35,447 nucleotides of DNA from positions 1 through 35,447 of the IMG/VR virus record IMGVR_UViG_3300003324_000812. One strand, written 5' to 3'. The position numbers were made by a program, and so were the translations under genes. Of this stretch, positions 1-35,447 are shown piece by piece. A model generated the notes under the pieces. That model made no database searches. It worked only from the letters and a program-made list of their open reading frames with translations, and was not told the DNA's origin. The DNA comes from a virus. The number at the start of each line of letters is the position of its first letter. The stretch's first letter is position 1.

Positions 1-59
1 CATTGTAAAGAGGCGTGACGGGTGTGTTATACATACTATAAGCTGGCAATATGGCTTTC

Positions 60-85
60 TGTTCGTTGTTCGCGAACAGCGAACA
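60..85. repeat. 26-bp near-perfect palindrome of GTTCG half-sites
   Basis: Twelve of thirteen base pairs match around a CG centre (72|73); the only non-Watson-Crick pair is T66/G79. It contains the perfect 12-bp core TGTTCGCGAACA and four copies of the GTTCG/CGAAC half-site. This suits a dimeric or tetrameric DNA-binding protein, or a cruciform. No T-run follows, so it is not a terminator. Confidence 0.7.
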
Positions 86-91
86 TATGCA

Positions 92-210
92 GGCAATAGG
101 CCGGAATTGCACCGGCTATATAGCTTCTGTGGTAGCCATATATGTTTTTGATGTATGCCTACATCCACAATTCAGTTCACATGCGTGTCACTGTCCACGC
201 AGCTATTGCC
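92..210. other. Multi-helix structured element closed by an 8-bp stem
   Basis: GGCAATAG (92-99) pairs with CTATTGCC (203-210). Inside, four hairpins lie in series: GCCGG/CCGGC (100-116), ATATAGCT/AGCCATAT (118-141, one wobble on the minus strand), GATGTA/TACATC (150-165) and TGCGTG/CACGCA (182-201). Nearly all of the segment sits in helices that abut the closing stem. This looks like a folded RNA or a protein-assembly site. It is not a canonical tRNA: the T-arm-like hairpin has loop TGCAATT on the minus strand, but no D or anticodon arm fits. Confidence 0.5.
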
Positions 211-336
211 GTAAACTGGCGTCCTATTTTCCCTCAAGTTCCAAATCGGAAGCATCAATCCGTTGGAGTTAACTAGTAATAACCAACACGGATAAATTAT
301 ATCTTCCTGTCTTGAAGTATCGTCGGACATTAGTTA

Positions 337-441
337 TTAAAACAACCTAAAGTAAATTTCAAGCAATAAAATCAAAGCTAATCCAATAGCTAAAGTGGGA
401 ATAAAGAACACCAGAAATCTTTTAATCAATAATGCAAACAT
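337..441 (-). CDS. 34-aa single-span membrane peptide
   Basis: An ATG at 441 opens a 34-codon frame. The peptide starts MFALLIKRFL, is hydrophobic almost throughout (residues about 8-28), and ends in a short polar stretch. It follows the zinc protein gene at 456 by 14 bases in the same direction, as expected for the last gene of the leftward block. The upstream ribosome site is weak. It could be a small lysis or superinfection peptide, but nothing specific identifies it, and a chance frame is possible. Confidence 0.4.
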   Translation of the reverse strand: MFALLIKRFLVFFIPTLAIGLALILLLEIYFRLF

Positions 442-455
442 TATGACGATATCTT

Positions 456-845
456 CTAGCAACTCCATATAATTCCTTTACCTTCGCATGGTTTACAATC
501 AAACTCAAAATAACCACCATTAGGCATCACGCTTAGTTCTTTTCTTTTTCCATCACACACAGGACATTTATGCAGCTTTTTATTTTCTTGAACCACTTTA
601 TATTGCAAATGAGTAATTTCCTGGAATCTTTCTATTTCTTTTATTCTTTCTTCGAGCTTTTGAATCTGCTTGACCATAGGTGAGACAGCTTCTTCACCTG
701 GAAAATAAGGATCAGGATGATAAGAAATTGGATCAAAACAATTACAACATGGTTGAGGAGGAATAGATGTTTTAATGCTTTTAATTCCTGTCTTATGGCA
801 TAAGCATTCACAAAAAATAGAACTTACAGCTAGTTTTCCGCTCAT
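456..845 (-). CDS. Small zinc-binding protein with DnaJ-type CxxCxG motifs
   Basis: 129 aa. The C-terminal third has two CxxC knuckles (C94/C97 and C117/C120) in the contexts CPVCDGK and CKPCEGKG, resembling the DnaJ cysteine-rich zinc repeat seen in many small phage proteins. Residues about 56-90 are charged and heptad-like, probably a coiled coil. The N-terminus has another cysteine cluster (C12, C14, C16, C33, C34, C36), so a second metal site is possible. Its ATG overlaps the stop of the upstream gene (ATGA at 842-845), indicating translational coupling. Function is unknown; protein or nucleic-acid contact is likely. Confidence 0.75.
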   Translation of the reverse strand: MSGKLAVSSIFCECLCHKTGIKSIKTSIPPQPCCNCFDPISYHPDPYFPGEEAVSPMVKQIQKLEERIKEIERFQEITHLQYKVVQENKKLHKCPVCDGKRKELSVMPNGGYFEFDCKPCEGKGIIWSC

Positions 846-1048
846 ATATTGATTATCCTTTTCACCTTAGGATGACTAATTTTATGGAGCAGTTTCACAT
901 TTTCAATATGTCTCTTAGCTTCTTCTTCTGTACTATCAGAAAAATATCCGTTATCCCAAGAAAGCCAAGATAAAATTCCATCCACTCCTTTTGATTGAAT
1001 TTGAAATGTTCCATTATCCATCTCTAATATTCTAAATTTAGGACTCAT
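842..1048 (-). CDS. Hypothetical phage protein, 68 aa
   Basis: A small polar protein (MSPKFRILEMDNGTF...) with a tryptophan-rich centre (GILSWLSWDNGYF) and a helical C-terminus. I chose the ATG at 1048 because it overlaps the upstream stop as ATGA (1045-1048); the ATG at 1063 has no ribosome site. The W-x2-W core followed by an EEEAKRHIE helix is a pattern seen in short phage proteins of unknown role. No catalytic motif is visible. Confidence 0.7.
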   Translation of the reverse strand: MSPKFRILEMDNGTFQIQSKGVDGILSWLSWDNGYFSDSTEEEAKRHIENVKLLHKISHPKVKRIINI

Positions 1049-1248
1049 TCCATTACCTGCCATTTATTACTAAATAATTCTTCAACTGTCGGCGTAAATT
1101 CTTTGAGCTGCATGCTCATAAAATCACAATAAACCAATGCATGATCAGGCATTGTTGATTTAATTATGTAATTAACACCATCATCCCAGTCTTTATGGAT
1201 AATGCGTTTGTATGATAGTATTTCATTTTGAAGTTCGAATAGGGTCAT
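1045..1248 (-). CDS. Divergent Tad2/DUF2829-like protein (possible anti-Thoeris)
   Basis: 67 aa. It keeps the outline of DUF2829 (Tad2) proteins: an N-terminal helix, a basic stretch leading to a tryptophan (KRIIHKDW, W21), a short YI strand, a variable middle, and the closing block PTVEELFSNKWQVME (W63), comparable with the family ending S-x-E-D-x-x-A-x-D-W-E-V. W21 and W63 sit at the same positions as in the more typical homologue at 34895-35095. Tad2 proteins sequester the signalling nucleotide made by Thoeris. This one is distant, so the assignment is an inference; another small phage fold is possible. Confidence 0.5.
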   Translation of the reverse strand: MTLFELQNEILSYKRIIHKDWDDGVNYIIKSTMPDHALVYCDFMSMQLKEFTPTVEELFSNKWQVME

Positions 1249-1461
1249 TTAATCTACCAGCTGCTCTGATATTAACTCATACGCACAATCTAAATCTCTT
1301 TCATTATTAATAGGAATTTCAATATGGGAATTAAGAAGCACTATTTTTAATTTAAAATCTTCTGTTTTTATATCAGCATATTTGGAAACAAAAACAATAT
1401 GTTCTTTTTTAATCAAAAAATTTCCGAATTTGATAAATTTATTTTTAGTTTTAAATAGCAT
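1249..1461 (-). CDS. Hypothetical phage protein, 70 aa
   Basis: MLFKTKNKFIKFGN... The sequence alternates short beta-like stretches (FIKFGNFLI, IVFVSKYA, LKIVLLNSHIEIPI) and ends with a helix (CAYELISEQL). This strand-rich, helix-capped pattern recurs in small phage proteins that resemble PH or LytTR-like folds, but I do not recognise the family. A good ribosome site (GGAGAAATAA) precedes the ATG. It abuts the next gene downstream with no gap, so it belongs to the same leftward transcript. Confidence 0.7.
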   Translation of the reverse strand: MLFKTKNKFIKFGNFLIKKEHIVFVSKYADIKTEDFKLKIVLLNSHIEIPINNERDLDCAYELISEQLVD

Positions 1462-1480
1462 TTATTTCTCCAAAACATAA

Positions 1481-1609
1481 CTATGAAACATGCACAAAAC
1501 AATTTTTCACACCTTTTATCATTTCTATACATTTTAATATTTTGTAATATTCTTCCATGCAAATATTTTCTTCTAAAATAACTACTAAATTCATTTTTAT
1601 CTCAGTCAT
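1481..1609 (-). CDS. Hypothetical 42-aa protein
   Basis: An ATG at 1609 overlaps the stop of the YopX-type gene (ATGA, 1606-1609). The peptide MTEIKMNLVVILEENICMEEYYKILKC... reads as one beta strand (LVVIL) and one helix (EEYYKILKCIEMIKG), ending VKNCFVHVS, which resembles half of a ferredoxin-like fold. Stop-start coupling and codon use like its neighbours make it credible. Function unknown. Confidence 0.6.
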   Translation of the reverse strand: MTEIKMNLVVILEENICMEEYYKILKCIEMIKGVKNCFVHVS

Positions 1610-1947
1610 TTATTCTCCAACAGCTCAGGATTTTGATGGATATTGCCGATGATAACAGAACCTTCTATTGGAACTTCATAACCATAAATACTATTACAAC
1701 ATCCGCAAGATTCTTTAAATTCAGAATTCATTATGTCTATTACACGCAGTCCGTTGGCAGATTCAAATCTCAAAATATCCCCTTCGAATATCTTCTTTCC
1801 TTCAGCATCTAATAGGCCTGTGAATTGTTCTAATATACCATCGAATGTATTTTCAAAATGCGCAAAAAATCCTTCAAGTGACATTTCTTTAGAATAAGTA
1901 TATGTTTTATCTTTTCTGTCAAAATATCGAAATTCAATCGGTCTCAT
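1606..1947 (-). CDS. YopX family protein
   Basis: 113 aa, about 20-30 residues short of many family members. It shows the YopX hallmarks in order: an N-terminal RPIEFRYFDRKDKTY block, the central QFTGLLDAEGKKIFEGDILRFE segment (family pattern QYTGLKDKNGKEIYEGDIV) and the C-terminal VIIGNIHQNPELL. The fold is a beta-barrel of unknown biochemical role, widespread in phages and prophages. A CGCC motif (residues 81-84) is extra. It couples to the upstream gene by a 14-bp overlap and to the downstream 42-aa gene by ATGA. Confidence 0.9.
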   Translation of the reverse strand: MRPIEFRYFDRKDKTYTYSKEMSLEGFFAHFENTFDGILEQFTGLLDAEGKKIFEGDILRFESANGLRVIDIMNSEFKESCGCCNSIYGYEVPIEGSVIIGNIHQNPELLENK

Positions 1948-2125
1948 TATTTCCTCTATATTTTACAATAAATTCTTTTAATTCTAATGCATAACAAATC
2001 TTATCTTTATATTCATAAGCTGTTAATATTTCAGACGGAAGATGTGATCGTAAAAATTTTTGAAGAGTAGATTTTTTTCTAAATTCTTTCCTCTTTAATT
2101 CATAATAAGTTACCTCTATTTTCAT
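1934..2125 (-). CDS. Hypothetical phage protein, 63 aa
   Basis: Small, lysine-rich (MKIEVTYYELKRKEFRKK...) and probably alpha/beta. The opening IEVTYYELK, central RSHLPSEILTAYEY and closing FIVKY pattern is like small phage proteins of ferredoxin-like or RHH size, but no family is recognised. Its start overlaps the upstream zinc protein gene as ATGA, and its end overlaps the YopX-type gene by 14 bp, so all are translated from one message. Confidence 0.7.
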   Translation of the reverse strand: MKIEVTYYELKRKEFRKKSTLQKFLRSHLPSEILTAYEYKDKICYALELKEFIVKYRGNNETD

Positions 2126-2295
2126 TCTTCAGGCTCTCCGCAAAAGTAACCATAGGTGACCCAATCTCCTCTCTTAACGATCTGATCTATCCTTTTCTTA
2201 ACTTCTTCTGAAAGCTTTCGACCGCATTTATTTTCGCAATTTGGAGAAACACAGTATTTTTCAACTGATTGCTTTTGATAGCTAATCGACGTCAT
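2122..2295 (-). CDS. Small zinc-finger-like phage protein, 57 aa
   Basis: MTSISYQKQSVEKYC... Four cysteines (C15, C20, C24, C52) occur in the pattern YCVSPNCENKCGRKL...YGYFCGEPEE. I recall short phage proteins with a CGR-x-L centre and a terminal FC(G/D)E. One zinc site is likely. The 14-bp overlap with the gene upstream and the ATGA junction downstream place it in the leftward accessory operon. Role unknown; DNA or protein contact is the default inference. Confidence 0.7.
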   Translation of the reverse strand: MTSISYQKQSVEKYCVSPNCENKCGRKLSEEVKKRIDQIVKRGDWVTYGYFCGEPEE

Positions 2296-2458
2296 CTATT
2301 TTCCATTCGTGGCTTGGGTCTGGGATGAATACCATTGCATCTGTTTGCAATTCATTATTTAAAAACCCATAACAACTTATAACCCATCCACCAATTACTT
2401 TTGCTCTACATGTTTCGAATTGGCTTCCTTCGCAAATTATTTCCCATTCAAATTTCAT
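2282..2458 (-). CDS. Conserved small phage protein with GGW...FIPDPSHEW motif, 58 aa
   Basis: ATG at 2458 is preceded by the ribosome site AAGGAAAAATC. The sequence opens MKFEWEIICEG, then IGGWVISCYG and ends VFIPDPSHEWKIDDVD. The GGW-(I/V)-V strand followed by F-(I/V)-P-D-P-x-H-x-W is a recurring signature in 50-60 aa phage proteins of unknown function. It is all-beta in appearance with no catalytic residues evident. It lies just downstream of the XRE-sigma4 gene. Confidence 0.75.
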   Translation of the reverse strand: MKFEWEIICEGSQFETCRAKVIGGWVISCYGFLNNELQTDAMVFIPDPSHEWKIDDVD

Positions 2459-2489
2459 GATTTTTCCTTAATTTCAAGCATAGTATTAA

Positions 2490-3110
2490 TTATTCTTCAT
2501 ATTCTCTTACATATTCCATCAATTTATTTGCTTTGTCTGGATGACGCATTTTACGCAAAGCTCTTGCTTCAATTTGCCTTACCCTCTCTCTAGAAATTCC
2601 ACCTTTATATCCGTCTAATTCTAATCTTTCACCTATTTCCTCTAAAGTATATTCTTTGTCATATTCACCTAATCCCATTCTCATTTGAATTATTTTTTTT
2701 TCTAAATTAGTTAAGCTTTCAAGAACAGTTTCTATTGAATTCTGCATCTGATCTATTGAATAATATTCTTCTAATAATTTTTGATTATCCGATTGATTCA
2801 TAATAAATATTGCTTCTGCTTCTTTAACTTTTAATGTTTTCTTATTTGTTTTAAGATTAGCTTCCATTTGACTAGCACTAAATATTTCTTCTGGAATACA
2901 ATTTAACTCATCACATAATTTTACTATTGACTTTTTTATCCTTCCCCTATCATCAAAAATTGATTCTTTCATATTCAAAAACTTACATAACCTTCCATAC
3001 GAAATACCTGTAGCTTTACAAAATATATGTGGGCTTGAATATCCTTGCTCTTCTATTTTGGTAAGAATTAAATTATTTCTTACTTTCATATCTATCCGAT
3101 ATTCTTCCAT
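2490..3110 (-). CDS. Chimeric XRE-type HTH / sigma-70 region 4 transcription factor
   Basis: 206 aa. Residues 8-78 look like a Cro/CI (XRE) helix-turn-helix domain (ATGISYGRLCKFLN, then KLCDELNCIPEEIF). A linker of about 50 residues follows. Residues 132-192 are sigma-70 region 4: LTNLEKKIIQMRMGL, then TLEEIGERL and the classical 4.2 helix SRERVRQIEARALRKMRHP. Sigma region 2, needed for -10 recognition and melting, is absent, so it cannot be a complete sigma factor. Region 4 normally binds the beta-flap of RNA polymerase and a -35 element; with an XRE domain the protein could redirect host polymerase. A GAGGAT ribosome site precedes ATG 3110. Its place between terminase and late accessory genes suggests middle/late gene control (inference). 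Confidence 0.85.
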   Translation of the reverse strand: MEEYRIDMKVRNNLILTKIEEQGYSSPHIFCKATGISYGRLCKFLNMKESIFDDRGRIKKSIVKLCDELNCIPEEIFSASQMEANLKTNKKTLKVKEAEAIFIMNQSDNQKLLEEYYSIDQMQNSIETVLESLTNLEKKIIQMRMGLGEYDKEYTLEEIGERLELDGYKGGISRERVRQIEARALRKMRHPDKANKLMEYVREYEE

Positions 3111-3144
3111 TAAAATATCCTCAGTACAGGATTAAACATAAAAA

Positions 3145-3357
3145 TTAATTTTTTGGAGGTTTAGGCAATCTCATAAAATGAGATATTTCGTTAAGTTCTT
3201 TTCCATCATTTGTATAATATTCATAATGTGGTAATTGATGATTTTCATTACCAAATGGATAATATTTTCCAAACCCAATAATTCCTGATTTCTCTGAATA
3301 TAATAAATATGATTCGTCTGTAGATACTTTTTGTTTATTTATTCTTTCCCATTTCAT
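3145..3357 (-). CDS. DUF551-like protein
   Basis: 70 aa from the ATG at 3357, which overlaps the terminase stop as TGATG and has an AAGGA ribosome site; a TTG three bases earlier is less likely. The N-terminal KWERINKQKVSTDESYLLY and C-terminal HFMRLPKPPKN fit the DUF551 plan, where a Trp-containing start leads to an ending like H-W-M-P-L-P-x-P-P. Function is unknown. DUF551 proteins are common small accessory proteins of tailed phages. Confidence 0.7.
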   Translation of the reverse strand: MKWERINKQKVSTDESYLLYSEKSGIIGFGKYYPFGNENHQLPHYEYYTNDGKELNEISHFMRLPKPPKN

Positions 3358-4913
3358 CAAAAAATCCTTAATACAGGGTTAAACATATCCACTTCTTTTT
3401 TAGGCGCTTTATCAGCCAATATTCTACTAGCAGCAAACTCTAACAAAATATACTGCAACGCATCTTGTAAATGCGAAGCCATGTTCTTATGCGGCACTTC
3501 TTTGTAACGCTCTTCACCACCAACACTAATACGCTTGTAAATGTAATCTTTAACAAAACCTTTAATCAGTTTAGGACATCCTTGGCGACATACAATCAAT
3601 TTAGGCTGTCCGTCTATCATGCCATTCAGAAAATACCGTACAGATCCTATTCTTGGCTCTAAATCATTAGTATTAGCCGGCGCTGTATCAATACCAAGTG
3701 AGTTAAGCTCACCAATACAACTTAATTCCTCCATGATGTCATCACCAGCAATACCACTAGGATCGGCTCTTGAAATCCCTATTTTGTTATAAGGAAAATC
3801 TCTTTGTAAGCTTGGGAGCACAATATCTTGCGCAAATGTTCTAATACCAATATCTTCCCCTTGATATTCTTTCAATATCCTTATCTGTCCTCTTGGAGAA
3901 ATCTGAATAACAACACAAGCTGGTGTTAAGCCAAAGTCCCAGCCTAAATGTATCGGATCTCCCTGTATTGCTGTTATTTTATCAACCGCATGTAAATCCG
4001 AATTAAACTCAGGATAAACACGCTTACCAAAACCGACCGATCCATATTCACCCAAACAATAGACTTTAACAAAGTCTTCCGTCTGTCCTTCAGCAAGCTT
4101 TGTATAGTAGTCACTCGCCAAATTAGCAGCATTATCGCAATTCGGGTTTTGATACCACTTATTGTCCTCATCTTTCAATAATCCGGGTGGTTGGTGAAAT
4201 ATTTTGTAGCTTTCCAAAGTTTTAAGCTCGAAGTCGCGATATATCCAATGGTCAATATCGGGAGGATTAGTGTCGCATATAATACCAGACCAATAATCAG
4301 TGGGACAAAAAGCACGAGACGGATAACGTTTATTAACACGACCTTTGAAATGAGCCAAAGTTCCTTGCGGTACTTCTGATAATTCATTAATGTAACATCC
4401 AGTAACTTCTAATGATTTGATTTTACGTAAGTCTTCTTCTCGGTCAAGCGCTATGAATATTAATTCTAATTCAACAATTCCATTACCATCATTAAAGATA
4501 TGTTCATAAGTTAGCAATGGCTTTTGACGCTTTCTAATCTCACCTAATTCTCCGAACCAGGCCAACCATGTTTGGAGTGTTGTTGATTGGAGTTCTCCAC
4601 TTGTGTTTCTGACGATTGCCCATCTTGATCTGCGTTTGCCGTTGTTCCAAACAGGCATATTAATTGATCGTCTAACAATCTCGTTAACGCACCACGTGCT
4701 TTTCCCACTTCCATAAGGACCAATAATGAGACGCACAAAAGAATTATCAGCGTGAGCAATATCCCCTGTAGCAGTCGGCAAATAGATTCTGTCTTTTTCG
4801 TTACCATGAATTATTGTTTCCTTACCATTAATAGTTATGTGTTTTTGATCTTGGTGTTTTAGAGAGTGCTTGATTGAATTTATTTCTTGACGCAATTGCG
4901 CAATCGATGTCAT
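3357..4913 (-). CDS. Terminase large subunit
   Basis: 518 aa, close to P22 gp2 (499 aa). This is the packaging motor ATPase with a C-terminal headful nuclease. Walker A is GPYGSGKST (65-73); the Walker B region with its catalytic acidic residue is CYINELSE (173-180). An RNase H-like nuclease is indicated by WDFG (D326), then SRADPSG (D384), and an acidic residue in LQDALQY near the C-terminus. The ATG overlaps the stop of the zinc-ribbon gene upstream (ATGA, 4910-4913). The small terminase lies two genes upstream, so the pair is co-transcribed leftward. It acts at the portal vertex of the procapsid. Confidence 0.93.
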   Translation of the reverse strand: MTSIAQLRQEINSIKHSLKHQDQKHITINGKETIIHGNEKDRIYLPTATGDIAHADNSFVRLIIGPYGSGKSTWCVNEIVRRSINMPVWNNGKRRSRWAIVRNTSGELQSTTLQTWLAWFGELGEIRKRQKPLLTYEHIFNDGNGIVELELIFIALDREEDLRKIKSLEVTGCYINELSEVPQGTLAHFKGRVNKRYPSRAFCPTDYWSGIICDTNPPDIDHWIYRDFELKTLESYKIFHQPPGLLKDEDNKWYQNPNCDNAANLASDYYTKLAEGQTEDFVKVYCLGEYGSVGFGKRVYPEFNSDLHAVDKITAIQGDPIHLGWDFGLTPACVVIQISPRGQIRILKEYQGEDIGIRTFAQDIVLPSLQRDFPYNKIGISRADPSGIAGDDIMEELSCIGELNSLGIDTAPANTNDLEPRIGSVRYFLNGMIDGQPKLIVCRQGCPKLIKGFVKDYIYKRISVGGEERYKEVPHKNMASHLQDALQYILLEFAASRILADKAPKKEVDMFNPVLRIF

Positions 4914-5095
4914 TTAACATTTCCAAGATTAAATCTATCATCATTCGGTTTTCTAGGTTGTTTTAGCTGTTCAGCAGTTGTAAATCTTAAACCACATTTC
5001 AAACATTGCCTACGTCTATTGATAAGATTTCGCTTGTCATCATGACGAGTATAAACAATTTCACTATGTGAATATCCGCAACCTTTGCACTGCAT
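4910..5095 (-). CDS. NrdR-like zinc-ribbon protein
   Basis: 61 aa. C3/C6 and C31/C34 form a zinc ribbon in the arrangement of the NrdR N-terminus: MQCKGCGYSHSEIVYTR, then a basic NRRRQCLKCGLRFTT block. The ATP-cone of true NrdR is missing, so this is not a ribonucleotide-reductase repressor. Similar orphan ribbons sit beside terminase genes in other podoviruses. It may bind DNA at the packaging site (inference). TAATG coupling to the gene upstream (5093-5097) and ATGA coupling to the terminase downstream. Confidence 0.8.
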   Translation of the reverse strand: MQCKGCGYSHSEIVYTRHDDKRNLINRRRQCLKCGLRFTTAEQLKQPRKPNDDRFNLGNVK

Positions 5096-5274
5096 TATTT
5101 GCGTAAACCACGAAGTGTTTTAGCTAAGTTAGCTCTTTTAGCTAAAGTTTTATTCTTTGAATGCGAAGCTTTATTCAACTTCGCTTCAGAAATCTTTTCA
5201 CCCTTTTTAACTTTCAGTGAAGAGCGTAAAGCGCCAGGGGATTTTATCGCTTTAGCGATCCAATTCTTCGCCAT
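5095..5274 (-). CDS. Conserved basic phage protein MAKNWIAKAIK..., 59 aa
   Basis: ATG at 5274 has the strong ribosome site AAAAGGAAATAAAG. The peptide opens MAKNWIAKAIKSPGALRSS and continues with KKGEKI, SHSKNKTLAKRANLA and TLRGLRK. I recognise this as a small family common in podo- and siphoviruses, with the pattern W-I-x-x-A-I-K-x-P-G-A-L-H at the start and K-R-A-x-L-A-x-T-L-R at the end. Function unknown; its strong positive charge suggests DNA or capsid contact. It overlaps the small terminase gene by 23 bp and couples to the zinc-ribbon gene by TAATG. Confidence 0.8.
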   Translation of the reverse strand: MAKNWIAKAIKSPGALRSSLKVKKGEKISEAKLNKASHSKNKTLAKRANLAKTLRGLRK

Positions 5275-5677
5275 CTTTATTTCCTTTTATTAAGAGCTTC
5301 AATTCTTCAACTTCTTGAGCAAGTTCTTGAATTGCTACATTAGCGCTAAAATCTTTTTGATAGGCATGCTCAAGTGTCCATTCAGCACCTTTATGTCCTT
5401 TTTCAGCATTTTTTGCCTTTTCTCTGCACCATTTTACTTCTTTTTTCTTCACATTGGCTAGAGACTGAACTAAATATGTACAAAGTGATTCTTTATCTTC
5501 ATAAAGATCACATTCACCTTGTTTAATCCAGTTATAAAATATTCTTTCGCTAATAAGATGGGATTCAGCAGCTAATTTTTGAGTAGACCCTTCAGCAATA
5601 TCTTTAACAATAGAATCAATAAGTGGTTTATTGAGCTTCTTAAAGAGATAGCCTCGTTTATTTGGCTTAACATCCAT
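5252..5677 (-). CDS. Terminase small subunit (HTH type)
   Basis: 141 aa from ATG 5677 (AAAGGGA ribosome site; an upstream TTG has none). The N-terminal half has a helix-turn-helix typical of small terminases: STQKLAAESHLISERIFYNWIK, then GECDLYEDKESLCTYLV. The centre KKKEVKWCREKAKNAEKGHK followed by GAEWTLEHAYQKDF matches the family pattern of (A/E)-x-x-x-L-E-R-x-Y-P-x-x-(F/W). The C-terminal helix ELAQEVEELKLLIKG likely mediates oligomerisation. It recognises the packaging site and hands DNA to the large subunit encoded 340 bp downstream. Confidence 0.82.
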   Translation of the reverse strand: MDVKPNKRGYLFKKLNKPLIDSIVKDIAEGSTQKLAAESHLISERIFYNWIKQGECDLYEDKESLCTYLVQSLANVKKKEVKWCREKAKNAEKGHKGAEWTLEHAYQKDFSANVAIQELAQEVEELKLLIKGNKDGEELDR

Positions 5678-5711
5678 TACTTGCAATTCCCTTTGCAAAT
5701 TTAATGGTTAA

Positions 5712-5924
5712 TTATGTCACCAAAACATATCCTCTTTGCAATCTTTTTTTTGAAATTCGTTCAATTTCTTTTCGAATAATGTCTTTGCAACCATAGCCAA
5801 AATGCATAATGATGCGATGATTAACGCCGCCGCGAATAACAGTAAGCACCAATACATCAAACATATCCTTTTCTACAATTAAGTAGTAATAACGACCATT
5901 AGATTTATTTTCAAACTTTATCAT
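5712..5924 (-). CDS. Stand-alone WGR-like domain protein
   Basis: 70 aa. The sequence NGRYYYLIVEKDMFDVLVLTVIRGG, then HRIIMHFGYGCKDIIRKEIERISKKRLQRGYVLV follows the WGR domain plan: a Y/W-x-I strand, D-L-F, V-x-R-x-W-G-R (here VIRGG), and a C-terminal helix ending K-R-x-R-G-Y. WGR domains occur in PARPs, DNA ligases and MolR-like proteins and contact nucleic acid. As a single-domain phage protein it is a small DNA/RNA-binding candidate. The exact W-G-R tripeptide is replaced, so the family call rests on the overall pattern. Confidence 0.65.
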   Translation of the reverse strand: MIKFENKSNGRYYYLIVEKDMFDVLVLTVIRGGVNHRIIMHFGYGCKDIIRKEIERISKKRLQRGYVLVT

Positions 5925-5926
5925 GT

Positions 5927-5957
5927 AAGCCTCAGATAGATTGCCTATCCTTGGCTA
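5927..5957 (-). promoter_or_regulatory. Leader hairpin over the WGR gene ribosome site
   Basis: GATAG (5935-5939) pairs with CTATC (5945-5949), and AGCC (5928-5931) with GGCT (5953-5956). The GAGG ribosome site of the WGR gene falls inside the outer stem, so folding of the message could limit its translation. The outer stem is only four pairs. Confidence 0.3.
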
Positions 5958-5958
5958 A

Positions 5959-6192
5959 TTATTTTTTCTGATTATCTTTATTGTGAGCATTAATTGCAAT
6001 CATCACCACAACTAGGATTAAAGTTTCTAATCCAGATGAAGACATCATTAAATGGTGAAATTCTGGTGAATCTACATTTCCACTTTGAATAGCCGAGGCA
6101 ACTTGCCCTAAAAAAGTCATACCAGATAAAATAGAAGGAGCGAGTAATGAGATAACAGGGTTAGAACCAAATAACTTTTTTAGAAAGTCCAT
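5959..6192 (-). CDS. Candidate holin
   Basis: 77 aa. Residues 10-33 (SNPVISLLAPSILSGMTFLGQVAS) are moderately hydrophobic and residues about 53-69 (GLETLILVVVMIAINA) form a clear membrane span; the tail NKDNQKK is positively charged, as in holins. It lies directly downstream of the endolysin gene (15 bases) on the same strand. It would form the membrane lesions that release the endolysin. No holin family motif is recognised, so the call rests on size, topology and neighbour. Confidence 0.65.
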   Translation of the reverse strand: MDFLKKLFGSNPVISLLAPSILSGMTFLGQVASAIQSGNVDSPEFHHLMMSSSGLETLILVVVMIAINAHNKDNQKK

Positions 6193-6206
6193 GACGGCAT
6201 CCTCCG

Positions 6207-6620
6207 TTAATAGACCATAAGTTCATAATGACATAAATCGCGAAAGTTTTCATCTTTAACCTCCCAATTTCTGTTCCAATCTCCTCCCCATCTTAAAGAG
6301 TGCGTTACCTTTCCTTCATCTTTTAATCTCTGCGCAGTTCCCATGACAAACCCTGCGAAGTAATGAAATCTTTGAGTATCACTAAAATCTAAAGGACAAG
6401 GAGCAATATCAACAGCATTTGAAGGTGTTGCATTATGCTTTCCATTAGGCCATTTAAGCTTTGTCTTTCCTTCTTCAAAATCTTTATCTTGCTCAACTTG
6501 ATTTCGATGCCCTTCTAAAACAGTGCAATCAAATGTTTTAATAACTTCAAAAAAAATAACCTGTAAATCATTATGACAAGTAGAAAGTTTAGAAAAAGAA
6601 CTCGGGCTGAACATCGGCAT
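6207..6620 (-). CDS. Endolysin, M15-type peptidase (L-Ala-D-Glu / D-Ala type)
   Basis: 137 aa from ATG 6620, which has an AAGGA site 8 bases upstream; this equals the size of T5-type endolysins. Zinc ligands follow the M15 order: H62 in KHNATPSNAVDIAP, D71, and H131 in CHYEL. The WGGDW block (111-115) corresponds to the conserved (F/W)-G-x-D-W of phage M15 lysins. It cleaves peptidoglycan stem peptides. No signal peptide is seen, so it depends on the holin for export. The N-terminus (SKLSTCHNDLQ...VLEGHR) is the usual M15C lead-in. Confidence 0.88.
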   Translation of the reverse strand: MPMFSPSSFSKLSTCHNDLQVIFFEVIKTFDCTVLEGHRNQVEQDKDFEEGKTKLKWPNGKHNATPSNAVDIAPCPLDFSDTQRFHYFAGFVMGTAQRLKDEGKVTHSLRWGGDWNRNWEVKDENFRDLCHYELMVY

Positions 6621-6753
6621 TATCTTCATCCTTGCTAAATTTTGATGAAAAAATTGTATCACAAGGATTAAAACATCGCGTACAAGTGTAATAACCGCCA
6701 TTTTCTGTACAGAAAAAATCGATAATATGTTTACAACAACGACTGATAATCAT
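6589..6753 (-). CDS. 54-aa cysteine-rich (zinc ribbon-like) protein
   Basis: A frame from ATG 6753 encodes MIISRCCKHIIDFFC... with CxxC and further cysteines (C6, C7, C15, C24, C27, C31) around YYTCTRCFNPC, then an acidic tail. It overlaps the endolysin start by 32 bases in another frame. The cysteine spacing looks selected, like the small ribbons elsewhere in this genome. The ribosome site is weak and the gene starts only 14 bases past a terminator, so expression from its own promoter is unclear. Confidence 0.55.
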   Translation of the reverse strand: MIISRCCKHIIDFFCTENGGYYTCTRCFNPCDTIFSSKFSKDEDNADVQPEFFF

Positions 6754-6766
6754 CCATGATTATTCC

Positions 6767-6795
6767 AAAAAAAAGCCCCGCAGGTACGGGGCATT
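6767..6795 (-). terminator. Rho-independent terminator of the replication block
   Basis: GCCCCG (6775-6780) and CGGGGC (6787-6792) pair around a six-base loop; on the minus strand the stem is followed by eight T. It ends leftward transcription coming from the VRR-NUC gene and separates the replication genes from the lysis/packaging genes. Confidence 0.9.
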
Positions 6796-6894
6796 TAAAA
6801 CCAAAACAAATAAAAGGAAACTCAATCAAAACGAGGAGTGGTATGTCCAAAGGAAGCATAACACTCTCATAAATTACCAAATAAATGATTAAAG

Positions 6895-7275
6895 TCAAGC
6901 AGCCTTTGGCATAAATGCTAGATATTCGAGCACTATTCGCTTAGCCTCTTCAAATCCATAAGCCACTTTTGCGTAATACCCTTTTGCATTTAAATAATCC
7001 AGCCAGTCTTGTTGTTGAGAAGATACTTTTCCTCCACTTTCCCTTTTAAGCTCAATATAAAGCCCGTGGTAAGGTCCTGAGGGTAAAGGCACCTCTATAT
7101 CAGGGTAACCCGCAGAGACGCCCATACGCTTAAATTTGACGGCTTCCCAATAATTTCTCTTTCCTCCATTGGCAGAGGCATTAAATCTAATTCCCATCTT
7201 TCCTAGCCAAACAGCTAGTTTGATCTGATCGGTTTCCTCGGTCGGCGCCGGGAGAGATCTTAACTTCCGTGTCAT
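6895..7275 (-). CDS. VRR-NUC domain nuclease
   Basis: 126 aa from ATG 7275, which has GGAG six bases upstream; an ATG at 7287 lacks this. The sequence fits a stand-alone phage VRR-NUC (PD-(D/E)xK fold): PTEETDQIKLAVWL, then the GG-x-R loop ANGGKRN, MGVSAGYPDIEVPLP (catalytic Asp), YIELKRESGGKVSSQQQDWLD (E-x-K), and an AYGFEEAKRIVLEYL helix. These enzymes act on structured or branched DNA. It is last in the replication transcript, before the terminator. About 90 bases of its start overlap another possible gene (7187-7366). Confidence 0.9.
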   Translation of the reverse strand: MTRKLRSLPAPTEETDQIKLAVWLGKMGIRFNASANGGKRNYWEAVKFKRMGVSAGYPDIEVPLPSGPYHGLYIELKRESGGKVSSQQQDWLDYLNAKGYYAKVAYGFEEAKRIVLEYLAFMPKAA

Positions 7276-7366
7276 TTCTCGCTCCATATAGCTTTTTCAA
7301 ACTATCCAAATATTGATTTTTGTACCGCTTGCTCTTTTTTGCCCAAGGTAGGTTATTTTGTTCCAT
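7187..7366 (-). CDS. Small protein overlapping VRR-NUC, 59 aa
   Basis: ATG 7366 has a good ribosome site (AAGGACG). The first 27 residues (MEQNNLPWAKKSKRYKNQY...) look like genuine basic coding sequence. The rest lies out of frame over the start of VRR-NUC and has no visible pattern. Either it is a short real protein with an overlapping tail, or its frame was truncated by a past frameshift. It does not join VRR-NUC in frame. Confidence 0.45.
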   Translation of the reverse strand: MEQNNLPWAKKSKRYKNQYLDSLKKLYGARNDTEVKISPGADRGNRSDQTSCLARKDGN

Positions 7367-7377
7367 GTAGAACGTCC

Positions 7378-7659
7378 TTATTCTATGCAACAACAAAAAG
7401 GTGGCACATAACCACATTTTGCGCAAATATTAATTTGTTGATTTTTTTTACTTGGTATAGGCCTTAACCCAAGTTCTTTGTAAACCAATTCAAAGCAATC
7501 CAATGCTTTATCTAAAGCATCTTTGTTGTTCTTAACCACTTCGCGAATGTATTGATTTAACCAAATAGAATCATCTCCCCCATGATGAGTTGAGATGTGC
7601 TCGATTAACTCTTTTATCCGCCCAGCTTTATCTTTCCATGATACCGTGATTCTCGTCAT
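7378..7659 (-). CDS. Hypothetical protein with C-terminal zinc cluster, 93 aa
   Basis: A helical N-terminal region (KDKAGRIKELIEHISTHHGG, then WLNQYIREVVKNNKDALDKAL) leads to a C-terminal metal-binding cluster ICAKCGYVPPFCCCIE (C77, C80, C88-C90). I do not recognise the family. Being the first gene to the left of the iteron region, it could take part in replication initiation. Its promoter must lie in 7660-7930, since a terminator at 7930-7957 closes the helicase transcript. Confidence 0.7.
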   Translation of the reverse strand: MTRITVSWKDKAGRIKELIEHISTHHGGDDSIWLNQYIREVVKNNKDALDKALDCFELVYKELGLRPIPSKKNQQINICAKCGYVPPFCCCIE

Positions 7660-7676
7660 AGGGCGCGCACCCGTAA

Positions 7677-7992
7677 AAAGGTTAACTTATAATAATATAT
7701 ATATATATATCATATACTTATATATATTTTAAGGGTTAAGAAAAGGTTAAGTTTTAGGTTAAGATTGGTTAAGTTTTTAAAAGGAGGTTAACTTCGACTT
7801 AACCTCATCTTAACCACCTTGGTTAAGTCGTAAGAATGTGTCAACCACGCGGGTTCCAAGGCGTTTTTTTGACAAACTTAACCTCTTTCCAAGAGCGCCA
7901 CCCTACTTAACCATGTAAAAAAATAACGCAAAAAACAACCTTATTTGGTTGTTTTTTGGTCTTAAAAAAAGGGAAAGAGGTTAAGAGTTAAG
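7677..7992. other. Putative iteron-type replication origin
   Basis: Twelve exact GGTTAA hexamers (either strand) lie between 7680 and 7984, most as GGTTAAG: plus-strand copies start at 7680, 7734, 7745, 7757, 7767, 7786, 7821 and 7979; minus-strand copies end at 7804, 7815, 7883 and 7912. The copies at 7734-7773 are spaced 10-12 bases, one helical turn. The arms CGACTTAACC/GGTTAAGTCG (7795-7804, 7821-7830) form an inverted repeat. A run of almost pure A/T (7684-7732) flanks the array and would melt easily. The region sits between replication genes, as expected for an origin. Confidence 0.8.
7930..7957. terminator. Bidirectional terminator hairpin behind the helicase gene
   Basis: An 11-bp perfect stem (7930-7940 with 7947-7957) has a TTATTT loop; its A-rich and T-rich arms give GGTTGTTTTTT on both strands. 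It follows the helicase stop by about 40 bases and would end primase-helicase transcription inside the origin region. Confidence 0.75.
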
Positions 7993-7996
7993 TTTT

Positions 7997-8989
7997 TTAC
8001 TCTTTGAGCATGCCATTTCTTCGAGCAATTTTAGCAATTTTGGACACATATGATTCAGAAATACTTAACTCGCGAGCGATGTTAACTTGCCTCATCCCAT
8101 TATTAAGCATTTCAGATATTTTAATAAGATTGGTACTTTCCATGGATTGGAAAACCCATCCTCGGTCAGTTAAGGAAACTTCAAATGGCAATGCATCTTT
8201 ACCACTAAAGCCTCTCTTCTTTTGATATTCAATTTTAAAAGTTTTATTGGCTGACATTTCAGATTCTAATTGGTCGCCTGTAATGTCTTGAAGGGAAATG
8301 GCTGTATTAACTATGTCCAACATCCTTGAGGTACCACGATAACCTTTTTTATCTTTACCTGCATGGTGGACAACAATAATGGTTAACCCTTTAGATCTTA
8401 AATCAATTAACCAATCTTGGATTAATTTCCATTGTTCAGAATTATTTTCATCGATGGCGGATAAAGTGGATAAATTATCTAATACCAAAACTTCGATTCC
8501 TAATTCTTTAATCTTATAATTGTAAAAAGATTGACCCTCAGGAGAACATATCTTTGGTAGTTTATAAGGAAGAACGGCCTCTGGATTAAAAAGATGGAAA
8601 TTTTCTTTGAAGAATAATTCACCCTGCTGCTTAACGATATCGGTGTATCTAAAATAAACTTCCTTGTATGACATTTCACCATCGATGTATAAAACTTTCC
8701 TTGGTTTTGGGCATTGGTATTTTAGGAATTTACCGCCTCCGGCAATGGCATAGGCAATATTTAAGGTAAATAATGTTTTACCTACGCCTGTTGCTGCATA
8801 AATAAAAGAAACCCCCTGAACCGGCAACCAAGGGGACATAACCATTTCGGTAGGAGCAAGTTTGACAGCCATGATTTTTTCGTGAACCAAAGGATTAATC
8901 TTGGTCCATTCTTCCTCACTTTTAAAATTAACTACGTTATCTTTTTCTACTTCTGGTTTAGCATTAGAAAATTTATCTTTTATGTTCAT
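7997..8989 (-). CDS. RepA-like hexameric replicative helicase with C-terminal HTH
   Basis: 330 aa from ATG 8989 (AAGGATG site; ATGA overlap with the primase stop). It is a RecA-fold helicase of the RSF1010 RepA / AAA_25 type: Walker A AATGVGKT (65-72), an acidic YIDGEM strand (101-106), Walker B VLVLDNLS (167-174), a VVHHAGK sensor (206-212) and YRGTSR (217-222) with a likely arginine finger. RSF1010 RepA is about 280 aa; the extra residues 288-330 (KISEMLNNGMRQVNIARELSISESYVSKIAKIARR) form an HTH. The neighbouring iterons suggest this HTH reads GGTTAAG (inference). It unwinds DNA for the primase encoded just upstream. Confidence 0.88.
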   Translation of the reverse strand: MNIKDKFSNAKPEVEKDNVVNFKSEEEWTKINPLVHEKIMAVKLAPTEMVMSPWLPVQGVSFIYAATGVGKTLFTLNIAYAIAGGGKFLKYQCPKPRKVLYIDGEMSYKEVYFRYTDIVKQQGELFFKENFHLFNPEAVLPYKLPKICSPEGQSFYNYKIKELGIEVLVLDNLSTLSAIDENNSEQWKLIQDWLIDLRSKGLTIIVVHHAGKDKKGYRGTSRMLDIVNTAISLQDITGDQLESEMSANKTFKIEYQKKRGFSGKDALPFEVSLTDRGWVFQSMESTNLIKISEMLNNGMRQVNIARELSISESYVSKIAKIARRNGMLKE

Positions 8990-9882
8990 ATTACATCCTT
9001 GTAAAGTTCGTTGGTGACATATTCCAAACCATAAGTACATAAAACATCATTCCAATCACCTGGTATTGGAGGTACTTTTAAGGTAGCTGAAATTAAAGAA
9101 GCGGTTTTTTTTGCTGAAATTAAACCAATATTATGTGAAAGATGAGCATCATTATCCGCACAAATAACCATTCTTATTTTTGGATAGCTTTTTCTAAATT
9201 GATAAGCAACAGTTTCTATATTTGAAGCCATCAATGCACAAATGACATGCTTGCCAACAGCTTCATAAATAGAGCAGCCAGTGGCCCACCCTTCGCAAAT
9301 CCATAAAATATCTTTTTCTGGATCTATATTTTCTCCTAAAAAAATAAATCCTCCTTTTATTGGAAGATGAGATTTAAATTTTTTAGTATGATAAAAATTA
9401 GATTTAATATATTGGATTGAAATAAGATCGCCGGAAATTGAATGAATCGGTAAAAGAATATAAGACCGTAATTGATATCCATAATAAGGCACAATTCTTT
9501 TTTTAATGATATATGGATGGTCCAAAGAAGCTTCTTTACACTTTGGATGAGAAAATATTGCTTTTGCTTTTAATAAGGCTCTTGTAGTTTTTATAGATTT
9601 TTGTTTAGCTTTCGCTTGATCACAAGATCGTAATGATTCCATCCTGGTTGATCTTTCATTTTGAGATAGACTTCTCCATGGTTTTTCCCACCATGTTACA
9701 TTTACATCAGTACGCCAATTTCCAAAAGAAGCGCCGCCAGGATGGAGATAAAGCCAGATATTTTTTCCACGTTTAGATTGTTCTTTAAGCCTTTGTACAT
9801 CTTTGGATGACCAATCTATTTGACCATCAAAATAGATGCCTGCCATTTCCATTTGATGAATAAGCTCATATTGAAAGCTCAT
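8986..9882 (-). CDS. TOPRIM-domain primase
   Basis: 298 aa. The C-terminal TOPRIM domain shows WICEGWATG (catalytic E197), then a strand ending ICADND (D243, D245) and a DWNDVL tail. The N-terminal half (WLYLHPGGASFGNWRTD, HPYIIKKRIV, ILLPIHSISGDLISIQYI) matches phage and plasmid primases of the Toprim_3 group. It lacks a helicase domain; that function is supplied by the gene coupled through ATGA at 8986-8989. It would lay RNA primers at the origin. A good ribosome site (AAAAGGAATAG) precedes the ATG. Confidence 0.87.
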   Translation of the reverse strand: MSFQYELIHQMEMAGIYFDGQIDWSSKDVQRLKEQSKRGKNIWLYLHPGGASFGNWRTDVNVTWWEKPWRSLSQNERSTRMESLRSCDQAKAKQKSIKTTRALLKAKAIFSHPKCKEASLDHPYIIKKRIVPYYGYQLRSYILLPIHSISGDLISIQYIKSNFYHTKKFKSHLPIKGGFIFLGENIDPEKDILWICEGWATGCSIYEAVGKHVICALMASNIETVAYQFRKSYPKIRMVICADNDAHLSHNIGLISAKKTASLISATLKVPPIPGDWNDVLCTYGLEYVTNELYKDVI

Positions 9883-9980
9883 TTTCTATTCCTTTTATCA
9901 ATTATTAATTAGGGTTGTTCCCAACAACACTAGATGTGTACCTAGCTAGATAATTGAATAAAAGAAAATAGAATTAAACT

Positions 9981-10088
9981 AAGCCGAGACAGGCATTTTT
10001 TAATATCGCGACTTATGGATAAGTCTTTGCAAAATAGATCAACTGGGATCTTGCTTGTGCGAGTATTTTTAGATGCCTGTTTAAGCCG
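9981..10088. repeat. 96-bp inverted-repeat-bounded element with AAGCCG flanking repeats
   Basis: AGACAGGCAT (9987-9996) pairs with ATGCCTGTTT (10073-10082), ten pairs with one G-T wobble. Directly outside both arms lies AAGCCG (9981-9986, 10083-10088). Internal hairpins are GACTTAT/ATAAGTC (10010-10025), AGATC/GATCT (10036-10051) and a short TTGC/GCGA (10051-10062). Inverted ends with flanking direct repeats look like a miniature transposon footprint; alternatively it is a folded RNA. Confidence 0.5.
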
Positions 10089-10145
10089 GGTAGTTGCAAT
10101 GAATGTAATAAGATTAAACATAATGGTCCTTTTTGTACTTTAATC

Positions 10146-10203
10146 CTTCCCTGGAAAAAGCTATACTGTAACTCTTCTAGGGAAGTTCTTTGTCTGAGAA
10201 CTT
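10146..10203. other. Two overlapping hairpins, possibly alternative
   Basis: CTTCCCTGGAA (10146-10156) pairs with TTCTAGGGAAG (10175-10185), eleven pairs with one wobble. AAGTTCT (10183-10189) pairs with AGAACTT (10197-10203). They share 10183-10185, so full formation of one opens the end of the other. No T-run follows, so these are not simple terminators. Confidence 0.5.
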
Positions 10204-10214
10204 AATCCAAATAA

Positions 10215-10241
10215 TTGTGCGTTGTTACTAGCAACGCACAA
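10215..10241. repeat. 10-bp perfect inverted repeat
   Basis: TTGTGCGTTG (10215-10224) and CAACGCACAA (10232-10241) pair perfectly around TTACTAG. It lacks a T-run, so operator, cruciform or RNA hairpin are the options. It lies about 50 bases upstream of the early promoter. Confidence 0.6.
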
Positions 10242-10286
10242 ATCATCTTAATCCATAGATAACTAACATAATACTTATCAAACTTT

Positions 10287-10314
10287 TTTACAATTTTCTT
10301 TAAAATACCATAAT
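10287..10314 (+). promoter_or_regulatory. Early rightward promoter candidate
   Basis: TTTACA (10287-10292) and CATAAT (10309-10314) are 16 bases apart, each one mismatch from the sigma-70 consensus. The -10 lies inside the operator half-sites, 50 bases upstream of the first RHH gene. Confidence 0.55.
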
Positions 10315-10335
10315 ACAATGGTATTATAATACCAT
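10305..10335. promoter_or_regulatory. Triple half-site operator ATACCAT/ATGGTAT
   Basis: ATACCAT (10305-10311), ATGGTAT (10318-10324) and ATACCAT (10329-10335) alternate in orientation with gaps of 6 and 4 bases. The array covers the -10 of the promoter and ends 30 bases before an RHH gene, which fits autoregulation by an Arc/CopG-like protein that binds as paired dimers. Confidence 0.65.
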
Positions 10336-10364
10336 ATGCTAAATAATTTTAAAAGGGAGGCAAA

Positions 10365-10529
10365 ATGAACAATGAACTTAAGACATTTAATATCAGATTA
10401 CCCAAGGAAATATGGGCCGTTTTGAAGAAACAATCTATTCTTCAAGAAAAATCCATGAACCAAATTATCGTTTCTTGTGTTGAAAAAAAATATAAAAAAG
10501 ATAAAGAAAAAATGCTTGACTCAGAATGA
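10365..10529 (+). CDS. Arc/CopG-type ribbon-helix-helix regulator, 54 aa
   Basis: The size and plan are those of Arc-like repressors: a short beta strand LKTFNIRLP (5-13), a first helix EIWAVLKKQSIL, a turn, and a second helix KSMNQIIVSCVEKKY, then a basic tail. The strand residues would insert into the DNA major groove as a two-stranded sheet. A strong GGGAGG ribosome site precedes ATG 10365. It follows the triple operator, so it is probably the autoregulated repressor of the early operon. P22 likewise uses RHH proteins (Arc, Mnt), but no orthology is claimed. Confidence 0.8.
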   Translation: MNNELKTFNIRLPKEIWAVLKKQSILQEKSMNQIIVSCVEKKYKKDKEKMLDSE

Positions 10530-10606
10530 TATATTGGTACTATAGCATTTATATAAGTTATATAAATAATTGTAATAAACCTAAACCAACCTAAAAAGGA
10601 GATTGT

Positions 10607-10777
10607 ATGGCTAAAGAGAAAGATACAAAGAACATAAATATAGAAGTAGGAATAGAATGCTGGAGGAAACTAAAAATGTTGTCTATAAGTAAAGATACTA
10701 CATTGCAAGAAGTAGTAAGAGAGTTGTTAGAAAAGACTTTATCAAAAAAGGTAATAGAATTGCCTGAGGTAAGTTAA
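10607..10777 (+). CDS. Second ribbon-helix-helix protein, 56 aa
   Basis: The pattern NINIEVGIECWRKLKML, then SKDTTLQEVVRELLEKTL is a classical RHH: strand 8-14, first helix 16-25, and second helix 31-46 with the T-L-Q-E-(V/L)-V motif. A strong AAAAAGGAG ribosome site lies before ATG 10607. The 77-base gap from the first RHH gene is AT-rich and holds the repeat TTATATAA-G-TTATATAA, which could be its own operator or a second promoter. Two different RHH genes in tandem suggest cross-regulation. An antitoxin role is possible, but no toxin is adjacent. Confidence 0.75.
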   Translation: MAKEKDTKNINIEVGIECWRKLKMLSISKDTTLQEVVRELLEKTLSKKVIELPEVS

Positions 10778-10788
10778 GAAATTTGGGC

Positions 10789-10818
10789 TCTAGTGAAAGG
10801 CTGCAACCTCTCACTAGA
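10789..10818 (+). other. Hairpin ahead of the small zinc gene
   Basis: TCTAGTGA (10789-10796) and TCACTAGA (10811-10818) pair perfectly, with an inner AGG/CCT and loop CTGCAA. No T-run follows. It covers a possible GTG start at 10793 and lies 38 bases before the ATG at 10856, so it may be a leader structure or RNA-processing site. Confidence 0.55.
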
Positions 10819-10855
10819 TAATACAAGAAAAATTCCAGAGGTAGGAAAAGATCAT

Positions 10856-11044
10856 ATGTACTTGAAGAGTATAGAGTATCTTGTTACAGAAAAACAAGAC
10901 CATAAAGAAAATTTAGTTTATTGTAATGATTCATCTAATTTAAAATGGAATTTCGAATTAGAAAGATTTAAAAAAGATCAAGTGTTTTGCCCGATGTGTG
11001 AAATTTGGCACATTAATAATACTTTATGTCAAAGGAATGACTAA
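10856..11044 (+). CDS. Small Cys/His protein, 62 aa
   Basis: I chose ATG 10856 because GGAAAAG lies upstream and the earlier GTG (10793) falls inside a hairpin; the longer form would be 83 aa. The C-terminus has VFCPMCEIWHINNTLC, a C-x2-C-x3-H-x5-C arrangement that can bind zinc, with another Cys in LVYCNDS upstream. It ends one base before the next ATG. Function unknown. It is part of the early rightward operon. Confidence 0.6.
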   Translation: MYLKSIEYLVTEKQDHKENLVYCNDSSNLKWNFELERFKKDQVFCPMCEIWHINNTLCQRND

Positions 11045-11045
11045 T

Positions 11046-11438
11046 ATGTATTACAATTTAAATCCAGTTTTTAAGACCAAGAAAATTCTTAACTTTGTTA
11101 AAAGTTTAATCTCAGATTATGACTATCAATCCATTAATGATCTGTCTCATGCGGACAAATGTGAGCTTGCAGGTCTTTTAGTTGAAGCTTCAGGTGACAA
11201 TGAGGCTTTGATCGAGAATGCAGATTCCATTAACAAGATAATTAAACATTCATTGGTAAGTTGTATCGCTGATGATATGGATAACATGTTCGATATCAAA
11301 TCAATTATTGTCGATTATTATCACGCCGTTATGGATGATTTAATTAATTATTGTCTTGCAGAAATGGATGAAGAAATCGCAGACCATCGATTTATACAAC
11401 AAGAAGATGGCGTATATCACAACTATTATAAAATATAA
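11046..11438 (+). CDS. Hypothetical early protein, 130 aa
   Basis: The start at 11046 (MYYNLNPVFKT...) has AAAGGA ten bases upstream and directly follows the previous stop; a longer frame from 10998 would overlap that gene. The protein is acidic and mainly helical, with a conserved-looking segment HADKCELAGLLVEASGDNEAL and the ending DHRFIQQEDGVYHNYYKI. No known domain is recognised. It precedes the annealing ATPase by ten bases and is probably co-expressed with it. Confidence 0.7.
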   Translation: MYYNLNPVFKTKKILNFVKSLISDYDYQSINDLSHADKCELAGLLVEASGDNEALIENADSINKIIKHSLVSCIADDMDNMFDIKSIIVDYYHAVMDDLINYCLAEMDEEIADHRFIQQEDGVYHNYYKI

Positions 11439-11448
11439 GAGGTAATTT

Positions 11449-12327
11449 ATGACATTAAGAGCAAAAAAACCAACTATGAAAGAAGTAAGATTTAAGACAT
11501 TGATATATGGAGATAAAGGAACAGGTAAAACTCATTTTTGTTGTTCATTTCCTGAGCCGTATTATATTGATACTGAAGGTTTAGAAGATTATCCTCATTT
11601 TAAAGAGATGATTATAGAAAATAATGGGGATTTAATTTCATTGCCTCATTTAGAAGAAATAATTGAAGAAGTGAAAAGTTTAATTTCATTAAAACATCAT
11701 TATAAAACATTAATTATTGATTCCATATCGTTTCCTTATGGATGGTTAACACAAACAGAAATAGAAAGATTAACTAAAAAATCACCTAATACCGAAGGTA
11801 CTGAATTTGGGGCAAATGTTGCAAAAGCAAAAAGACTGACATATAAATTGGGTATTTTATTATCTCAATTAGACATGAATATTGTGGTTATTGCTCATGA
11901 AAAGATCAGATATGTTGATGGTAAAGAAGTGGGCAAGACATTCGATATAAATGATAAATTAGCTTATACGCTTGGGGCTGTTTTAAGATTACAATTGCAA
12001 GGTAAATCAAGAAAATTGTTTGTAGAAAAATCACGATACAAAGAGCTTGAAACATCTTCAACAATCAATTTTGATGAAGGTTATAAAATAATAGAAAATT
12101 TATTTGGAAAAGATATATTTCATCGAGAATCTAAAAACATAGAAATAGCTACTGATTCTCAAGTAGAAGAATTAAATAAATTAATATCAGAACACAATAT
12201 ACCTGAAAAAATAATTCAAAGTTGGCTAACAAAAGCTGAAGCTAAAGCATTTGAATTTATGGAAAAAGAAAAAATACAGAAATGTATTGATTATGTTAAA
12301 TCTAAAGTAATTAGCGAAGCTGCTTAA
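11449..12327 (+). CDS. AAA_24 (Sak4-like) phage ATPase, recombination/annealing
   Basis: 292 aa. A RecA-core ATPase of the phage nucleotide-binding family: Walker A GDKGTGKT (21-28), an acidic strand YYIDTEGLEDYP (38-49), Walker B KTLIIDS (86-92), a VVIAHEKIR sensor and a C-terminal helical tail (SQVEELNKLISEHNIP) resembling the ATPase-plus-helix layout of Sak4-type proteins. Sak4 proteins assist single-strand annealing with an SSB partner. The gene two downstream encodes a DUF669-like protein with an SSB-type tail, the usual pairing. A GAGGTAATTT ribosome site precedes the ATG. Confidence 0.85.
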   Translation: MTLRAKKPTMKEVRFKTLIYGDKGTGKTHFCCSFPEPYYIDTEGLEDYPHFKEMIIENNGDLISLPHLEEIIEEVKSLISLKHHYKTLIIDSISFPYGWLTQTEIERLTKKSPNTEGTEFGANVAKAKRLTYKLGILLSQLDMNIVVIAHEKIRYVDGKEVGKTFDINDKLAYTLGAVLRLQLQGKSRKLFVEKSRYKELETSSTINFDEGYKIIENLFGKDIFHRESKNIEIATDSQVEELNKLISEHNIPEKIIQSWLTKAEAKAFEFMEKEKIQKCIDYVKSKVISEAA

Positions 12328-12336
12328 GGACATTAT

Positions 12337-12495
12337 ATGAGAATTACTAAAATCTATTGTAACAGCGTAAAAATGGCCCGGGACTGTGCGTCCTGGGCAA
12401 AAAGATTGATTAAGCATAGAGGTGTTTTTATTGCCTTTGAATCAGAAGATGATTTTAGATGTTGGATGAAAGTTAATTTAAGGAAAGGAGTATAA
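12337..12495 (+). CDS. Hypothetical 52-aa protein
   Basis: ATG 12337 (MRITKIYCNSVKMARDC...) follows AGGACATTAT. The sequence alternates a strand, the helix MARDCASWAKRLIKHRG, a strand GVFIAFESED and WMKVNLRKG, so a small alpha/beta fold is likely. It ends one base before the ATG of the DUF669-like gene, and its 3' end supplies that gene's AAAGGAG ribosome site. Function unknown. Confidence 0.65.
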   Translation: MRITKIYCNSVKMARDCASWAKRLIKHRGVFIAFESEDDFRCWMKVNLRKGV

Positions 12496-12496
12496 A

Positions 12497-12964
12497 ATGA
12501 GTTACAGTTTTGCCCCAATGACTGAAGAAGAAATTGACGAAATGAGCTTAATGCCTGAAGGAATTTATAATTTTGAAGTCATTAAAGCTATTAGAAAACC
12601 ATCAAAAGCTGGAAACCCAATGATAGAGTTGATGTTGAATTTTTGGGATAAAGATGGAAATAATCATTTGGTTTATGATTATCTAGTATTTACAAATATA
12701 AATTTAAATATTCGTAAATTAAAACACTTCTGTGAAGCAGTAGGTTTGTCTGAAGAATATAAAAAAGGACATCTTCCAGAAGATTTAGAAAGATACACTG
12801 GAAAAGCATATATTGGAATAAAAGAACGACAGCCAAATCCTTCAGGTGGATTTCATCCAAAAACAAATAAAGTAATAGATTATGTACTTGATTCAGTAAA
12901 AGAAAAAGGTACAATGATGCCCAATTTAGAAGATGCTCCATTAAATGATGATATACCATTTTAA
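12497..12964 (+). CDS. DUF669-like ssDNA-binding protein with SSB tail
   Basis: 155 aa. The plan matches DUF669 proteins that accompany AAA_24 ATPases: LMPEGIYNFEVIKAIRKPSK, GNPMIELMLNFWDKDG, VYDYLVFT, LKHFCEAVGL, and YTGKAYIGIKERQP in an OB-like arrangement. The C-terminus DAPLNDDIPF ends in the acidic DDIPF tip of bacterial SSB, which recruits host replication and repair proteins. Together with the Sak4-like ATPase it should form a strand-annealing module. Strong AAAGGAG ribosome site. Confidence 0.85.
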   Translation: MSYSFAPMTEEEIDEMSLMPEGIYNFEVIKAIRKPSKAGNPMIELMLNFWDKDGNNHLVYDYLVFTNINLNIRKLKHFCEAVGLSEEYKKGHLPEDLERYTGKAYIGIKERQPNPSGGFHPKTNKVIDYVLDSVKEKGTMMPNLEDAPLNDDIPF

Positions 12965-12977
12965 TTCCAGGCTTTAG

Positions 12978-13196
12978 ATGTTTATAAGAAAACCAGAAAA
13001 TTATAGATCGTTAGATGAAAAAGACCCATCAGTTTATGTTAAATGCATTGGCGGTGATTTAGAATCTGAGTCATCGCCATGGTATTCTTTTTTTACTAAT
13101 TGTTTTCAAGTTAATGACAAAGAGACAACTTTGAAAAGCGACTCCTTGAAGAAAGAAAGAAATTTTCGTAATTCAACCAATAATCTTCGCCGATAA
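12978..13196 (+). CDS. Hypothetical 72-aa protein, possibly frameshifted
   Basis: ATG 12978, weak ribosome site. Residues 1-55 (MFIRKPENYRSLDEKDPS...) look like ordinary polar coding sequence with a PWYSFFTNCF patch. After the purine-rich stretch GAAAGAAAGAAA (13151-13162) the reading becomes low quality (RNFRNSTNNLRR), while the +1 frame stays open and reads into the next gene. A single-base slip would fuse the two into one protein of about 150 aa. Confidence 0.5.
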   Translation: MFIRKPENYRSLDEKDPSVYVKCIGGDLESESSPWYSFFTNCFQVNDKETTLKSDSLKKERNFRNSTNNLRR

Positions 13197-13236
13197 TGGT
13201 GGTTGTCTTTTTGTCTCCAATTTATGGATAAAATGC

Positions 13237-13440
13237 ATGAAAAATAGATCTAATACTAAAAATGCAATGTCTTTATTGGTATATCTTTCTAAAGTTGGTG
13301 ATAAGTTATTTGTAGCGCTTGATGGTAATAGAATTGATTTTAATGATTTTGGTATAGATGACAAAATATTCCATGAAATTGGAATAGATATTGATAGAGT
13401 ATTTCAAAAATATTTAAATAAAGGAGAGATAAAATGTTAA
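13237..13440 (+). CDS. Hypothetical 67-aa protein; true start may lie upstream
   Basis: The ATG at 13237 has no good ribosome site. The frame is open back to 13150 and reads IIFADNGGCLFVSNLWIKC directly upstream, which looks like real protein, but there is no ATG, GTG or TTG there. The body is SLLVYLSKVGDKLFVALDGNRIDFNDFG followed by a helix. It may be the C-terminal part of a frameshifted gene beginning at 12978. It ends overlapping the next gene by seven bases. Function unknown. Confidence 0.55.
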   Translation: MKNRSNTKNAMSLLVYLSKVGDKLFVALDGNRIDFNDFGIDDKIFHEIGIDIDRVFQKYLNKGEIKC

Positions 13441-13706
13441 TCCATTTTCAAAGTACATCATCAAAAAAAGATGCAGGCGATATAGTAGTAAATATAGATG
13501 ATAATAATAAATTTGAATCATTTATTACAAGAAAAATTAAAGATTTTTTTATGTTATCGTTTGATTTTACAGAAGATAAAGCTAGAGAAACTCATGATAA
13601 TGAAGAAACCGCTAGAAAAAGATTAAAAGAAATACTTGATCAATTAGGATTTAAAGATCAATCGCAAGAAATCTCATCAAATGTAAGATTTACTTGCAAT
13701 GATTAA
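13434..13706 (+). CDS. Hypothetical 90-aa protein
   Basis: MLIHFQSTSSKKDAGDIVVNID... The AGGAGAG ribosome site is clear. The N-terminal half is strand-rich; residues 44-72 (DFTEDKARETHDNEETARKRLKEILDQLG) form a charged helix. No known domain is recognised. Its stop overlaps the start of the membrane peptide gene by eight bases. Confidence 0.7.
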   Translation: MLIHFQSTSSKKDAGDIVVNIDDNNKFESFITRKIKDFFMLSFDFTEDKARETHDNEETARKRLKEILDQLGFKDQSQEISSNVRFTCND

Positions 13707-13833
13707 TTGGATATTGTCAATTGTAATATCTTTGATAGGGTCCTATCTTTTTCATTGGACCTCTTATCAATTTGCAGTAATAGCTTGCCTTTTTGCTATA
13801 TTTTTAAATACTTCAGGTAATAAGGAAAAATAA
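13699..13833 (+). CDS. 44-aa membrane peptide with two spans
   Basis: MINWILSIVISLIGSYLFHW is a first hydrophobic segment, and YQFAVIACLFAIFL a second; the tail NTSGNKEK is polar. Two short spans with a positively charged end are holin-like, but it sits in the early operon far from the endolysin, so a host-membrane or superinfection role is as likely. It starts inside the previous gene and ends in a TAATG overlap with the next (13831-13835). Confidence 0.6.
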   Translation: MINWILSIVISLIGSYLFHWTSYQFAVIACLFAIFLNTSGNKEK

Positions 13834-13991
13834 TGACTGACCAAGAAAAAGTATTTTCATTATCTTATTTATGCGGATTATACAGAGGAATAATATCAAA
13901 TTCGGAAGCATATGTTGATCAAGCTGCTTTAAAAGAAGCAGATAAATTGCTTGAAAAATTAATTTATAACCAAAACCAAAAGGAAAAATAA
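13833..13991 (+). CDS. Hypothetical 52-aa helical protein
   Basis: MTDQEKVFSLSYLCGLYRGI, then ALKEADKLLEKLIYNQ: two amphipathic helices, acidic overall. TAATG overlaps at both ends (13831-13835 and 13989-13993) and an AAGGAAAAATA site within the preceding gene show that it is translated. No family recognised. Confidence 0.65.
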   Translation: MTDQEKVFSLSYLCGLYRGIISNSEAYVDQAALKEADKLLEKLIYNQNQKEK

Positions 13992-14275
13992 TGAAGAATT
14001 CAGCAGTATCATACGAAGAATTATGCAAAGCTTTTAAGCAGTTAAAAAAAGAAAAATTAAAGTTAAATTATAATAATTCGAAAAAAATTGTAGGTGATAT
14101 GCCTGTATCAACATTTTATGTTTATAAGGCAAGATTTTTAAATAATGTTAAACCCACAGAAAATAAAAAATCAAATGTGACATCTACAGGAAATAAAGAT
14201 TACTTTAAAGGCTGGAAAGATGCTATAAAATCAGTTAAAGTTTATATCACCTCTCAACTCCAAAAAGGATTTTAG
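13991..14275 (+). CDS. Hypothetical basic 94-aa protein
   Basis: MKNSAVSYEELCKAFKQLKKEKLKLNY... A lysine-rich N-terminal helix is followed by a segment that reads like a short HTH-containing stretch (KKIVGDMPVSTFYVYKARFL) and by KDYFKGWKDAIKSVKVYI. DNA binding is conceivable from the charge and the PVSTFYVYKARF element, but no domain is firmly recognised. It starts at a TAATG junction. Confidence 0.65.
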   Translation: MKNSAVSYEELCKAFKQLKKEKLKLNYNNSKKIVGDMPVSTFYVYKARFLNNVKPTENKKSNVTSTGNKDYFKGWKDAIKSVKVYITSQLQKGF

Positions 14276-14277
14276 CC

Positions 14278-14340
14278 ATGAAAAAGAAAGATCCCAAAAA
14301 AGAAAAGAAAAAGATGCCGATGAAAGATAAGAAGAAGTAA
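14278..14340 (+). CDS. 20-aa lysine-rich peptide
   Basis: ATG 14278 opens MKKKDPKKEKKKMPMKDKKK, 14 lysines in 20 residues. It lies two bases after the previous stop, and the preceding gene's end provides AAAAGGA upstream. Such very basic phage mini-peptides are seen beside the next gene's family in other phages. It may bind DNA or simply be a degenerate copy; role unknown. Confidence 0.45.
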   Translation: MKKKDPKKEKKKMPMKDKKK

Positions 14341-14350
14341 GGATTATCTT

Positions 14351-14500
14351 ATGCCATTGGTAAAAGGTAAAGCAGCTAAAAGCAAGAAAGGTTTTTCAGA
14401 AAATATCAAGAGAGAAATGAAAGCTGGAAAGCCACAGAAACAAGCTGTGGCGATTGCATATTCTGTCGCTAGAAAAGACAAGAAAAAAGGGTCTAAATAA
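14351..14500 (+). CDS. Conserved small basic phage protein MPLVKGK..., 49 aa
   Basis: The pattern MPLVKGKAAKSKKGFSENIK, then REMKAGKPQKQAVAIAYSVA and a lysine tail matches a widespread family of 45-60 aa phage proteins whose core is I-x-x-E-M-x-A-G-(K/R)-P-x-K-Q-A-V-A-I-A. Function unknown; it often lies next to virion genes. Here it is the last gene of the rightward operon, and its stop codon lies within the terminator hairpin. Confidence 0.8.
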   Translation: MPLVKGKAAKSKKGFSENIKREMKAGKPQKQAVAIAYSVARKDKKKGSK

Positions 14501-14509
14501 GACCCTTTT
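14485..14509. terminator. Bidirectional terminator between convergent operons
   Basis: AAAAGGGTC (14485-14493) pairs with GACCCTTTT (14501-14509) around TAAATAA. On the plus strand it is followed by ATTTAATTTTTTT, and the A-rich arm gives the T-run on the minus strand. It ends both the early rightward operon and the leftward tail-fibre operon. Confidence 0.9.
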
Positions 14510-14529
14510 ATTTAATTTTTTTATTTCAA

Positions 14530-15333
14530 TTAAGCCGATAGAAATTCAGTGATAATACAAACTCCATTAGCGCCTGCAGTAGATGTTTTATCTGCACTGC
14601 CAAGGTCATAAGCCCCTCCTGAGCCACCACCATATCCTGATGATGCAGCTCCGGTATTTGAATTTCCAGCTACTCCATCATTTCGACATGCTGTTACAGG
14701 AGCAAAAAATGAGCTTCCGCCTTGTCCAGTCATTGCCAACGCACCAGCGGCCAATGTTGCCGATTGACCGCCTCTCCCGCCAGGAATATTTAAATCTCCA
14801 TTAGTTCCTGTTCCTGCATTCCCGGGGGAACCTATCTGAGCAGAAGCACTTTTCGCCATTCCACCTCCACCTTGACCTCCTGATGCCGTTAATACAACAC
14901 CAGCTCCTGCGGGTGTAAAGGTACTATCTCCACCATTGCCACCAGCATTATTACCAGCGGTTGCGGCAGTACCACCTGTACCAATAACAACAGTAGCATT
15001 AGCTCCTATTAAAGTTGATGTATAAAATTTTCTACAATATCCTCCACCAGAGCCGCCAGCACCAGCAGAACATTGACCAGCAGTGCCGCCACTAACACCT
15101 CCTCCTGCTCCCCCTGCTCCTACTATTTCAACAATACAATAGACCATTCCAGAAGTAGGAGTATAAGTAGATGATCCAGTTGCAGTGATTGCCTGGATAT
15201 TTATTTTATTAATTGGCACAGCAGTTAATGCATTTAAATAATTTAGCTGTGTCCCTGTGGAGGTGACAGAAGTCGAACCAACAGTAAATGGTGATCCTAA
15301 TTTGTTATTTATTGCATTATTAGTAGTAGTCAT
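14530..15333 (-). CDS. Glycine-rich tail adhesin (receptor-binding candidate)
   Basis: 267 aa. After an N-terminal trimerisation-like lead (residues 1-60), the body is packed with glycine (GGAGGAGGGVSGG, AGAGGSGGGYCRKFY, GNNAGGNGGDSTF, GGRGGQS, GYGGGSGGAYD) and ends ANGVCIITEFLSA. The lead VYCIVEIVGAGGAGGG matches the phage Gly-rich fibre domain, in which V-x-V-x-G-A-G-G precedes a poly-glycine sandwich. It is distal in the tail operon and comparable in role to the T-even gp38 adhesin (analogy only). It probably contacts the host surface at the fibre tip. Confidence 0.75.
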   Translation of the reverse strand: MTTTNNAINNKLGSPFTVGSTSVTSTGTQLNYLNALTAVPINKINIQAITATGSSTYTPTSGMVYCIVEIVGAGGAGGGVSGGTAGQCSAGAGGSGGGYCRKFYTSTLIGANATVVIGTGGTAATAGNNAGGNGGDSTFTPAGAGVVLTASGGQGGGGMAKSASAQIGSPGNAGTGTNGDLNIPGGRGGQSATLAAGALAMTGQGGSSFFAPVTACRNDGVAGNSNTGAASSGYGGGSGGAYDLGSADKTSTAGANGVCIITEFLSA

Positions 15334-15347
15334 TTATAAAAATCCTT

Positions 15348-16382
15348 TTAAGCAATAGTTAAAGTACCTTGTGGGCCACCTATTGTTGTCCATGTGGTAT
15401 TGGCAGTCGTACATAATAATCCTATTGAATCATATTGATTAGTTGATGAAATACTTCCGCCTGCACCAACGGTTGATGAAGAGCTACCCACTTGAATGGA
15501 TTGCCCCGAATTTTGAGCTATTGTCCAACCACCAGCACCTTTTCCTACTACTCTTATAAAAGTACCAAATGCAGCCGTGGTTGGTAATGTTAAAGTAACA
15601 AGACCTGCATTATTAGCAACATAGCCACCATCTGCTACCATGGTTTGGCTAGTTCCTGTGACTTCAGTCCAGCTTGTGCCACCACCAGTACCACTAATAG
15701 TAATTGTATTAGAAGCATTAGCAATTGAAATACCTGATCCTGCGCTTAAATTTGCAGCCGTAGGCGAACCTCCTGTTGATCCAATAACTAATTGCCCATC
15801 AGTCAACGCTAACCAAGTTGGTACACCTGTTGAATTTGTTGATAAAGTTGCTCTATTTGTAGTTGCAAGCCCTGAGACGGCATTAGCAGAACTAGCATAA
15901 AGAATAGTGCTGACTGCATAAGTATCAGCAAAAGTAGAAGTAGTATAAGCATTTGTTGTTCCATTAGAGCGAATAATTTTACCAGAACTTCCAACAGTAT
16001 TAGGCCATAATGAAGTTGAAGAAATATAATTTGTTCCATTGGAAATTAATATGTTACCAGAAGTTCCCGCTGTTGCAGGGAAGGTAGCAGTTGACCAAAT
16101 TGGGGCACTAGCACCTGTTGACATAAATATTTGACCAGAAGATCCAGGCGCCACAAAAGCAAATGCGGTCGCTGTAGAATAAGGCACCGCACCATTAGCA
16201 GCAGTTAAATTAGCATTGGTTCCACCATGCGCTAAATCTAAAATCCCGCTACTAAACCCAAATAATGTTTGAACCTGAGATAAAGATTCTTGGCTAGTAA
16301 TACCGGCTTGAACAACTGGAAATATATCAGTTGTTAAAGCAGATGGTACTGCTGGTAAAGAACTTATTTTGACTCCTGTCAT
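15348..16382 (-). CDS. Tail fibre protein with LDLAHGGTNA repeat
   Basis: 344 aa. The N-terminus MTGVKISSLPAVPSALTTDIFPV is a common attachment segment of phage fibres, and GILDLAHGGTNANLT is the recurrent G-T-G-G-T-N/A-T fibre repeat. The middle has repeated units of form GSSGQIF, GTSGNILISNGTNY, GSSGKIIRSNGTTN. The C-terminal 110 residues (SQTMVADGGYVANN, LVTLTLPTTA, GKGAGGWTIAQNSGQSI) form a conserved beta domain found at fibre ends. It should trimerise as a shaft plus cap. Strong AAAAGGAT ribosome site. Confidence 0.8.
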   Translation of the reverse strand: MTGVKISSLPAVPSALTTDIFPVVQAGITSQESLSQVQTLFGFSSGILDLAHGGTNANLTAANGAVPYSTATAFAFVAPGSSGQIFMSTGASAPIWSTATFPATAGTSGNILISNGTNYISSTSLWPNTVGSSGKIIRSNGTTNAYTTSTFADTYAVSTILYASSANAVSGLATTNRATLSTNSTGVPTWLALTDGQLVIGSTGGSPTAANLSAGSGISIANASNTITISGTGGGTSWTEVTGTSQTMVADGGYVANNAGLVTLTLPTTAAFGTFIRVVGKGAGGWTIAQNSGQSIQVGSSSSTVGAGGSISSTNQYDSIGLLCTTANTTWTTIGGPQGTLTIA

Positions 16383-16395
16383 TTTTATATCCTTT

Positions 16396-18222
16396 TCAAA
16401 CTATTCCATTCCATGAATAAAAATTCTGTGGCGTTGTAGAATTAATGTTTTTTGCATTTGCTATTGTGACGCCATTTATAGCGGCAATATTTTCAGTTGG
16501 TGGTGCTGTAAAAATCCACCCTTGATTATTTCCACTATCTGTTGAATTGGCGCCCGCATAAAAATTATTAAGAGGCGATGCGATAGAAAAACTCAAATTA
16601 AGCCAATCGCACGATACAAATCGAGTAGCGATACTTGTTGGCACATGAGTTAAAGTATGCGTTGCTGATGTTGAAGAAGTAATTGTTATAACATTTCCAG
16701 ATGATCCAGTTGCAGTTAAACTTGCAAAAGTTGTATTAGTAGCAGCAACAAATTGCTGTGTTCTTGCAGAGTCAATCTTGAAATCATTAAATGTATTGGA
16801 ATCATTAACAATACAAACCCCAGTACCTGTTGTATTATTCCAAAAATTATAATATGTCTTGGCATTTCCAAAAAAATTACTTGATGAAGATGAGTTAGCA
16901 GAAAATTTAATTGTGCTTGTATTTGCATTTAAAGTAACACCGCTGGCACCATTAAAATTCCATGAGCTACCTGATCCGTTCATTTGCCAAGTGCTGCTGG
17001 TCCCCATGTTAATAGCTCTAATACTTCCACCAGTTGATTGGATTGAATTACCGGTTACATTATGTCCGTTTGTTGACCAGGTTCCTATGTTAAAAGTAAT
17101 ATTTTGAGATGATTTAAAATCATCCGATTGAGAAAATATATCTGCCGATTTATACATGATGGTAGGCGTTAAAAATGAATTTCCGGAACTTGTGATTGTA
17201 TTAGTAATACCACCACCTAAGCTTCTAAAATTTGTAGAACCAGATGGAGTATATGTCATAGAAGCACTTAAAATAACTGATCCACAATAACTAGGATTTG
17301 CAGGAGTAAAAAGTGGTGAATTTGTAACAGTTGAAAAATCTAATGCCGGAAATCTTACATTATTTGTTGCACAAGTTACTGTCTGTCCTGCTCCACTGAA
17401 AGAATTATTATCAAAAATACATGTATCTTGAGGTAAAGGAAAATTAGCCGAGCTTGTTGCGCCTCCGGTAGAGGTTGCAAATAAATTAGATGTTAAAAAA
17501 TCTGAACTAGCAACGGCTTGAACATAATAAACTGTTTTTGGTGAAGTAAAAGTAATATTAGAATTATTGCCAGCATTACCGATAGAAGTTCCAGACCAAG
17601 TACCAGCACTTCCAGCCGCAGTGGCGCCGTAAAAATCAATGTTAGTAAAACTAAATGTTCCATTTACTGTAATAGTCTTTGGCGTGAAAAAGTCCAATGC
17701 CCCAAAAGCCATTCTACCCGAATTATTATTTACACCTGTGACTGTTAATGCAGTATTGATTGTCATGGCCGGGACAACAATACCAATATAACCAGAAGAA
17801 TTGGCTATTGTTAATGTATTTATATTAAGCCCTGATGCACCCGTCCAAGTAACACCAGCAGTATAAGCAGTTGCTGAGATTGTGTTATATGATTTATTTG
17901 ATAATGCAGGAGCGGCATTCCCTGTTAAAGTAAATTGACCTGTATGATTTAATGTCATACCACTAACAACAGTTAATGCGCCAGTTGTAATAGTATGAGC
18001 AGAATCTGTAAATGTTCCAGTAAAACCAGTAAAATTTAATCCTGTTAAAGTTGGATTATAATTAAGAGTGACAGTTACAGAGCCACTATTTGCTGTAAAT
18101 AAGGCAGTATCAGAAGATCCAGGAACAGAGGCTCCTCCTCCTCCACCGTCAGTTGTAGACCAATTAGATGTTGTCGAATTATCCCATGTATTAGTTCCAC
18201 CTACCCAGAATCGGTTAGCCAT
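16396..18222 (-). CDS. Large beta-repeat tail fibre/adhesin
   Basis: 608 aa. It opens RFWVGGTNTWDNSTTSNWST, a signature of beta-helical phage surface proteins (W-V-G-G-x-x-x-T-W-d). The rest is Ser/Thr/Asn-rich with strands ending in T-I-T or T-F, e.g. GMTLNHTGQFTLTGN and ITFNIGTWSTNGHNVTGNS, consistent with a right-handed beta-helix. A C-terminal segment (NIAAINGVTIANAKNINS) may be a hook or cap. No hydrolase site is visible, so binding rather than degradation is inferred. Co-directional with the other fibre genes, 13 bases from the next. Confidence 0.75.
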   Translation of the reverse strand: MANRFWVGGTNTWDNSTTSNWSTTDGGGGGASVPGSSDTALFTANSGSVTVTLNYNPTLTGLNFTGFTGTFTDSAHTITTGALTVVSGMTLNHTGQFTLTGNAAPALSNKSYNTISATAYTAGVTWTGASGLNINTLTIANSSGYIGIVVPAMTINTALTVTGVNNNSGRMAFGALDFFTPKTITVNGTFSFTNIDFYGATAAGSAGTWSGTSIGNAGNNSNITFTSPKTVYYVQAVASSDFLTSNLFATSTGGATSSANFPLPQDTCIFDNNSFSGAGQTVTCATNNVRFPALDFSTVTNSPLFTPANPSYCGSVILSASMTYTPSGSTNFRSLGGGITNTITSSGNSFLTPTIMYKSADIFSQSDDFKSSQNITFNIGTWSTNGHNVTGNSIQSTGGSIRAINMGTSSTWQMNGSGSSWNFNGASGVTLNANTSTIKFSANSSSSSNFFGNAKTYYNFWNNTTGTGVCIVNDSNTFNDFKIDSARTQQFVAATNTTFASLTATGSSGNVITITSSTSATHTLTHVPTSIATRFVSCDWLNLSFSIASPLNNFYAGANSTDSGNNQGWIFTAPPTENIAAINGVTIANAKNINSTTPQNFYSWNGIV

Positions 18223-18231
18223 ATGAATACC

Positions 18232-19275
18232 CTATACATGAGTAATATAATTTGCATTAGAATTAAAATCGATTTTGGTAGCTGATAAAGCTATCCCCAG
18301 TACTTGAATACAATTACCAGATCCGGACGGTGCTGTCTGAGTCATTGCACCGGAAGTAGATAGAAATAATTGTCCCCCTACCGTCCAAGTCCATGATGAA
18401 AGTGTCGCGATTCCCGTTCTTAAAAAATTTCCTGCATTACCACTTGAAATAGCAGCGGCTGCAAAATATCGACAAGGAAATTTTGTACTATCTGTTGCAT
18501 CTGCTTTATAAGCTTTCCCATCAGCCGCTTTGATATAACAAACATCACCAAAACTTAAATTTTCACCGGCTGTTAAGGAAATAATAATTCCACTGGTATT
18601 TCCAGTGGTTGGGGCTGCATTTAAATTTATATTGCCCGTGATTCCACTTAAGCTTGTGATATTGGAATTTGCAGCACCTGTTGCAATTGATGCACCACCA
18701 ATCGTCACAGATGTTGATAAATCACATGTTGGAGTATTGGCAGAAGTAATTGTTATAAATGGAGTATCAGTAGCTCCGTCTATATCTCTTCCATTAATAG
18801 TTAATTGTTTTGAATCAGCAGACGCAGATGTAATTCTGCTTTCTCCACTAAATCTAATGGCATTAGTGCCATTTAATCCAGTTAATGAAGAGATATTGCT
18901 ATTAGTACCGCTTGAAGTAGTAGCAATAGTCAATCCACCAACTGTTACGGCAGGATCTAAATCACAAGTTGGAGTATTATTTGAGGTTAATGTTATAAAA
19001 GTTGTATCTATTCCGCCATCAACATCATGTGCAGTTAATTTAAGAGTATCTGAAGCAGAAGATCCAGATTTTAATAAACCACCTGAAGAAAATGTAATAG
19101 ATGTAAGACCAGATATTGTTGTTAACTGAGTTGAAATACTATTTAATGTATCAGACCATAAAATACCAAAATCGTCAGATGCGCCATAAGGTGACCTAAT
19201 TAAATAACTTATATCATTAGCTTGCATTACTGTTGCAGGATTATCCGTAAAAACTTGTAAGAGATTTTGTGACAT
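18232..19275 (-). CDS. Tail fibre protein with tandem 75-aa repeats
   Basis: 347 aa. Two copies of a unit are clear: DGGIDTTFITLTSNNTPTCD and DGATDTPFITITSANTPTCD, each followed by VTVGGLTIA or VTIGGASIA and a NSNISSL/NSNITSL block. The C-terminal domain (AGENLSFGDVCYIKAADGKAY, WTVGGQLFLSTSGAMTQT, VLGIALSATKIDFN) is a conserved phage fibre/decoration module. It may form part of a second fibre type. Ribosome site AAAAGGAATT. Confidence 0.75.
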   Translation of the reverse strand: MSQNLLQVFTDNPATVMQANDISYLIRSPYGASDDFGILWSDTLNSISTQLTTISGLTSITFSSGGLLKSGSSASDTLKLTAHDVDGGIDTTFITLTSNNTPTCDLDPAVTVGGLTIATTSSGTNSNISSLTGLNGTNAIRFSGESRITSASADSKQLTINGRDIDGATDTPFITITSANTPTCDLSTSVTIGGASIATGAANSNITSLSGITGNINLNAAPTTGNTSGIIISLTAGENLSFGDVCYIKAADGKAYKADATDSTKFPCRYFAAAAISSGNAGNFLRTGIATLSSWTWTVGGQLFLSTSGAMTQTAPSGSGNCIQVLGIALSATKIDFNSNANYITHV

Positions 19276-19297
19276 TTAATTAAATTCCTTTTAAAAA

Positions 19298-19441
19298 TTA
19301 CAATAACAAAAAATCTGTTCCATTTAAAAGTAGAAATCCTGAACCATCTAATAATATAAAATCATTAACAATAGGAATTAACTCATTAAGATAAGATGAA
19401 TAAATAATTTGTGTTATAAAACCACTTCCAGTCCAATTCAT
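19298..19441 (-). CDS. 47-aa tail-associated mini-protein
   Basis: ATG 19441 (AGGAA site upstream) encodes MNWTGSGFITQIIYSSYLNE and ends with the repeats FILLDGSGFLLLNGTDFLLL. Such D/N-G-S/T-x-(F/L)-L-L-L repeats occur in short phage proteins beside fibres and may add strands to a beta-prism or bind a fibre knob. It lies between a terminator and the next fibre gene. It is too short for ordinary gene callers. Confidence 0.65.
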   Translation of the reverse strand: MNWTGSGFITQIIYSSYLNELIPIVNDFILLDGSGFLLLNGTDFLLL

Positions 19442-19453
19442 TTTAAAATTCCT

Positions 19454-19490
19454 AAAAAGAGGATATCTCGATAAAAGATATCCTCTTATT
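19454..19490 (-). terminator. Terminator within the fibre operon
   Basis: AAGAGGATATC (19457-19467) and GATATCCTCTT (19477-19487) form a perfect 11-bp stem; on the minus strand it leads into TTT. It follows the fibre gene ending at 19496 and could reduce transcription of the four distal fibre genes. Confidence 0.75.
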
Positions 19491-19495
19491 TAATT

Positions 19496-20515
19496 TTAGC
19501 CGTAACTACCAGAGCTTAATTGGGCAGAAATTTTAATGCCATTATGTAAAACTAAAACTAAATAACTGGCTTGTTTTCCAGTATCTAATAGACTTAAAAC
19601 ACATCCACCAGTTGCAGATGACATACAGCTAATTTGAGTGGTAACTGCCGTTCCATTTGCAAGACTCAAGCCACCTGAAGCAACCGAATAACCAGTCGAT
19701 GCGGCTGATTGAAGAGTTAAACCATTTGATGCAGAAGATGAATAAACTTTGAATGGCATACTATAAGTTAAATTTGTACCACTACCATCTTTTAATTGAA
19801 TAGTGACGGTACAAGTATTAGCAGCACCAGCAGCACCAGAAATAGTGCAAGATGCAGGATCAACTTGAGCAACAGGAGTAGCACCATATTTCAAATTAAG
19901 ACCTTGGATAGCGCCAGCAGTAGAAACAACATTACCGGTTGTAGCTGTTAATCCTGTAGATCCAGTTACTGTTCCAGTAACTGATAATGATTGTCCTAAT
20001 GTAGCCGTTGTTGTTGCAGCCTTAATATTTCCTGAAGTGTCAGAAAACACAGGAATAGCATTCGCAGTTGAAGCGCCACCAGAAAATGATACACTTCCAG
20101 CGCCAGGATCTGCATTAAATACTAATGCATTTATTCCTAATACAGCCGGAAGAGGCTCAACTATCGTATAAAAATTACCTGCATTTACAGATCCAGCAGA
20201 AACAGAAACATATTGACCTGCTCTGATTTGTTCTAAGGATTGTTGATCAGCGGAGCGTTGTAATACAACTGTTGATCCAATGCTATTTACAACATAAATA
20301 CCTTGCTCATTAGTATTGGTTTGGGTTTGAAGTAATACGCGGTCCCCTACTTCACAAGCAACGCTATCAATCGTAAGAGAAGAAGCTGCAATCGTTAAAG
20401 TGGCTTGATTACCATTGTTATTAGGCCCGTTATAATACGTACCAGAAATATTAGATGTTGAAGCTAAACGAACCGGTGTTAATCCTGCATAAACATTGTA
20501 TTGTTGAAATGACAT
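19496..20515 (-). CDS. Tail fibre/tail tip protein
   Basis: 339 aa from ATG 20515 (AAAGGAG site); a longer frame from 20614 would overlap the gene upstream. The N-terminal domain (LASTSNISGTYYNGPNNNGN, LTIDSVACEVGDRVLLQTQT, EQGIYVVNSIGSTVVLQR) is a conserved module of phage tail proteins. The rest is a Thr/Ser/Ala-rich shaft with a C-terminal beta segment (YLVLVLHNGIKISAQLSS). A terminator follows it. Function inferred from context. Confidence 0.75.
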   Translation of the reverse strand: MSFQQYNVYAGLTPVRLASTSNISGTYYNGPNNNGNQATLTIAASSLTIDSVACEVGDRVLLQTQTNTNEQGIYVVNSIGSTVVLQRSADQQSLEQIRAGQYVSVSAGSVNAGNFYTIVEPLPAVLGINALVFNADPGAGSVSFSGGASTANAIPVFSDTSGNIKAATTTATLGQSLSVTGTVTGSTGLTATTGNVVSTAGAIQGLNLKYGATPVAQVDPASCTISGAAGAANTCTVTIQLKDGSGTNLTYSMPFKVYSSSASNGLTLQSAASTGYSVASGGLSLANGTAVTTQISCMSSATGGCVLSLLDTGKQASYLVLVLHNGIKISAQLSSGSYG

Positions 20516-20541
20516 TTTAAAACTCCTTTTAAAAAATGATA

Positions 20542-20832
20542 TTAACTTCCTACTCTTATATTCGTTGCCGTTGTGCTTGCTGAATTTATCATCACAGAAT
20601 AAATAGGATGCCAAACACCAGCCGCAAGCCCTACAAGAGTTTCAGTTGTGCCGTCCCATTTCACATATGAGACATCCCCGGTTGTTCCAACATATAGCCA
20701 CGTCATAAATTCGCCATATTGAACATCTAACGTCGGAGATAGGGTTCTAACAACACCAGACATGATTCTTGTAGGCCCAGTCTTTAAATTTGGGTCTAAA
20801 GGGGGAATATTTAAAAGCTTTAGTATTGCCAC
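20542..20832 (-). CDS. Spike-base-like small tail protein
   Basis: 96 aa. The C-terminal half, FMTWLYVGTTGDVSYVKWDG, then GVWHPIYSVMINSASTTATNIRV, resembles the spike base proteins of the gene transfer agent (RCAP_rcc01079) family, where (R/T)-x-x-Y-V-G-T-x-G-D-V is followed by P-I-x-V-x-x-V-x-A-x-G-T-T-A-T-x-I. It may link a fibre to the tail or capsid. It sits between two fibre genes, which supports that role. Confidence 0.6.
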   Translation of the reverse strand: MAILKLLNIPPLDPNLKTGPTRIMSGVVRTLSPTLDVQYGEFMTWLYVGTTGDVSYVKWDGTTETLVGLAAGVWHPIYSVMINSASTTATNIRVGS

Positions 20833-20843
20833 TCGCCATCTCC

Positions 20844-22715
20844 TTATAGCTTGATAAATACATTCATAAATGTTGTAGGTTGCATTGTATTGTGCGGCAC
20901 ATCACCACCACCTAATGGAATAACATTGCTCGCATTATTAGCAGTTCCTTTTTGATTAAGATGATCACCTACAGCAATAACACCATTAGCATTAGTTCCT
21001 ACTTGCCAAACAGGAACATCACTCATATTGAGATTAACATCTGGTAATTCATCTTGAATTAATACATGCGCTCCCTGACCAATTGCTGCACCTAACGCAG
21101 GCAGGACAGTATGAGTACCGGTCCCATTATCAAGTAAAGTTATAGCCGCTGAATCTTGCGCATAATCAACAGAAATAGCTAATTGAAATGTGGTAGCTCC
21201 TGTATTAATGACATAATAGACTGTATTTTCAGTTAATGGGGTAGGTAAAGCGCCACCACTATTACTAACAACTACCGGAGTTCCAGTTGGTAATTGCGAT
21301 GTTGAAGAAACAGTAAATGTAGCGATAAGGTAATTAGCCGTAAAAGTCATTGAGGTAGTAAATAATGGATTCATTCCTGCTAAAACACGACCTAGATTTT
21401 TAGTTAAGGTCATTGCCTTATTAGCGCTAAAATCTGCAATAGCTGAAGCACCTCGACCACCTGCAACAGGTGCCCAATGATCTGTTACTCCATTCCAAAT
21501 AAGGCTGTATAAAGGCCAAGTATCAATATTGGCTCTCGCAATATTTGATGAAGTCGAAGAAGCGCTTCCTATGGTGCCATTATTAGCCGCTACCCATCCA
21601 AAAGGAGCATGCGCATTTAAAGATGTTCTAATATCTCCTGTCCTTGGAGAATTAACATTCGTATTAACAAAATCATAACTTTGTAATTCAGGAAAAACCG
21701 TAACAGTTCCTAAATATAATTTAGGCTTCGTAAAGGAAATATCAAAAGTTTGGGCTGTAGGAAAACAAATTTGTAAATAAGTAGCATCATCTCCACCTGA
21801 ACCTAAAGTTTTACCAGCGACGCTAGGAATTGTATTTAAAACGCCTGAATAAGCTACCCAAGATCCAACTAGGGTTCCAGCATTAATTGGTATAGGTGTG
21901 ACAACCGGAGTTGTTGCAGATCCAGTTCCAAAATATTGAACCAAATTCATTAATAATGATGGCGTGCCGCTATTACTTTTTGCCCAAACTATACCGCTGA
22001 CTGGTTGTTGTTCTAAATTTTTAACATGTAAATCGATTGGCCATTGGATAGCTTTTAATGTTTCATTTCCGGCCGCTGTGCAAGTTAATTGAACATAATA
22101 TTCTGGGGTTATATCACCAGTTAAAGGATTGGTTCCGGCATCAAAATCAGCTTTGGCAAATTTTAAATTATCAGTGGATGAATCATTACTTCTAACAAAC
22201 ATGATATCAGGACCAGCATAAGGAATTGTTGAAAATCCAGTAGAAACTTTCACAAATCCTTCATGACAACTTGGTGCTATTACTGTTCCGCTTTGAATGT
22301 TAGAAAAAGTGTTAATACCTGCAACAACTGATGTGCCGCCTTGCTGTAAAAATAAATTATTGATTACATAATTTGCTAAGAAATTATTTGTAGTAACTGT
22401 GCCTCCGCCGCCGCCACCGGCAATTCCTGGGCCATAATTATCTACATTAAATAATTGAGTTCCATCAGATGCATAAACAATAACAAAATAAGGCTCATCA
22501 TCCGCCCAGAAAAACATTCCTGGCGCTTCACCATTAGCATTAAAATAAACAGGATTAGGCCATGCAAATTGACCAGAAGCATCGGTATATATTGGTTTAG
22601 GGGTGACCTTGTCAACACTTCGCCATGTTGTCATATAGCCACCACCTAATGGCCTACCTTCATTATCGGCAAAGTACCATAAGGGAATGGGAACTATATT
22701 GTAAGTAACTGGCAT
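20844..22715 (-). CDS. Collar-type tail fibre with head-binding-like N-terminus
   Basis: 623 aa. Residues 1-95 (IPLWYFADNEGRPLGGGYMT, PKPIYTDASG, PVYFNANGEA) follow the order of podovirus tailspike head-binding domains: a GG turn, P-x-x-I/V-Y, then N-A-x-G. The middle is a beta shaft. Residues about 370-450 resemble a tail-collar domain (FGWVAANNGTIGSASS, WPLYSLIW), and the last residues MQPTTFMNVFIKL are the usual collar-fibre ending. At residues 456-539 a module (GALPTPLTENTVYYVINTG...) matches repeats in the gp10 homologue. Likely the main host-recognition fibre. Confidence 0.78.
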   Translation of the reverse strand: MPVTYNIVPIPLWYFADNEGRPLGGGYMTTWRSVDKVTPKPIYTDASGQFAWPNPVYFNANGEAPGMFFWADDEPYFVIVYASDGTQLFNVDNYGPGIAGGGGGGTVTTNNFLANYVINNLFLQQGGTSVVAGINTFSNIQSGTVIAPSCHEGFVKVSTGFSTIPYAGPDIMFVRSNDSSTDNLKFAKADFDAGTNPLTGDITPEYYVQLTCTAAGNETLKAIQWPIDLHVKNLEQQPVSGIVWAKSNSGTPSLLMNLVQYFGTGSATTPVVTPIPINAGTLVGSWVAYSGVLNTIPSVAGKTLGSGGDDATYLQICFPTAQTFDISFTKPKLYLGTVTVFPELQSYDFVNTNVNSPRTGDIRTSLNAHAPFGWVAANNGTIGSASSTSSNIARANIDTWPLYSLIWNGVTDHWAPVAGGRGASAIADFSANKAMTLTKNLGRVLAGMNPLFTTSMTFTANYLIATFTVSSTSQLPTGTPVVVSNSGGALPTPLTENTVYYVINTGATTFQLAISVDYAQDSAAITLLDNGTGTHTVLPALGAAIGQGAHVLIQDELPDVNLNMSDVPVWQVGTNANGVIAVGDHLNQKGTANNASNVIPLGGGDVPHNTMQPTTFMNVFIKL

Positions 22716-22769
22716 TTTATCACTTCCTTGTGATTATGCGTTTATTTTACTCTTAGATTTTTATATTTC

Positions 22770-24215
22770 CTACCTGTTTTCATTAAAAACTGATAAAGCG
22801 CTTCTTCCTAAACCATAATATAAAGGATTAATATTTTTCATAAATTTTTCTAATAATGGATTTTGAGTTATTTTGAACATAGTTGGCGATAAATACTTTT
22901 CTAAGCCTGCGCCAGCAGCCGCTCCACCTAATGCTCCCCATCCAGGATAAATAGTTTCACCAGCTAAAGCTCCGATTGCAGGAGGGACAATACCTTCGAC
23001 TGCTTTACCAAAATTTGCTATCTTATTAAGATCTTGCAAATGATTTCTCAATGGATGGTCTTCAGGAATTAATTTCATGTCGGATTTTCCAACTGTCTTT
23101 TCAGTTCCTTTTTTTATAGATTTTGCAAGCAAATTAGTATCAACATCAATATTACCTTTTGCAATATTTCTTAAAGTTGGTGTGGCAAAATAAGGATAAT
23201 ATTGATTTTTAGAAAACTCATCAGCTTTATTTAATTGATTTAAAGCATTTTCATCTCGCGAAAGGAAATTCTTTTTTTTATTTTGTAAGCTATCTCGCAT
23301 CTGTGAAAATAATTGCGCCTTTTCTTCGGTAGCAGGATTTTTAGATGATCTTGCCCAATCTTTACCAATCTTGCTTTGAAGACGATGAAGATTCATATAA
23401 TTTGGATTTGACATAAAATCATCATATATAATCTTCGCATCAGGATATAAATTATTTCTTTTTACTCCCGCATCTTTAAGAAATTTTTTAGGCGTTAATG
23501 TTAATAAAGAATTTCCATATTTTTCATTTATAGGTTTATACATTTCTTCCATAACTGCTTCTGTTGCTGATAATTCATTTTTTATATCTGTCGCTTTTTG
23601 CTTCCCATATTTTAATGGGTTCATCATTTCAGCCATATAAGCAGGACCACGCACAGCTAATGTCGGAGCTTCTAACATAGAATTTAAAGCAGCACTTTGT
23701 TTTGCAACATCTTGTAAATCTTGCATAGATTTAATGTTAGGTAATTGATAAGCAATATTTGATGCAGTTCCCGTTCCAATTCGAGATAAAGCATTTAAGG
23801 CAGGAGTAGTCACATAACGTGATAATAAACCATTTCCAGCTTCAAATTCAGGCTGAAATGCTGTTGGCAACATACTCGCTGCTAATCTTGCTTGATTACT
23901 TTCATATGTTCCAGGCGGAACGTATCCGCCTGTTGGAGTTTGATTAGCTGGATCAAATTGACTAAATGCAATTTGTTGTTGTTTTTCCTGAGGAGATAAA
24001 TTTTCAAATCCGGGCATTGCCGTTGGATTAGAATATTTTTCCTGCATTAATGGTGCCTTATTAGATTCTTTTAAATTTTCAACTTGATTAATTAAATTAC
24101 TAACATTTTTTGATGATTCATTTTTATCAATTTCATTAATATCAGATAAAGAAGGAGAATAACTAGAATCTTCGTCTATATTATCAATGTCGTCTAAAGT
24201 AGGAGTATATCCCAT
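22770..24215 (-). CDS. Probable ejection (internal virion) protein
   Basis: 481 aa. No family recognised by motif. Position between the gp10-like tail genes and the fibre, size, and composition (Asn/Gln/Lys-rich, helical) fit the P22-type DNA-ejection proteins (gp7, gp20, gp16). The N-terminus repeats a motif: YTPTLDDIDNID then YSPSLSDINEID. A Gly/Ala-rich hydrophobic stretch (VPPAIGALAGETIYPGWGALGGAAAGAGL, near residues 410-438) could insert into the host membrane during ejection. Confidence 0.6.
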   Translation of the reverse strand: MGYTPTLDDIDNIDEDSSYSPSLSDINEIDKNESSKNVSNLINQVENLKESNKAPLMQEKYSNPTAMPGFENLSPQEKQQQIAFSQFDPANQTPTGGYVPPGTYESNQARLAASMLPTAFQPEFEAGNGLLSRYVTTPALNALSRIGTGTASNIAYQLPNIKSMQDLQDVAKQSAALNSMLEAPTLAVRGPAYMAEMMNPLKYGKQKATDIKNELSATEAVMEEMYKPINEKYGNSLLTLTPKKFLKDAGVKRNNLYPDAKIIYDDFMSNPNYMNLHRLQSKIGKDWARSSKNPATEEKAQLFSQMRDSLQNKKKNFLSRDENALNQLNKADEFSKNQYYPYFATPTLRNIAKGNIDVDTNLLAKSIKKGTEKTVGKSDMKLIPEDHPLRNHLQDLNKIANFGKAVEGIVPPAIGALAGETIYPGWGALGGAAAGAGLEKYLSPTMFKITQNPLLEKFMKNINPLYYGLGRSALSVFNENR

Positions 24216-24219
24216 GTAA

Positions 24220-25464
24220 TTAACCTTTTAATTGTGCTCTAACAGCATCTTGAACCGACTTTGGTTGATTTTTGTACCAATTCCGAAATTGTTCTTTACT
24301 TTTGAAATTAGAAAGATCTAAGGTTCCTTCTAAAGCCTTTGAGGCACCACTTAAATCTGACTTATTCCCATTTTTATCAGATACGTTAAATCCTTGAGCA
24401 ATTTGATTTTGTGAAACAGAAATTTGCTCATTATAAATAGACTGTAATTCATCTAATATTCTTTGTTGATACTGAGTTCCTGTTTCACCAGGATATGGCT
24501 CTATAACTTTTTGCATTCTTTCTATTGTTTCATTGGTTGGCCTTAACCCATATGCTTTCACTAATGCCTCTGGCGCTGATTGCAAAGTAGATTGTAATTT
24601 TGCATATTGAGTAGGTAATTTCCCTGGATTTTTTGAGTCAGGAAAAAATAAATTTTTCATTCTTTCATATTGATTTTGAACTTTTCCTTCAGCACTCATA
24701 AATGGAGCTGCTAATTCGGAAATTCTTTTCAATTGAGGAATAACTCTTTTCGCTGCATTAATTGAATTTTGAGCTGCTGTTACAGTTGTTTCCGTAGGAG
24801 TTGAAACTAAATCTCCTGTATTGCTATCTAAAAATAAAGTTCCCGGTTTATGAACTTGCTCTACATAAGGCGCAGTTTGTTTTCCTATAACCCCAGCCAT
24901 TCCACTATTAGTTGCTGGAACCAATGGAGAATACGAAGGCTGAGCGACATTACCTTGACTAGAAGGAATTTGGCTCGCTTGAAATGGATTGTTTTGTTGA
25001 TCATTATTTGACTGAGCAGAAGGCATATTTTGTTGCATTTGACTTTGAGATTGATCGTTTCCCATTAATTTATTTATCAATGAAGAGAATACATTTTCAT
25101 TACCCTTGTTCTGATTAGGAAAAGGAATAGTCATGCCATTTGTTAACTGATTACCTCTGGGAATAGAATTAGAAAAATTTTCCATCATAGCTTTAATAGC
25201 ATCAGGATTATCCTTTAAAGCCATCCATGTCATGGGGTTTGACATAACAGTGGCTTGAGTTTGATATGGCAGCATATTGGCGTAAGCAATTTTTGATAAT
25301 GCATTTGCATATTCTGTATAAGGAGCATATTGCGCTTCAGCTTTTTTTATATCTGTTCCATATTTATTTTGTTGTAAATCTTGCAACGCATTCATCGACG
25401 CAACAACTGGCCCACCTGGCGTTGCATCAGGAACAACATTTGGCATTGGAAATTGAAAAGCCAT
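24220..25464 (-). CDS. Probable ejection protein, Gln/Asn-rich
   Basis: 414 aa. A helical N-terminus (residues 20-90), a Gln/Asn/Ser-rich low-complexity centre (SQSQMQQNMPSAQSNNDQQN and around), then a helical C-terminal half ending FRNWYKNQPKSVQDAVRAQL. The centre is typical of proteins that unfold to pass through the portal. The gene order gp10-like, two small genes, this, the 481-aa protein, fibre supports an internal virion protein. No enzymatic motif seen. Confidence 0.55.
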   Translation of the reverse strand: MAFQFPMPNVVPDATPGGPVVASMNALQDLQQNKYGTDIKKAEAQYAPYTEYANALSKIAYANMLPYQTQATVMSNPMTWMALKDNPDAIKAMMENFSNSIPRGNQLTNGMTIPFPNQNKGNENVFSSLINKLMGNDQSQSQMQQNMPSAQSNNDQQNNPFQASQIPSSQGNVAQPSYSPLVPATNSGMAGVIGKQTAPYVEQVHKPGTLFLDSNTGDLVSTPTETTVTAAQNSINAAKRVIPQLKRISELAAPFMSAEGKVQNQYERMKNLFFPDSKNPGKLPTQYAKLQSTLQSAPEALVKAYGLRPTNETIERMQKVIEPYPGETGTQYQQRILDELQSIYNEQISVSQNQIAQGFNVSDKNGNKSDLSGASKALEGTLDLSNFKSKEQFRNWYKNQPKSVQDAVRAQLKG

Positions 25465-25473
25465 ATTAACCTC

Positions 25474-26076
25474 TTAAAAAAGTCCAGGCATGAACATACT
25501 ACCAACCAGTCCCCCTAAGCCGCCCAAAATATTACCCCATGAATTATTTTGATTAGCAGCGCTCCCATAGGCACCAGATCCCATGGCATTTGCCATATTT
25601 CCATACATTCCAGAAATTTGATTAGCGGCATTTTGACCAACTCCCATTAAATTTTGTTGTCCTTGACCATATTGAGAGTTTATTCCAAGTACATTTCCTA
25701 GCCAATTTTGCATATCTTGACTGGAAATATTAGAAGCATTTTGCTGCATTTGTTGAGCCATAGGGGTACTTCCAGATAATCCATTCGCAGAAGCATAATT
25801 GTTACCCATATTCATGGCTTGCTGTTGTTCATTCTGAGCCCAGGGAGATTGTTGATATTGATTCATTGTGTTATTGATAAATTGGCTTGGATTTTGCATT
25901 TGCTGAAGCCAATTTTGATAATTGCCCATTCCTTGTTGACCAGCATTATAGAATGGTTGCTGAACATTAATTCCTTGCTGTGCATATTTTTTGTACTGAT
26001 CCATTCCAGCTTTATATGGATCATTTGAAGCGCCAAAAATACCACCTAATATGCTGCCTAAGCCGCCGCTCATCAT
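25474..26076 (-). CDS. Internal virion / DNA-injection-like protein, 200 aa
   Basis: It starts MMSGGLGSILGGIFGASNDP and ends ILGGLGGLVGSMFMPGLF, two Gly-rich amphipathic ends enclosing a Gln/Asn/Met-rich core (QGMGNYQNWLQQMQNPSQF, NNYASANGLSGSTPMAQQMQ). This layout is shared by small internal proteins of podoviruses. The glycine-rich ends could embed in membrane. The AAGGA ribosome site supports ATG 26076. Probably ejected with the DNA (inference). Confidence 0.6.
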   Translation of the reverse strand: MMSGGLGSILGGIFGASNDPYKAGMDQYKKYAQQGINVQQPFYNAGQQGMGNYQNWLQQMQNPSQFINNTMNQYQQSPWAQNEQQQAMNMGNNYASANGLSGSTPMAQQMQQNASNISSQDMQNWLGNVLGINSQYGQGQQNLMGVGQNAANQISGMYGNMANAMGSGAYGSAANQNNSWGNILGGLGGLVGSMFMPGLF

Positions 26077-26094
26077 ATCGCATATCCTTATGCT

Positions 26095-26367
26095 TTAACT
26101 CGTTGTAAATGTCTTCCAAGTTCCCTCTTGAAAGATTTGTGGAGCTCCTAACGTTGTATTATATATCATTTGTCCATTCGAAGGACTAGTTAATGCATCT
26201 CTTTGATCAGATGTTATTTGCGGTATAAAAATACCCACTGAAGTTAAATAACTTGTTAAATTCTGATGAAAAGTAGCCATCGAATTAACCCATTGATCAG
26301 ACATCTTTGAAGATCCGGATTTAGTTAGAGAATCAAAAAGTGGAAACTGATCAATATCATTTGCCAT
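26095..26367 (-). CDS. Hypothetical 90-aa structural-region protein
   Basis: MANDIDQFPLFDSLTKSGSS, then a helix (MSDQWVNSMATFHQNLTSYL) and a tail DALTSPSNGQMIYNTTLGAPQIFQEGTWKTF. The final segment has the form of a phage fibre/needle end, with G-x-M-I-Y-N-T-T-x-x-x-P-x-x-(F/Y)-x-x-G-x-W, seen at the C-terminus of many fibre proteins. It may be a tail plug or short fibre. It follows the gp10-like gene by two bases. Confidence 0.6.
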   Translation of the reverse strand: MANDIDQFPLFDSLTKSGSSKMSDQWVNSMATFHQNLTSYLTSVGIFIPQITSDQRDALTSPSNGQMIYNTTLGAPQIFQEGTWKTFTTS

Positions 26368-26369
26368 AA

Positions 26370-28484
26370 TTACTCCGGTAATATCTCATATGACCAAGAA
26401 GCACCTAAAACAACAAATGAAAGCGGATTAAAAAATTCTATTTTTGGAATAAATGCCTGACCTCTAACCGTAGTTCCTAATTTGCGCCATAAGGTTCTAA
26501 ACGTGCGCTCTCCTACTAATCCCATTGGTGCTTGAATTAAATTACCGTAAGTTTGTCCGCCATCTTTTGATATCGATAAAAACACTCTCGGAGATACATC
26601 ACGATAAATAGGTAAAGTTTGATCAGTAACAATCTCAAAACTATTTTCTGTCAAAATATCTTCATTATTTTCAGTTAATAAATTTAAATTATCAAAAATT
26701 AAATTTCTGTTTTGACCTTGCAATAAATCAAGCTGAAATCTATCAATTCTCATTCTTTGATAGCCAGGAGGGCAAATGGGTCTTCCTATCCTCATTCTTC
26801 TAATATCTTCACCATCATTTTCAGGCAACAAAGGATCAACCACATAAAGAATAGGACTCTGATAATTACCAACTAAATTTAATCCTTTATAATAAACATG
26901 CGTCTGAGCAACATGCCTTGAACCATCTAACATCTCTTCTTCATGCCATAATCTTGTTGCATCTTGACTAGGATCACTTTGCGTTGCGTTATAGACAAAC
27001 GTATGATCAGCGGCTGTAAAATTCATTCTATAAAATACTAATCCATTTTCTTTTAATAGAAATGCTCTACAATCTGTTATTTCATTTTCTGCCGCATATT
27101 CTGCTAATGTTGAATCTAAAGAATTAGTACTAACAGGTTGGGCCTGAGTACCAACTACTTGCATAACTGGTCCTTGACCATCTCGAGACTGAGATAAAAA
27201 AAACATCGCATCAAATCCAGTTGATATACTTCCAGGCGCCACCGTTCCATATTCTATTAATAATGAATTATTTCTTCTAAAAGGAAGATTAGTGCCGACA
27301 CCTAAATTTTCCCAAATTTCAGTATAAAACTGAGAAAATAAAAATAATTTTTCATGTAAAGTTCTACATCCAACAATAGTGCCAGGATGAGTTGTAATTG
27401 AGCCTTGTTGTAATTGACCCGTGGATTGAATGATTTCATTAGGTCCGCCATTTGATAAAAGATCGATGGCAGTTCCTCCGAAAGCATTAGATAACGATGT
27501 CGCTAACTTTAAAGTGGTTGCAGATTCATTAATTACATAATAAGTCGTTGAAGTATTTAATGGATCTGCTAATTGTCCTTGAATACTACAAGTTGGTGTA
27601 GAATCTACCGTAAGATTTATAGGAGTATTAGAAATTGCATCTGCATAAGTTGCAGCAACTTTAATAGTAGTTGGACTAACATTAATTGCATAATAAGTAG
27701 TGCCAGAAACTAAAGGAGTTGGCAAAACTCCACCTCCGGAAGTAGATACTCTAACAGGAACTCCGGTTCCATAATTAGTAGTGCTTGCCATTGTTAATAA
27801 ATCTGTTGCGGCCGCTGCTGTAAATACATCAATATCAGTTGGCTCTTTTAATATGACAGATACACCAGTCGCATAATTTGCAGTGCTAGATAATGTTAAA
27901 AGATCAGTCGCGGCACTTGCTGAAAAAGTACTATCATCAGGCCCCCAAACTAATCCTTGATTAAATTGTGATAATTGAAAAGTATTAGTATTACCATTTG
28001 CAACTACAAAAAATCCATCTAAATAGCAACAATCAATCGGTTGAGCTGGAAATGATGTGTCTGTAATTTGTGTAAATGTTCCATAAATTGTATCGTAGAT
28101 ATAACCATGAACACCATCTACAAATAAAATTTGATAGGTATTAGCATCAATTCCAACATATCCAGTTGAAGTAGTAAATGGAACACTTCCATTTAATAAT
28201 GTAGGAACTAAAGATGTTCCGATCATTTCAACAAGCCAAACTGAATCTCCTATCACATGATAAGTATTTGTCTTAAATAAAAACGATGCTCTAAATCCAT
28301 TGTTAGTAGCGCCAAAAGAGACATTTGTATTATCAAGTCCAGATGTTGGCAATAACATCTTAGGTTTTTTAGATTTTGGATCATTGTATTGAAAAAGATT
28401 TACCGATCTTTCTGAATCCATCGGACTATAACGTTGGTCATTATAACTTCCAACTATGTCATAATCTTCAGTAGTTGAACCCAT
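26370..28484 (-). CDS. P22 gp10-like tail/packaged-DNA stabilisation protein
   Basis: 704 aa from ATG 28484 (a TTG six bases earlier is less likely). The N-terminus RYSPMDSERSVNLFQYNDPKSKKPKMLLPTSGL and the blocks VDGVHGYIYD, CCYLDGFFVVANGN, LHEKLFLFSQFYTEIWENLG, then FFLSQSRDGQGPVMQV are characteristic of the gp10 hub family. P22 gp10 is 472 aa; the excess is partly a Thr/Ser-rich beta insertion at about residues 187-360 that carries repeats shared with the fibre at 20844-22715. The C-terminus ends in a strand-rich block (WRKLGTTVRGQAFIPKIEFF). It closes the portal channel below gp4. Confidence 0.88.
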   Translation of the reverse strand: MGSTTEDYDIVGSYNDQRYSPMDSERSVNLFQYNDPKSKKPKMLLPTSGLDNTNVSFGATNNGFRASFLFKTNTYHVIGDSVWLVEMIGTSLVPTLLNGSVPFTTSTGYVGIDANTYQILFVDGVHGYIYDTIYGTFTQITDTSFPAQPIDCCYLDGFFVVANGNTNTFQLSQFNQGLVWGPDDSTFSASAATDLLTLSSTANYATGVSVILKEPTDIDVFTAAAATDLLTMASTTNYGTGVPVRVSTSGGGVLPTPLVSGTTYYAINVSPTTIKVAATYADAISNTPINLTVDSTPTCSIQGQLADPLNTSTTYYVINESATTLKLATSLSNAFGGTAIDLLSNGGPNEIIQSTGQLQQGSITTHPGTIVGCRTLHEKLFLFSQFYTEIWENLGVGTNLPFRRNNSLLIEYGTVAPGSISTGFDAMFFLSQSRDGQGPVMQVVGTQAQPVSTNSLDSTLAEYAAENEITDCRAFLLKENGLVFYRMNFTAADHTFVYNATQSDPSQDATRLWHEEEMLDGSRHVAQTHVYYKGLNLVGNYQSPILYVVDPLLPENDGEDIRRMRIGRPICPPGYQRMRIDRFQLDLLQGQNRNLIFDNLNLLTENNEDILTENSFEIVTDQTLPIYRDVSPRVFLSISKDGGQTYGNLIQAPMGLVGERTFRTLWRKLGTTVRGQAFIPKIEFFNPLSFVVLGASWSYEILPE

Positions 28485-28486
28485 AA

Positions 28487-29227
28487 TCAATAACTCAAAA
28501 TATTAGGCCAATAGAAAGGCTCCGGAGCTGTTAAAGTAACTGATGGTCTAATGGTAAGATCAGTTTCGTTAGCATTTTTCAGAGTCATGTAATAATCTTC
28601 ATATTCCATTTCATTTTGTTGTGGCCAGTTGCCAGATGGATAATAAGCAAGAAATTTTCTCGCTAAAGCGTATTTTAAAAATCCATAATAAAATGGTGGC
28701 AATTCTTCTAAATTGCTTTGGGCTTCCAATTTATTAATCATCACTTTAACTTGAATTGAAAAAGGATATGGTTGATCAGGAACCGGATAAACCGTAATAA
28801 AGCTTTCTTCTGATTGTTTGTTTAAAAAGATAAAACCAGGACGTGCTAATAAATTAGTTTGCCTTACAACGCCCCAATAAGTTGCCTTATTAATAATACG
28901 CAATGGGTAAACTAACTGTGTATCACCTGAGGTTGGAACCGTATAATTCGCAAATGTTAAATCAACCACTCGATCTGCTGTAATATCCGCACCCAATATC
29001 ATATCTGATATTGAATAAGTGTCTTGTCCAACAGTAAAAGTATGTTCAATTGTTGTTAAGAAAGGAATATAAATACTATCCGATGAGAACTTATCAAGTA
29101 ATTCATTGATTAATTCAAGACCAGTAGAAAGCATGAAGGCGTCAGGGGTTTCTCCAACGCCTAGCTCACCTAAAAGATACAGGGAATTAACGATAAGATC
29201 GTTTGTCGTCCTGACAACCTGCGCCAT
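28487..29227 (-). CDS. P22 gp4-like tail accessory factor
   Basis: 246 aa, larger than P22 gp4 (166). The N-terminus VVRTTNDLIVNSLYLLGELGVGETP, then ALELINELLD-type helix (STGLELINELLDKF) and the C-terminal helical FYYGFLKYALARKFLAYYPSG are typical of the gp4 head-completion family. It binds below the portal and joins it to the gp10 hub. Order portal-coat-gp4-gp10 is as in P22. It has a TGA-ATG-type close junction with the gp10-like gene. Confidence 0.85.
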   Translation of the reverse strand: MAQVVRTTNDLIVNSLYLLGELGVGETPDAFMLSTGLELINELLDKFSSDSIYIPFLTTIEHTFTVGQDTYSISDMILGADITADRVVDLTFANYTVPTSGDTQLVYPLRIINKATYWGVVRQTNLLARPGFIFLNKQSEESFITVYPVPDQPYPFSIQVKVMINKLEAQSNLEELPPFYYGFLKYALARKFLAYYPSGNWPQQNEMEYEDYYMTLKNANETDLTIRPSVTLTAPEPFYWPNILSY

Positions 29228-29255
29228 TGGCTTCGCTCCATGCGATTAATCCAAC

Positions 29256-29522
29256 TTACTTAACAGGAAATGCAACCTTATCTAATCCTGCGGTAATATC
29301 ACGAGCTAACTCTTGAGCATGCTCGCCGTTATTACACATATAAGCATTAAATTCCATGGCCTCTGATTTCATATTTGGAGCTCTGCCAGCATATTTAGCT
29401 TGGCTGTTTTGAACTTTCTTTACAAATGCATCTGTTGCGCTATGCTCAGATTCATAACGAGCTTGGCGCGTGTTCATCATCGATGCGTCTTTTCCTGGTG
29501 CGTTGTCGTATCGGCTTTTCAT
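29256..29522 (-). CDS. Hypothetical 88-aa protein in the head region
   Basis: MKSRYDNAPGKDASMMNTRQ... A charged helical protein with ARYESEHSATDAFVKKVQNS and a central NAYMCNNGEHAQELARDI. It overlaps the upstream 68-aa gene by 71 bases. No family is recognised. Position between coat and gp4-like genes suggests a minor head or completion factor. Confidence 0.65.
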   Translation of the reverse strand: MKSRYDNAPGKDASMMNTRQARYESEHSATDAFVKKVQNSQAKYAGRAPNMKSEAMEFNAYMCNNGEHAQELARDITAGLDKVAFPVK

Positions 29523-29658
29523 GATTAATATCCTTTTTAATTACATGAACATCATTAGGGTGTCTAAACCATTTACCAGTTGCCACAAGCTCTTCTCTTT
29601 CTTCCAACGTCACGACTCTCATCTTTTCAGTTGGACTATAAATACAAGCTAATGGCAT
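29452..29658 (-). CDS. Hypothetical basic 68-aa protein
   Basis: MPLACIYSPTEKMRVVTLEE... The segment MRVVTLEEREELVATGKWFRHPND recalls short phage proteins that begin with a strand and an E-x-x-x-L-x-x-x-G-x-W-x-x-x-P-x-(D/E) motif. The C-terminus is very basic (RQRTRKRRIDDEH). A ribosome site (AAGGAATAAAAAG) precedes it, just after the coat gene. Its last 71 bases overlap the next gene in another frame. Confidence 0.65.
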   Translation of the reverse strand: MPLACIYSPTEKMRVVTLEEREELVATGKWFRHPNDVHVIKKDINHEKPIRQRTRKRRIDDEHAPSSL

Positions 29659-29669
29659 CTTTTTATTCC

Positions 29670-30881
29670 TTACGATAAAAGTTTAGTTGCATATTGTGGG
29701 TGCCACTTAAAGCCGCACAAAATATCTATACGCATTAAGTTTTGATATCCCAATATGTCACCAGTTTGTGTTACAGCAAGCGATAGTCCAGTTTCAGGAT
29801 CAATTGCAACGCTGGAATAAGGTACTTGTAATTTATAAAGAGGTGGGCAAACAATATCTAAACCACGAGCTGGATAAGCAACATTGACGTTATAGCTTGG
29901 AACCATCGTCACAACTGCATCATCCGGAATAGCATTGCTGACATTTTGTAATGGGCTTGATGTATCACTGATAATCGTTGGAGCAACAGTGATTGTGACA
30001 GCACCACCACCACTTGAGTTAGCAGCCGATGTAATAACAAACTGCATATCTTGACCAGTAGATGCTCTGCTTAATGGATTAACACTTGATACGCCAGCAA
30101 TCGAGATCAAATCGCCAGGTAAAAAGTAGTTAGTAACACTGATTGTTGCGCCATCTAAAACAATCGTATTTCCCGAAGATACAGCGCCATTAACCAATAA
30201 TGCATCACCAGAGTGCAATCTGGGGCCAGCACCTGCAACGTGGTTTACGATATTTTGAGATTGGAAAATATCAAAATATGATAAATGACCAATTGCTGAT
30301 TGACGGACAATATCTTCGTTAAATACAGGAGTAAAATTATTTAATAATGCTGATTTTAATGCAGATCCATCACGAACAGTCATTGCAAGATAAGCATCGG
30401 AAGAAATATTAACGCCTTGTTCGAGCAATTTTGCGCCAGCTAAATCGACCGTTTGAAAGGAATTAATAGGAGTTCCAGCAGTACCCGCAAAGAAATACAA
30501 ATCAGATTCAGCAGCAGAACAAATATCTCGTTCCATTTGGCTAACGATATTTTGAATCGCTGGCTGAATGAACATACGGGAGAAATCTTCAATACGTAAA
30601 GATAAATCCTGTACCGTATAAGCAATTAACGCATGATATTGATGCGCTACTGTAATTGTTTCAACTGTTTCGATAATATCTTGCGGAACAGCCGTTGAAC
30701 CATCGCCCACAATGAAATTATTTTGACGACGGACTTGTAATGTATCGCCTATTTTATATCCAGAATTTTGAAAATCATCCTGGTAAATTCTTGAACCAGT
30801 CATTACAAAAGGTGCATTATTTGCAAACATCGCAAGTGCTGTATTACTTACAAGCTGCGTATTAATAAATTGATTGGCCAT
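29670..30881 (-). CDS. Major capsid protein (P22 coat type)
   Basis: 403 aa (P22 gp5 is 430). Family features: MANQFINTQLVSNTALAMFANN at the start, then YKIGDTLQVRRQNNFIVGDG, ALIAYTVQDLSLRIEDFSRMFIQPAIQ in the N-arm and spine helix, AYLAMTVRDGSALKSALL, an inserted beta domain (SVTNYFLPGDLISIAGV...), and a C-terminal LDIVCPPLYKLQVPYSSVAIDPETGLSLAVTQ. This is the HK97 fold with the gp5-type insertion (inferred from family). It is assembled on the scaffold encoded just upstream. Confidence 0.92.
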   Translation of the reverse strand: MANQFINTQLVSNTALAMFANNAPFVMTGSRIYQDDFQNSGYKIGDTLQVRRQNNFIVGDGSTAVPQDIIETVETITVAHQYHALIAYTVQDLSLRIEDFSRMFIQPAIQNIVSQMERDICSAAESDLYFFAGTAGTPINSFQTVDLAGAKLLEQGVNISSDAYLAMTVRDGSALKSALLNNFTPVFNEDIVRQSAIGHLSYFDIFQSQNIVNHVAGAGPRLHSGDALLVNGAVSSGNTIVLDGATISVTNYFLPGDLISIAGVSSVNPLSRASTGQDMQFVITSAANSSGGGAVTITVAPTIISDTSSPLQNVSNAIPDDAVVTMVPSYNVNVAYPARGLDIVCPPLYKLQVPYSSVAIDPETGLSLAVTQTGDILGYQNLMRIDILCGFKWHPQYATKLLS

Positions 30882-30938
30882 TGCCAGTTTCTCCAGTCCA
30901 TTGGTAATTCACTTGAATTCAAGAAAATCTTTTTCTTG

Positions 30939-31748
30939 TTACTTCCAAGTGCCCGCTTTCATCCTTTCCCTAATACTTCCAATAGGGGTTTTTTCGGTGA
31001 CCGTGGCTGATGTTGAAACTGGATTTGTTTTGATTTGACCTAATGGTCTTGATGACGACACTTTATTATCACCACCACTAATCAAAGCATGAGACAGTTT
31101 CATCATTTCAGTCGCTTGATCTAATGGGTGGAGTTTTGCAATACGGTTTAATTCTTCGGGATTTTTGCCAAGTTTGTAGAGGACTTCGCCGGCTGATCCT
31201 TTGCCTGTTTTAGGCAGTGTCATTGAAAAGTCGCGCATTGATGGAGTGTATTGTGCATCATCTCCAAAAACCACATCATGAAAGTCGTCGTATTTATCAC
31301 TCATACTATCAAGATGCTTTTGCAATTCACGATATTGCTTATTAACGTGAGCTGCGTGTTGCGCTTCTTGCGCCTTACGCTCTTCCATATCCTTTTGGTT
31401 AAGCACGAGGCTAACTGCCCTGCGAATTCGCTCATCATCGCTGTCTGGCGTTTGGCCATAAGCGGTGGGATTCATCATCTGACTTTGTGCTGGTTGTTGT
31501 TGAGACAATCTAGATTGCATATCGGCAATCCTTGCCTGCATCTCACGCATTTCCCTTTCGTGAGCCCTCTTTTGTTGCTTTAAACGCTTTTGCACATAAA
31601 GAGGATCATTAGATTTATTCCCTGAAGAATCAGTCGATTCGGGTGACTGCTCCTCTGTCGATTCTTCCGGTTCTTGTCCAACACTTTCCATCACTTTATC
31701 AGCAAGACCATCCTGATCTTGACCTGACATATCCTGAGCAATATCCAT
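30939..31748 (-). CDS. Scaffolding protein
   Basis: 269 aa (P22 gp8 is 303). The order is typical: an acidic, disordered N-terminus (SVGQEPEESTEEQSPES), a long charged coiled coil (VQKRLKQQKRAHEREMREMQ and following), a Gln/Pro stretch, and a basic C-terminal coat-binding region (IGSIRERMKAGTWK). It directs coat protein assembly and leaves before DNA packaging. Direct position upstream of the coat gene supports the call. Confidence 0.85.
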   Translation of the reverse strand: MDIAQDMSGQDQDGLADKVMESVGQEPEESTEEQSPESTDSSGNKSNDPLYVQKRLKQQKRAHEREMREMQARIADMQSRLSQQQPAQSQMMNPTAYGQTPDSDDERIRRAVSLVLNQKDMEERKAQEAQHAAHVNKQYRELQKHLDSMSDKYDDFHDVVFGDDAQYTPSMRDFSMTLPKTGKGSAGEVLYKLGKNPEELNRIAKLHPLDQATEMMKLSHALISGGDNKVSSSRPLGQIKTNPVSTSATVTEKTPIGSIRERMKAGTWK

Positions 31749-31986
31749 ATTGTCTCCACATCGGCAATCTCTGCCCCAAAGAAATAAGGCGTCTTTGTTT
31801 TTCGCCCCGTGACATTCCTTATCACGTATGAATTAATCATAATTGTTTTATGTGAAAAAAATAGGTACACCTGTAGACAAAAAATAATATATACTACCAA
31901 TTCAAAGCCTAGCTCGACGGAGCGAAAAGTTGATTCATCATCAACCTGGTTTTGACTAATATGATGAATACTTTGATAAGGTATGT
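31749..31986. other. Divergent gap between scaffold and endonuclease genes
   Basis: 238 bases without a gene. It holds a hairpin GTTGAT-TCATC-ATCAAC (31929-31945) and TTGACT (31952-31957) spaced 16 from TGATAA (31974-31979), a possible rightward promoter for the endonuclease, although it lies unusually close to that gene's ATG. Together with the endonuclease gene it may be the unit that was inserted. Confidence 0.4.
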
Positions 31987-32613
31987 ATGAGAATTTGTAG
32001 AGCGCCAGATTGCGAAAATCCTGCAATAAAGCAAAGAACCGTATGCACAAAACATAAGCATAGATTAAGAAAAAACGGAACTTTTGACATTCCTGAAAGA
32101 ATCCCAAAGGCTGATAAATTACCTGCCGATATTGTTAAAGTATGTAAAGTACATGGGTCATTAAAATATCACGAAGTAAATGTTCAATATTCTAAATATA
32201 AAGATAAAAAATATAAATGGTATCAATGTAAGGAATGTTTATCATTAAAAAAGAAAAGACTTTATGATTTAGATCCTGAAAAATATAATAAACTTTCAAA
32301 AAAGACTATAAATAAAAGAATTGAGAAAGCTAGAAAAAAGAATAGAGAATATCATATCACATGTTATATGACACTTGAAGAATATCATAAAATGATATTA
32401 GACCAAGATAACAAATGTAAAATATGTAAAAAGGAGGAAACTGCAAAGTATAAAAACAATAAAATAAAACGTCTCGCTATTGATCATCATCATGCATCCG
32501 GAAAACCTCGCGGATTATTATGCAGTAAATGCAATACTGCATTAGGATTATTAAAAGAATCCATTGAAATTCTTGAGTCAGCTATTTCCTATTTAAAATC
32601 TTCTATTCAGTAG
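31987..32613 (+). CDS. Endonuclease VII-type homing nuclease
   Basis: 208 aa. An N-terminal zinc finger (CRAPDCE, C20, H23) of the kind carried by phage homing nucleases, a middle zinc-like pair (C81/C84), a basic helical linker, then the recombination endonuclease VII core: CKIC (144-147), AIDHHHASGKPRGLLCSKCN (D166, H167-H169, C179/C182) and the LGLLKESIEIL helix. The His/Asp cluster is the beta-beta-alpha-metal site. It is the only rightward gene in the structural block and ends 11 bases inside the portal gene's 3' end, which suggests a free-standing mobile gene. Confidence 0.88.
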   Translation: MRICRAPDCENPAIKQRTVCTKHKHRLRKNGTFDIPERIPKADKLPADIVKVCKVHGSLKYHEVNVQYSKYKDKKYKWYQCKECLSLKKKRLYDLDPEKYNKLSKKTINKRIEKARKKNREYHITCYMTLEEYHKMILDQDNKCKICKKEETAKYKNNKIKRLAIDHHHASGKPRGLLCSKCNTALGLLKESIEILESAISYLKSSIQ

Positions 32614-34807
32614 AGGACTTTTCTTTATTTTGAGGATTCGAATGCTTATAAAGATCTGCAAGTATTTTAGAAATTTCAATTGAAAAGTCTTCTTTCTGTT
32701 TCTTATGGGCTAAATCATGAGTTACTCTTGTTTTTTCAAGGTTACTTTGGTGATTATATACGTCAAGCTGTCCATCCATTTGTATTTTCTGAGCTTTGAG
32801 CAACATTTCTGCTTTATCTAATTCATGTTGCTGTCTTTTCAATTCAAGCTCTTCTGCTTTTAATTGTAACTGAGACTGCATCTCCTGCATTTGTGCTTGT
32901 TGTAATTGCATTTGCATTTGGGCCATTTGTTGGTTAGGATCAGGCTGTTTGGGGGGAGCAGGTTTCCCTTGTTCTTTTGCCAATACATCAGGTGGAACTA
33001 AACTCTGGAAACGATCTTTAATAGTCGGCATCTGTTGTAAATCTAATTGACTAGCCCAAAGATCAGCTATTAATGGAAATGCTTGTGGAAATGCTTGAAT
33101 AGTCTGGGTGAAAAATTCCAAACTCACGTCCTTTTGCACCGCAAAGCTAGGCCCTGTATCAATTTCAATATCATATTCACCAGGGGTTAATTGATTTTTA
33201 ACTCGGCCATCATCTTGCATGTGGTTAATGATGATAGATTCTGTCTTGCCATCTTTCTTGGATATCACCATCGAGCGTTGCTCATCGCCAATCGTATAAT
33301 CAATTAAATCATTAACTACGCGTCCTGCTTGCTGAATAGCTTGATTAAGATTATCAAAGAAAACATACGCAGACATCGATCCTTCTAACTTACGTTCGCG
33401 TCTAGCCTTTCCAGAAACATCACGACCTTGTAAATCTTCTTGTTCAGAAAATCCAAGAATTTCTTGGATGTCTTGTGTCGCACGTTGTGCGTTATTCATC
33501 AATTGTGGCGATAAATCCCAAGGGGTTTGTTTAATCGGCATTAAACCAGTTTTAGGATCTGGTTTAGCTCTTAAGATACCCATTTGTAATTCAGGATTTC
33601 GCCAGTCTTGTTCATAACCAATAATATTATCAGGTGTCCCTAACCACTGTTCACGTCTTCTATTTTTGATTTCAGCGGCTATTTCAGAATTAAAATAGTT
33701 AACGCATTTTTGGGCATCTCGTGCTTCATGAATAAAAGATTTGGTATATTGCCTACCTTCAATGTAATAACTATCACCATCAACAAATGGAATCGGTAAT
33801 TGCTTAGATGGCCATTCCTCAAAATCAATGATTCTGTCTCGAATCATTCGGTAGTGCATTATTCTATAATCTTGAGTTTGACGCTCTCCAACAACTTTCG
33901 GAATTCCCTTTTCAATGATTCTCGATACAACTGAGCCTTCAACAATTTGCTTCTGCATTTGAAAAGCTTCTTGAGCTTCTTTCCATTCATCCTCATCGAC
34001 AACCATTCCATTTGATAGCTTATAAATAATCAATGGGTACCATTCTTTAACAAATTCATCACAGACTGCAATTGTGTCTCTCGTTTGCCATTGAAAATCC
34101 AATAACATGTAAGGATCAACGAAAGAAACAGGATTTGTTACATAAGGATAGGTTGCAAAAAATTCATCTCGAGTAAAGATAAATGTTCGTGAGCAGAAAT
34201 TTCCATCGCCTTTATGTGGCTTTAAAGCTGTTGGATCCCATGAACACATAGTGGGATCAGGAATAATATCGAAAGTGATAGTTTTATTAAAACTTCTTGG
34301 ACTTTCATAATCAACGCCTACTTGAAATGCTCCAAAACCCATCATTAATGCTGATTTAAATGCTGTTTGATATATCAAATCATTTTGACTTCGATAACAA
34401 ATTGTTCTTATTAAATCAGCTCGTAAATTTATTTCCTCTTGCGATGCGTGCCCAGTTAGAGATCTTACAATCAAATCTGGCTTGTTTTTTCTTTGTTCTC
34501 CGGCTATTTTTTTTGTTGAATCATATAATTTATTAAATGTCATTGCCGGTTTAAATAATCTCGTGAATTCTGAACGCTCTACCGCTGTCCATTGATCACG
34601 TAACACGAAATTCATATCGTCCTTACCACGGACAATATTTTCATTAAAATAGCTATTCCAAGTGTTTTTATTTTTATTCGTTCGTTCTAAAACATCTCTC
34701 TCATCAATTCCAGCTTTATTCAAGCGATCGATGCGTCTTTCTTCCATTTCATGAATTTCATTCGGCGATAAATCTGTGACATTAACGTCACTAGCTTCCC
34801 GTTCCAT
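32603..34807 (-). CDS. Portal protein (P22 gp1 type)
   Basis: 734 aa (P22 gp1 is 725). Family elements are RFDRxxxAGIDERDVLERTNK-like start (RIDRLNKAGIDERDVLERTN), NFVLRDQWTAVERSEFTRLFKPAMTFNKLYDS, ITFDIIPDPTMCSWDPTALKPHKGD, and the wing/stem ALMMGFGAFQVGVDYE. Residues about 610-720 are a Gln-rich coiled coil resembling the P22 portal barrel helix. It forms the 12-subunit DNA channel. AAGGAT lies upstream of the start. Two small genes precede it in the operon. Confidence 0.9.
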   Translation of the reverse strand: MEREASDVNVTDLSPNEIHEMEERRIDRLNKAGIDERDVLERTNKNKNTWNSYFNENIVRGKDDMNFVLRDQWTAVERSEFTRLFKPAMTFNKLYDSTKKIAGEQRKNKPDLIVRSLTGHASQEEINLRADLIRTICYRSQNDLIYQTAFKSALMMGFGAFQVGVDYESPRSFNKTITFDIIPDPTMCSWDPTALKPHKGDGNFCSRTFIFTRDEFFATYPYVTNPVSFVDPYMLLDFQWQTRDTIAVCDEFVKEWYPLIIYKLSNGMVVDEDEWKEAQEAFQMQKQIVEGSVVSRIIEKGIPKVVGERQTQDYRIMHYRMIRDRIIDFEEWPSKQLPIPFVDGDSYYIEGRQYTKSFIHEARDAQKCVNYFNSEIAAEIKNRRREQWLGTPDNIIGYEQDWRNPELQMGILRAKPDPKTGLMPIKQTPWDLSPQLMNNAQRATQDIQEILGFSEQEDLQGRDVSGKARRERKLEGSMSAYVFFDNLNQAIQQAGRVVNDLIDYTIGDEQRSMVISKKDGKTESIIINHMQDDGRVKNQLTPGEYDIEIDTGPSFAVQKDVSLEFFTQTIQAFPQAFPLIADLWASQLDLQQMPTIKDRFQSLVPPDVLAKEQGKPAPPKQPDPNQQMAQMQMQLQQAQMQEMQSQLQLKAEELELKRQQHELDKAEMLLKAQKIQMDGQLDVYNHQSNLEKTRVTHDLAHKKQKEDFSIEISKILADLYKHSNPQNKEKSSTE

Positions 34808-34831
34808 ATGACATCCTTATCATTATGGGAT

Positions 34832-34857
34832 CGCCGGATTTTGTCGCTATTCCGGCG
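34832..34857 (-). other. Portal leader hairpin
   Basis: CGCCGGA (34832-34838) and TCCGGCG (34851-34857) pair perfectly (7 bp, 12-base loop), 25 bases before the portal ATG in an otherwise AT-rich region. No T-run follows on the minus strand, so it is not a terminator. It could tune portal translation or stabilise the message. Confidence 0.45.
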
Positions 34858-34894
34858 GATAGCCAATCACATCAGGGAGATGTTGACGTTAAAA

Positions 34895-35095
34895 CTATAA
34901 CACTTTCCAATCATTAGCTCTATAATCTTCCACAGAAAAAAGATTATTTCCGGCATTTGGATTTGGTTGAGTTAATACTTTCCAGACATGTTTCATTCTT
35001 GGCATTAAAGAAAGATATCCTTCAGCTTCTTCCCATCCTTCTCTAATTACTTTTTCACCTTTTTCTAATGCATCTAATGCTTCCATAAAATTCAT
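34895..35095 (-). CDS. Tad2-like (DUF2829) anti-Thoeris candidate
   Basis: 66 aa from ATG 35095, with GAGGATTTTAGA upstream; a longer frame would overlap the upstream gene. It shows the DUF2829 signature: NFMEALDALEKGEKVIREGW (family pattern NF-x-x-A-L-x-x-x-x-x-G-x-K-V-x-R-x-G-W, W21), a GYLSLMP strand, a variable loop, and the closing SVEDYRANDWKVL (W63). DUF2829 includes Tad2, which binds and sequesters the 1-prime-3-prime gcADPR signal of type I Thoeris. It lies between the promoter-proximal gene and portal, an unusual place. Confidence 0.82.
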   Translation of the reverse strand: MNFMEALDALEKGEKVIREGWEEAEGYLSLMPRMKHVWKVLTQPNPNAGNNLFSVEDYRANDWKVL

Positions 35096-35106
35096 TCTAA
35101 AATCCT

Positions 35107-35355
35107 CTACGGTAGTACAGTTAATTGACAAGATGTTCCGGTAAACACAGGCTTATACCATTGAGTACCATTGGAACCAACAGCTAATATCACATCAGTA
35201 TCTAAAACGCTAAATCCTTGGCTCTTGATATAGTTATCTAAATAACCTGCGGTTGCTATCTGAGATAAGGTATTATTCGGAGCATATAAATGCCCAATTC
35301 GTGGAATGATATTATTTTGACCAGGAAAGTTAATTGTGAATTGATTGACAGACAT
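35107..35355 (-). CDS. Hypothetical 82-aa protein, first gene of the late block
   Basis: MSVNQFTINFPGQNNIIPRIGHLYAPNN, then TAGYLDNYIKSQGFSVLDTDVILAVGSNGTQWYKPVFTG. The pattern is strand-rich with an SNGTQWYKP turn, resembling short phage fibre or decoration segments. A strong AAAGGAG ribosome site precedes it and a promoter candidate lies 35 bases upstream. No family is recognised. Confidence 0.7.
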   Translation of the reverse strand: MSVNQFTINFPGQNNIIPRIGHLYAPNNTLSQIATAGYLDNYIKSQGFSVLDTDVILAVGSNGTQWYKPVFTGTSCQLTVLP

Positions 35356-35389
35356 TTTACTACTCCTTTAGTTAGTGACGCGATGAGAT

Positions 35390-35419
35390 AGTTTATTGTG
35401 ATTTAGGTGATTATGGCAA
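35390..35419 (-). promoter_or_regulatory. Candidate late promoter
   Basis: On the minus strand TTGCCA (35414-35419) and TAAACT (35390-35395) are 18 bases apart, matching 5/6 and 4/6 of the sigma-70 boxes. It is 35 bases upstream of the first late gene and is followed by that gene's AAAGGAG site. A strong -35 with a weak -10 would fit help from the XRE-sigma4 protein. Confidence 0.45.
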
Positions 35420-35447
35420 TAGCATAATAAAAACCCGCCGTGGTGCG

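What the first reader, a model, noticed from the sequence alone, without database searches (positions are those of the whole stretch)
2490..3110. XRE-HTH fused to sigma-70 region 4, lacking region 2
A clear 4.2 helix (SRERVRQIEARALRKMRHP) is joined to an XRE-like N-terminus. Without region 2 it cannot be a full sigma; it could bridge RNA polymerase flap and phage promoters, a possible new class of late regulator. P22 uses an antiterminator (gp23) instead, and none is recognised here.
Basis: partly seen in the sequence, partly recalled or inferred. Interest (0 to 1): 0.75.

Follow-up and report, generated by a model that had tools for sequence, protein, structure and literature searches.

The report
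Phage regulator: XRE plus sigma region 4
A phage gene encodes a protein that joins a repressor-type DNA-binding domain to the RNA-polymerase-docking tail of a sigma factor; the same pairing recurs in dozens of uncultured phages and a few bacteria, so it is a real and apparently undescribed type of transcription regulator, though in this phage group it is an optional extra.

Summary
Window 2490-3110 (minus) encodes a 206-aa protein with complete sigma-70 region 4 (Pfam E 3.6e-13; predicted fold matches E. coli sigma70 residues 525-613, Z 13), an XRE-type N-terminus and no region 2. It is not chance: 46 distinct phage-contig proteins share the architecture. A search seeded only with the N-terminal domain returned sigma-4 C-termini in every complete hit, and four of 398 sampled Pseudomonadota genomes carry it behind a histidine kinase/response regulator pair. 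Close pairs evolve under purifying selection. No region 2 passed cut-off in the window or 37 family-bearing records, so a split sigma factor is unlikely. The 'late regulator' reading is weakened: 25 terL relatives of this phage lack the gene, and elsewhere it often sits in replication modules beside DNA polymerase, suggesting early or middle timing. Here it lies between terL and portal, directly behind a duplicated terL 3' end, so it was probably imported by recombination. Best mechanism (inferred): the XRE domain binds phage promoters; the sigma-4 domain docks on the beta-flap and/or -35 element in place of host sigma region 4, redirecting host polymerase. New variant of a known kind; function untested.

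The parts
2490..3110 (-). XRE-sigma4 fusion gene, 206 aa (P0001)
2826..3101 (-). N-terminal XRE-like domain, residues 4-95 (strand, helices 13-21, 27-34, 38-45, 60-69, 73-76, 79-83, strand)
   Evidence: AF2 model; HTH_26 in relatives over cut-off; conserved in family
2745..2825 (-). Short linker, residues 96-122, lowest-confidence part of the model; leaves no room for region 3 between the XRE domain and region 4 (inference)
2493..2744 (-). Complete sigma-70 region 4 (4.1, 4.2 and C-terminal helix), residues 123-206
   Evidence: Pfam; residues 107-205 align to sigma70 525-613, Z about 13, 36% identity
2541..2594 (-). Region 4.2 recognition helix SRERVRQIEARALRKMRH; keeps the residues equivalent to sigma70 R584, E585, R586, R588, Q589
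2598..2618 (-). Seven-residue insertion (LDGYKGG) in the turn of the 4.2 helix-turn-helix, the longest insertion at this place in alignment A2
3110..3139 (-). Relic of a terL 3' end (encodes MFNPVLRIF-stop, stop overlapping the ATG of the fusion gene); carries the AGGA-like ribosome-binding site
3145..3360 (-). Small ORF between terL and the fusion gene, bounded by the two copies of the terL end
3357..4913 (-). Large terminase subunit (context); its last codons are the other copy of the repeat
337..2458 (-). Block of small variable ORFs (incl. YopX-domain protein 1606-1947) between the fusion gene and the portal end of the genome

Best explanation
The protein is a phage-encoded transcription activator that works on host RNA polymerase. 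Its XRE domain binds an operator in phage promoters (inferred), and its sigma-4 domain docks on the beta-flap and reads or overlaps the -35 element in place of host sigma region 4 (inferred), while regions 2 and 3 of the host sigma factor still recognise and melt the -10. It would thus do in one polypeptide what T4 does with AsiA plus MotA: redirect host holoenzyme to a phage promoter class. Shown here: the two-domain architecture, its constant pairing across a family, purifying selection, retention of -35-reading residues and of the whole region-4 fold including the C-terminal helix, and absence of region 2. Inferred: flap binding, operator binding, activation rather than repression, and timing (early/middle in most relatives).
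For: Complete region 4 fold, residues 107-205 on sigma70 525-613, Z 13.1, 36% identity. Residues equivalent to R562, E585, R586, R588, Q589 kept in 33-43 of 46 family members (sequences fetched were selected on the Q[IL]EARALR motif, those were not). N-terminal-domain search: 78 ORFs with both domains, the single N-only ORF is cut by the contig end; four bacterial hits of an N-only profile also carry sigma-4. The family gene overlaps or neighbours DNA polymerase and other replication genes in about half of the loci; in bacteria it follows a response regulator by about 3 bases, i.e. a regulatory output position. dN/dS about 0.08-0.27 between close pairs. No region 2 partner over cut-off. XRE recognition-helix positions 38-43 are among the most variable of the N-domain while its scaffold is conserved, as expected if operators diverge.
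Against: No binding or transcription data exist. No operator or promoter class could be identified; promoter-like matches are not enriched. Close relatives of this phage live without the gene. Region 4 of sigma can also act simply as an HTH, and one relative (L140) has lost the -35-reading residues while keeping the rest.
Confidence: 0.5

Rival explanations
1. A two-HTH DNA-binding repressor/regulator: sigma-4 serves only as a second DNA reader (-35-like sites) and the protein does not touch RNA polymerase; it blocks promoters like a Cro/CI protein.
For: XRE proteins of phages are mostly repressors (general knowledge); the 4.2 helix alone explains DNA reading; Pfam also scores GerE/HTH families on the C-terminus of relatives.
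Against: The whole region 4 fold incl. 4.1 and the C-terminal helix, which are the flap-contacting parts (PMC2988021), is kept across the family; a plain second HTH would not need them.
Confidence: 0.22
2. A host-transcription inhibitor: the sigma-4 domain competes with host sigma region 4 for the flap and shuts off -35-dependent host promoters, XRE being a minor or autoregulatory part.
For: Small phage proteins acting on sigma region 4 and the flap are a known strategy (AsiA; PMC2988021); optional presence in this phage group fits a takeover accessory gene.
Against: The XRE domain is present in every complete homologue found by the N-terminal search; region-4-only phage proteins exist separately (C-only list), so a pure inhibitor would not need the fusion; bacterial copies sit in a signalling operon.
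Confidence: 0.13
3. Half of a two-piece sigma factor (as B. subtilis SigO with RsoA): a separate phage protein supplies a diverged region 2.
For: Region 2 is missing, and a region-4-bearing subunit with a separate region-2 partner is known in B. subtilis (general knowledge; literature listed).
Against: No Sigma70_r2 in the window at E<=10 and none over cut-off in 37 family-bearing records (one sub-threshold match, E 0.005). No conserved neighbour of the right kind was recognised.
Confidence: 0.07
4. A decaying fragment of a captured sigma factor (regions 3-4) without function, the N-terminus being region 3, not XRE.
For: A viral database entry of similar fold is named 'Sigma-70 region 3 domain protein'; some sigma alignments extend to residue 43-49; low G+C (28%) and optional presence.
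Against: No Sigma70_r3 match at E<=0.01 in 20 members, while HTH_26/HTH_3/HTH_31 match; purifying selection and wide conservation.
Confidence: 0.05

Closest known systems
T4 sigma appropriation (AsiA + MotA)
   Same: Phage factors that take over the region-4/-35 part of host holoenzyme and add their own DNA-binding specificity while host region 2 keeps the -10 (PMC2988021).
   Different: Two separate proteins that remodel the host's own region 4; here one protein carries its own region 4. No sequence relationship was found.
Minimal (single-HTH) phage sigma factors and T4 gp33-like factors
   Same: HTH domain that docks on the beta-flap without region 2 (described for group 2 jumbo phages, PMC7824862).
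   Different: Those are described without an XRE domain; region-4-only short proteins also turned up here as separate genes.
Bacillus subtilis SigO/RsoA two-piece sigma factor
   Same: Region 4 on a protein lacking region 2 (general knowledge).
   Different: No region-2 partner detected here; SigO has no XRE domain (general knowledge).
Lambda CI and other XRE/Cro-CI regulators
   Same: HTH_26-type DNA-binding domain; CI activates by contacting sigma region 4 next to its operator (works cited in PMC2988021).
   Different: Here the region 4 partner is fused to the XRE domain instead of being the host's.
MzaA (MZA anti-phage system sigma-like protein)
   Same: Best NCBIfam hit, E 4e-22, and PADLOC E 2e-16, through region 4.
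   Different: Match covers only the last ~140 of 726 positions, 79 bits against a family cut-off of 800; no other MZA genes were recognised nearby.

Membership tests
Sigma-70 family sigma factor | Region 4 (-35 and flap binding) | tested here: met
   Pfam E 3.6e-13; fold Z 13
Sigma-70 family sigma factor | Region 2 (-10 melting, core clamp binding) | tested here: not met
   No Sigma70_r2 in the protein, its 19 aligned homologues or the window
Sigma-70 family sigma factor | Region 3 | tested here: not met
   No Sigma70_r3 at E<=0.01 in 20 members; XRE-type families match instead
XRE (Cro/C1, HTH_26) regulator | N-terminal XRE helix-turn-helix | tested here: met
   Over cut-off in homologues L051/L069 and L164; sub-threshold in P0001 itself, E 0.0021; profile search of PDB sequences gave only weak hits
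XRE (Cro/C1, HTH_26) regulator | Sequence-specific operator binding | not testable with these tools
   Needs a binding assay
XRE-sigma4 fusion family (defined here) | Both domains in one ORF, conserved across genomes | tested here: met
   46 distinct viral proteins, 4 bacterial
Two-piece sigma factor (SigO/RsoA type) | Separate region-2 partner in the same genome | tested here: not met
   (a diverged or host partner is not excluded)
Late-gene regulator of this phage group (Q/gp23-like role) | Present throughout the group | tested here: not met
   Absent from 25 terL relatives, seven of them 31-37 kb records
T4-type sigma appropriation | Binding to beta-flap / altered use of host sigma region 4 | not testable with these tools
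   Needs biochemistry

The most novel reading that the evidence does not exclude
A widespread, undescribed class of one-protein sigma appropriators: a phage-supplied region 4 replaces the host's on the RNA polymerase flap and a fused XRE domain supplies promoter choice, so that host region 2 and a phage region 4 form a hybrid holoenzyme; bacteria use the same device as the output of a phosphorelay.
Probability: 0.38. Interest if true: 0.75.

Novelty: new variant of a known kind. Interest (0 to 1): 0.52.

Why it matters
PMC2988021 (2010) states that no sigma appropriation was known outside T4-type phages. A family that carries its own region 4 fused to a DNA-binding domain would be a simple, testable second solution, found in many uncultured phages, and a natural model for promoter recruitment by a single protein. 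It also explains proteins now filed merely as 'Sigma70_r4' or 'region 3' domain proteins.

Tried and rejected
Direct search for relatives with the whole protein found none in viral contigs and only region-4 matches in cultured phages and plasmids; the family appeared only after searching with region 4 alone. Single-sequence AF2 was useless (pLDDT 52). The idea that the gene occupies the classical Q position in lambdoid-type relatives did not hold on inspection: it lies in or beside replication modules. PHROG 36 and 351 matches are region-4 matches, not a fusion family. PDB sequence search with the N-domain profile gave only weak hits, best a designed repeat, one further protein that I take for XRE-like (3op9) at E 0.86. 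The N-domain was not modelled alone, so its fold was not tested by structure search on its own (the list is filled by region 4). Promoter scan gave no enrichment. First residue-conservation counts were spoiled by a slicing error in 14 rows and were redone. Paper searches found no description of the fusion, but that library lacks most subscription journals.

Full report
What was checked. The ORF is exactly at 2490-3110 on the minus strand (206 aa). Its C-terminal 80 residues are a complete sigma-70 region 4: Pfam Sigma70_r4 E 3.6e-13, RpoD-type NCBIfam models E down to 7e-22 through that region, solved region-4 chains E about 1e-12. The N-terminus gives a sub-threshold XRE match (HTH_26, E 0.0021).

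A family, not a one-off. Whole-protein searches found nothing full-length. Searching viral contigs with region 4 alone and reading the ORFs revealed proteins alignable over the full length (25-35% identity in the first set, 22-35% in the larger one). All 20 aligned members match Sigma70_r4; none matches region 2 or 3 at E<=0.01; several match XRE-type HTH families, two homologues over the HTH_26 cut-off. A search seeded only with the N-terminal domain is the cleanest test: across all loci, 78 ORFs (47 distinct; 46 after dropping one doubtful member, L103) carry both domains and the one N-only ORF ends with its contig. In 398 sampled Pseudomonadota genomes, an N-domain-only profile found four matches, all with a sigma-4 C-terminus. 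The two domains are therefore coupled by selection. Between close pairs dN/dS is about 0.08 (L059/L062) and about 0.2-0.27 (L140 pairs).

Structure. With the family alignment AF2 gives pLDDT 88.9: strand 4-9, helices 13-21, 27-34, 38-45, 60-69, 73-76, 79-83, strand 90-95, a low-confidence linker around 100-120, then the sigma-4 bundle. Residues 107-205 superpose on E. coli sigma70 525-613 (Z 13.1, 36% identity). Residues equivalent to sigma70 R562, E585, R586, R588 and Q589 (known -35 contacts; general knowledge) are kept in P0001 and in 33-43 of 46 members. H1, H2 and H5 of region 4 contact the beta-flap (PMC2988021), and all are present. The XRE scaffold (N12, G23, F30, G56, P73, L76, L86) is conserved while the recognition-helix positions 38-43 are among the most variable.

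Context in this phage. The window looks like a near-complete 35-kb podovirus-like genome: terminase, portal, major head protein, Sak4, SSB, primase, helicase, endolysin. The fusion gene lies between terL and portal among small AT-rich ORFs. Of 25 terL relatives (55-79% TerL identity), including seven records of 31-37 kb, none has it. Its G+C is 28% against 38% for terL and 35% for the genome. Immediately upstream (3110-3139) is a 30-nt copy of a terL 3' end encoding the same nine residues MFNPVLRIF-stop as this phage's TerL (3357-3386), with synonymous differences and with an AGGATATTTTAATG junction seen at the terL ends of relatives L004 and L005. I infer that the gene sat directly behind terL in a relative and came here by recombination at the terL end.

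Context elsewhere. In L053/L054/L055 the gene overlaps or abuts a DNA polymerase (phrog_17, E 1e-92), followed by exonuclease, helicase and primase genes; a homologue of that polymerase is near the gene in 10 of the 21 loci examined. This argues for early or middle expression, not for a late-gene switch in general. In four bacterial genomes it is the last gene of a conserved set: SMC/RecF-like ATPase, HEAT-HATPase kinase, response regulator, XRE-sigma4, i.e. a regulatory output.

Mechanism. Shown: architecture, coupling, conservation, absence of region 2 in the window and, over cut-off, in 37 family-bearing records. Inferred: XRE-directed promoter choice plus sigma-4 docking on host RNA polymerase, replacing or supplementing host region 4, with host region 2 doing the melting. 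Rivals are a two-HTH repressor, a flap-blocking shut-off factor, half of a split sigma, and a decayed sigma fragment; the last is largely excluded by conservation and selection.

Known or new. Region-4-only phage factors, gp33-like factors and AsiA/MotA appropriation are known. I found no report of an XRE-sigma4 fusion family, and no cultured phage record carries it at the sensitivity used; a database entry of similar fold is called 'Sigma-70 region 3 domain protein'. I file it as a new variant of a known kind.

Noticed in passing
window 3110-3139 and 3357-3386 (minus): Duplicated terL 3' end (MFNPVLRIF-stop twice, synonymous differences) bracketing the ORF 3145-3360; marks a recombination junction that probably brought in the fusion gene.
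   Followed up: yes
L163 5807-10325 (also L164 6590-11297, L165 1480-5986, L166 427-4979): Conserved bacterial gene set: SMC/RecF-like ATPase, HEAT-HATPase kinase, response regulator, XRE-sigma4 fusion, with a WYL regulator beside it in L164; the ATPase resembles defence ATPases (PADLOC Ppl E 2e-27). Possibly an undescribed defence or stress operon.
   Followed up: partly
L140 3404-3979: A close relative of the L059 member in which the -35-reading residues of region 4.2 are replaced (SKQGVGFIES) while most of the rest stays: promoter specificity may have switched.
   Followed up: no
L053 167-358, L059 6888-7070, L124 7658-7891: Tiny proteins (61-78 aa) upstream of the fusion gene that look like a bare region-4.2 helix-turn-helix.
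   Followed up: no
L036, L041, L083, L085-L089 and others: Separate phage proteins with region 4 only and short N-termini.
   Followed up: no
window 31902-32613 (+): Rfam int-alpA RNA (31902-31967, 45.7 bits) directly before an endonuclease VII-like gene (31987-32613) on the strand opposite to portal and scaffold genes; a related endonuclease sits at the same place in L028. Looks like a mobile insertion.
   Followed up: partly
window 1 / 35447: Gene order in relatives (terL, small ORFs, c6, portal) runs across the window's two ends, so the contig is probably a circularly permuted near-complete genome.
   Followed up: partly
window 2598-2618: Seven extra residues (LDGYKGG) in the turn of the 4.2 helix-turn-helix of this member; other members of alignment A2 have none, except two extra in L073.
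   Followed up: no

Follow-up and report, generated by a model that had tools for sequence, protein, structure and literature searches.

A probable iteron-type replication origin directly behind a RepA-fold helicase gene in a P22-like phage

An intergenic array of short repeated words at 7680–7984 of the analysed window (the complete 35,447-nt stretch of viral DNA) very likely represents the replication origin of a P22-like phage, with the product of the adjacent helicase gene as the cognate initiator. This reading is derived from sequence comparison: (i) the array is far above chance, (ii) its place is kept in relatives, and (iii) the array word covaries with the C-terminal HTH of the helicase.

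Repeat array and genomic context

Counting over the whole window yields 12 exact GGTTAA hexamers within 305 bp (7680+, 7734+, 7745+, 7757+, 7767+, 7786+, 7799−, 7810−, 7821+, 7878−, 7907− and 7979+; signs denote strands), where ~0.2 (0.18) would be expected by chance. The Poisson score of this cluster is ~10^−16, and when all hexamers were scanned without bias, GGTTAA and CTTAAC, registers of the same word, formed the two top-scoring clusters of the window. A G follows the hexamer in ten of the 12 copies (GGTTAAG, the consensus) and a C in the other two (GGTTAAC), and sites with at most one change from GGTTAAG amount to 38.7 per kb in the array vs. 2.8 per kb elsewhere in the window. The spacings are 54, 11, 12, 10, 19, 13, 11, 11, 57, 29 and 72, with copies in the core block (7734–7826) being ~10–13 bp, i.e., about one helical turn, apart. 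Six additional copies reside inside the flanking genes (7464−, 7532−, 7557−, 8381+, 8383− and 8407−). Of the window total of 31 copies (expected: 21.2 ± 4.2), 18 fall within 7464–8412. The preliminary description of a cluster of twelve hexamers in about 305 bases is thus borne out, and an equal density of GGTTAA elsewhere in the window is not observed. The partial phasing at 10–12 bases proposed in the same description holds for the core block; the mixed orientation (8 forward, 4 reverse) had gone unmentioned.

Two A/T-only runs (7687–7710 and 7718–7732) part the copy at 7680 from the core block, and the A/T-rich stretch formed by them (Table 1) is a probable unwinding element. GC skew lends no support to an origin, since it tracks gene direction across the window and does not mark the array.

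All genes around the array are encoded on the minus strand. The array is located behind the helicase gene, which flanks it on one side; the other side is occupied by a small ORF and, beyond it, a VRR-NUC gene (Table 1). The helicase supposed earlier to lie next to the repeats is indeed present, displays the fold of RSF1010 RepA in its predicted structure, and is preceded, in the direction of transcription, by the gene for a Toprim_3 primase, its probable partner. Portal and coat genes resemble those of phage P22, agreeing with the podovirus-like genome proposed before. The window also encodes a sigma-70 region-4-like protein (2490–3110) and a Sak4-like annealing protein (11449–12327).

Table 1 Features in and around the putative origin
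Feature	Coordinates	Strand	Remarks
VRR-NUC nuclease	6895–7287	minus	served as syntenic anchor
Small ORF, 93 aa	7378–7659	minus	far side of array; family kept in sister phages
Putative iteron array	7680–7984	none	12 exact GGTTAA; relatives keep place, not word
A/T-rich stretch	7687–7733	none	iterons on either side; same AT run at same place in sister phages G037, G038, G042 and G043
Intrinsic-terminator-like hairpin	7929–7958	minus	within array, in helicase orientation; −16.9 kcal/mol, z −5.5
Helicase, candidate initiator, 330 aa	7997–8989	minus	RepA-like RecA fold (PF13481) plus C-terminal HTH
C-terminal HTH of helicase	8018–8143	minus	residues 283–324; predicted recognition helix SESYVSKIAK
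Toprim_3 primase, DnaG-like	8986–9882	minus	probable partner of helicase

Helicase and its C-terminal domain

The methionine at 8989 is preferred as start of the helicase over the listed ORF start at 9040; relatives align from 8989. The protein matches PF13481, and its sole sequence relative in the PDB is RSF1010 RepA (E = 0.0045). RepA is also the best fold match of the predicted structure (pLDDT 87.6), such that the phage protein is predicted to share the hexameric-helicase fold of RSF1010 RepA. An MCM-like AAA+ domain was not found; fold comparisons point to RSF1010 RepA, RadA and KaiC instead. The C-terminal HTH is predicted to consist of three helices (block pLDDT 93–97) and shows a weak match to the KorB domain.

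Sister phages and the wider helicase family

The helicase as sole query retrieved nothing from viral or genome contigs, as the pattern search reaches close relatives only. The search route led from the portal protein (65 related phages) via a four-sequence helicase alignment to the wider family. Helicase relatives were detected in 4 of the 40 sister-phage records searched, three of them full-length (52–59 % identity) and one a fragment. All four phages carry an array of 10–13 copies together with the same AT run between helicase and small ORF, composed, however, of different words: GGTTAAT (G042), GTGTACA (G038), TGAATCA (G043) and TGAATAA (G037). Array and place are thus kept among these relatives, but the word GGTTAA is not. 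Likewise, the ATPase part of the sister helicases is well conserved in the alignment, and the HTH is not. In G038 (L196:5281–5664), the ORF upstream of the helicase comprises only 127 aa and is not recognisably a Toprim primase, whereas G042 and G043 possess one.

The word GGTTAAG itself was rejected as a diagnostic marker. When viral contigs were scanned for GGTTAAG-N-GGTTAAG-N-GGTTAAG, 120 stretches were retrieved, mostly generic 9–15-bp tandem repeats in unrelated contexts; the AAA_25 profile matched 3 of the 25 densest records, with an adjoining array in none.

Relatives retrieved with the four-sequence alignment comprise 144 loci, i.e., 80 viral (the best 80 of 127) and 64 from bacterial genomes. 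Each locus, spanning 4–11 kb, was represented by its one top-scoring hexamer cluster, irrespective of position. In 50 of the 59 loci scoring ≥10, this cluster falls into the interval from −60 bp to +700 bp relative to the helicase stop codon (10 % expected, p ~2e−40). Score cut-offs were chosen by the authors (7.4 for the covariation set described below, 8–15 for the location test), and the location result stands at each of the four cut-offs tested. The array words of 43 dereplicated members form 17 classes, and mapping them onto the ATPase tree takes at least 20 changes.

A helicase gene followed by an array is not a universal rule, as a clear array within 700 bp is absent from 42 of 96 HTH-bearing relatives (~44 %), in particular from those of the Chlamydiia/Dependentiae group. 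In such relatives, the origin may be located at another place, or the protein may serve a different purpose. Loci L288–L296, L304, L305, L307 and L312 (Chlamydiia, Dependentiae and similar) share a distinct HTH of the LTKSQVETRKKKAK type, with no array behind the gene. Many of the genome relatives L280–L307 originate from bacteria that live inside cells or in association with amoebae (Legionella, Holosporaceae, Parachlamydia, Dependentiae). Repeats are also found at other positions: L229 contains thirty ACGACT words in 350 bp (1689–2042), ~3 kb upstream of a helicase relative with its own downstream array, and plasmid pATHE01 of Caldicellulosiruptor bescii (L125:1739–1909) carries 11 GAGTGA words within the coding sequence of its AAA_25 gene.

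Covariation of HTH and array word

Mantel and partial Mantel tests were applied to 43 dereplicated loci. Identity of the HTH correlates with similarity of the iteron profile (r = 0.49), and with ATPase identity held fixed the partial r remains at 0.375 for the whole HTH and 0.405 for the recognition helix (p = 0.0002; Mantel permutations leave some phylogenetic dependence, and exact p-values are to be read with care). The relation is also evident for pairs whose ATPases are below 45 % identity (r = 0.35, p = 0.0002) and for those at 55–85 % (HTH: r = 0.70; ATPase: r = 0.37), as well as in the window's own clade of 12 loci (HTH: r = 0.63; ATPase: r = 0.13). When all 35-residue segments of the helicase were compared in this clade, the HTH segment correlated best with the word.

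Individual loci illustrate this pattern. The HTHs of the window and L200 are 71 % identical and accompanied by the same word, while L202 and L203 share 77 % identity in the ATPase but only 34 % in the HTH, and have unrelated words. Conversely, an SKxxVSK recognition helix coincides with the word GGAAAC in both Legionella-type and Verrucomicrobia-type helicases, and an SQ-type recognition helix with TGAATCA/TGAATAA in L204/L205, L216 and L281, in each case across distant ATPase lineages. This covariation suggests the helicase HTH to be the reader of the array words.

Loci with and without helicase or HTH

Twenty sister phages anchored at the VRR-NUC gene (L344–L363) serve as natural controls. 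At this site, an array is present in 8 of 8 phages having a helicase of the family profile, as compared to 2 of 12 without (Fisher p = 0.0007). The two exceptions encode a VapE-type helicase and an AAA_25 helicase, the latter having been missed because the locus was cut; post hoc correction results in arrays in 10/10 phages with and 0/10 without helicase. Some sister phages lack both such a helicase and an array, with L361 possessing an HTH_36/DnaD_N protein instead. Whole replication modules are exchanged at this single site of the P22-like phages, including RepA-HTH helicases, AAA_25 helicases with another C-terminus, VapE helicases and array-less non-helicase modules.

Most ATPase relatives devoid of the HTH also lack an array (L221, L250, L255, L276–L279, L309, L338, L339 and L343); exceptions with repeat clusters are L234 and L240. 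Some relatives with other C-terminal domains carry arrays as well.

Alternative functions and provenance of the array

The words could alternatively represent operators, by which the helicase HTH or another regulator controls the small ORF/VRR-NUC operon or the helicase, with replication starting elsewhere. Autoregulation by initiators is common, and the location of the array upstream of the gene beginning at 7659, together with the terminator-like hairpin inside it, would lead one to expect a promoter for the next genes nearby. However, a promoter search of the array region revealed no sigma-70 promoter exceeding chance level, an operator would need far fewer than the ten or more copies grouped around the conserved AT-only stretch, and the array stays behind the helicase where the downstream genes differ, 47 of the 59 array loci being without the small-ORF family. 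An operator function is therefore considered unlikely. Binding of the array by the 93-aa protein or another neighbour in place of the helicase appears very unlikely: the ORF adjoins the array and its family is conserved in the array-bearing sister phages, but the family also occurs in the array-less sister phages L344, L350 and L351, and the word covaries with the helicase HTH. With its absence from the majority of array loci (see above) and its presence without arrays, the small ORF was rejected as general iteron binder.

In some phages, parS repeats are located downstream of repA (PMC7157519), which, together with the weak KorB-domain match of the HTH, could be taken to indicate a partition centromere bound by a ParB/KorB-type protein. 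Yet a scan of ten neighbouring proteins detected neither ParA nor ParB, the HTH forms part of a helicase, and throughout the family arrays are located behind helicase genes, rendering this function extremely improbable. As to provenance, the preliminary description envisaged an origin module captured from an IncQ/RSF1010-type plasmid. The RepA fold of the helicase would be in line with this proposal, but a tblastn search of 72,556 plasmids produced only two weak matches (the viral/genome search yielding the 144 relatives was a different and more sensitive one), and relatives are viral or located in bacterial genomes. Moreover, neither a RepC-type iteron binder nor an RSF1010 RepB'-type primase was found among the ten neighbouring proteins scanned, the primase present being Toprim_3/DnaG-like, and the words measure 6–7 bp as compared to the ~20 bp of IncQ iterons. 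Capture from such a plasmid is thus highly improbable. What stands of the earlier proposal is a real, conserved array beside a RepA-fold helicase in a P22-like phage, for which an iteron origin is the best reading; its RSF1010-like plasmid source does not.

Proposed mechanism and implications

Initiation at the putative origin may be envisaged as follows. The C-terminal HTH would bind the GGTTAAG words, as the covariation suggests, and thereby bring subunits of the helicase together at either flank of the A/T-only stretch. Judging from known initiator-helicase systems, this stretch would then melt, helicase rings would close on the single-stranded DNA with no need of a dedicated loader, and primers would be made by the Toprim primase encoded next to the helicase.

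Beyond the single phage, one may tentatively speculate, with somewhat less than even confidence, that the helicases constitute a widespread RecA-fold helicase-initiator family of phages and prophages with a readable HTH-to-iteron code. The word changes counted among the 43 members would then have arisen as the C-terminal ~45 residues were swapped or drifted, with the result that relatives infecting the same cell would neither fire nor titrate each other's origins. No description of a RepA-fold/HTH family with downstream iterons was found in open-access full texts, which is no proof of novelty.

For most environmental phages the replication origin is not findable from sequence; for many members of this family it could be read as the densest short word behind the helicase gene. 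The word-HTH pairs across dozens of lineages would offer a natural data set for the joint evolution of an initiator's reading domain and its origin, and the pairing may predict for which phages and prophages mutual replication of origins is possible and for which it is not. A RecA-fold helicase would thereby be added to the initiator helicases bearing their own origin-reading domain.

Comparison with known replication systems

In phage lambda, the iterons form part of the O gene, and the helicase loaded is that of the host. The phage studied here shares with lambda O/ori the combination of iterons and A/T-rich stretch in a (here putative) phage origin, but its array is intergenic and located behind a helicase gene of the phage itself. 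The alpha protein of phage P4 is a primase-helicase-origin-binder of another helicase family; helicase and (presumed) origin binding are likewise united in one polypeptide here and directed to short repeated words, but the primase is encoded by a separate gene. In RSF1010, the iterons are longer, a protein of its own (RepC) binds them, and the primase is of another type. Similarity to its RepA-RepC-RepB' system concerns the hexameric-helicase fold of RepA (a fold match only), whereas in the phage the probable binder is fused to the helicase, the words are shorter, and the primase is of the Toprim_3 type.

The cultured Idiomarinaceae phage 1N2-2 (L126:6900–7106) contains 11 GGTACA words directly after the stop codon of its primase-helicase gene. 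It thus resembles the present phage in having an AAA_25 helicase followed directly by repeated words, differs by the fusion of primase and helicase and by a C-terminus that is not the same HTH, and could serve as a practical model for testing.

The helicases Rep of the staphylococcal pathogenicity islands (SaPI) and Cch2 of SCCmec are initiators with a C-terminal DNA-binding domain and short iterons directly downstream of their genes, the C-terminal domain of SaPI Rep recognising the iterons behind rep (PMC7581432). The phage helicase agrees with them in both respects, its predicted DNA-binding domain being positioned at the C-terminus and the putative iterons directly downstream of the gene. 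Differences concern the helicase, which is MCM-like AAA+ in SaPI and SCCmec but of the RecA/RSF1010-RepA fold (PF13481) with a simple HTH in the phage, and the biological setting, i.e., different hosts and a tailed phage here vs. an island there. By analogy, SaPI Rep is thus the closest described counterpart, the similarity being one of presumed working rather than of membership, as the fold differs.

Follow-up and report, generated by a model that had tools for sequence, protein, structure and literature searches.

The window, which is the whole stretch of DNA that was analysed, is an entire IMG/VR virus record of 35,447 bases with no host attached, and the phage is a podovirus known from metagenomes. 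An ORF of 66 aa, MNFMEALDALEKGEKVIREGWEEAEGYLSLMPRMKHVWKVLTQPNPNAGNNLFSVEDYRANDWKVL, is found near one end of the record at 34895..35095 on the minus strand, stop codon included. The features of the locus, as well as those of the packaging and head genes with which it is discussed below, are the following:

35107..35355, minus strand: conserved 82-aa upstream neighbour, with homologues in 51 sources (window and related loci)
35104..35108, minus strand: Shine-Dalgarno-like AGAGG, read from the sequence, sharing bases with the upstream gene's stop codon and lying 8 nt before the ATG
34895..35095, minus strand: short Tad2-like (PF11195) protein of 66 aa (Pfam 39.4 bits for a cut-off of 25; AF2 pLDDT 90.5; Z 8.8-9.7 with PDB Tad2 entries)
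34832..34858, minus strand: GC-rich hairpin within the 87 nt that separate the Tad2-like gene from the portal gene (RNA fold of a 101-nt stretch, z -2.8)
32603..34807, minus strand: P22-like portal, the next gene downstream (PF16510, E 1.6e-102)
30939..31748, minus strand: head scaffolding protein (phrog_8865, E 1e-12)
29670..30881, minus strand: major head protein (phrog_283, E 2.4e-52)
5252..5698, minus strand: terminase small subunit, TerS (phrog_4102, E 6.7e-07)
3357..4913, minus strand: terminase large subunit, TerL, at the upstream end of the accessory island (PF04466; phrog_2, E 3.5e-25; relatives colinear across the window ends)
1045..1248, minus strand: possible additional Tad2-like gene, very divergent, also in the TerL-portal island (PF11195 E 0.068, below the cut-off; AF2 pLDDT 56, poor)

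The ATG of the Tad2-like gene lies 11 nt past the stop of the upstream ORF (35107-35355), and the Pfam domain of the protein begins at this ATG. An alternative TTG start would give a protein of 78 aa, overlapping the upstream gene. The earlier note had assigned to the gene a ribosome site of its own, and this is borne out by the AGAGG 8 nt before the ATG together with a purine-rich site, GGAG-type in most cases, upstream of the Tad2-like gene in all 20 homologues inspected. Promoter-like matches around the gene numbered 22, compared with 24.3 in shuffled sequence, so no promoter of its own stands out. The hairpin between the Tad2-like gene and the portal gene is no classical terminator because it is not followed by a T-run; it may act in RNA processing or in regulation.

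The position directly before the portal gene within the virion operon, which the same note had also claimed, was confirmed: the portal downstream is of the P22 type, and the TerS-TerL-portal-MCP operon is of the late type. A head-closure-type protein is also encoded downstream, on the same strand as the scaffolding and major head proteins. Relatives of the phage (e.g. L021) run colinearly through the junction of the two window ends; therefore, the record looks circularly permuted, and the Tad2-like gene looks to sit in the TerL-portal island once the ends are joined. An exact terminal repeat of 12-200 bases was not found in the window. Neither was a nucleotide match to positions 28000-35447 found among cultured phages, nor a close relative of the protein itself in viral_contigs, and the 82-aa neighbour had no match in Pfam, PHROG or NCBIfam.

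Two further genes were observed in this region. An Endonuclease VII-type gene (31987-32613, plus strand) lies between the portal and scaffold genes on the opposite strand and overlaps the 3' end of the portal gene. In the TerL-portal island, a Sigma-70 region 4 protein (2490-3110, minus strand), whose C-terminal end matches PADLOC MzaA with an E-value of 2.1e-16, could be a late-transcription factor.

As judged from its profile match, a family profile searched against PDB chains and the predicted fold, the 66-aa protein belongs to the Tad2-like superfamily. The DUF2829 signature that had been recognised at both ends of the protein is correct and far above chance. In the profile search against PF11195 (Tad2-like, formerly DUF2829), with a curated cut-off of 25 bits, the protein scored 39.4 bits with an E-value of 9.1e-10, covering profile positions 1-72 of 73. 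A second profile (A2), built from 21 portal-proximal homologues and searched against PDB chains, found ModTad2 (1.8e-12), AcrIIA7/HgmTad2 (4.9e-10), SptTad2 (2.6e-9) and SPO1 gp34.65 (4.4e-9). The AlphaFold model, a monomer prediction, is confident, with a pLDDT of 90.5. Its 24 best chains in Foldseek were all Tad2/AcrIIA7 with a probability of 1.00, the best E-values being no better than about 0.003, as is expected of such a small domain. By VIA-align, the top PDB entries were all Tad2 (Z 8.8-9.7, rmsd 2.0-2.4, 63-64 of the 66 residues), and the entry ranked next, a neck chain of phage 812, reached Z 4.7. The core positions that are invariant across the short and canonical forms are retained, namely M1, F3, A6, L10, G13, R18, W21, L30, D57, D62 and W63. 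PADLOC and NCBIfam gave no match for the 66-aa protein.

Tad2 is a protein by which phages sequester the immune signals of bacteria, and Tad2 proper is a homotetramer with two inter-protomer gcADPR pockets. The gcADPR pocket is formed by the β1-β2 loop, the β3-β4 loop, β4, the β4-α3 loop and α3, from protomers of different dimers (PMC12043709). According to the same review, α2 and β2 are placed at the V-shaped dimer interface, and an insertion between β2 and β5 of HgmTad2/SptTad2 is the cyclic-dinucleotide site (PMC12043709). The window family matches the solved Tad2s over residues 1-35 and again over about 41-67, leaving some 20 residues of the solved chains between the two blocks without a counterpart (roughly SPO1 36-58). 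With the secondary-structure limits of SPO1 Tad2 assigned from its sequence and the text of the review, we read the absent segment as α2 and its loop. The protein is thus shorter than the full-length core, with 66 aa versus 88-104 for most solved Tad2 chains.

The loops also differ from those of the solved proteins. A WNGK[GN]-type β1-β2 loop is common to ModTad2, AcrIIA7, SptTad2 and SPO1 Tad2 (four of the four aligned) and was found in none of the 21 family members (window protein and 20 relatives). In the β4 W-x-x-S-x-x-D segment, the window protein has Asn51 at the position of the Trp present in the solved Tad2s and in 14 of the 21. The family has a motif of its own, PNPNAGNW, in the β3-β4 region, and a search with this pattern matched only members of the same phage group. 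The pocket-side elements of Tad2 are kept in outline.

Among the solved proteins, SPO1 Tad2 (gp34.65; PDB 8sme, 8smf, 8smg and 8wje), a gcADPR sponge, shares with the window protein the Pfam domain, the predicted fold (Z 9.1-9.7 over 63-64 residues, 28-30% identity), the N-terminal helix/strand and the C-terminal D-x-x-A-x-D-W end, but it is 89 aa long versus 66 and has a WNGK loop and the segment W-V-P-S-Q-T-D, both missing from the window protein. ModTad2 (PDB 8v3e and 9eib), a His-ADPR sponge against type II Thoeris, is the best PDB-chain profile match and has a similar fold (Z 8.9-9.2), whereas its length of 88-89 aa, its WNGKGMF loop and its TWTPSVSD segment are different. AcrIIA7/HgmTad2 and SptTad2 (PDB 8kbi-8kbm, 8wjc and 8wjd), solved with cADPR and/or cGG, resemble the predicted fold with Z 8.8-9.4, but they have 101-104 aa and the long β2-β5 insertion of the cyclic-dinucleotide-binding Tad2s, and the corresponding region is shortened in the window protein.

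Family membership, the predicted fold and the 11 invariant core positions kept (M1 to W63) would agree with a canonical anti-Thoeris sponge, in which gcADPR or His-ADPR is bound exactly as by SPO1 Tad2 or ModTad2. The missing α2 and loop, the WNGK motif in none of the 21 members and Asn51 in place of Trp make this rather unlikely. Since the WNGK loop, the β4 Trp and α2 are lacking, the protein was filed as a member of the Tad2-like superfamily and not as Tad2 proper. In addition, the absence of the α2 segment and the WNGK loop suggests that the ligand and/or the oligomeric state are probably unlike those of SPO1 Tad2. The protein had been noted as a Tad2-like anti-Thoeris candidate. The Tad2-like part is supported by the Pfam profile, the PDB-chain profile and the fold, while the role of a nucleotide sponge against Thoeris is at most putative for a protein of 66 aa without the α2 segment, WNGK or the β4 Trp.

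The distribution of the gene was studied in 65 portal relatives taken from IMG/VR, and the TerL-portal interval was counted in the 48 loci showing both genes. In 25 of these loci the interval contains a Tad2-like ORF, which can precede or follow the conserved 82-aa neighbour and whose distance varies; L012/L014, with a divergent form, and L067, the MAG locus, are counted among the 25. The ORF is missing from the other 23, whose portals are similar. The family scan of 50 records gave PF11195 over the cut-off in 32. Of the 16 records exceeding 30 kb, 15 have one or more Tad2-like domains and one has none; the late gene is present in 10 and the early gene in 10, with both in six, only the early gene in four and only the late gene in four. 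Another of these 16 records, L055/L083, has three small separate Tad2-like genes just before TerL. Within this stretch (L083 764-1484, corresponding to 1236-1956 on the contig of L055), two of the three consecutive genes score below the Pfam cut-off.

The early Tad2-like genes (L071-L074, L077-L081, L084 and others) have two domains in one ORF where they were seen complete, and one is cut by the contig end. They share the phage group, the Pfam domain and similar short domains with the window gene, but the ORF is fused, with about 130-145 aa, and is located near DUF669/replication genes rather than the portal (e.g. L071 730-1122 and L073 818-1252). In the window, no fused two-domain Tad2-like gene was found at the replication-module site near DUF669. 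Early and late copies are interchangeable across the relatives, which suggests a protein acting in trans; a soluble counter-defence protein of this kind fits the accessory distribution with early and late copies more readily than a part of the virion does.

A virion or assembly protein, for instance a neck or portal-associated factor reusing a Tad2-like fold, would explain why the gene adjoins the portal and why, outside the Tad2 entries, the model most resembles chain S of 8qkh, from the phage 812 neck (64 residues, Z 4.7). However, common arrangements reach a Z of this size, and the genome of phage 812 has no PF11195 match. A virion structural protein would be conserved wherever the portal is shared, but nearly half of the 48 loci lack the gene and relatives hold copies in the replication module instead. 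Overall, a structural role is improbable. SPO1 gp5.3, with a weak PF11195 match just before the portal, is a Lys-rich low-complexity protein, and with this and the lack of a PF11195 match in phage 812 the neck-protein reading drawn from 8qkh_S was dropped. It is very improbable that the protein is a regulator, or interacts with the host in another way, through a Tad2-like fold that binds no nucleotide, since the match to PHROG 643, labelled transcriptional regulator and with weakly similar proteins (E 0.04), is marginal and the structural neighbours of known function are signal sponges, even if many PF11195 proteins have no tested function.

The Tad2-like gene is real, selected, accessory and short. 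The dN/dS was 0.035-0.06 in the three closest homologue pairs, indicating purifying selection, and 0.09-0.29 in other close pairs with computable dS, all values being approximate because dS is high. Mean identity is 45% for the Tad2-like protein versus 72-73% for portal and TerL. Distances are correlated between portal and TerL (rho 0.30, p 0.009) and not between the Tad2-like protein and portal (rho 0.08, p 0.33); since portal and the conserved neighbour gene are also uncorrelated (rho 0.08), the decoupling of the trees is a weak test, merely supporting evidence for reshuffling.

Late or constitutive expression rather than the usual early timing had also been proposed for the gene. From its place in the operon, late expression would be expected, but the premise that this would be unusual is weak, since cultured phages carry PF11195 genes among late ones. 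Matches over the cut-off are found in the late region of Pectobacterium phage Momine, with large genes on one side and tail fibre genes on the other, in Vibrio phage 1.127.O just before the major capsid region and in phage CBW1004C-Prop1 between lysis and terminase genes. Late placement is therefore not peculiar to the window gene among Tad2-like genes. The review describes the major head protein of the phage as the target recognised by the Thoeris sensor ThsB1 (PMC12043709), so late production of a sponge would coincide with the trigger.

From the sequence and the model, we consider it fairly probable that the window protein is a counter-defence protein that binds an immune signal. It would be soluble and fast-evolving, its Tad2-type fold would be a minimal one, and its expression from the TerL-portal accessory island would be late. 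The protein may oligomerise, and a small nucleotide-type immune signal, perhaps derived from ADP-ribose or related to such a derivative, would sit in a pocket between protomers that the retained β1-β2, β3-β4 and β4-α3 elements form, so that the captured signal would be kept from its effector. The signal and/or the assembly probably differ from those of SPO1 Tad2. If made together with portal and capsid, the sponge would be present when the defence trigger appears. Against this signal-binding reading, the pocket-side loop motifs of the solved proteins are altered, the α2 segment placed at the dimer interface by the review (PMC12043709) is missing, and PADLOC and NCBIfam do not recognise the protein. 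A more specific version is only tentatively put forward: a clade-specific minimal Tad2 may have dropped α2 and rebuilt its pocket loops (PNPNAGNW) for a different immune signal, and its expression with the capsid genes would make it present together with the capsid trigger of the defence.

Regarding the host, of which the record gives none, no Thoeris or CBASS locus could be linked to the phage. A MAG contig labelled Planctomycetota (L067) carries a relative of the phage, and TIR-domain matches were found on other contigs of the same bin, the link between bin and phage being unsafe. The STALD/ThsA search of this bin gave no match, and the controls of the same search were also without a match.

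If the protein binds no signal, it would be a warning that a PF11195 match should not always be taken to mean anti-Thoeris. If a signal is bound, the protein would indicate how far a Tad2 sponge can be reduced in size, and it could reveal an ADPR-type signal not yet listed. In either case, the phage group, with late single-domain genes, early two-domain genes and copies in the packaging region, is a natural series in which fold architecture, expression time and ligand choice can be followed.
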